A stretch of DNA of 37,351 bases from Magnetospirillum aberrantis SpK (GTDB lineage Bacteria; Pseudomonadota; Alphaproteobacteria; Rhodospirillales; Magnetospirillaceae): contig NZ_JAAIYP010000046.1 of the NCBI RefSeq assembly GCF_011022235.1, positions 1 through 37,351 on the forward strand. Direction: 5' to 3'. The position numbers and the translations under genes were made by a program. This document shows positions 1-37,351 of this stretch, in pieces (position 1 is the first letter of the stretch; each line of letters starts with the position of its first letter). Under the pieces are notes generated by a model. The model was not told the DNA's origin, did no database searches, and was given only the letters and a program-made list of their open reading frames with translations.

Positions 1-2034
1 GGAGCGGTGCCGCCGACCCGCACCACCGTTCCCGCCGGCACCGCCGCTCCGCGGCCGGCCGGAGACGAGGAAGACGAGGATCAGGCCCGCAAGAAGGCTG
101 CCGCGCACAAGCCGGTGCCGGTCAAGCGCACCGAACCGCGCCGCCGTACCGGCAAGCTGACCATCACCGATGCGTTGACCGACGACGATCGTGGTGAACG
201 CGGCCGCTCCCTGGCCGCCGTCAAGCGCGCCCGTGAGCGCGAGCGCCTGAAGAACATGCAAAAGGGCGCCGAGAAGGTCATCCGCGAGGTGGTCATTCCC
301 GAGACCCTGACCGTCCAGGAACTGGCCAACCGCATGGCCGAACGCGGCGGCGACGTCATCAAGACGCTGATGCGCATGGGGGTGATGGCCACCATCAACC
401 AGAGCATCGACGCCGACACCGCCGAATTGGTGGTGGCCGAGTTCGGCCACAACTTCAAGCGCGTGTCCGACGCCGACGTGCTGGTGGGCCTGGAAGGCGA
501 AACCGACGCCGACGGCGAGTTGATCGCGCGTCCGCCGGTGGTCACCATCATGGGCCACGTCGACCACGGCAAGACCTCGCTGCTGGACGCCCTGCGCGAA
601 ACCGACGTGGTGTCGGGCGAGGCCGGCGGCATCACCCAGCATATCGGCGCCTATCAGGTGACGTTGCATTCGGGTGCCAAGATCACCTTCATCGACACCC
701 CCGGTCACGAGGCGTTCACCGCCATGCGTGCCCGCGGCGCCAAGGTCACCGATTTGGTGGTGCTGGTGGTGGCGGCCGACGACGGCATCATGCCGCAGAC
801 GGTCGAAGCCATCCGCCACGCCAAGGCCGCCGGCGTGCCGATCATCGTCGCCATCAACAAGATCGACAAGCCCGACGCCAACCCCGACCGTGTCCGCCAG
901 GAGCTGTTGCAGCATGAGCTGGTGACCGAGGATCTGGGCGGCGACGTGCTGACGGTCGAGGTGTCGGCCAAGAAGCGCATGAACCTGGACAAGCTGGAAG
1001 AGGCCATCCTCTTGCAGGCCGAAGTCCTGGACCTCAAGGCCAATCCGCAGCGTGCCGCCCAGGGCGCCGTGGTCGAAGCCAAGATGGAAAAGGGCCGTGG
1101 CCCGGTGGCTACCGTGCTGGTGCAGAAGGGTACCCTGCGCGTCGGCGACGTGTTCGTGGCCGGTGCCGAGTGGGGTAAGGTCCGCGCCCTGATCGACGAC
1201 AAGGGCAACCGCCTGGAAGTCGCCGGTCCGTCGACCCCGGTCGAGGTGCTGGGTCTGGACGGCGCGCCCGCCGCCGGCGACGATTTTATCGCCGTCGAGG
1301 ACGAAGCCCGCGCCCGCGAGATCGCCGGCTACCGCCAGCGCAAGGACCGCGAGGTCCGCGCCAAGCTGGCCCAGCGCGGCACCCTGGAAGAGATGTTCTC
1401 CGCCATCAAGGCGGGCGAAGCCAAGGAACTGCCGGTCGTCATCAAGGGTGACGTGCAGGGTTCCATCGAGGCGATCATCGGTGCCGTCGAAAAGATCGGC
1501 AACGAGAACGTCAAGGTGCGCGTGCTGCACTCGGCCGTGGGCGCCGTCAGCGAGTCGGACATCACCCTGGCCAAGGCCTCGGGCGGTATCCTCATCGGCT
1601 TCAACGTCCGCGCCAACCCGCAGGCCCGCGACATGGCCCGCCGCGATGGTGTGGACATCCGTTATTACTCGATCATCTATGATGTCACCGACGACATCCG
1701 GCAGATTCTGTCGGGCATGCTGGCCCCGACCCTCAAGGAACACTTCCTGGGTTACGCCAGCATCCGCGAGGTGTTCAACATCACCAAGGTGGGCAAGGTC
1801 GCCGGCTGCATGATCACCGAAGGCATCGTCAAGCGCGGTGCCGGTGTCCGCCTGCTGCGCGACAACGTGGTCATCCACCAGGGCAGCCTGGCCCAGCTCA
1901 AGCGCTTCAAGGACGATGTCAAGGAAGTGCGCGAGGGGTACGAGTGCGGTATGTCCTTCGCCAATTACGAAGACATCCGTGCTGGCGACGTGATCGAGTG
2001 CTTCGAGATCGAAGAGGTGGCCGCCACCCTGTAA
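1..2034 (+). CDS. infB: Translation initiation factor IF-2 (5' partial)
   Basis: IF-2 is the GTPase that places initiator fMet-tRNA on the 30S subunit and promotes 50S joining. The reading frame is open to the window edge, so the N-terminus lies outside; about 677 codons remain. Visible in order: a charged Lys/Arg/Glu-rich segment typical of the variable N-terminal part, the IF2 N-terminal fold ([20 protein letters not shown]), and the G domain with G1 GHVDHGKT (bases 553-576), G3 DTPGHE (near 694) and G4 NKID (856-867). Domains II to IV follow through to the C-terminal fMet-tRNA-binding part. It is followed after 41 bases by rbfA, as in the classical nusA-infB operon. The GTG at 7 is an internal codon, not the start. 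Confidence 0.97.
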
Positions 2035-2075
2035 AGGGGGCGGTCACGCTTTTCCCCCGCGCGGGAGGAAAAATC

Positions 2076-2519
2076 ATGCCCCGTGGAAACAAACCCCCGT
2101 CCCAGCGCCAGTTGCGCGTGGGCGAGGAACTTCGTCACGTCATCGCCAACATCATCGAACGTGGTGACATCCGCGACCCTGACCTCCAGGGCCGCGCCAT
2201 CACCGTGACCGAGGTGCGCATCAGTCCCGACCTCAAGAACGCCACCGTGTTCGTCGTGCCCTTGGGCGGCGGCGAGGTCGATGGCATCCTGAAGGGCTTG
2301 AAGCGTGCGGCGCCGTTCCTGCGCCACGAGATCGCCCATCGCGTCGATCTGCGCGCCGTGCCGAACCTGTCGTTCGAGCCCGATGTCAGCTTCGACGAGG
2401 CCAGCAAGATCAATGCCTTGCTGCATCGCCCGGATGTCCGCCGCGACCTGGGCGGCGATGCCGAGTTCGAGCGCCGCTTCGACCCCGATTCGCTGGACGG
2501 CGCCGACGACGGGGAATGA
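2076..2519 (+). CDS. rbfA: Ribosome-binding factor A
   Basis: RbfA is a KH-like cold-shock and ribosome-maturation factor that binds the 5' helix region of 16S rRNA on late 30S precursors. The 147-residue product opens with MPRGNKPPSQRQLRVGEEL and carries the family core (VTEVRISPDLKNATVFV, then LRHEIAHRVDLRAVPNLSF). The ATG at 2076 was chosen because GGAGG lies at 2064-2068, eight bases upstream; the frame stays open upstream into infB but those codons have no family similarity. It lies between infB and truB, the usual order. The acidic C-terminal tail (DSLDGADDGE) is a common alphaproteobacterial extension. Confidence 0.95.
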   Translation: MPRGNKPPSQRQLRVGEELRHVIANIIERGDIRDPDLQGRAITVTEVRISPDLKNATVFVVPLGGGEVDGILKGLKRAAPFLRHEIAHRVDLRAVPNLSFEPDVSFDEASKINALLHRPDVRRDLGGDAEFERRFDPDSLDGADDGE

Positions 2520-2527
2520 TCGTTTAT

Positions 2528-2597
2528 TGACACGGATGGACACGGATAAACACGGATGGGTTTTCTTGTCCGCGTTCATCCGTGTCCATCCGTGTCA
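2528..2597. repeat. Compound palindromic repeat, copy 1 (10-bp CACGGAT units)
   Basis: A 20-base arm (2528-2547) is perfectly complementary to 2578-2597, and pairing resumes further in (2549-2551 with 2574-2576, 2553-2556 with 2569-2572), so almost the whole 70 bases can fold into one hairpin with a loop of about 12. Each arm is itself a direct repeat of a 10-base unit: GACACGGATG, GACACGGATA, AACACGGATG on the left, and the complementary TCCGTGTYCA units on the right. It fills the rbfA-truB gap. A second, diverged copy lies at 10424-10481. There is no U-tract after it, so it is not a classical terminator. Confidence 0.9.
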
Positions 2598-2616
2598 TTT
2601 TATCTAGGTGCTTGCC

Positions 2617-3594
2617 ATGGCCCGTAAACGCAAAGGCATTTCCATCGACGGCTGGCTGGCCATCGACAAGCCGTTGGGTATCGGTTCGACCCAGGTGGTG
2701 TCGCTGGTCCGTCGCCTGACCAACGCCGCCAAGGTCGGCCATGGCGGCACGCTCGACCCGTTGGCGTCGGGCATCCTGCCCATCGCCTTGGGTGAGGCGA
2801 CCAAGACCGTGGCCTATGTCATGGACGGCGCCAAGACCTATCGGTTCCAGGTGCGCTGGGGCCAGGCCACCGCCACCGACGACAAGGAAGGCGAGATCAC
2901 CGAGACCTCGGACGTGCGTCCGACGCCGGAACAGGTCTTCGCCGTGCTGCCGCGCTTCGTCGGGGCGATCGAACAGGTGCCGCCGGCCTATTCCGCCATC
3001 AAGGTGGACGGTGAACGGGCCTATGACCTGGCCCGCGCCGGCGAGATTGTGGAACTGAAAGCCCGCGTCGTGCACATCAAGGCGCTGCGCTTTTTAGGCG
3101 CGCCCGATCCCGACCATGCCGATTTCGAGGTGGAATGCGGCAAGGGAACCTATGTGCGCTCGCTGGGGCGCGACATCGCCCACGCCTTGGGGACGCTGGC
3201 CCACATTTCGCTGCTGCGGCGGGTGGCATGCGGGCCGTTCAATGAAACCAACGCGATTCCCCTGGACAAATTCAAGGAGGTCGGGCAAGGTCCCGCCCTT
3301 CGGACCCATCTGCTTCCGGTCAAGACCGCGCTGGACGACATCCCGGCGTTGGCCCTGACGGACGTGGAGGCCCGGCGTCTCCAAAGCGGGCAAGCCCTTT
3401 CGGTCAACCGATTGGCCCATGCCTTGCCGGACGGCGATCCCGACCCGGAACTGGTGTTTCGGGCCATGGACGGCGAGCGGCTGGTGGCGCTGGCGCGTAT
3501 CGAGGACGGAGCCGTCCGGTCGGTGCGCGTGATGAATCTCCAACCCGTTTCATTAGGAGAAGGCGATGTCGATCACTCCCGAGCGCAAGGCTGA
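2617..3594 (+). CDS. truB: tRNA pseudouridine(55) synthase
   Basis: TruB isomerises U55 to pseudouridine in the T-loop of elongator tRNAs. The product (325 residues) has the N-terminal [12 protein letters not shown] segment and the catalytic motif [19 protein letters not shown], whose Asp is the nucleophile; [15 protein letters not shown] and [13 protein letters not shown] are further family signatures. ATG 2617 is preferred over the in-frame GTG 2608 because AGGTG (2606-2610) is well placed as ribosome binding site for the ATG and the homologous N-terminus is MARKRKG. The 3' end overlaps rpsO by 29 bases, and the rpsO ribosome binding site lies inside truB, suggesting translational coupling. 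Confidence 0.96.
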
Positions 3595-3835
3595 GGTTGT
3601 CAAGGAATTCGCCACCCACGAGGGCGACACCGGTTCGCCGGAAGTCCAGGTGGCCATTCTGTCGGAGCGCATCCGCAACCTGACCGAGCACTTCAAGGAT
3701 CACAAGAAGGATTTCCACTCGCGCCGTGGCCTGCTGCTGATGGTCGGCCAGCGTCGTCGCATGCTGGATTACCTCAAGGACACCAACAAGGCCCGTTACG
3801 AAGCGCTGATCGCCCGCCTGGGCCTGCGCAAGTAA
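3566..3835 (+). CDS. rpsO: 30S ribosomal protein S15
   Basis: S15 is a primary 16S rRNA-binding protein that organises the platform of the 30S subunit. The 89-residue product is of standard length and carries the family core ([21 protein letters not shown], with [16 protein letters not shown] and RRRMLDYL following). ATG 3566 has AGGAGA at 3555-3560. It starts inside the end of truB and precedes pnp, the same order as in E. coli. Confidence 0.98.
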
Positions 3836-3922
3836 TCGTCTTGCTTGCGGCCTCTGGGCTTCGGCCCGGAACGCCGGTATAAAGTTTGCGGATCGTGTCC
3901 GGGCTCGTCCCCGGATGCCGAG

Positions 3923-3952
3923 GCCCGCGCGGGGAAGGGTCCCTGCGCGGGC
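3923..3952 (+). promoter_or_regulatory. GC-rich hairpin in the rpsO-pnp leader
   Basis: In the 229-base gap between rpsO and pnp, GCCCGCGC (3923-3930) pairs perfectly with GCGCGGGC (3945-3952), with further GGGA/TCCC pairing inside. No T-run follows, so simple intrinsic termination is unlikely. In E. coli the rpsO-pnp gap holds a hairpin cut by RNase III, which allows PNPase to repress its own mRNA. The position here fits that role, but this is inference. A TATAAA at 3878-3883 could be a -10 for a pnp promoter, though I see no good -35. Confidence 0.5.
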
Positions 3953-4064
3953 GTCCGCATATGGCGAAGGCGTTTCTGCCCGTGGAAGAAAGATGGGCCG
4001 CCCTCGTCAAGACGCCCGCATCGCAGCAATCCGGCGGCGATGCGAACGGATAAGGAATGACCGT

Positions 4065-6239
4065 ATGTCGATGTTCAATGTCACCCGCAAGGAAATCACC
4101 TGGGGCGGGCGCAAGCTGGTGCTGGAAGCCGGCAAGATCGCCCGTCAGGCTGACGGCGCCGTGCTGGCCACCTATGGCGATACCACCGTGCTGTGCACCG
4201 TCGTCGCCGCCAAGTCGGTGAAGCCGGGTGTTGATTTCTTCCCGCTGACCGTGAATTACCAGGAAAAGGCTTTCGCCGCCGGTAAGATTCCCGGCGGCTT
4301 TTTCAAGCGCGAAGGCCGGCCGAGCGAGAAGGAAACCCTGGTTTCCCGCCTGATCGACCGTCCGATCCGCCCGCTGTTCGCCGACGGTTTCCGTAACGAG
4401 ACCCAGGTCATCTGCACCGTGTTGTCGCACGACCTGGAAAACGATCCCGACATCGTGTCCATGGTCGGTGCCTCGGCCGCGCTGTGCATCTCGGGCGTGC
4501 CGTTCCTCGGCCCGATCGCCGCCGCCCGCGTCGGCTATATCGATGGCGCCTATGTGCTGAACCCGACCTTGGCCCAGATCAAGGAAACCCAACTGGACCT
4601 GGTGGTCGCCGGCACCACCGAAGGTGTGCTGATGGTCGAATCCGAAGCCAAGGAGCTGTCGGAAGAGGTCATGCTGGGCGCCGTGACCTTTGGTCACAAG
4701 GAATTCCAGCCGGTGATCCAGGCCATCATCGAAATGGCCGAGGCCTGCGCCAAGGAACCCTGGGACCTGGCCGAGCCGGCCCCCGAAGTGGCCGTGGTGC
4801 GCGAGAAGTTCGTCGCCGCCGGCATCGTCGCCGAGCTGGGCGAAGCCTACAAGATCGTCAAGAAGCAAGACCGTTACGCCGCTGTCGGCGCGGTCAAGAA
4901 GAAGGCGATCGAATCCCTTGGCGACGCCGCCGCCGAACTGGCTGTTGCTCCGGGCATCCTCAAGGATCTGGAATCCGAGGTGGTGCGCGGCAACATCCTG
5001 AAGACCGGCGTTCGCATCGACGGCCGCGACACCAAGACCGTGCGCGCCATCGAGGTCGAGGTCGGCGTCCTGCCGCGCGCCCATGGTTCCGCCCTGTTCA
5101 CCCGTGGCGAAACCCAGTCGCTGGTGGTCGCCACCCTGGGCACCGGCCAGGACGAGCAGATCATCGACCAGCTGGCGGGCGAGTACCGCGAGCACTTCAT
5201 GCTGCACTACAACTTCCCGCCCTATTCGGTCGGCGAAGCGGGCCGCATGGGTTCTCCGGGCCGTCGCGAGATCGGCCATGGCAAGCTGGCGTGGCGCGCC
5301 GTGCATCCCATGCTGCCGGCCAAGGACGCCTTCCCCTACACCATCCGCGTGGTGTCCGAGATCACCGAATCCAACGGTTCCAGCTCGATGGCCACCGTGT
5401 GCGGTTCGTCGCTCGCCATGATGGATTCGGGCGTGCCGCTGGCCCGTCCCGTGGCCGGCATCGCCATGGGTCTGATCAAGGAAGGCGACGATTTCGCCGT
5501 GCTGTCCGATATCCTGGGTGACGAAGACCACCTGGGCGACATGGACTTCAAGGTGGCCGGCACCGAGGCCGGCATCACCGCCCTTCAGATGGACATCAAG
5601 ATCACCTCGATCACCGAGGAGATCATGAAGATCGCCCTGGCCCAGGCCAAGGACGGTCGTATCCACATCCTGGGCGAGATGAACAAGGGCATCTCGACCG
5701 CTCGCGACGAAGTCTCGGGCAACGCTCCGCGCATCACCACCTTCAACATCCCGAAGGAAAAGATCCGTGAAGTGATCGGCACCGGCGGCAAGGTCATCCG
5801 CGAAATCTGCGAACAGACCGGCGCCAAGATCGACATCGAGGACGACGGCACCATCAAGGTGGCTTCCTCCGATATCGATGCCGCCCAGCGTGCCATCGAC
5901 TGGATCCGCGGCATCGTCGCCGAGCCCGAGTTGGGCGTGATCTATAACGGCAAGGTCGTGAAGGTGGTCGATTTCGGCGCCTTCGTGAACTTCCTGGGTT
6001 CGCGCGACGGCCTGGTCCATATCTCTGAAATCAGCCGCGAGCGTGTCGCCAAGACCGCCGACGTGCTGAAGCAGGGCGACGTGGTCAAGGTCAAGGTTCT
6101 GGGCTTCGACGATCGCGGCAAGGTCAAGCTGTCCATGAAGTGCGTGGACCAGGAGACCGGCGAGGACATCACCGCCCAGATCGAGGCGGAGAAGGTCGAG
6201 CGCCGCAAGGACCGCGAAAAGAAGCACGACGCCGAGTAA
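4065..6239 (+). CDS. pnp: Polyribonucleotide nucleotidyltransferase (PNPase)
   Basis: PNPase is the phosphorolytic 3'-5' exoribonuclease of the degradosome and also adds 3' tails. The 724-residue protein shows two RNase PH folds separated by an all-helical linker, with the catalytic-core segments [32 protein letters not shown] and [23 protein letters not shown] domain (about residues 558-617, GxxG loop as GTGG) and an S1 domain (about 620-690) follow. ATG 4065 has AAGGAA at 4052-4057; the frame is open upstream to 3915 but that part does not resemble the family. An in-frame ATG two codons later is the only serious alternative. It is the last gene of the infB block and ends before a strong terminator. 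Confidence 0.97.
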
Positions 6240-6298
6240 TCGGGTCGAGGTTTCGATATCGGGAAAGGCGGACCGTTCAGGCGGTCCGCCGGACCCCA

Positions 6299-6333
6299 AA
6301 ACAAACCCCGTCGCTTTGCGGCGGGGTTTGTTT
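6299..6333. terminator. Bidirectional intrinsic terminator between pnp and the hydrolase
   Basis: AAACAAACCCCG (6299-6310) is perfectly complementary to CGGGGTTTGTTT (6322-6333) around a short loop. The A-rich left side and T-rich right side give a U-tract for transcripts from either direction. The genes converge here: pnp ends at 6239 and the minus-strand hydrolase ends at 6332, so the stem just touches the hydrolase stop codon. Confidence 0.88.
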
Positions 6334-7180
6334 ATTGATGAGCGCCGCCGATCCGCCCCAGGAAGGCCAGCACCGCTTCGGCGGCGCCGTGTTCCCACAG
6401 GTCGTTATGGCCGGCCGGCGCCAGGAACACGCCTTCGGCGCGGCCGTTCGCCGCCTTGACCAGGGTACGGCCCATGGCCACCGGCACCACGCCGTCATGG
6501 TCGCCGTGTACCACCAGCATGGGCAGGCCGAGGTCGGAAATCTTGGATGCGGTGTCGTATTGGTCGAGCAACAGCAGCGGCGCCAGTCCCGGCAACAGAT
6601 AGGGCGGCGCCAAGTCGGCCAGCCGGGTGAACGGCGCCTCCAGCACCAGGGCGGCCAAGTCGGGATTTTCCGCCGCCATCTGGGTGGCGATTCCGGTTCC
6701 CAGCGATTCGCCATAAACCACGATGCGTTCGGCCGGCACTTCGCGCGATCTCAGCCAGCCCAGGGCGGCGCGGGCGTCGGCGTACAGGCCCTGCTCGGTG
6801 GGGTGGCCGGGATTGCCGCCATAGCCGCGATAGCCGACCAGCATGATTCCCAGTCCGGCATCCATCAGCCGCCGTGCCTTGTGGGCACGCTCGGCCAGGG
6901 TGCGGGCGTTGCCGTGGCAATAAAGGACGGTGATGGCACCGGCATCGGCCGGCGGCGCGTACCAGCCGGTCAGCAGCAGGTTGTCGGTGGTGCGTACCGA
7001 TACCGGCACCATTTCCGGCACGCCGACGGCGCCGGGCTCTGGCAAGGTGGCGCCGGGATGATAGATCATGTCGCGTTGGAAGATGGCCAACCCGCCCAGC
7101 ATCAGGGCGTAGCCGCCGGCAAAGACACCCAAGGTTTCCGCGATCACCCGTTGCTCCACAAAGTTCGGGGCCCGGCGCAT
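6332..7180 (-). CDS. Alpha/beta hydrolase, ABHD13/Bem46-like, N-terminally anchored
   Basis: A serine hydrolase of unknown substrate. The 282-residue protein has one hydrophobic segment at about 16-35, then the hydrolase fold: oxyanion strand LYCHGNA (86-92), nucleophile elbow GESLG with Ser159, acid in HGDHDGVVP (probably Asp229) and His258 in PAGHND. This is the Bem46/ABHD13 pattern (COG1073), usually membrane-attached with the catalytic domain outside the cytoplasm or facing the membrane. It lies 41 bases downstream of acs on the same strand. The start is uncertain: ATG 7180 lies in the loop of a hairpin (7167-7194), and a GTG at 7147 with GGAG upstream is an alternative. Confidence 0.85.
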   Translation of the reverse strand: MRRAPNFVEQRVIAETLGVFAGGYALMLGGLAIFQRDMIYHPGATLPEPGAVGVPEMVPVSVRTTDNLLLTGWYAPPADAGAITVLYCHGNARTLAERAHKARRLMDAGLGIMLVGYRGYGGNPGHPTEQGLYADARAALGWLRSREVPAERIVVYGESLGTGIATQMAAENPDLAALVLEAPFTRLADLAPPYLLPGLAPLLLLDQYDTASKISDLGLPMLVVHGDHDGVVPVAMGRTLVKAANGRAEGVFLAPAGHNDLWEHGAAEAVLAFLGRIGGAHQ

Positions 7181-7194
7181 GCGTGCCGGACCCC
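7167..7194 (-). terminator. Hairpin over the hydrolase start, possible acs terminator
   Basis: GGGGCCCGGC (7167-7176) pairs with GCCGGACCCC (7185-7194) with one mismatch, and the loop holds the ATG assigned to the hydrolase. On the minus strand it lies 27 bases after the acs stop codon. It has no clear U-tract. It could attenuate read-through from acs or occlude hydrolase translation. Confidence 0.4.
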
Positions 7195-7221
7195 TCTCTT
7201 ATAACAGAACCGGGGGGGTGA

Positions 7222-9159
<1,938 letters not shown>

Positions 9160-9241
9160 TTCTTGTTGTCTCCCACTTTCTTGGTTGGCCCCGCGTCCCT
9201 TTAAGGCGGGCGCAGGTGCGTCTCCTGAATTCTCGTTTGCA

Positions 9242-9270
9242 AGTATGGTCGAGTTCTGCGTCTGACTCAA
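9242..9270 (-). promoter_or_regulatory. Candidate sigma70-type promoter for acs
   Basis: On the minus strand TTGAGT (9270-9265) and CATACT (9247-9242) are separated by exactly 17 bases, each matching 4 of 6 consensus positions. They lie in the 156-base gap upstream of acs, giving a leader of roughly 75 bases. Moderate match only. Confidence 0.35.
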
Positions 9271-9315
9271 CCCTGATGCGCGTCGATGGCGCTTGAACCA
9301 AAGATCAACATTTGT

Positions 9316-9666
9316 TTAGCGGCGGTTCAATAGGTCGGAAGTCGGGGGAGCCACGATTCGGCCGTTCTCGACCCGGATAGGCACCGCTGTCAGGCGGCGT
9401 CCCTTGCACGGCCCCATGACGCAGTCGCCGTCCATCATGTCGAAATGGGCGCCGTGCATGGTGCACAGCACGTAGGTTCCGGTCAGGTCGAGGAAGTGGT
9501 CGGGCTCCATTTCCAGGGGGGCGAAAGCGTGAGGACAGGAATCCTCCCACGCTCGAAAGTTGTTGCCCCGGCGCACCACGAAGACCGCGCGGCCGCCCAG
9601 CCGGAACGGTCCCTTGGCCCCCGGATCGGACAGGTCGGAAACAAGGCAGAGGAAATGTTCGCTCAT
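9316..9666 (-). CDS. Small Rieske-type [2Fe-2S] protein
   Basis: A 116-residue stand-alone Rieske ferredoxin. The cluster ligands are plain: C44-x-H46 in CPHAFAPLE and C68-x2-H71 in CTMHGAHF; the 21-residue spacing is a little longer than in bc1 Rieske proteins. No signal peptide or anchor helix is seen, so it should be a soluble cytoplasmic electron carrier. Its partner cannot be told from context. ATG 9666 has AGGAGG directly upstream, part of which lies in a hairpin (9674-9700). It sits between the EVE-domain gene and acs on the same strand. Confidence 0.88.
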   Translation of the reverse strand: MSEHFLCLVSDLSDPGAKGPFRLGGRAVFVVRRGNNFRAWEDSCPHAFAPLEMEPDHFLDLTGTYVLCTMHGAHFDMMDGDCVMGPCKGRRLTAVPIRVENGRIVAPPTSDLLNRR

Positions 9667-9673
9667 GCTGCCT

Positions 9674-9700
9674 CCTGGACGGAGCCGAACCCCGTCCAGG
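9674..9700 (-). promoter_or_regulatory. Hairpin overlapping the Rieske gene ribosome binding site
   Basis: CCTGGACGG (9674-9682) and CCGTCCAGG (9692-9700) form a perfect 9-bp stem with a 9-base loop. In the minus-strand mRNA the first three bases of the AGGAGG ribosome binding site belong to the stem and the start codon follows seven bases after the last G. It could tune translation, or act as a weak terminator after the EVE-domain gene. Confidence 0.45.
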
Positions 9701-9716
9701 ATGGCATGAAAGCGGA

Positions 9717-10130
9717 TCAGCCGGAAAGGCTGGCCATGCGGCCGATCAGGTGCCAATGTTCGGGCGAGACCGGCATGACCGACAGCCGCGACTGGCGGAT
9801 CAGCGCGATGTCGGCCAGTTCCGGCACCGCCTTGATGTCGGCCAGGGTCACTGGCCTGGGCGCCGCCTGCACCGCCTTGACGTCGACGCAGACCCAGCGC
9901 GGGTCGTCGGCGGTGGGATCGGCATAGGCTTCGCGCACCACCTCGACCACGCCGACCACGCTCTTTTCCGACACCGAGTGGTAAAAGAAGCACAGGTCGC
10001 CCAGCTTCATGGCCTTCAGGAAGTTGCTGGCCTGATGGTTGCGCACGCCGGTCCAGGCGGTGACCGAATCCCGCATCTGGTCATCCCACGACCAGGCGCC
10101 GGGCTCCGATTTCACCAGCCAGAAGCTCAC
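9717..10130 (-). CDS. EVE-domain protein (THYN1-like)
   Basis: EVE domains have a PUA-like fold and are thought to bind modified bases in nucleic acid. The 137-residue protein is essentially one EVE domain: MSFWLVKSEPGAWSWDDQ at the start, then WTGVRNHQASNFLKAMKLGD and FFYHSVSEKSVVGVVEV. Length and start are standard. Its ATG overlaps the stop of the YciI-like gene by four bases, so the two are translationally coupled, downstream of gpsA as in many alphaproteobacteria. The biological ligand is not known for this branch. Confidence 0.92.
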   Translation of the reverse strand: MSFWLVKSEPGAWSWDDQMRDSVTAWTGVRNHQASNFLKAMKLGDLCFFYHSVSEKSVVGVVEVVREAYADPTADDPRWVCVDVKAVQAAPRPVTLADIKAVPELADIALIRQSRLSVMPVSPEHWHLIGRMASLSG

Positions 10131-10402
10131 GGCAGCACCTTCTTGTAGGGCAGCACGGTGACGGCTTCGAACAGACCGGCCTTGGCATAGGGATCCTGGG
10201 CCAGGAAGGCGTCCAACTCGGCACGCTCGGCGAAGTTCAGCACCAGCACCGAACCGACCATGCCGCTACGGTCCTCGGTCTGCACCGGGCCGGCCATGGC
10301 GATCTTGTCCAGGTTGGACTTCAGCCATTCCAGGTGGGCGGCGCGGTTGTCCAGGCGGATTTGCTGGGCGCCGGGCTTGTCTTGGCAATGGACGACGAAC
10401 AT
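10127..10402 (-). CDS. YciI-like protein
   Basis: A 91-residue YCII-domain protein (dimeric alpha-beta, ferredoxin-like barrel). The sequence shows the typical opening MFVVHCQDKPGAQQIRLDNR, a conserved AHLEWLK helix, the central GSVLVLNF strand and the DPYAKAGLFEAVTVLPYKK end. The family holds a conserved His/Asp pair suggesting catalysis, but no reaction is established. ATG 10402 has AGGAG upstream; the longer frame to 10429 adds residues without similarity. It is preceded by palindromic repeat copy 2 and gpsA. Confidence 0.88.
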   Translation of the reverse strand: MFVVHCQDKPGAQQIRLDNRAAHLEWLKSNLDKIAMAGPVQTEDRSGMVGSVLVLNFAERAELDAFLAQDPYAKAGLFEAVTVLPYKKVLP

Positions 10403-10423
10403 GGGGGCTCCTTGAATTTTTGG

Positions 10424-10481
10424 TGACACGGATCAACACGGGAATAATCCCTTTCGCGTCCATCCGTGTCCATCCGTGTCA
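10424..10481. repeat. Compound palindromic repeat, copy 2
   Basis: A diverged, shorter copy of the element at 2528-2597. TGACACGGAT (10424-10433) pairs with ATCCGTGTCA (10472-10481), and after a two-base mismatch 10436-10441 pairs with 10464-10469. The right arm again has two 10-base TCCGTGTCCA-type units in tandem. Read on the minus strand, its first three bases are the TGA stop codon of gpsA, and it fills the gap to the YciI-like gene. Confidence 0.85.
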
Positions 10482-11471
10482 GATACCTTCGCTACGGAAA
10501 GGGCGGCTCAACAACGCGCGGATGACGCCGTCCAGCTCGGCGCCCTGGTTGATGACGGCATCGACGGCGGCGCAGATGGGCATTTCGATGCCCAAGCTTC
10601 CGGCCAGTTCCACCACCGCGCCGGCGGTCCACACACCCTCGGTCACCGCCCGGCGTTCGGCCAGGATGTCGGCCAGGGCCCGGCCCTCGCCCAGGGCGAA
10701 GCCCAGGGAATAGTTGCGCGACTGCGCCGACGACGCGGTCAGGATCAGGTCGCCCAAGCCGGCCAGCCCCATCAGCGTCTCGGGCCGTCCGCCCTTGGCC
10801 ACCGCCAGACGGGTCAGTTCGGCCATGCCGCGGGTGATCAGCGCGGCGCGGGCGTTGTCGCCCAGGCCCCGGCCCTCGACGATGCCGCAGGCGATGGCCA
10901 GCACGTTCTTGACCGCGCCGCCGATCTCGGCGCCGGCTAGATCGTCGGACAGATAGGGGCGGAAGGTCGGGGTGCCGATGGCGTCCACCAGACGTTGCCC
11001 CAGCTCCACGTCGGCACAGGCCAGGGTGACGGCGGTGGGCAGGCCGCGCGCCACCTCGATGGCGAAGGTCGGCCCCGACAGCACGGCGATGGCGGCGGTG
11101 GGCAAGGCGCGCTCCACCACCTCGGTCATCATGGCGTGGCTGCCCTGTTCGATGCCCTTGGCGCAGATCACCGCCGGAACGCCCGGCCGCCACAGCGGCG
11201 CCAGGGCGCGGGCGGTGGCCCCCAGATGCTGGGCCGGGGTGACCAGCAACACCACGTCGCAAGCCGCCACCTCGGCCAGGTCGGTGGTGGCGCGGATGCC
11301 GCACAGCAATTCCACGTCGGGCAGGTACAGGCTGTTGCGGCGGGTGGCGTTGATGTCGGCCACCAATTCGCTTTCGCGCGCCCACAACGTCACCGCGCGG
11401 CCGGCGCGGCGCGCGGTCGCCGCCAGCGCCGTGCCCCACGCGCCCGCGCCAACGATGCCGATGCTGTTCAT
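10479..11471 (-). CDS. gpsA: NAD(P)H-dependent glycerol-3-phosphate dehydrogenase
   Basis: GpsA reduces dihydroxyacetone phosphate to sn-glycerol-3-phosphate, the backbone for phospholipids. The 330-residue product has the Rossmann motif GIVGAGAWGTALA at the N-terminus, the LLVTPAQHL strand, AKGIEQG, the SGPTFAIEVARGLPTAV signature, the catalytic-lysine segment EIGGAVKNVLAIACGI and the GLAGLGDLILT motif. Length is standard. The stop codon is supplied by palindromic repeat copy 2. It diverges from the SPFH gene across about 110 bases. tsaD, the usual upstream neighbour in alphaproteobacteria, is not here. Confidence 0.97.
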   Translation of the reverse strand: MNSIGIVGAGAWGTALAATARRAGRAVTLWARESELVADINATRRNSLYLPDVELLCGIRATTDLAEVAACDVVLLVTPAQHLGATARALAPLWRPGVPAVICAKGIEQGSHAMMTEVVERALPTAAIAVLSGPTFAIEVARGLPTAVTLACADVELGQRLVDAIGTPTFRPYLSDDLAGAEIGGAVKNVLAIACGIVEGRGLGDNARAALITRGMAELTRLAVAKGGRPETLMGLAGLGDLILTASSAQSRNYSLGFALGEGRALADILAERRAVTEGVWTAGAVVELAGSLGIEMPICAAVDAVINQGAELDGVIRALLSRPFRSEGI

Positions 11472-11581
11472 GTTTCCTGCCTTTCGGTCGAACTATCGAC
11501 GAAGGGTTTATGCCCTTCCCGATGGGCCGAAGCAATCGCTTGCGCTATGGTAGTGCCGGCTTGGTCCCGAAGGAGGTCGCG

Positions 11582-12577
11582 ATGCTTTCCGCCGCCAGTG
11601 TGTTCGTCCTGGTTCTGGTCGCCCTTGGCCTGTTGTTGGTGGCGCTGGGCGTCAAGGTGGTGCCCCAGGGGTTCGAGTTCACCGTCGAACGCTTCGGCCG
11701 TTATATCCGCACGCTGCCGCCGGGGCTGCACCTGATCCTGCCGCTGATCGACCGGGTGGGGCGCCGGCTCAACATGATGGAACAGGTGCTGGACGTCCCC
11801 AGCCAGGAAATCATCACCCGCGACAACGCCATGGTCACCGTGGACGGGGTGGTGTTCTTCCAGGTGCTGGACGCGGCGCGTGCCGCCTATGAAGTGTCGC
11901 AACTGCAACTGGCTATCTTGAACCTGACCATGACCAACATCCGCACGGTGATGGGCGGCATGGACCTGGACGAGCTGTTGAGCCAGCGCGACCGCATCAA
12001 CGAGAAGCTGTTGACGGTGGTGGACGAGGCGACCCAGCCCTGGGGCGTCAAGGTCACCCGCATCGAGATCAAGGACATCGCCCCGCCGCGCGATCTGGTG
12101 GACGCCATGGCCCGGCAGATGAAGGCGGAACGCGACAAGCGCGCCGCCGTGCTGGAGGCCGAGGGGCTGAAACAGGCCCAGGTGCTGAAGGCCGAAGGCA
12201 CCAAGCAGGCCCAGATCCTGGCCGCCGAGGGTCGGCGCGAGGCCGCCTTCCGTGACGCCGAGGCGCGCGAACGCGAGGCCGAGGCCGAGGCCAAGGCGGT
12301 CTATGTGGTGTCCCAGGCCATCAGCAAGGGCGAGGCCATGGCGGTGAACTACTTCGTCGCCCAGCGCTATGTGGAGGCCTTGGAGAAGGTCGCCTCGGCT
12401 CCCAACCAGAAACTGGTGATGATGCCGCTCGAGGCGTCGGGGGTGATCGGCGCGGTGGCCGGCATCGCCGAGATCGCCAGGGACGCCCTGGGCAAGGGCG
12501 GCGACAGAGCCTTGGCCCTGACCCCCGACATGGAACGCCGGCCGCGGCGCGGCAGCGTTCCCGACAGCCGGGAGTGA
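11582..12577 (+). CDS. SPFH/Band 7 stomatin-like membrane protein (QmcA family)
   Basis: A membrane scaffold of the slipin/stomatin type, which forms large oligomeric cages with NfeD partners. The 331-residue protein has an N-terminal membrane segment (about 3-22), the SPFH domain (QGFEFTVERFGRYIRTLPPG, then DVPSQEIITRDNAMVTVDG) and a long Ala/Glu-rich coiled coil (about 185-260) followed by a hydrophobic AVAGIAEIA stretch. ATG 11582 has a strong AAGGAGG at 11570-11576; the frame runs upstream without similarity. NfeD follows four bases later, the standard pair (E. coli qmcA-ybbJ). Confidence 0.93.
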   Translation: MLSAASVFVLVLVALGLLLVALGVKVVPQGFEFTVERFGRYIRTLPPGLHLILPLIDRVGRRLNMMEQVLDVPSQEIITRDNAMVTVDGVVFFQVLDAARAAYEVSQLQLAILNLTMTNIRTVMGGMDLDELLSQRDRINEKLLTVVDEATQPWGVKVTRIEIKDIAPPRDLVDAMARQMKAERDKRAAVLEAEGLKQAQVLKAEGTKQAQILAAEGRREAAFRDAEAREREAEAEAKAVYVVSQAISKGEAMAVNYFVAQRYVEALEKVASAPNQKLVMMPLEASGVIGAVAGIAEIARDALGKGGDRALALTPDMERRPRRGSVPDSRE

Positions 12578-12581
12578 ACGG

Positions 12582-13022
12582 ATGGAACCCGGTTTCTGGT
12601 TCTGGCTGATCCTGGGCTTCGCGCTGATCGCCGCCGAATTGCTGATGCCCGGCACCTTCCTGTTGTGGCCGGGCATCGCCGCCGTGCTGACCGGCATCCT
12701 GGCCTACAGCGCCGCCGGCCTGTCGTGGCAGGTGCTGGCCGTGGTCTTCGCCGTGCTGACCGTGGTCTCTGCGCTGATCGGGCGCCGCGTCTATGCCCGT
12801 CTGATCAAGCCAGTGGACGACGGCCCCGCCCTGAACCGTCGCGCCCAGGCGCTGGTCGGCACCGTCCACACCCTTGCCACCCCCGTTCTTGACGGCATCG
12901 GCCGCATGAAGCTGGGCGACGGAACCTGGAAGGTGGTGGGGCCGGATTTGCCGACCGGGGCCAAGGTGCGGGTGGTGGCGGTGGACGGCAACGCCCTGGT
13001 GGTGGAGCCGGTGGTCGAATGA
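12582..13022 (+). CDS. NfeD-like membrane protein
   Basis: A 146-residue NfeD short form. The first 85 residues hold two to three membrane helices (FWFWLILGFALIAAELLM, LWPGIAAVLTGILAY, VLAVVFAVLTVVSALI); the C-terminal part (about 90-146) is the soluble OB-fold domain (GTVHTLATPVLDGIGRMKLG, GAKVRVVAVDGNALVVEPV). NfeD proteins act with the SPFH partner upstream, probably in membrane quality control. Its stop overlaps the rsmE start by four bases (ATGA). Confidence 0.92.
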   Translation: MEPGFWFWLILGFALIAAELLMPGTFLLWPGIAAVLTGILAYSAAGLSWQVLAVVFAVLTVVSALIGRRVYARLIKPVDDGPALNRRAQALVGTVHTLATPVLDGIGRMKLGDGTWKVVGPDLPTGAKVRVVAVDGNALVVEPVVE

Positions 13023-13753
13023 CGCTGCGTCTGTTCGTGCCTTTCGACCTTGCCGCCGGTCCGCTGACCCTGGGCAAGGAGCAATCCCATTACGTCGCCA
13101 ACGTCATGCGGGCCAAGCCGGGTGAGGCGGTGACCTTGTTCAACGGCCGTGACGGCGAATGGTGCGGGACCTTGGAAACCGTCGCCAAGTCGGCGGTGGT
13201 GGTGGCGCTGACCTCGCAGACCCGCCCCCAGACGGCCGAGCCCGATTTGTGGCTGTTGGCGGCACCGATCAAAAAGGACTGCATCGACCTGGTGGCGGAA
13301 AAGGCCACCGAACTGGGGGCCAGCCGGCTGTGGCCGGTGATCACCCGGCGCACGGTGACGGCGCGGGTCAACACCGAACGTCTGGCCGCGCACATGGTCG
13401 AGGCGGCCGAACAATGCGAACGCCTGACGGTGCCCGAGGTGATGGAGCCGCAGCCGTTGGACAAGGTCTTGGCCGGCTGGGACGCCGCGCGGCCACTGAT
13501 CTTCCTGGACGAATCGGGCGGCGGCATGCCGCTGGTTCAGGTTCTGGCCGATCTGTCGTCCGGCCCGCTGGCGGTGCTGGTCGGCCCGGAAGGCGGCTTC
13601 GCTCCCGAGGAACGCGCCGTGCTGGCCCGCTTGCCCTTCGCCCGGCCGGTGGGGCTGGGGCCGCGCATTCTCAGGGCCGAGACGGCGGCCATCGCCGCGC
13701 TTTCGGTGATCCAGGCGGTGCGCGGCGACTGGAACCGGGCGCCGCGCGGCTGA
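13019..13753 (+). CDS. rsmE: 16S rRNA (uracil(1498)-N(3))-methyltransferase
   Basis: RsmE methylates N3 of U1498 in the decoding region of 16S rRNA with S-adenosylmethionine. The 244-residue protein has a short N-terminal PUA-like part (EQSHYVANVMRAKPGEAVTL) and a C-terminal SPOUT trefoil knot, seen as VLVGPEGGFAPEE and VGLGPRILRAETA. Start ATG 13019 overlaps nfeD, so rRNA modification is coupled here to the SPFH-NfeD genes; I see no functional reason for that. A 10-bp inverted repeat spans the stop codon. Confidence 0.95.
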   Translation: MTLRLFVPFDLAAGPLTLGKEQSHYVANVMRAKPGEAVTLFNGRDGEWCGTLETVAKSAVVVALTSQTRPQTAEPDLWLLAAPIKKDCIDLVAEKATELGASRLWPVITRRTVTARVNTERLAAHMVEAAEQCERLTVPEVMEPQPLDKVLAGWDAARPLIFLDESGGGMPLVQVLADLSSGPLAVLVGPEGGFAPEERAVLARLPFARPVGLGPRILRAETAAIAALSVIQAVRGDWNRAPRG

Positions 13754-13781
13754 ATCTACTTGAAACCGCCACCGCGCGGCG
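13740..13781 (+). terminator. Inverted repeat across the rsmE stop codon
   Basis: CGCCGCGCGG (13740-13749) is perfectly complementary to CCGCGCGGCG (13772-13781), with a 22-base loop holding the rsmE stop. It may end the SPFH-NfeD-rsmE transcript, but no T-run follows, so any termination would need Rho or act only partly. Confidence 0.35.
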
Positions 13782-13814
13782 TGTATCCCCGGCTTCTTCG
13801 AACAGGAGATCGCC

Positions 13815-14156
13815 ATGCCCCCCAAGGTCAACCCGCTGAAGCTCAATCCGTTGCAGTCCAAGACCCTGGTGCTGTTCCAGGAACTGGCCCGCTCGCCCGA
13901 GACCTCGCAGGCCACCGACGACGGCGAAGTGGTTCTGACCACCCTGCCGCGTCCGCATGGCAACCATTTCCACGTCGGCGCCAAGGTGGTGATGAGCAAG
14001 GACGCGTCGGGCCTGACCAATCCGGCCGCCTGGACGGCGCTGGAGCGCAAGGGGCTGATCCGCGGCAGCTTTCCCTATGCGGTGACCCTGACCAAGGACG
14101 GGCTGGAGTACGACACCGGCATCGCCCATCAGATCCTGCACGGTTCGGATCATTGA
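13815..14156 (+). CDS. Conserved small protein of unknown function
   Basis: A 113-residue soluble protein that I do not recognise as a named family. It begins MPPKVNPLKLNPLQSKTLVL and has a helix-rich N-terminus, a central PRPHGNHFHVG segment with three His close together, and a C-terminal ALERKGLIRG...AVTLTKDGLEY pattern that reads like the recognition helix and wing of a winged-helix fold. No signal peptide or membrane segment. An AGGAGA lies just before ATG 13815. The regular codon use and its start about 60 bases after rsmE support a real gene; DNA binding would be a guess. Confidence 0.75.
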   Translation: MPPKVNPLKLNPLQSKTLVLFQELARSPETSQATDDGEVVLTTLPRPHGNHFHVGAKVVMSKDASGLTNPAAWTALERKGLIRGSFPYAVTLTKDGLEYDTGIAHQILHGSDH

Positions 14157-14175
14157 TCTTTTGTCCCTCGCCGGG

Positions 14176-14258
14176 CGCGGGCATCCGCCCGCGTGTGGGC
14201 GAAGCCCACCCTCGCATAACTTGGGCCGCCCTTCGGACGTCGTTTGCCCCTGCGGGGC
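14176..14258. other. Cluster of three short hairpins before queE
   Basis: In the 163-base gap between the small protein and queE, three perfect small hairpins occur in series: CGCGGGC/GCCCGCG (14176-14182 with 14187-14193), GTGGGC/GCCCAC (14195-14200 with 14204-14209) and GCCCC/GGGGC (14246-14250 with 14254-14258). No U-tract follows. This could be an intergenic repeat element or a structured leader for queE-queD; I could not match it to a known preQ1 or other riboswitch. Confidence 0.45.
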
Positions 14259-14319
14259 GGCACGGCCGCCGCCTCAATGGCGGCTTTAGGGTGCCCGCGC
14301 TCAGAAAGCCCGGTTGCGT

Positions 14320-14934
14320 ATGACCTACACCGTCAAGGAAATCTTCTACACCCTGCAAGGCGAGGGCGCCCAGGCCGGGCGCCCGGCGGTGTTCCTGCGC
14401 TTCGCCGGCTGCAACCTGTGGACCGGGCGCGAGGACGACCGCGACACCGCCCAGTGCCGCTATTGCGACACCGATTTCGTCGGCGGCGACAAGTTCGCCG
14501 ACGCCGAGACCCTGGCCGAGGCGGTGGCGGCATTGTGGCCGGGCGGCGGTACACCTTACGTGGTGTGCACCGGCGGCGAGCCGACCTTGCAGTTGGATGC
14601 CGTCTTGGTGGACGCCTTGCACGCACGCGGCTTCCAGGTGGCGATCGAAACCAACGGCACGCGGCCGTTGCCGCCCGGCCTCGACTGGGTCTGCGTCAGC
14701 CCCAAGGCCGGCACCGAATTGGCGGTGGTGGCGGGCGACGAACTCAAGCTGGTGTGGCCCCAAGATGGCGCCGATCCCGAGGCGCTGGCCGCGCTTGGTT
14801 TCCGCCACCATTTCCTTCAGCCCATGGATTGCGCCGACCACGCCGCCGCCACCCAGGAATGCGTGCGGTATTGCTTGACGCATCCGCGCTGGCGCCTCAG
14901 CCTGCAAACCCACAAGCTCATCGGCATTCCATAA
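14320..14934 (+). CDS. queE: 7-carboxy-7-deazaguanine synthase
   Basis: QueE is a radical SAM enzyme that contracts 6-carboxytetrahydropterin to 7-carboxy-7-deazaguanine on the way to queuosine. The 204-residue protein begins with TVKEIFYTLQGEGAQAGRPA, the QueE substrate and SAM-site opening, and has a CX14CX2C cluster motif (C31, C46, C49), a known variant of the radical SAM CX3CX2C found in this family. CTGGEPTLQ and AIETNGTRPLP follow. ATG 14320 is preferred to the TTG two codons earlier. queD follows 12 bases later; queC and queF are not in the window. Confidence 0.95.
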   Translation: MTYTVKEIFYTLQGEGAQAGRPAVFLRFAGCNLWTGREDDRDTAQCRYCDTDFVGGDKFADAETLAEAVAALWPGGGTPYVVCTGGEPTLQLDAVLVDALHARGFQVAIETNGTRPLPPGLDWVCVSPKAGTELAVVAGDELKLVWPQDGADPEALAALGFRHHFLQPMDCADHAAATQECVRYCLTHPRWRLSLQTHKLIGIP

Positions 14935-14946
14935 GGTTTCCCCGCA

Positions 14947-15477
14947 ATGACGGCGCCCTACCGCGTCTCCCGCCGCATCGAGATCGATGCCGGCCACCGC
15001 ATCATGACCCACGGCTCGAAATGCCGGCACATCCACGGCCACCGCTATGGCATCGAGGTGGTGTGCGAGGCGGTGGATCTGCACCATGACGGCGAACAGA
15101 CCGACATGGTGGTGGATTTCGGCTTCCTGAAGGACGAGATGATGCGGGCCATCGACCATCCCTGCGACCACGGCTTCATCGCCGCCCTGGCCGACCGCGA
15201 GTTGCTGGCCATGTTCGCCCCCCAAGGCGTCGAGGCGGACGCCTGGATCGCCGGGCTTGAAACCACCGTGCGGGCCGAGGGCGAGGCGACCACCCACAAC
15301 ACCCGCCTGGGCACCAAGCTGACGGTGGTGCCGTTCCAGCCCACCGCCGAATGTCTGGCGCGGCATTGGTATATCAAGATGTTCCAGCCGGTGCGCAACC
15401 GTTCGGGCGGCACCGCCCGGCTGGTCAAGGTGACGGTGTTCGAAACGCCGAACTGTTCGGCGGAATACGGGGAATAG
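14947..15477 (+). CDS. queD: 6-carboxy-5,6,7,8-tetrahydropterin synthase
   Basis: QueD turns dihydroneopterin triphosphate into 6-carboxytetrahydropterin, the substrate of QueE upstream. The 176-residue protein has zinc ligands His17, His30 and His32 (IDAGHRI and HIHGHRYG) and the catalytic Cys26 in CRHIHGH. MVVDFGFLK and DHPCDHGF are also family motifs, and a glutamate near the end (TVFETPNC) fits the substrate-binding position. It is longer than the E. coli enzyme (about 120) because of an insert around 85-125, a form common in alphaproteobacteria. It converges on the kinase gene with a 16-base gap and no clear terminator. Confidence 0.93.
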   Translation: MTAPYRVSRRIEIDAGHRIMTHGSKCRHIHGHRYGIEVVCEAVDLHHDGEQTDMVVDFGFLKDEMMRAIDHPCDHGFIAALADRELLAMFAPQGVEADAWIAGLETTVRAEGEATTHNTRLGTKLTVVPFQPTAECLARHWYIKMFQPVRNRSGGTARLVKVTVFETPNCSAEYGE

Positions 15478-15493
15478 CTCTAATCCGGGGGAG

Positions 15494-16411
15494 TTATTCC
15501 GGCATCACCAGTTCCACGGTTTCGCTGGCGATGCTGATTTCGGCCGGCAGGCGGGCGACGATGTCGCCGTCGCCCTGAAGCGGCGCGCCGCGCGGACCCA
15601 GGATGGTGATGGAATCGGCCGACACCACCTGAACCTCGGGCAGTTCCGCCAGCTTGTTCATGGGCAGCGCCAGACCATAGCGCACCACGCCGCCGACGCC
15701 GGATTTCGGCAGGATGCACACTTCCAGCTTGGGCCGGTCCAGCCGCGCGTCGGGGGCGGCGACGAACGGGCCGCCATAGAAGCGGCCGCGACAGGCCACC
15801 GCCATGCGGCCTTCGTAGGTCTGGCCGTTGGCGCGGATCTGCAATTCCGGGAAGTCGTAGCCAAAGGCCTGACGCACGCTTTCCACCACATAGGCCAGCT
15901 TGCCGGCATGGCGCTTCAGCGCCACGTTGACGCCCTCGACCACATGGGCGTCAAGGCCGGCGCCGGCCATCAACAGGAAATGGCGGCCATTGGCCAGGCC
16001 CAGATGCACGGTGCGGCTGGGGCCGTGGGCGATGGTGTCCGACACCTGTTCGGCGTCCTTGGGGTCCAGGCCGATCTCCAGCGCCAGCACGTTGGCGGTG
16101 CCCAACGGGATCACCGCCAGACGCGGCCGGTCGGGGCGGCTGACCATGCCGTTGATGACTTCGTTGACGGTGCCGTCGCCGCCAGCGGCCACCACCACGT
16201 CGAAATCGTCCGAACTGGCGTCGCGGGCGAATTCCTCGGCGTCGCCGCGCCGGGTGGTACGCCGTTCCACCACCTCGCATCCCTTGGCCCGCAACAGCGC
16301 CAAGGTGTCGGTCAACCGTTTGCCGCGCTTGCGGCCGGCGGTGGGATTGTAGATGACCAGGACGCGGCGGGCGCGCTCGGCGCGGGCGGCATCGGGGGTG
16401 GGGCTGTCCAT
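15494..16411 (-). CDS. Diacylglycerol kinase / YegS family lipid kinase
   Basis: A soluble or membrane-associated lipid kinase of the DAGK_cat family, which phosphorylates diacylglycerol or related lipids with ATP. The product from ATG 16411 is 305 residues, with YNPTAGRKRG (21-30), the nucleotide-binding GGDGTVNEV (77-85), IPLGTANVLA and the C-terminal LQGDGD motif holding a catalytic Asp. Upstream starts at 16435 (ATG) and 16462 (TTG) are possible; none has a good ribosome binding site. A near-consensus promoter lies at 16472-16500. It is divergent from the PlcP-glycosyltransferase pair, which makes and uses diacylglycerol, so recycling of DAG to phosphatidate is a sensible inferred role. 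Confidence 0.88.
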   Translation of the reverse strand: MDSPTPDAARAERARRVLVIYNPTAGRKRGKRLTDTLALLRAKGCEVVERRTTRRGDAEEFARDASSDDFDVVVAAGGDGTVNEVINGMVSRPDRPRLAVIPLGTANVLALEIGLDPKDAEQVSDTIAHGPSRTVHLGLANGRHFLLMAGAGLDAHVVEGVNVALKRHAGKLAYVVESVRQAFGYDFPELQIRANGQTYEGRMAVACRGRFYGGPFVAAPDARLDRPKLEVCILPKSGVGGVVRYGLALPMNKLAELPEVQVVSADSITILGPRGAPLQGDGDIVARLPAEISIASETVELVMPE

Positions 16412-16471
16412 GAGGATCGTGCTTTGCGCCAACATGGGGGACCGTATAGCCCGAGGGATCAAGAAAGCACC

Positions 16472-16500
16472 ATTAAATAATTGTTACAGCATCCTGTCAA
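16472..16500 (-). promoter_or_regulatory. Near-consensus sigma70 promoter for the lipid kinase
   Basis: On the minus strand TTGACA (16500-16495) is a perfect -35, followed after exactly 17 bases by TTTAAT (16477-16472), a 5 of 6 match to the -10. Transcription should begin near 16465, giving leaders of about 30 or 54 bases for the ATG starts at 16435 and 16411 and arguing against the TTG at 16462. The surrounding 16470-16545 is markedly AT-rich for this genome. Confidence 0.75.
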
Positions 16501-16610
16501 TTTCATGAATTCTGGTCCTTTTCTTTACATAGGGTATGTACATCTTGTCGCGCAAGGCACTAAAAACAGAGGCATAACCTTGTCCGATACTGCTTGCGGG
16601 GCCTTCACGC

Positions 16611-17504
16611 ATGACCGCAGACACCGCCCCCACCCAACGTTTCCGCACCATCTGGATTTCCGACGTGCACCTGGGCACGCGCGGCTGCAAGGCCGATTTC
16701 CTGCTGGATTTCCTCAAGAACACCGAATCCGACACCCTGTATCTGGTCGGCGACATCGTCGACGGCTGGCGGCTCAGGCGCTCGTGGTACTGGCCCCAGG
16801 CCCACAACGACGTGGTCCAGAAGATCCTGCGCAAGGCGCGCAAGGGAACACGGGTGGTGTTCATTCCCGGCAACCACGACGAATTCGTCCGCGGTTACGC
16901 CGACCACAATTTCGGCGACATCGAGGTGGCGTGCCAGACCGTGCACGAGACCGCCGACGGGCGCCGGCTGCTGGTGCTGCACGGCGACAGCTTCGACGGG
17001 GTGGTGAAATACGCCAAGTGGCTGGCCCATCTTGGCGACTGGGCCTACACCTTGGCGTTGGCGCTCAACAACTGGCTGAATTTGGTGCGCCGCCGCATGG
17101 GCCTGCCCTATTGGTCGCTGTCGGCCTATCTGAAGCACAAGGTCAAGAACGCGGTCCAGTTCATCGACGATTACGAACAGACCATCGCCGACGAAGCCCG
17201 CCGCCAGGGTGTGGACGGCGTGGTATGCGGCCACATCCATCACGCCGAGATGCGCGACGTCGGCGGCGTGCTTTATGCCAATGACGGCGATTGGGTCGAA
17301 AGCTGCACCGCCCTTGTCGAGGACGCCGAAGGACACCTTGAGGTGCTGCGCTGGCTCGACCACGCCATGGCGACGCCGGTCGCCGCCTTGCCCGCCCCCA
17401 AATCCGTTTCCCCGACGACCAAGGAGAGGGAATGCGCATACTCGTCGTTTCGGATGCTTGGTTTCCTCAAGTCAATGGTGTGGTCCGCACGCTCGACACA
17501 TTGA
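16611..17504 (+). CDS. PlcP/LpxH-like metallophosphoesterase (COG2908)
   Basis: A dinuclear-metal phosphoesterase. The 297-residue protein has the full motif set: SDVHLG (17-22), GDIVDGW (47-53), GNHDE (87-91), HGDSFD and GHIHHAE (near 207-213). COG2908 holds UDP-2,3-diacylglucosamine hydrolases and the alphaproteobacterial phospholipase C PlcP, which cleaves phosphatidylcholine and phosphatidylethanolamine to diacylglycerol under phosphate limitation. The directly following GT4 glycosyltransferase mirrors the known plcP-agt pairing, so PlcP is favoured over LpxH, but motifs alone cannot decide. The last 24 codons overlap the glycosyltransferase (73 bases), and that tail looks unlike family sequence, which suggests loss of an earlier stop. 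Confidence 0.85.
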   Translation: MTADTAPTQRFRTIWISDVHLGTRGCKADFLLDFLKNTESDTLYLVGDIVDGWRLRRSWYWPQAHNDVVQKILRKARKGTRVVFIPGNHDEFVRGYADHNFGDIEVACQTVHETADGRRLLVLHGDSFDGVVKYAKWLAHLGDWAYTLALALNNWLNLVRRRMGLPYWSLSAYLKHKVKNAVQFIDDYEQTIADEARRQGVDGVVCGHIHHAEMRDVGGVLYANDGDWVESCTALVEDAEGHLEVLRWLDHAMATPVAALPAPKSVSPTTKERECAYSSFRMLGFLKSMVWSARSTH

Positions 17505-18469
17505 GGGCCGAACTGGAAAAGGCCGGGCACGAGGTGGTGCTGGTCACCCCCGATTGCTTCCGCTCCGTCCCCTGTCCCACCTACCCGGAAATCCGTCTGG
17601 CGCTGAAGCCGGGACGGCGGCTGGCGCGCATGGTCGAGGCGGCGCAGCCCTGTGCCATCCACATCGCCACCGAAGGTCCCTTGGGCTGGGCGGCACGGCG
17701 CTATTGCCTGAAACGGCGGGTGCCGTTCACCACCGCCTACCACACCAAGTTCCCGGAATACATCCAGGCGCGCTTTCGGGTGCCGTTGCCGCTTTCCTAT
17801 GCGGTGATGCGGCGGTTTCACGGCAAGTCGTCGCGGATCATGGTGGCGACCCAAGGGATCGAGGACGAACTGGCGCGGCGCGGCTTCGGCAACATCGGGC
17901 GGTGGTCGCGCGGCGTCGACACCGAATTGTTCCGCCCCCGCCCCGAGGCCAGGGGTGAGGACGGTCCCTTCGCCGCCCTGCCGCGACCGGTGTTCCTGTA
18001 TGTGGGGCGGGTGGCGGTGGAAAAGAACATCCAGGCATTCCTGGACCTGGACCTTCCCGGTTCCAAGGTGGTGGTGGGCGACGGTCCGTTGCTGGAAGAC
18101 CTTCGCCGCCGCCATCCCGGCGTGACCTTCGCCGGCGCCCGTTTCGGCGAGGATCTGGCGACCCATTACGCCGCCGCCGATTGCTTCGTCTTTCCGTCGC
18201 GAACCGACACTTTCGGTCTGGTGCTGCTTGAGGCCCTGGCCAGCGGTCTGCCGGTGGCGGCCTATCCGGTGCCGGGGCCTTTGGACGTGGTCGGGGGATC
18301 GGCGGCCGGCGTGTTGTCCGAGGACTTGCAGGGCGCGGCGCTGGCCGCGCTGGCCATCCCGGCCGAGACGGCCCGCGCCCACGCCCTGACCTTTTCCTGG
18401 GCGGCCTGCACCGCCCAGTTCCTCGACAACCTGCGCCCGTTTCCGGTCGGGCGGCTGAGCGCGGCCTGA
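17432..18469 (+). CDS. GT4-family glycosyltransferase (Agt-like, probable glycolipid synthase)
   Basis: A GT-B retaining glycosyltransferase of 345 residues. The N-terminal acceptor half starts ILVVSDAWFPQVNGVVRTL; YHTKFPEY is typical of MgtA/Agt-like lipid mannosyl- and glucosyltransferases. The donor half has FLYVGRVAVEKNI and FPSRTDTFGLVLLEALASG, the EX7E-type nucleotide-sugar motif in its TDTFG variant. ATG 17432 has AAGGAGAGGGA upstream, located inside the PlcP-like gene. With PlcP releasing diacylglycerol, the likely product is a mono-glycosyl diacylglycerol that replaces phospholipid; the sugar cannot be read from sequence. Confidence 0.85.
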   Translation: MRILVVSDAWFPQVNGVVRTLDTLRAELEKAGHEVVLVTPDCFRSVPCPTYPEIRLALKPGRRLARMVEAAQPCAIHIATEGPLGWAARRYCLKRRVPFTTAYHTKFPEYIQARFRVPLPLSYAVMRRFHGKSSRIMVATQGIEDELARRGFGNIGRWSRGVDTELFRPRPEARGEDGPFAALPRPVFLYVGRVAVEKNIQAFLDLDLPGSKVVVGDGPLLEDLRRRHPGVTFAGARFGEDLATHYAAADCFVFPSRTDTFGLVLLEALASGLPVAAYPVPGPLDVVGGSAAGVLSEDLQGAALAALAIPAETARAHALTFSWAACTAQFLDNLRPFPVGRLSAA

Positions 18470-18492
18470 GAAGAAACTTCCCCTCAGGCCGC
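18461..18492. terminator. Hairpin between convergent glycosyltransferase and chemoreceptor genes
   Basis: GCGGCCTGAG (18461-18470) is perfectly complementary to CTCAGGCCGC (18483-18492) with a 12-base A/C-rich loop. It spans the glycosyltransferase stop and precedes the end of the minus-strand chemoreceptor gene. Good stem, no U-tract on either side, so a shared terminator is likely but not certain. Confidence 0.5.
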
Positions 18493-18498
18493 GTTGGA

Positions 18499-20190
18499 TC
18501 AGGCCGTCCGCACGCCGTCCAGGAAGCCGTTGATCGAGGACCGCAGGCCGTCGGCCTGGGTGTTCAGCGATTTGGCGGCGCCCAGGACCTCGCCGGCGGC
18601 CTGGCCGGTTTCCGAGGCGGCCTGGGTCACCCCGGTAATGGCGGTCGCCACTTCCTGGGTGCCGGCGGCGGCCTGTTGGACGTTGCGGGCGATTTCGTTG
18701 GTGGCCGCCGATTGTTCCTCGACCGCGCTGGCGATGCTGGCGGCGATGTGGGTCATCTCGTCGATGCGGGTGACGATCTGGGCGATGGCGACCACCGCCT
18801 GTTGGGTGGCGGATTGCACCGCGCCGATCTGGGCGCCGATCTCGTCGGTGGCGCGTGCCGTCTGGTTGGCGAGGCTTTTCACCTCGCCCGCCACCACGGC
18901 GAAGCCCTTGCCGGCGTCGCCGGCCCGTGCCGCCTCGATGGTGGCGTTCAGGGCCAACAGATTGGTTTGCGACGCGATGTCGTTGATCAGGTTGACCACT
19001 TCGCCGATACGGGCCGAGGCCTCGGCCAACGACTTGACGGTGTTGTCGGTCTTGCGCGCCTCGTCTGCGGTGGCGGCGGCGATGCGCGAGGATTGTTCGA
19101 CCTGACGGCCGATCTCGGCGATGGACGACGACAGTTCCTCGGCGGCGGTGGCAACCGTCTGCACGTTGGCCGACGCCTGTTCGGTGGCCGAGGCCACGGT
19201 CATGGCCTGGTTGTTGGTCTGCGCGGCGGTGGCCGACATGCCCTGGGCGGTGTTCTCCATCTGCCCGGCGGCCGAGGCGATGGCCTGCAACAGCCCGCCC
19301 ACCGTGTCCTGGAACCGGCCGGTCAGGGTCTCGATGGTCTGGGCGCGGCGTTCGCGGGCGGCACGCTGGGCTTCCTGTTCGGCGGCCATGGCGTCGGCGC
19401 GGATCATGTTGTCCTTGAACACCTGGACGGCGTCGGCCATGCCGCCCAATTCGTCACGGCGGCCGATGCCGGGGATGGCGACGCTCTTGTCGCCGTTGGC
19501 CAGCACGGCCATCGACTGGGAAATCTGGACGACCGGGCGGGCGATGGTGCCGCGCAGCACGATCAGCGCAACCACGGTCAGCACGGTGACGAGAGCGGCG
19601 ATGGCCCCGATTTCCAGCAGGACCATGTTATAGGTGGCGTCGGCCTCGTCGGCCAGCCGTGCCGCCTCGTCGGCATTCAGCTTGATCAGTTTCTCGGCAC
19701 TGGAGGCGACCTGGAAATAGGCGTCGCGGGCCTGTCCCATGGCCAGATCGCGGGCCTGTGCGTTCTGATTCTGGCGCGACAGGTTGAGGACTTTTTCCGA
19801 TTCGCTCAGGTACGTGGCGGTGGCCGAGACGATGGCGCCATGCAGCCGGCGTTCCTCGGGCAGGACGATCATTCCCTCGTAGTCGCGGATCGCCGCTTGC
19901 AAGCGAGGGGTATAGTCGGCCAATACCTTTTCATAGCTGGCCATCGTCGCTTCGTCGGTGCTGAGGACATGGGCCAGGACGTTGCGGCGATGGTCGGACA
20001 GGTACTGGCCGATTTCCGCCGATTTCTGCACGCTGGGCAACCATGTGCGCGAGATTTCGGTTCCCGCCTTGTTGATGGTGCGCGCCCCTGACAGCGAAAG
20101 GCCGGCCAGGGCCAGGGTCAACAGCAGCAGGGCGCCGAAGGCCAAGGCCAGTTTTTGCGCGATCTTGAGGTTTTGCAGGAATGCGGACAT
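18499..20190 (-). CDS. Methyl-accepting chemotaxis protein
   Basis: A transmembrane chemoreceptor of 563 residues. Order: TM1 (about 13-33), a periplasmic four-helix-bundle sensor of about 150 residues, TM2 (about 190-210, [16 protein letters not shown]), HAMP, then the cytoplasmic coiled coil with the highly conserved hairpin tip ([20 protein letters not shown], then [15 protein letters not shown]) that contacts CheA and CheW. The C-terminus has no NWETF-type CheR-binding pentapeptide. ATG 20190 is chosen over the longer frame because it directly precedes TM1 and has GGGGAG upstream. The ligand is unknown. A hybrid kinase gene lies immediately upstream on the same strand. Confidence 0.95.
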
Positions 20191-20249
20191 GACGGTCTCC
20201 CCGGAAAGGCATCCATTTGACCAGGAATATATCATGAGTATGTATTCAA

Positions 20250-20279
20250 AATATACGCGGCAAATTTTGCATTCGCCAA
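20250..20279 (-). promoter_or_regulatory. Possible promoter for the chemoreceptor gene
   Basis: In the AT-rich 113-base gap upstream of the chemoreceptor, TTGGCG (20279-20274) and TATATT (20255-20250) are 18 bases apart on the minus strand. A second TATATT-like box occurs nearer the gene. I do not see a sigma28 flagellar promoter. Confidence 0.3.
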
Positions 20280-20303
20280 TGCCGCGATAATGGAATGCAA
20301 ACG

Positions 20304-23087
20304 TCAAGGCGTTTCGCGGCGGGGCAATTCGGCCAGGAGGTTGAGAAGGTCGGCCGGCCGGAACGGCTTGGGCAGGTATCCGTTCATGCCGGCGGCGACG
20401 CAGCGTTCCTCGTCACCGGCCAGCACGTTGGCGGTCAGGGCGTAGATGGGAACGTCGCGCCCCGCGCCGGGAAGCGTGCGGATGCGCTTTGTCGCCTCGA
20501 ACCCGTCCATTTCCGGCATGTGAACGTCCATCAACACCAGATCGAAGCCATGAGCCTGGATGGCGGCGACCGCCTCGGTTCCGGTGGCGACGCAGGTCAC
20601 CCGGTGACCGGCCTGGCTCAGGATGCGTTCGGCCACCGTGCGGTTGACCGGGTTGTCCTCGGCCAGCAACACCGAAAGCGGCTGTGTGGTCGGCAAGGCT
20701 GGTGGTGGAGAGGCCTGGGCGTCGTCGCCGGCCGTGCCGAAGGGCAGGATGAACCAGAAGCGCGAGCCGCGTCCCGGTTCGCTGTCCACGCCGATCTCGC
20801 CGCCCATCAGTTCCACCAGCCGCTTCGAGATGGCCAGCCCCAGGCCGGTGCCGCCGAAGCGCCGCGAAATCGAGCTGTCGGCCTGGGTGAACGAGGTGAA
20901 CAACTGTGCCCGCGCCTCGGCCGGGATGCCGATGCCGGTGTCGCGGACGTCGAACCGTACCTGTAGGCGGCCGTCGTGTCGCCCCAACAGGAACAAAGAG
21001 ACGCCGACCCCGCCCTTTTCCGTGAACTTGACGGCGTTGCCCACCAGGTTCAGCAACACCTGGCGCAGGCGGGCGGCGTCGCCGCTCACCCGTCGGGGCA
21101 GGTCGGCGGCCAGATCCAGCGTCAGGGCGACGCCCTTGCTCCGTGTCCGGGGCTCCATCAGCGCCACCACGCTGGCGACCGTTTCGGCAAGATCGAAGGC
21201 CTGGTCCTCGACCATGGCGCGCCCGGCCTCCAGGCGCGAGAATTCCAAGATGTCGTTCAGAATGGTCAACAGCGCCTCGCCCGAGGCGTGGATGGTGGCG
21301 GCGTAATCGTGTTGGGTGGGGTCGAGGGCGGTGCCCAGCAACAGATGCGCCATGCCCAGGATGCCGTTCATGGGCGTGCGGATTTCGTGACTGATCACCG
21401 CCAGGAACTCGCTCTTGGCACGGTTGGCGGCCTCGGCCTGATCGCGGGCGCGGGTGAGCTCCTGTTCGAAGGCGATGCGGTCGGAGATGTCGGTGGCACA
21501 GCCGACGATGCCGACCACCCGGCCCTCGGCGTTGCGGAACGCCGCCTTGTGCACCAGCACGCGGATCGACCAGCCGGCGGGGTGGTGCACCGTGGTCTCG
21601 TAGGCGTCGGCGCGCTGTTTCCCGGAAATCAGCATGCGGTCGGTGTGTTTGGCCTCGCTGGCCAGCGCGTCGTCGCCGCCGATGCCGGACAGGGTGCTGC
21701 CGATGATGCGGTCGCGCGGCAAGCCGGCCATTTCGATGAAGGCGCGGTTGCAGCCGAGATAACGGCCCTGGGTATCGCGATAGAAGATGGGATTGGGAAT
21801 GGTGTCGATGACCGTCTGGTGCAGCGCCAGTTGGTCCTGAAGGGCGTTCTCGGCGGCCTTGCGCGCGGTGATGTCGTTGCACGCCACCAAAATGGCGGGA
21901 CCGTCCTGTTCGAACGGCATCATCGACACCAGCGCCCAGAACGGCCGGCCGCTGGCGGCGCGCAGGCGGATTTCGACGTCGTCGATGAAGCCGCGCTCGG
22001 CCAGCCGGTTCATCAGCCGGTGGCGTTCGCGGGCGGTGACCGTGCCGGGGGGCAGGCGGTGGCCGCACAGCACTTCCGGCGACACCCCCAACAGCCGGCC
22101 GGCGCGCTGGTTGGCGTACAGCACGCGGCCGTCGCGGCGGTCCAGCACCGCCAGCGGGAACGGTGCCGCCGCCAGGATGCCCGACAGGCGCGCCTCGGAC
22201 CGGGCCAATTGTCTTTGCCCTTCGCGCCGTTCGTTCATCCGGCGCATCCAGAACCAGCAAAAGCCGCCCAGACTCAGGCTGAGCGCACCGCCCAGCACAC
22301 GCAGCAAGATGATGGTGGCGGGTGGGCTCTGGTTCCAGCCGCCCATGGGAACGGCCGCCAGTTGCCAGCGCCCGCCGGGCAACACCACGTCCAGCACCAC
22401 GGGGTCGGCGTCGAACACCGCCGAGGCCCCGAAGAAGACGGCGCCCTGTGCCCCCAGCCCGTCGCGGCCGCGGATGGCCAGGTCCAGGCCCGAATCGGGG
22501 CCGGTGATTCCGGCGGCGCCCAACAGACTGTCCAGCAAGATGGGAATGGCCACCAATCCCCAGGGCGGGCCGGAACCGGGGCCATGGGAGCCGGCGGTGA
22601 AAATGGGCATGCGGCCGATGATGGCGATGCCGCCTTGCAGCAGCCCGGTGGGGCCGGCCAGCACCGGCTGGCGGCTTTCGAACATGCGCTGGACCGGCGG
22701 CCATTGGTCGGGAAGGTCGCGCAGGTCGCGGCCCAGGGCGGCGGCGTTGCCCTGAAGCGGGTAGACGTAGGTGATGGTGGTGCCGCGGACCAGCGTGACG
22801 TTACGGATGTGGTGTTTCTGGCCCATGATCTCGCGGGCGATGGCGTCGAACTGGGATTGGGTGATGTCCTGGTTCACGGCGATCACCGCCGCCAATCCGC
22901 GGGTCAGCAGCAGGCTGCCGTTCAATTCGCCCTCGAGCCGGGCGCGCAACGCCGAAAGACGGTTCAGGGTCCCGAGCCGTTCGCTGTGGGCATGGCGCGA
23001 CCATTCCAGCCGCTCGACCAGGGCAAGCCCGGAAACGGCCAGGGCGGTGACCAGCAGGGCGACGGCCCACGGCCGCGGATACCACAT
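20304..23087 (-). CDS. Hybrid sensor histidine kinase (CHASE-like, PAS-PAS, HisKA, HATPase, REC)
   Basis: A 927-residue membrane kinase. It has an N-terminal TM (about 8-25), an extracytoplasmic sensor resembling CHASE (about 40-250; [13 protein letters not shown] and [16 protein letters not shown]), a second TM (about 265-285), then two PAS domains, HisKA with phospho-acceptor His in [10 protein letters not shown], and HATPase_c with [17 protein letters not shown] and [12 protein letters not shown]-terminal receiver carries AEDNPVN and the phospho-acceptor Asp in [13 protein letters not shown]. No HPt domain is present, so phosphotransfer needs a partner elsewhere. It sits between the nickel-transport operon and the chemoreceptor; there is a hairpin between it and the transport genes. 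Confidence 0.94.
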
Positions 23088-23128
23088 GCCTTATCCTTGT
23101 TCATGCACACGGACAGGGCACAGCTTAT

Positions 23129-23165
23129 CCTTTCGTCCAGGACGGCGAAAGCGCCAGGACGAAGG
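23129..23165 (-). terminator. Hairpin after the nickel-transport operon
   Basis: CCTTTCGTCC (23129-23138) pairs with GGACGAAGG (23157-23165) with one bulged base, and the inside can form a second GGCG/CGCC stem. On the minus strand it lies just after the stop of the histidine-rich gene and before the hybrid kinase. No U-tract, so partial termination at best. Confidence 0.4.
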
Positions 23166-23173
23166 AATGTCCA

Positions 23174-23455
23174 TTACCGATGGTCGTGGTCGTGTTCGCT
23201 CAATTCTGCGGCGGCGTGATGGTGTTCGTGCGGTTTCCAGGCGTGCTTGGGGTCCTCGTGGCCGTGGTCGTGGCTTTCGCCTTGGTCGTGGCCGTGGGGA
23301 TGACGGTGCTGGTGGACGTGGTCGTGCGCGTGGGTGTGGGCGTGGGCGTGGGCGTGCACGGTGTCGCCGTGGGCATGGCTGTGGTTGTGCACGTGGGTAT
23401 GTTCGTGCGCGTGGCCATGCTTGTGTTCGTGCGAGTGGGAATGATCGTGCGGCAT
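23174..23455 (-). CDS. Small histidine-rich metal-binding protein at the end of the nickel importer operon
   Basis: A 93-residue protein with 37 histidines (about 40%), mostly as an alternating x-His pattern (HSHSHEHKHGHAHEH and similar). The other residues are chiefly Ala, Asp and Glu; there is no cysteine and no signal peptide or membrane segment. A direct role in binding Ni2+, Co2+ or Zn2+ in the cytoplasm is likely by composition, comparable to the His-rich tails of HypB or SlyD, though I see no homologous folded domain. ATG 23455 is preferred, with GAGGAG five bases upstream; GTG 23461 is an alternative overlapping the nikO stop. The tight spacing to nikO makes it part of the importer operon. 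Confidence 0.85.
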   Translation of the reverse strand: MPHDHSHSHEHKHGHAHEHTHVHNHSHAHGDTVHAHAHAHTHAHDHVHQHRHPHGHDQGESHDHGHEDPKHAWKPHEHHHAAAELSEHDHDHR

Positions 23456-23457
23456 GC

Positions 23458-24111
23458 TCACTCCTCGATGCGGCCGCCACGCAGGACGACGCGGCGGGTG
23501 GCCAGGCGTTCGACCAGATCGTCGTCGTGCGAGACGATGACCATGGCCTGGGGAAGCCCGGCCAGGATGTCGATCAGGCGCTCGCGCGCCGCGCGGTCCA
23601 GGGCGTTGGACGGCTCGTCCAGCAACAGCACCTCGGGCCGCATGGCCAGCACGGCGGCCAGGGTCACCAGCCGTTTCTCGCCGCCCGACAGCTTGTGGGT
23701 GACGCGCTCGCCGAAGCCGGGCAGCCCGACCTGTTCCAGCGCCTCGGCCACCGCGTCCTGTGCCTCGGCGCGGCCGGCGCCCAGGTTGAGCGGGCCGAAC
23801 GCCACGTCCTCGGCCACGGTGGGACAGAACAACTGATCGTCGGGGTCCTGGAACAACAGGCCGGCACGGGCGCGCACGTCGTGGAAATCGGCCTCGCGCC
23901 GACGTTCGGCACCGAACGCCAGCACGCGGCCGGCCTGGGGCCTCAGCAACCCGACCATCAGATGCAGCAAGGTCGTCTTGCCGGCGCCGTTGTCGCCCAG
24001 AACGGCCACCCGTTCCCCGGCGGACAAGGAGAACTCCAGCCCGGCCAGCACCGGCCGGGCGGGATCGTGGGCGAAGCCAAGGTCTTCAAGCCGGAACAGT
24101 TCCTGGGTCAC
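23458..24111 (-). CDS. nikO: ECF-type nickel/cobalt transporter ATPase
   Basis: The cytoplasmic ATPase (A component) that powers metal import. 217 residues, slightly short as usual for CbiO/NikO proteins with one domain. Walker A is GDNGAGKTT (39-47), the Q-loop FQDPDDQLF, the signature LSGGEKR, Walker B VLLLDEPSNALD and the switch histidine in IVSHDDD. It overlaps nikQ by four bases upstream and is followed by the His-rich gene. Homology alone cannot separate nickel from cobalt; the nikK/nikL partners favour nickel. Confidence 0.94.
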   Translation of the reverse strand: MTQELFRLEDLGFAHDPARPVLAGLEFSLSAGERVAVLGDNGAGKTTLLHLMVGLLRPQAGRVLAFGAERRREADFHDVRARAGLLFQDPDDQLFCPTVAEDVAFGPLNLGAGRAEAQDAVAEALEQVGLPGFGERVTHKLSGGEKRLVTLAAVLAMRPEVLLLDEPSNALDRAARERLIDILAGLPQAMVIVSHDDDLVERLATRRVVLRGGRIEE

Positions 24112-24875
24112 ATCATCCCCACCGCCAGAACCAGGGCCAAGGACGCCGTGTGGACGGCGCCGAAACCCCAGTCCAACCCACCGGCCCTGCCCAGGTCAAG
24201 GATCGGATAATGGCCGCGGAATCCGCGCAACCGCATGGCGGCGTGGATGCGTTCGGAACGTTCGACGCTGTTCACCAACAACATGCCCACCAGCCAGCCA
24301 TAGGCCCGCCAGGTGTGCCAGCCGGTGCGCGGGCGAAAGGCCCTGGCCCGCATGGCCAGCCGCAGCCGGCCATATTCCTGATGCAGCACCTCGACATAGC
24401 GCAAGGTGAACAGCATCAGGGTGGCCAGCCGTGCCGGCACGCCCAGCCGGGCCAGGGCGTGGCCCAAGGCGACGGTTTCCATGGACGCCAGCAACGCCTG
24501 GACGGCCAGCATGACCGCGCTGGCGATGGCGGCGACCGACAGTGCGCGTTCCATTCCCTCGGCGCTGGCGGTCAATCCCCCCAGGGTGAACAGCGTTTGC
24601 CCGGGAACGGTGAAGGGCAGGGTGACCAGCACCAGCGCCATGAACACTTCAAGCGCCAGAAGCCGGCGCAGCACCGTTCGCATCGGCAACCGCGCCAGCA
24701 GGCAAAGCCCGGCGGCCACACCCAGCGCGGCAAGCTGCGCCATGATCCCTTGCGCCGCCACCGCCACCACCGCGAACAGGGCGGCGGCCAGGACACGGGT
24801 GCGCGGGTCCAGCCGGGCGACCAGCGACCGGGCGGGACCTTGCGGGGCAAGCAGGTGGGCGGGAACCGGGGTCAC
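24108..24875 (-). CDS. nikQ: ECF-type nickel/cobalt transporter transmembrane (T) component
   Basis: The T component couples the ATPases to the metal-binding NikM. 255 residues with about five to six membrane helices and the charged coupling helices typical of CbiQ: RLRLAMRARAFRP and RIHAAMRLRGFRG, each with an Ala-x-Arg-x-Arg/Gly core that contacts the ATPase. Overlaps nikL and nikO by four bases at either end, so stoichiometric translation is expected. Confidence 0.92.
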   Translation of the reverse strand: MTPVPAHLLAPQGPARSLVARLDPRTRVLAAALFAVVAVAAQGIMAQLAALGVAAGLCLLARLPMRTVLRRLLALEVFMALVLVTLPFTVPGQTLFTLGGLTASAEGMERALSVAAIASAVMLAVQALLASMETVALGHALARLGVPARLATLMLFTLRYVEVLHQEYGRLRLAMRARAFRPRTGWHTWRAYGWLVGMLLVNSVERSERIHAAMRLRGFRGHYPILDLGRAGGLDWGFGAVHTASLALVLAVGMM

Positions 24876-25432
24876 GGCGTGCGGGGTCGCCGGGCGGCGA
24901 TCCAGGCGAAGATGCCGAAAACGCCGAAGATGGTGCCGATGCCGGCCATGATGTCGCTGAAACGGGTGCGTTCCTCCAGGGCGTCGATCTGTTGCCGAAG
25001 CGGAAGGATCTGCCGGGCCACCGCCATCTCGATGGCGTCGGTGCCGGCTGTCGCTGGCGTCGGTGCCGCCACCGGTGCCGGGGCGGACGGGGTCGAGGAG
25101 CCCTCGCCCATGGGCAACGACAGGGGCAGTTCGCTGGCGGCGACACGGGTCTCGGCCACATGGCCGTCGCCGGAATCCACCGCCACCCGGTAATCCTGGC
25201 GGCTGGCGACGTCCAGGCGGAAGCCGCCCTGGGCGTCGGTACGGAACTCGGTCAGCACCGTGCCGTCGGCGGCCAACAGCCGGCCGGTGCTGTTCTGGGC
25301 CTTGCCGCCACCGGCGAAATAGGCGGTGCCGACGATGGTGGCGCCCTCGGCGGCGGCGAACACCTTGAGCTTGTGGGCCAGGGCCGGGGACGCGGCCAAC
25401 ACCAGGGCGGCGGTCAGCAACAGGCGCTTCAT
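24872..25432 (-). CDS. nikL: NikL-like accessory membrane protein of the nickel importer
   Basis: 186 residues: signal peptide with an ALA/H cleavage site after residue 19, a periplasmic beta-rich domain (about 20-100; GGFRLDVASRQDYRVAVDSGDG resembles a carboxypeptidase-regulatory-like fold), a Pro/Ala linker (about 112-130), a short helix (QILPLRQQIDALEERT) and one C-terminal TM (about 160-178) ending in Arg. This layout and the position between nikM and nikQ match the NikL subunit of NikKMLQO-type importers, where NikK and NikL replace NikN. The predicted mature N-terminus starts with His. Name based on context and architecture. Confidence 0.75.
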   Translation of the reverse strand: MKRLLLTAALVLAASPALAHKLKVFAAAEGATIVGTAYFAGGGKAQNSTGRLLAADGTVLTEFRTDAQGGFRLDVASRQDYRVAVDSGDGHVAETRVAASELPLSLPMGEGSSTPSAPAPVAAPTPATAGTDAIEMAVARQILPLRQQIDALEERTRFSDIMAGIGTIFGVFGIFAWIAARRPRTP

Positions 25433-26034
25433 CCTTCCTCCAGCATCTCGGGTTTGACGCGGGCGACCAGCCCCAGGGCGGCGGCGGTGAACGCCGCCTC
25501 GACCACCATCACCGGGACGGCGGTCAGCACCACCAATTGCGCGACGGTCAGGAACTCGCGGCCCGACGCCACCAGCGACAAGGACAGCATCACCGTGGTC
25601 AGCGCCACCGCGCCGCCGCCGCAGGCCGCGCCTAACAGCGCGGTGCGGCGCGGCCGGTCGCGTCGCCACAGGGCCCGGAACACCAGGCCGGCCAGCACCG
25701 CCGGCACCCCCATGTTCATGGCGTTGACCCCCAGCACCACCAACCCGCCAAAGCCGAACAGCACCGCCTGAAGCAACAGGGCGACCAGGATCGCCGGAAA
25801 GGCCGCCCAGCCCAGCACCGCCCCCATGATACCGTTGAGGATCAGGTGGACCGAAGCCGGTCCCGCCGGCAGGTGGATCAGCGAGGCGACGAAGAACACC
25901 GCCGACAGCACGGCGACGCGCGGCATGCGTTCGGGGGTCAGCGCCCGCAGGCCCAGGCCCAGGAAGCCGGCGCTGGCTACGGCCCCGGCCACCAGGACCG
26001 GAACCGTCACCACCCCGTCGGGGATGTGGGCCAT
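25429..26034 (-). CDS. nikM: Nickel/cobalt-binding membrane (S) component, CbiM/NikM family
   Basis: NikM/CbiM binds the metal at its N-terminal loop and toples in the membrane during import. The 201-residue protein has about six to seven TMs, starts MAHIPDG and has the family segments HLPAGPASVHLILNGIMGA and GVNAMNMGVPA. In NikM2 the ligands are the N-terminal amine, His2 and two further His. Here an Ala precedes the His, but Met is normally removed before Ala, which would place His back at position 2; His54 and His63-type residues in the conserved loop complete the set. It follows the nikK stop without any gap and overlaps nikL by four bases. Confidence 0.92.
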   Translation of the reverse strand: MAHIPDGVVTVPVLVAGAVASAGFLGLGLRALTPERMPRVAVLSAVFFVASLIHLPAGPASVHLILNGIMGAVLGWAAFPAILVALLLQAVLFGFGGLVVLGVNAMNMGVPAVLAGLVFRALWRRDRPRRTALLGAACGGGAVALTTVMLSLSLVASGREFLTVAQLVVLTAVPVMVVEAAFTAAALGLVARVKPEMLEEG

Positions 26035-26808
26035 CTACTTCATGTCCACCGTCTTGACCCACATCAGCGCGCCCAGTTCCACCGGCGCCATCTTGCCTTG
26101 GGGGTTCTTGACCGGTTTGTCGCCGTCAACCAGCGCGGCGAAGCCCCACCAGCCGGCGCGCGGCATGACATAGCTGAAGCGGCCGGCGGCATCGGCCTTG
26201 ATCACCTGGGTAATGAAGGGATCGGACGGCGCCTTGACGCTGCCGTCGTTGCGCCATTCCACCTCGATTTCGGCGAACGGCACCGGCTTGCCGTTCTTGC
26301 GCACGATGCCGCTGAAGGCGTTGCCGGTCCACAGGCCATAGGGACGCACCAGGGGCTCGATCTCGACCGGCAGGCCGACCAGCTTGTCCCAACCCTCGCC
26401 CGAGCCGAAATCCACCACCACCTTGGCGTAGTGGATGATGCTCTTGCCCTCGGCCGGTTCCCAATAGGGGGCGGGTTCGACGTAGAATACGTAATCGGCG
26501 GGGGCATCCACCTTGTAGCTGGCGGTGTAGGCGGTCTTGCCCTCGCCCTTCTTGACGGCCTTCAACTGGCTTTTCAGGTCATGGTTCTTGCCGTCGGCCA
26601 GCACGCCGAAGCGGACCGGTGGGGCCATTTCCATCACCGGCCCCATCTCCATGGGATGGGTGAAGGTCAGTTCCAGGCCGACGGTGCGGTCACCGTCCTC
26701 GGGCACGATGTCGGCCGAGGGGATGACTTCCTGGAAATGCGCCAGGGCGGCGCCGGGAATCATCATTGCGGCGGCCAGAAGGGCGGAAAGGGGATGGGCG
26801 AAACGCAT
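26035..26808 (-). CDS. nikK: Periplasmic NikK-like protein (DUF4198)
   Basis: A 257-residue exported protein and first gene of the importer operon. Signal peptide with the ALA/H cleavage site after residue 23, mature start [12 protein letters not shown]. The rest is beta-rich: [20 protein letters not shown], a [24 protein letters not shown] core and a C-terminal Ig-like part ([18 protein letters not shown]). DUF4198 proteins next to nikM are called NikK and are thought to bind metal or a metal chelate outside the membrane. The Met/His-containing segments would suit that. The operon order K-M-L-Q-O is continuous. Confidence 0.85.
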
Positions 26809-26831
26809 GGTGGGGCAATCCTTTCTTTCGG

Positions 26832-26878
26832 ATCATGCGACCGGCTTGTCCAAGCCTCAGGTCAGAAAATTATGCGAC
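26832..26878 (-). promoter_or_regulatory. Direct repeat and palindrome at the nikK promoter
   Basis: The 256-base gap between nikK and pgi holds a repeated decamer ATYATGCGAC (26832-26841 and 26869-26878), starts 37 bases apart, with a 6-bp palindrome GGCTTG-TC-CAAGCC (26843-26856) between. Read on the minus strand the distal copy covers CATAAT (26874-26869), a good -10, with a TTGCCG -35 at 26899-26894 (19-base spacer, a little long). A repressor site for metal control is plausible. It does not match the E. coli NikR site well, and I see no cobalamin riboswitch. Confidence 0.4.
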
Positions 26879-27064
26879 TGCGTTGTGTGATGGCGGCAAC
26901 CATACCGCCGCCCGAGGGGGCTGCCAATGGTAAAACCGTTCACGGATCGCGGCGGCGATGACAGCGTGGTGAATGCATGCCGCTAGGCCCCGAGGGGGGA
27001 TGGCCGGTTTCTTGGGCTGGTGCTAGAGTCCTGGGGCTGAAATGCCAAGAGGGGGAGAACGGTC

Positions 27065-28687
27065 ATGGTGCATCCGACGCAATTGCCCGCCTGGGGGGCG
27101 CTTGAGGCGCATGCCGGCGACATGGCCGGCCGTCACATGCGCGACCTGTTCGCCGCCGATCCTGATCGCTTCACCGCCCTGTCGCTGCGGGTGGGCGATC
27201 TGTTGTTGGATTATTCCAAGAACCGGGTGGACGGCCACACCATGGCGTTGTTGGCGGAGCTTGCCGCCCAGGCCGGATTGGCCCAATGGCGTGACCGCAT
27301 GTTCGGTGGCCAGCCCATCAATTCCACCGAAGGCCGCGCGGTCTTGCATGTTGCGTTGCGAAACCGTTCCGACCGCCCGATCCTGGTGGACGGTCACGAT
27401 GTCATGCCGGGCGTGCGGGCGGTACTGGACAAGATGAAGGGTTTCGCCGGGCGGGTGCGCTCGGGCGACTGGAAGGGCGCCACCGGCAAGCCCATCGCGA
27501 CCGTGGTCAACATCGGCATCGGCGGCTCCGACCTTGGTCCGGTGATGGTGACCGAGGCGTTGAAGCCCTATCACCAGCCGGGGCTGGCGGTGCGCTTCGT
27601 CTCCAACGTGGACGGGACCCATGTGGCGGAAACGCTGAAACTGTGCGATCCCGAAACGACCTTGTTCATCGTCGCGTCCAAGACCTTCACCACCCAGGAA
27701 ACCATCGCCAACGCCACCACCGCCAAGGAGTGGCTGGTCGGCCATCTGGGGGCCGGGGCGGTGCCGGCGCATTTCGTGGCGCTGTCCACCAACGAGGCGG
27801 CGGTGCGGGCCTTCGGCATCGATCCGGCCAACATGTTCGAGTTCTGGGACTGGGTGGGCGGCCGCTATTCGCTGTGGTCGGCCATTGGCCTGTCCATCGC
27901 CGTGGCGGTGGGGTTCGACCGTTTCGAGGAGTTGCTGGCCGGCGCCTACGACATGGACGAACATTTCCGTACCGCGCCCCTGGCCGCCAACATGCCGGTG
28001 GTGCTGGCGCTGCTGGGGCTTTGGTACAACAACTTCCTGGGCGCCCAGGCCTATGCGGTGCTGCCCTATGACCAATACCTGCATCGCCTGCCCGCTTACC
28101 TGCAACAATTGGACATGGAATCCAACGGCAAGGGGGTGGCCCGCGACGGCGCGGCGGTGGGGTGGCAGACCGGCCCCATCGTGTTCGGCGAACCGGGCAC
28201 CAACGGCCAGCACGCCTTCTACCAATTGATCCACCAGGGCACCAAGCTGATCCCCTGCGACTTCCTGGCCTCGGCCGCCACCCACAATCCGGTGGGCGAG
28301 CACCACGCCATGCTGTTGGCCAATTTCCTTGCGCAGCCGGAAGCGTTGATGCGCGGTAAGACCCTGGCCGAGGTCAAGGCGGAAAACCCGGCACTGTCGG
28401 ACGAACAGGCGGCGCACCGGGTGTTCACCGGCAACCGTCCCACCAACACGCTGTTGTACAAGACCCTGGACCCGCGGACGCTGGGCATGCTGATCGCGCT
28501 TTATGAACACAAGGTGTTTGTCCAGGGCGTGTTGTGGGACGTCAATTCCTTCGACCAGTGGGGGGTGGAACTGGGCAAGCAACTGGCCAAGAAGATTCTG
28601 CCCGAGCTGTCGGCCGCCGGTGACGCCACCGCCCACGACTGCTCGACCAACGGCCTGATCAACACCATCCGCGCCTGGAGAGCCTGA
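27065..28687 (+). CDS. pgi: Glucose-6-phosphate isomerase
   Basis: Pgi interconverts glucose-6-phosphate and fructose-6-phosphate in glycolysis and gluconeogenesis. The 540-residue product has the phosphate-binding [22 protein letters not shown], the family signature around [16 protein letters not shown], the catalytic Glu in [29 protein letters not shown] with the catalytic His, and the C-terminal [12 protein letters not shown] with the catalytic Lys. ATG 27065 has GGGGGAG upstream; an extended -10 (TGCTAGAGT, 27021-27029) could start its mRNA. It stands alone between the nickel operon and dnaX. Confidence 0.97.
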
Positions 28688-28690
28688 GAC

Positions 28691-28735
28691 CGTAACGACC
28701 CGCCGCCGCCGAATCGGGGGCGACGGGTCGTTACG
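28691..28735 (+). terminator. Terminator hairpin after pgi
   Basis: CGTAACGACCCG (28691-28702) is perfectly complementary to CGGGTCGTTACG (28724-28735), with additional GC pairing possible inside. It begins three bases after the pgi stop. CTTTCC follows instead of a full T-run, so the stem is very strong but the U-tract weak. Confidence 0.65.
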
Positions 28736-28773
28736 CTTTCCACCGCGCGGCCACCGATATATTGTCTGGGGCC

Positions 28774-30552
28774 ATGACCGACAGTCCCGCTCCCGCGCCT
28801 TACCGCGTCCTCGCCCGCAAGTACCGGCCGACCGACTTCACCTCGTTGATCGGCCAGGAAGCGATGGTGCGCACCCTGACCAACGCCATCCAGTCGGGGC
28901 GTCTGGCCCATGCCTTCGTGCTGACCGGCGTGCGCGGCGTGGGCAAGACCACCACGGCGCGCATCATCGCCCGCGCCCTGAACTGCGTCGGTCCCGATGG
29001 CCACGGCGGGCCGACCATCGACCCGTGCGGGGTCTGCGAACATTGCCGCGCCATCGCCGAGGACCGTCACGTCGACATCTTGGAGATGGACGCCGCCAGC
29101 CGCACCGGCGTCAACGACATTCGCGAGATCATCGAGGGTGTGCGTTACCGCCCGACCTCGGCGCGGTTCAAGGTCTACATCATCGACGAAGTGCACATGC
29201 TGTCGACGGCGGCGTTCAACGCGCTGCTGAAGACGCTGGAGGAGCCGCCAGAGCATGTGAAGTTCGTGTTCGCCACCACCGAAATCCGCAAGATTCCGGT
29301 GACCGTGCTGTCACGGTGCCAACGTTTCGACCTCAGGCGCGTGGACATGGACGTGTTGGCGAAGCATTTCGCCGGCATCGCCGAACAGGAAAACGCCCGG
29401 ATCGAGGAGGCCGCGCTGAAACTGATCGCGCGTGCCGCCGACGGTTCGGTGCGTGACGGCCTGTCGCTTCTGGACCAGGCCATCAGCCACGGCGCCGGAA
29501 CGGTCAGCGAGGCCCAGGTCCGCGACATGCTGGGCCTGGCCGACCGGGCCCGCGTCTTCGACCTGTTCGAACAGGTGATGAAGGGCGCGGTGGCCGACGG
29601 GCTCGACATGCTGGGCGAACAATACGCGCTGGGCGCCGATCCGGCGGTGGTGATCCAGGACATGCTGGAGCTGACCCACTGGCTGACCCGGCTGAAGGTG
29701 ACGCCCGACGCCGCCTTTTCCGGCACCGCTTCGGAAACCGAACGGGTCAAGGGCAAGGCCATGGCCGAGGGTCTGTCCATGGCCCAACTGACGCGGGCGT
29801 GGCAGATGCTGCTCAAGGGGCTGTCGGAAACCCGTTCCGCCCCCAATCCGCTTCAGGCGGCCGAGATGGCGCTGGTGCGGCTGGCCTATGCCGCCGATCT
29901 GCCCAGCCCGGCCGAGGTGATCGAGCAGTTGCGCAACAATCCGCCCGCTCCGGCCCCGCACGGCCCCGGTGGCGGCGCGCCCATGGGCGGCGGCGGGACT
30001 CCGGCACAGGCCGGCGGCTTTGTCGGTGGGCCCAATGGCGGCGGGACCACCATGCGTGCGGCGGCGGCCGGCGCGGTGGCCCTGCAACTGGCGCCGGTTC
30101 CCGAACCGCTGCAATTGCCGCCCATGCCGGCCGGCTTTGCCGAGGTGGCCAAGCTGTTTTCCGACAAGCGCGAGGGCATCCTGGCGGTGGCCTTGCGCAC
30201 CCAATGCAACCTTGTCCGTTTCGAGCCCGGAAGAATTGAGCTGCGGCCGCATTCCACCGCGCCCAACGATCTGGCGCCCAAGGTGGCGCGCCTTTTGGGA
30301 GAGTGGACCGGGCGGCGGTGGACGGTCACGGTCAACCTGACCGACGAGACCGAGCCGACCCTGGCCGAACAGGATCTGATCGCCGAGAACAAGCGGCGGC
30401 TGGACGCCGCCAACCATCCGCTGGTCCAGGCCATCATGGCCGCCTTTCCCGGCTCCTCGATCGAGGTGGTGCGCGACATTGCCCCCGAGGAACCCGAGGA
30501 AGTCGAACTGGCCTTCGACCCGGAACAGACCCCAGGAGAAGAAGAAGCATGA
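28774..30552 (+). CDS. dnaX: DNA polymerase III subunits gamma/tau
   Basis: DnaX is the clamp-loader ATPase that also links polymerases at the fork. The 592-residue protein has Walker [14 protein letters not shown], the zinc site (Cys before DPCGVCEHC), Walker [10 protein letters not shown], the [12 protein letters not shown] and [13 protein letters not shown] sensor region, a Gly/Pro-rich linker (about 395-425) and a C-terminal tau domain (about 440-592). I see no A-rich slippery site, so gamma by frameshift is not evident. ATG 28774 is taken; TATATT at 28758-28763 lies only ten bases upstream, so the mRNA may be nearly leaderless. The ybaB gene overlaps the stop. Confidence 0.96.
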
Positions 30553-30872
30553 AGAACCTTGGCAACCTGATGAAGCAGGCCCAGCAGATGCAGAGCAAGA
30601 TGGCCGAGATGCAGGCCAAGATGGCCGAGCTCGAGGTCACCGGCGCCTCGGGCGGCGGCATGCTCAAGGTGACGCTGAACGGCAAGTTCGAGCTCAAGGG
30701 CATCAAGATCGACCCGGCGCTGGTCACCCCCGACGACGTCGAGGTGCTGGAAGACCTGATCGTCGCCGCCTTCAACGACGCCAAGAGCAAGGCCGAGGCC
30801 GCCATGCAGGACGAGATGGCCAAGGTCACCGGCGGCCTCAATCTGCCGGCCGGCTTCAAGCTGCCGTTCTGA
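30549..30872 (+). CDS. ybaB: YbaB/EbfC nucleoid-associated protein
   Basis: A 107-residue dimeric DNA-binding protein that coats the nucleoid. It has the Met/Gln-rich N-terminal helix ([20 protein letters not shown]), the [14 protein letters not shown] strand and the [15 protein letters not shown] helix. Its ATG overlaps the dnaX stop (ATGA) and recR follows 15 bases later; dnaX-ybaB-recR is a very conserved order. Confidence 0.96.
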
Positions 30873-30887
30873 GGCCGGAATTTCCAC

Positions 30888-31481
30888 ATGGTCGGACCCG
30901 AGATCGAACGCCTCATTCAACTTCTTTCGCGGTTGCCGGGCTTGGGTCCGCGCTCGGCCCGTCGGGCCGCCCTACATCTGGTGGATAAGCGCGAGGTTCT
31001 TCTACAACCCCTGGCGCATGTCCTGGCCGACGTCGCCGACAAGATCAAGACCTGCGCGATCTGCGGCAACTACGATAGTGTTGATCCCTGTTCCATCTGT
31101 GCCGACACCCGCCGTGACGGCGCTATCTTGTGTGTGGTCGAGGACGTGGGCGCGTTGTGGGCCATGGAACGCACGGGGGCTTTCCGCGGCCGTTACCACG
31201 TTCTGGGCGGGCTGCTGTCGGCGTTGGACGGAATCGGCCCCGACGAGCTTGGAATTCCCAAGCTGGTTCAACGGGTTGTCGAAAGCGGCGTGACCGAGAT
31301 CATTCTGGCGACCCCGGCCACCGTCGAGGGCCAGACCACCGCCCATCTGGTGGCCGACCGGCTGGCGGGGCTGGGTGTCGCGGTTTCGGGACTGGCCCAC
31401 GGCGTGCCGGTGGGCGGGTCGCTGGATTATCTGGACGACGGCACCATCAGCGCCGCGCTTCGGGCGCGACGGGCGTTCTGA
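30888..31481 (+). CDS. recR: Recombination mediator RecR
   Basis: RecR works with RecO and RecF to load RecA on gapped DNA. The 197-residue protein has the helix-hairpin-helix ([19 protein letters not shown]), a C4 zinc finger (CAICG and CSICAD), the Toprim domain ([32 protein letters not shown]) and a C-terminal Walker-B-like segment ([19 protein letters not shown]). Standard length. Confidence 0.97.
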
Positions 31482-31513
31482 CCGCCGCACCGGCGGAACC
31501 ATCGGGGGCTGCC

Positions 31514-32833
31514 ATGCGAAGCTGTGTTCTCGTGGGGATGATGGTGGGATTGGCGTTGCCGGCGGTGGCGCAAACCTTGCCTTACGCGGTGGTCGACACC
31601 GGACAGGACGTCTGTTACGACGACCGTCGCGCCATTCTCTGTCCATCGGCGGGCCAGGCCTTTTACGGCCAGGACGCGCAGACGGTTCGCACCCCGGCAC
31701 GCTATCACGACAACGGCGACGGCACGGTCAGCGACCTTGTGACCGGCTTGGTGTGGGAAAAGGCGTTTCGCCGTCTGAACTGGTCCGAGGCGGTTTCCCA
31801 AGCTGCGGCGGCGCGTACCGGCGGCCATGCCGACTGGCGGGTTCCGACCATCAAGGAACTTTATTCGCTGATGGATTTTCGCGGCACCACCGGTCTCGCC
31901 CGGCCGGAACAAAGCGGCGCCCCCGCCGACGCCCGGCCCTATCTGGACATTTCGGTGTTCCGTTTCGAATATCCGGCTCAGGGACGTTCCATCGACGCCC
32001 AATATGTGACCTCCACCACCTATGCCGGCCTGACCATGGGACGCGACCGCGCCTTCTTCGGCGTCAACTTCGCCGATGGCCGCATCAAGGGTTATCCCCA
32101 GGACGGCGGGCCGGGGCGACGGACGTGGTACGCCCGTTTCGTGCGTGGCAATCCTGCCTATGGCCGTAACGACTTCGTCGACAACGGCGACGGCACGGTC
32201 AGCGATCGCGCCACCGGCCTGACCTGGACACGCGGCGACAGCGGCGACGCGGCTTTCGCCGGGCGGATGGCCGGTACGGCCAAGGGCGACGGGCGGCTGG
32301 ATTGGCGCGAGGCGTTGGCTTTTTGCGCCGGCCTGGATTTCGCCGGCCACCATGACTGGCGTCTGCCCGACGCCAAGGAACTGCATTCCATCGTGGCCTA
32401 TGGCCGTCCGGCCGACCAGCCGGCGTTGGATTCCGTGTTCCAGGTCAGCGCCATTCGCGAAGCGGACGGTTCGGCCAACTGGCCCTATGCCTGGACCTCC
32501 ACCACCCATCTCGACGGTCGCCAGCCGGGCGATTTTGCCGTTTACGTCGCCTTCGGCAAGGCCATGGGCAATTTACGGCAAGGGGGGATGGGGTCGATGG
32601 GAGGAATGATGGGGGGACCGCCGCCCGGCCGGGGAGGCGGCATGGGGCCACCGGATGGCGGGCGGGGTGGTATGGGAATCAGCGGTGGGGCCACGCGTCT
32701 GCTTGACGTGCATGGCGCCGGTGCCCAGCGCTCCAGCCCGAAAAGCGGTGACGAAAGTCGTTTGCCGGTGGGGCACGGGCCCCAGGGCGACGTGCTCAGG
32801 ATCTACAACAGCGCGCGGTGTGTCCGGGGATAG
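31514..32833 (+). CDS. Secreted double DUF1566 (Lcl C-terminal) protein with Gly/Met-rich insert
   Basis: A 439-residue exported protein. A signal peptide (residues 1-19, ending AVAQ) is followed by two DUF1566 units, each with NGDGTVSD..TGL.W and DWR.P..KEL: the first at about 60-220, the second at about 222-439. The family is related to formylglycine/lectin-like folds and occurs on bacterial surfaces; function is unknown. Within the second unit, a low-complexity segment rich in Gly, Met and Pro (about 357-390; GGMMGGPPPGRGGGMGPPDG) interrupts the fold just before its conserved end (LLDVHGAGAQRS ... GHGPQGDVLRIYNSARCVR). It starts 32 bases after recR and converges on ubiB. Confidence 0.85.
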   Translation: MRSCVLVGMMVGLALPAVAQTLPYAVVDTGQDVCYDDRRAILCPSAGQAFYGQDAQTVRTPARYHDNGDGTVSDLVTGLVWEKAFRRLNWSEAVSQAAAARTGGHADWRVPTIKELYSLMDFRGTTGLARPEQSGAPADARPYLDISVFRFEYPAQGRSIDAQYVTSTTYAGLTMGRDRAFFGVNFADGRIKGYPQDGGPGRRTWYARFVRGNPAYGRNDFVDNGDGTVSDRATGLTWTRGDSGDAAFAGRMAGTAKGDGRLDWREALAFCAGLDFAGHHDWRLPDAKELHSIVAYGRPADQPALDSVFQVSAIREADGSANWPYAWTSTTHLDGRQPGDFAVYVAFGKAMGNLRQGGMGSMGGMMGGPPPGRGGGMGPPDGGRGGMGISGGATRLLDVHGAGAQRSSPKSGDESRLPVGHGPQGDVLRIYNSARCVRG

Positions 32834-32837
32834 CTCC

Positions 32838-34373
32838 CTATTTCCACAGCAACAGCGCGGCCAGCACCGCCGTCAGCACCCACGGCACCCAATTGGGCAG
32901 GCGGCGGCGGCCACCTTCACCGCGCATGGCGGCGACGGTTTCGGGATGCAGCTTGATGCCGCCGCTCATCAAGGTGCTATAGGCCCGTTCGGTCTCGGCC
33001 AGCATGCGTGGCAGCCGTTCCAGGGTGGAAATGGCGTTGCCGACGGTTTCCTTGACCCGCGCCTGCGGCCCCAAATTGTCGATCATCCAGTTTTCGATCA
33101 ACGGCCGGGCCAATTCCCACATGTTGACGCCCGAATCCAGGGTGCGGCCGACGCCTTCGGCCACCAGCATGCTTTTTTGCAGCATCAGCAATTGCGGTTG
33201 GGTCTGCATGGCGAATTGTTCGGTGATCTTGAACAACTGCCCCAACAGCTTGGCGATGGAAATCTCGTGCAGGGGCTTGCCCATGATCGGCTCGGCGATC
33301 GAGCGGCAGGCCTGGGTGAAGGTGTCGACGTTCTTGTCGGCGGGCACCCATCCGGCCTCGAAATGCACTTCCGCCGCGCGGCGATAGTCGCCCGACAAAA
33401 AGCCGATCAGCATTTGTCCCAGATGACGGCGCGTCGTCAGGTCGACGCGGCCCATGATGCCGAAATCGACGGCGACCAGATTGCCGTTGCGGTCCACGAA
33501 CAGGTTGCCGGGATGCATGTCGGCGTGGAAGAAGCCGTCGCGGAAAACCATGTTGAAGAATGCCTCGGCGGCTTTCTTCAGGATGTCGTCGAGCGACAAT
33601 CCGGCCTCGACCATGGCCTGGGTCTCGTCCACCGGGATGCCGTCCACCCATTCCAGGGTCAGGACGCGGCGCGCGGTGCGGGTCCAGTCGATGGCCGGCA
33701 CACGGAAGGATTCGTCGCCCACGAAGTTCTCGGCCATCTCGGCGGCGGCCGCCGCCTCGAAACGCAGATCCATCTCGAAATGGATGGAATCCTCGAAGGT
33801 GTCGACGCTTTCCACCAGACGCAGACGGCGCAGTTTGGGCTGGGTCAGTTCGGCCCATTCCGCCAACCAGCGCAACAGGTCGATGTCGCGCTTGAACGCC
33901 CCTTCGACGCCGGGGCGCAATACCTTGACAGCCACCTGTTCGCCGTCGCGGGTGACGGCGCGGTGAACCTGGGCGATGGAGGCGGCGGCGACGGCGGTGT
34001 CGTCGAAGCTCTGGAACAAATCCTCGATGGGGGCGTCCAGGTCTTCTTCGATGATGCGCCGGGCCTCGATCGCCGGGAAGGGGGGCAACCGGTCCTGCAA
34101 TTCCGACAGGTCGGCGGCCATCTCGTCGCCCAACAGGTCGGCGCGGGTGGACAGCGCCTGGCCCAGCTTGATGAAGGTCGGGCCAAGTTCGACCAGCGCG
34201 GCGGCCAACCGTTGTCCGGGGCGGCCGGGCTGGCGGCTGGCGGCGCGGCCGAACCGCAACGCCTTGGCGGCCAGCTGTGCCAGCGGCAGTTCGACGGCGT
34301 CCAGCGCGTCATGGCGGGCCAGGACGCGGGCGATGGTGAACAGGCGGTTGAGGTTGCGAAGGGAGCGCAGCAT
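32838..34373 (-). CDS. ubiB: Ubiquinone biosynthesis ATPase/kinase-like protein UbiB
   Basis: UbiB is an atypical ADCK-family kinase-like ATPase needed for ubiquinone synthesis at the inner membrane. The 511-residue product has the KxGQ motif (FIKLGQALSTRADLLG), the Ala-rich nucleotide loop (AAASIAQVHRA), the VKVLRPG lysine, the catalytic-loop HADMHPGNLFV, DFGIMG, and one C-terminal TM (about 492-510). It lies four bases after ubiE on the same strand. Confidence 0.96.
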   Translation of the reverse strand: MLRSLRNLNRLFTIARVLARHDALDAVELPLAQLAAKALRFGRAASRQPGRPGQRLAAALVELGPTFIKLGQALSTRADLLGDEMAADLSELQDRLPPFPAIEARRIIEEDLDAPIEDLFQSFDDTAVAAASIAQVHRAVTRDGEQVAVKVLRPGVEGAFKRDIDLLRWLAEWAELTQPKLRRLRLVESVDTFEDSIHFEMDLRFEAAAAAEMAENFVGDESFRVPAIDWTRTARRVLTLEWVDGIPVDETQAMVEAGLSLDDILKKAAEAFFNMVFRDGFFHADMHPGNLFVDRNGNLVAVDFGIMGRVDLTTRRHLGQMLIGFLSGDYRRAAEVHFEAGWVPADKNVDTFTQACRSIAEPIMGKPLHEISIAKLLGQLFKITEQFAMQTQPQLLMLQKSMLVAEGVGRTLDSGVNMWELARPLIENWMIDNLGPQARVKETVGNAISTLERLPRMLAETERAYSTLMSGGIKLHPETVAAMRGEGGRRRLPNWVPWVLTAVLAALLLWK

Positions 34374-34377
34374 CCGT

Positions 34378-35139
34378 CTACAACCGCCAGCCCGAGTGGA
34401 TGGCGGCGATGCCGCCCGACAGGTTGCGCACCTCGACCCGTTCGAAGCCGGCGGCGCGGACCATCTCGGCCATTTCTTCCTGCGGCGGGAACTTGCGGAT
34501 GCTTTCCACCAGATACTGGTAGGCCTCGGCGTTGCCGGTCACCATGCCGCCCACCTTGGGCAGCACGTTGAAGGAATACATGTCGTAGAACTCGCGCAGG
34601 CCGGGCACCACCACCTTGGAGAATTCCAGGCACATGAAGCGGCCGCCGGGTTTGAGCACGCGATAGGCCTCGGCGATGGCGCGGTCCCAATGGGTGACGT
34701 TGCGCAGGCAGAAGGCGATGGTGTAACGGTCCACGGAACGGTCCGCCACCGGCAGGCATTCGGCGTTGCCGCACACCCAGCCAAGGTCGCCCGTCAGGTT
34801 GCGGTTGAAGGATCGGTCACGGCCGACCGCCAGCATTTCCTTGTTGATGTCGCAGACCAGGGCCGGCCCGCCGCCGCGCTTCTTCCAGCCAAACGCGATG
34901 TCGCCGGTGCCGCCGCCGACGTCCAGCAAGGCCTGGTCCGGGCGCGGCCGCAGCCAGTCCAGGAACGACGCCTTCCACAGCCGGTGAATGCCGGCGCTCA
35001 TCAGGTCGTTCATCAGATCGTACTTGGTGGCGACGGAATCGAACACTTCGCGCACCAGCGAGGCTTTTTCTTCCTCGCGCACGGTCTTGAAGCCGAAATG
35101 GGTCTGACCCTGGGGGCCCTGGTTCTGCGTGTCGGTCAT
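34378..35139 (-). CDS. ubiE: Bifunctional demethylmenaquinone/2-methoxy-6-polyprenyl-benzoquinol methylase
   Basis: UbiE carries out the C-methylation step in ubiquinone (and menaquinone) synthesis using SAM. The 253-residue protein has the family opening FGFKTVREEEKASLVREVF, SAM motif I LLDVGGGTGDIAF, the YTIAFCLRNVTHWDRAI and VLKPGGRFMCLEFSK signatures, and the SGGIAAIHSGWR C-terminus. ATG 35139 is preferred over GTG 35151. It diverges from mutM. Confidence 0.97.
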   Translation of the reverse strand: MTDTQNQGPQGQTHFGFKTVREEEKASLVREVFDSVATKYDLMNDLMSAGIHRLWKASFLDWLRPRPDQALLDVGGGTGDIAFGWKKRGGGPALVCDINKEMLAVGRDRSFNRNLTGDLGWVCGNAECLPVADRSVDRYTIAFCLRNVTHWDRAIAEAYRVLKPGGRFMCLEFSKVVVPGLREFYDMYSFNVLPKVGGMVTGNAEAYQYLVESIRKFPPQEEMAEMVRAAGFERVEVRNLSGGIAAIHSGWRL

Positions 35140-35177
35140 GGTGGCCCGCACCTTAGTACAGATGCGCCCGCCTTGCC

Positions 35178-35194
35178 AGAGCGCGGCGCGCTCT
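35178..35194. promoter_or_regulatory. Inverted repeat between divergent ubiE and mutM
   Basis: AGAGCGC (35178-35184) and GCGCTCT (35188-35194) form a perfect 7-bp inverted repeat with a 3-base spacer in the 68-base divergent gap. It could be an operator; a weak TTGCCA (35173-35178) with TACGCT 17 bases on overlaps it. Confidence 0.3.
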
Positions 35195-35207
35195 TTACGC
35201 TGTCGCC

Positions 35208-36050
35208 ATGCCCGAGCTTCCCGAAGTCGAAACCGTCGCCCGAGGGCTGGCCGCCGTGTGGGAGGGCCGTGTCCTGGCCCGTGTCACCTGCCGCCGCCCC
35301 GACTTGCGTAAACCCCTGCCGCCCGGCTTCGCCGAACGGCTGAGCGGCCGGCGTGTCGAAAGCGTGGGCCGGCGCGCCAAATACCTGGTGGTGCGCCTGG
35401 GGGGCGGGCTGGTGATGCTGGGCCATCTCGGCATGTCGGGCAGCATGGTCATCTCGCGCGGGCGCAACGAACCGCCGGGGCCGCATGATCATGTGGAATT
35501 CGTCACCGACGACAACGTCATGGTCACCTATCGCGATCCCCGCCGCTTCGGCCTGCTGGACCTGTGCGACGCCGATGGCGTGGCGTCCCATCCGTTGCTG
35601 GCCGGATTGGGGCCCGAGCCTTTGGACGATGCCTTCACCGCCACTGTCCTGGCCGACCGGCTGGCCGGGCGGGCGACGGCCATCAAGGCGGCCTTGCTGG
35701 ACCAGAAGATCGTGGCCGGGCTGGGCAACATCTACGTGTCGGAAAGCCTGTTCCAGGCCGGTATCCTGCCGACCCGTGCGGCGGCGTCGCTGACGCGGCG
35801 GGAACTGGCGGCGCTGGTGCCGGCGATCAAGGACGTTCTGGCCCGCGCCATCGCCGCCGGCGGCTCGTCACTCAAGGATCACGTGCAACCCACCGGCGAA
35901 TTGGGGTATTTCCAGCATTCCTTCGCCGTCTACGACCGCGAGGGGGAAAAGTGCCCAGGATGCGACTGCGACGTTTCCCGCACGGGTGGCGTCACCCGCA
36001 TCGTCCAGGCCGGGCGCTCCACTTTCTTCTGTGCGAGAAAACAGCGTTGA
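35208..36050 (+). CDS. mutM: Formamidopyrimidine-DNA glycosylase
   Basis: MutM excises 8-oxoguanine and nicks the strand by beta/delta elimination. The 280-residue product begins PELPEVETV with the catalytic Pro and Glu, has [20 protein letters not shown], the H2TH region ([18 protein letters not shown]) and a C-terminal zinc-finger region. The finger is unusual: Cys249, Cys252, an extra Cys254 and Cys275 are present, but position 278, where the usual CPxCQR has its fourth Cys, is Lys (FFCARKQR). It lies next to ubiE in the divergent arrangement usual for alphaproteobacteria. Confidence 0.95.
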
Positions 36051-36069
36051 TGGTATAGCCCAGGGTGCC

Positions 36070-36426
36070 ATGCGGACGTTTCTCACACTCTTCATCGCCC
36101 TCACGCTGGGGCTCGGCTGGGGTCTTGCGGCCCGGGCCGAGGGATTCCTCGGCGTTTACGAGGACTTGCCGCTCGCACCCGGCCTGACCGAGGTGGAGGG
36201 CTCGGGCCTGTCTTTCGACAGTCCCGGCGGCCGGATCGTCGAGGGTTATGCAACAGGAGCGGTCGAAGCCGCCGAAATCTTGAAATTCTATGCCGCCACC
36301 CTGCCCCAGTTGGGGTGGGCGCGTGACTCCGACACCCTCTACCGCCGCGAGGCGGAGGTGCTGAAAATCGACACCGAGGTGGATGGCGGAGCGCTGGCGG
36401 TCCATTTCACCATTTCTCCGGAATGA
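36070..36426 (+). CDS. Small exported protein of unknown function
   Basis: A 118-residue protein with a signal peptide ([20 protein letters not shown], cleavage near ARA/EGF). The mature part has [20 protein letters not shown], a [19 protein letters not shown] segment and alternating strands, a pattern seen in small periplasmic or lipoprotein-like domains built around an amphipathic helix. No lipobox Cys. It lies between mutM and the enoyl-CoA hydratase gene, 19 bases after the former; function not known. Confidence 0.8.
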
Positions 36427-36448
36427 CCGGACAAGGGGAGTCCCACGG

Positions 36449-37225
36449 ATGCCGTTCGAGAACATCATCGTCGAAACCCGCGGCCAGGTCGGCCTGATCA
36501 CGCTGAACCGTCCCAAGGCGCTGAACGCCTTGTGCGCGGCGCTGATCCGCGAGCTTGGCCAGGCGTTGGACACCTTCGAGGCCGACGCGGAAATCGGCGC
36601 CATCGTGCTGACCGGTTCGGAAAAGGCCTTCGCCGCCGGCGCCGACATCAAGGAAATGGCGTCCAAGTCCTACATGGACGCCTATCTGGAAGACTTCATC
36701 ACCAACGGCTGGGAGCGCGTCACCAAGTGCCGCAAGCCGGTGATCGCGGCGGTGGCCGGCTATGCGCTGGGCGGCGGCTGCGAGATGGCGATGATGTGCG
36801 ATTTCATCCTGGCCGCCGACACCGCCAAGTTCGGCCAGCCGGAAATCACCATCGGCACCATTCCCGGTGCCGGCGGCACCCAGCGCCTGACCCGTGCGGT
36901 CGGCAAGTCCAAGGCCATGGAGATGGTTCTGACGGGCCGCATGATGGACGCCGCCGAAGCCGAACGCGCCGGCCTGGTGTCGCGCATCGTTCCCGCCGCC
37001 GACCTGTTGGACGAGACGATCAAGGTGGCCGAGCGCATCGCCTCCATGAGCCGTCCCATCGTCTATATGGCCAAGGAAGCGGTGAACGCCGCCTTCGAGA
37101 CCACCCTGGCCCAGGGTGTGCACCTGGAGCGCCGCCTGTTCCAGTCGGCCTTCGCCACCGAGGACCAGAAGGAAGGCATGGCCGCCTTCTCGGAAAAACG
37201 CAGCCCGGCCTTCAAGAACCGCTAA
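36449..37225 (+). CDS. Enoyl-CoA hydratase (crotonase family)
   Basis: Hydrates 2-trans-enoyl-CoA to 3-hydroxyacyl-CoA, in fatty acid oxidation or polyhydroxyalkanoate metabolism. The 258-residue protein is of standard length. It has the oxyanion motifs GADIKEM and [15 protein letters not shown], with the two catalytic glutamates Glu112 and Glu132 (20 residues apart as in mitochondrial crotonase), then [15 protein letters not shown] lies upstream of ATG 36449. The C-terminus [10 protein letters not shown] is typical. In many alphaproteobacteria rpsT and dnaA follow. Confidence 0.95.
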
Positions 37226-37242
37226 GGGCAAGAACCGCTGAC

Positions 37243-37279
37243 ACCAAGTTTCGACGAGGGAAACTCGTCGAAACTTGGT
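37243..37279 (+). terminator. Long perfect hairpin after the enoyl-CoA hydratase gene
   Basis: ACCAAGTTTCGACGAG (37243-37258) is perfectly complementary to 37264-37279, a 16-bp stem with a GGAAA loop. No T-run follows. The last 60 bases of the window hold two more small palindromes: GGCCGCGCGGCC (37290-37301) and GATCGG-TT-CCGATC (37325-37338). I see no coding region in 37226-37351. Confidence 0.65.
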
Positions 37280-37351
37280 TAGGCCCAAAGGGCCGCGCGG
37301 CCTATGCCGCTTGAGGGCGCCGGGGATCGGTTCCGATCACCGGGATATGGT

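Follow-up and report, generated by a model that had tools for sequence, protein, structure and literature searches.

The small histidine-rich open reading frame that directly follows nikO in Magnetospirillum aberrantis SpK is a real, conserved coding gene. It was analyzed within a stretch of 37,351 nucleotides (the window), and its sequence and surroundings make it reasonably probable that the product is a free nickel buffer or carrier in the cytoplasm, acting at the inner side of the NikKMLQO importer and serving as an alternative to NikR-type control. The features that go beyond the preliminary description of this gene are (i) a His-rich tail on NikO in other bacteria, (ii) exclusion between the gene and NikR, (iii) copies of the gene beside nicO and hupE, and (iv) a leader element, GTCGCATAAT, upstream of nickel transporters.

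The His-rich gene and the nik operon

The subunit order K, M, L, Q, O is complete in the window, on the minus strand, and identifies a NikKMLQO-type ECF importer operon, putatively for nickel: nikK (26035..26808; Pfam DUF4198, PF10670), nikM for the substrate-specific subunit (25429..26034; PF01891), nikL (24872..25432; NF058648), nikQ for the transmembrane coupling subunit (24108..24875; TIGR02454), and nikO for a 217-residue ECF ATPase without a His-rich C-terminal tail (23458..24111). NikM, NikQ, and NikL pass the curated NCBIfam cut-offs; NikO matches the NCBIfam CbiO model at 2e-56, under its curated cut-off, and passes Pfam ABC_tran. The sigma70-like candidate promoter TTGGCA-17-TATGGT 5′ of nikK (26899..26927, minus strand) is a consensus match only, with one found versus 0.5 expected in shuffles. 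At the gathering threshold, Rfam gave no match anywhere in the window. On nickel rather than cobalt as the putative substrate, the sequence offers the NikL and DUF4198 subunits, this negative Rfam result, and a separate CbiMNQO-like operon (recognized by eye) in the same genome. The genome also has a [NiFe] hydrogenase and a HypB with a His tail of its own.

The His-rich gene occupies 23174..23455 on the minus strand, from an ATG at 23455 to a TAA stop at 23176-23174, and encodes 93 residues, 37 of which are His (39.8%) and none Cys. The ATG lies 2 nt beyond the nikO stop (23460-23458), and a ribosome-binding site, GAGGAG, read by eye, is located within the end of nikO (23461..23466, minus strand). 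The length, the His count, the lack of Cys, and the ribosome-binding site close to the nikO stop, as given in the preliminary description, are confirmed. By comparison, His accounts for 2.07% of residues across 28 other called window genes, a subset of those called, with 6.2% in the next highest gene. In the protein, x-His runs span residues 2-29 and 33-56, and a conserved HAWKPHEH lies near the C-terminus; there is no hydrophobic segment, the highest Kyte-Doolittle mean over 15 residues being -0.73. A GTG at 23461 is a possible alternative start that would add two residues. Relatives favor the ATG: with starts taken as the nearest suitable Met, which gave proteins of 89-107 residues, 28 of the 29 sequences begin with Met-His, and the window protein begins with Met-Pro. 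The relatives are 61-72% identical to the window protein, and about 40 columns, including the C-terminal WKPH motif, are invariant across all 29 proteins.

Low-complexity sequence invites the explanation that a stretch rich in CAC/CAT mimics a gene and is untranslated or antisense, the more so as a Val/Met-rich frame is open on the plus strand at 23174-23455 and a simple codon-usage gene caller chose this antisense frame in many relatives. The pattern of change contradicts this explanation, which is extremely improbable. Among the 29 sequences, pairwise differences at codon positions 1, 2, and 3 of the His frame number 5541, 6836, and 15622, and of the one-step changes, 9150 are silent and 4270 altering when read in the His frame, versus 1183 and 12237, respectively, in the antisense frame. 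Because change is dominated by the third position and is mostly silent in the His frame, the coding strand is settled as the minus strand, and the codon-position test rules out antisense coding at 23174-23455. The aligned start codons and the ribosome-binding-site-like stretches that precede the start in many of the 29 relatives (by eye) likewise argue against an artefact.

No Pfam or NCBIfam family matched the protein at E 0.001; with E up to 10, Pfam still gave no match and NCBIfam returned an unrelated serine-rich model alone (E 0.14). When a profile built from the 29 members was run against PDB sequences, the only two chains returned were unrelated (E 0.34 and 0.43). AlphaFold2 predicts a two-stranded hairpin over residues 10-51 with its turn at a conserved His-Gly-Asp (mean pLDDT 69.7, rising to about 92 midway; pTM 0.30), and modeling seven distant relatives separately returned the same hairpin (mean pLDDT 68.7, pTM 0.32). 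The two models come from non-overlapping sequence sets, and the hairpin is to be viewed with caution, given pTM values of 0.30-0.32 and the tendency of alternating sequences to invite predicted hairpins. In the models, every second strand residue, a His, would face one side of the hairpin, an arrangement that is suggestive only.

Gene neighborhoods and the exclusion of NikR

Full-length relatives occur in 29 of 55 Magnetospirillaceae genomes, including the window genome; the family search yielded 30 matches, of which that in G035 was dropped as a HypB tail. The gene lies directly behind nikO in 12 of the 29. In 10 others, all of genus g16 (named loci matching this genus carry titles that include Phaeospirillum, Magnetospirillum MAGs, and Paramagnetospirillum), one opposite-strand gene parts it from nikO, and in four further g16 members the opposite-strand gene adjoins the His-rich gene and the nik operon is located elsewhere. 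In G030, the gene stands directly behind nicO; in G013 it also follows nicO, but an opposite-strand gene occupies the interval; and in G010, a genome that also has a diverged nikK-nikM, it is divergent from hupE. Overall, 25 of the 29 family members show a nickel-permease neighborhood and, on account of the nikO, nicO, and hupE neighborhoods, the gene accompanies three unrelated families of nickel permease. The earlier characterization as the last gene of an operon therefore applies to 12 of the 29 (13 with the nicO of G030) and does not extend to the 14 g16 members, in which the gene forms a separate unit. A conserved protein of ~360-400 residues adjoins it in all 14 gene-bearing g16 genomes (e.g., L012 7603-8694, minus strand); Pfam offers nothing for this opposite-strand neighbor at E 0.001, and the matches at E up to 10 are weak.

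NikR (PF08753) is present in 19 of the 55 family genomes, comprising none of the 29 that bear the His-rich gene and 19 of the 26 others; seven genomes have neither. The exclusion gives a Fisher p of 2.3e-9 with kinship ignored. Within genus g1, the His-rich protein is found in 11 genomes and NikR in two, with no overlap, and within g16 the corresponding numbers are 14 and two, with one genome having neither. Each of the 30 genomes with a NikM near that of the window (E up to 1e-30) carries exactly one of the two, the His-rich protein in 26 and NikR in four. In the NikM tree, the four NikR-type NikMs (two each from g1 and g16) form one clade with support 99/99, so the exclusion may represent one or two historical events. 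Since each of the 30 genomes carries exactly one of the two proteins and the NikR-type NikMs form one clade, the simplest reading is that the cassettes are two alternatives that have moved, at least in part, between genera, as opposed to four separate replacements.

The preliminary description had treated loss of the gene from close relatives that retain the importer as evidence against its proposal. Two of the 13 genomes of the genus, G002 and G009, do keep nikKMLQO without the gene; both have NikR instead, and their NikMs fall in a different clade. In G002 and G035, nikR is located shortly behind nikO on the opposite strand, at the site taken by the His-rich gene in others. The NikR of G035 (L230 5336-5830) has a His-rich C-terminal tail. 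The NikQ proteins of three NikR-type cassettes (L119 5591-6403, L120 7295-8113, and L230 3834-4649) bear an N-terminal extension that contains Cys and His, which is not evident in the fourth, that of G034 (L231).

Urease alpha is over the cut-off in 15 of the 55 family genomes and not in the window genome, and a link of the gene to urease was rejected on these counts. Hydrogenase passes in 54 of 55, and its presence is therefore uninformative as a link to the gene.

Clear relatives of the protein also occur in eight genomes of other families of the order, after weak matches in G031, G094, and G125 were dropped. In the seven relatives that were aligned, the x-His runs are retained and the sequence ends in KPHDHxH, without the Trp. 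In none of the eight loci (4.8-11 kb) was a nickel-uptake gene recognized among neighbors judged by eye, so the protein is not confined to nickel operons. In one of them, L184, the relative adjoins molybdenum-related-looking genes. Outside the family, NikR is found in two of the eight genomes with relatives versus 63 of 254 without, which is no different and rules out NikR exclusion as an order-wide rule. A class-wide search of 385 genomes with an 18-row alignment matched the window genome alone. Because the outside loci lack recognized nickel genes and NikR is not excluded there, nickel may not be the sole or original ligand.

These outside contexts fit a protein that confers tolerance by soaking up divalent metals in general (Zn, Co, Cu) and was recruited to nickel operons only in this family, as does the binding of Cu, Co, and Zn besides Ni reported for the Hpn-like protein (PMC8704837). 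Such a role sits poorly with three types of nickel permease as the family neighbors, and it appears quite improbable.

A leader element upstream of nickel transporters

The nickel transporters of gene-bearing relatives have in common the leader element GTCGCATAAT, which is exact in the window at 26869..26878 (minus strand) and is joined there by a second, degenerate copy, GTCGCATGAT, at 26832..26841 (minus strand). One or two copies lie some tens of nucleotides 5′ of nikK (within ~60 nt where the start is readable). Among the 25 gene-bearing genomes for which the sequence ahead of nik is available, 24 have the element there, and the four NikR-type genomes all lack it at this position. Of those 24 upstream regions, 23 have it exactly, and G040 has it twice with one mismatch. 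The comparison of nikK upstream regions (24 gene-bearing genomes) was made without G006, for which upstream sequence is missing, and G010, the diverged nikK of which was viewed separately. The nikK-nikM of G010 and a second nikM of G005 have no leader element. GTCGCATAAT is also found 5′ of hupE in G010 and of nicO in G013 and G030. The four NikR-type operons instead share GTATGAA-N11-TCGTATTAC 5′ of nikK, which resembles a NikR operator.

Across seven whole genomes, GTCGCATAAT occurs exactly 21 times versus 5 for the reversed control. Ten of the 21 matches precede nickel or probable metal uptake genes, namely, nikK (five, in four genomes), nicO (two), hupE (one), a Peripla_BP_2/FecCD importer (one), and a TonB receptor (one) that is followed by a DUF4198-like-looking gene; in the other 11, a clear nickel link is absent. 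Positions 5′ of nickel or probable metal uptake genes in NikR-free genomes include L112 6262, L117 4366, L246 1501, and L236 1501. The Peripla_BP_2/FecCD importer with GTCGCATAAT upstream belongs to the window genome (L255 5324-7253 and 7722-12453) and is divergent from radical-SAM-like and CobN-like genes, both recognized by eye. The motif tally comprises 40 sites, of which at least three lie inside nikK and are to be discounted. In one clade, a near-copy, GTCGCATAAA, is found inside nikK (L061 1018, L063 1018, L065 2565, and L067 1018), with GTCGCATAAG in L064; it may reflect merely a conserved peptide. No leader element precedes the His-rich gene itself in g16, even with one mismatch allowed.

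An alignment of 19 selected leaders yielded no consensus RNA structure, and a folded RNA was rejected on this basis. The leader element is thus more likely a site in DNA or in unstructured RNA, and in NikR-free genomes it would be read by a putative factor.

NikO tails, known nickel proteins, and a proposed function

The place of the His-rich protein in the operon is taken elsewhere by a tail on the importer ATPase. Among 46 named loci found with NikL, NikO is complete in 41 and absent or weak in five, and 31 of the 41 complete NikOs (L017, L019, L020, L022, L024-L026, L028-L043, L045, L047-L052, and L054) end in a His-rich C-terminal tail; L036, L038, L039, and L041 among them are from Ancylobacter. 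The tail comprises 18-48 extra residues past the end of the window NikO, with 7-13 His, and its x-His alternation begins where the window NikO ends. Five of the 10 tail-less NikOs (L009, L010, L012, L014, and L016) match Magnetospirillaceae genomes, L016 being the gene-bearing locus of Magnetospirillum sulfuroxidans J10; the remaining five are L015, L018, L021, L044, and L046. None of 26 Magnetospirillaceae NikOs examined has a His tail (that of the window and 25 others, the latter including three from the same genomes as named loci; 22 gene-bearing, four NikR-type). The NikO of G038 has a 17-residue extension from which His is absent.

Because the tail is found elsewhere and the free protein in this family, the free protein occupies the place of the NikO tail and probably does its job. 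The two share the same x-His alternation and the same place in the operon. They differ in that the tail is covalent and short, whereas the window protein is free, 93 residues long with 37 His, and separated from NikO by a stop codon 2 nt before its own ATG. By its sequence, the protein looks like a NikO tail set free; sequences of this kind do not allow homology between them to be demonstrated. No statement of a free protein in place of the NikO tail was found in the literature covered, which took in few subscription journals.

His-rich tails of HypB, UreE, and SlyD are cytoplasmic nickel-binding stretches beside nickel-enzyme assembly. They are tails of folded proteins, whereas the window protein is a free 93-residue frame with its own start and stop. 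Substitution for the HypB tail was considered and rejected: the tail is no shorter where the free protein occurs, with a median of 24 His in gene-bearing genomes versus 23 (p 0.86; 31 loci from 49 genomes over the cut-off, 27 of them parsed as 14 gene-bearing, 10 with NikR, and three with neither). CooJ has a His-rich tail and comes from a host presumably of the same bacterial class as the window organism; its structure is expected among PDB sequences, where the His-rich protein profile gave no CooJ match. CooJ of Rhodospirillum rubrum binds nickel and is co-regulated with CO dehydrogenase, according to a title in the references of PMC8704837. In Mycoplasma genitalium, the His-rich lipoprotein Hrl shares its regulation with a CbiMNQO-like ECF system and is linked to nickel (PMC6968530). 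The window protein differs from Hrl, which is a lipoprotein encoded at a separate locus and regulated by Fur.

Hpn and Hpn-2 of gastric Helicobacter are small, free, very His-rich nickel-binding proteins, confined within that genus to gastric species; of the two, Hpn acts in nickel sequestration, and each interacts with HypAB (PMC4671568). NikR activates the Hpn-like protein (PMC8704837). The window protein is likewise free and small, with more than 30% His. The window protein is distinguished from Hpn by its regular x-His alternation, conserved HAWKPHEH end, importer-linked gene, and NikR-free genomes. Helicobacter is presumably of another phylum-level lineage than the window organism. For the proposed buffer, Hpn is the closest known working model.

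A nickel buffer is consistent with these comparisons and remains the preferred role. The x-His runs probably line up their imidazoles on one face of the predicted β hairpin, where Ni(II) leaving NikM/NikQ would be caught. The protein would thereby keep free nickel low and pass the metal on to the hydrogenase maturation proteins HypA/HypB, or store it. It would be the free-standing counterpart of the NikO His tail of most other NikKMLQO systems examined and part of the nickel cassette in family genomes without NikR. The idea of a cytoplasmic metal buffer tied to the importer, raised in the preliminary description, gains from the conservation of the gene, its position, the copies beside nicO and hupE, and the analogy to the NikO tail; the metal binding in it remains putative.

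The same alternation of NikO tail and free protein, together with exclusion with NikR inside the family, would also suit a post-translational governor, in which the nickel-loaded protein, like a detached NikO tail, binds the transporter and throttles or licenses uptake, the job of NikR elsewhere. A precedent is found in Helicobacter pylori, where the Niu nickel transporter needs SlyD, which contacts NiuD, in order to be active (PMC7840056), but SlyD activates there and does not act as a brake. For the His-rich protein, contact with NikO or NikQ is hypothetical, NicO and HupE permeases are accompanied by it as well, and the gene is separate in 14 g16 members, all of which render this governor role unlikely. 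A broader scheme of NikR-free control can be put forward tentatively: a freed NikO tail, folded as a His-faced hairpin, might buffer or throttle NikKMLQO, NicO, and HupE, and GTCGCATAAT might coordinate these and probably other uptake genes (the TonB receptor with its DUF4198-like gene and the FecCD-type importer) via a putative nickel-responsive factor.

A low-complexity frame without a Pfam or NCBIfam match can still carry a strong evolutionary signal. Fewer than half of the organisms that have NikABCDE were found to have NikR as well, from which regulation independent of NikR has been inferred (PMC2667541). Against this background of many nickel users without NikR, a small conserved protein marks the NikR-free nickel cassettes within one family, and it corresponds to the tail that other bacteria keep on the importer ATPase. 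Two questions thereby become approachable in Magnetospirillaceae: whether a metal buffer may replace a repressor, and what might read the leader element GTCGCATAAT.
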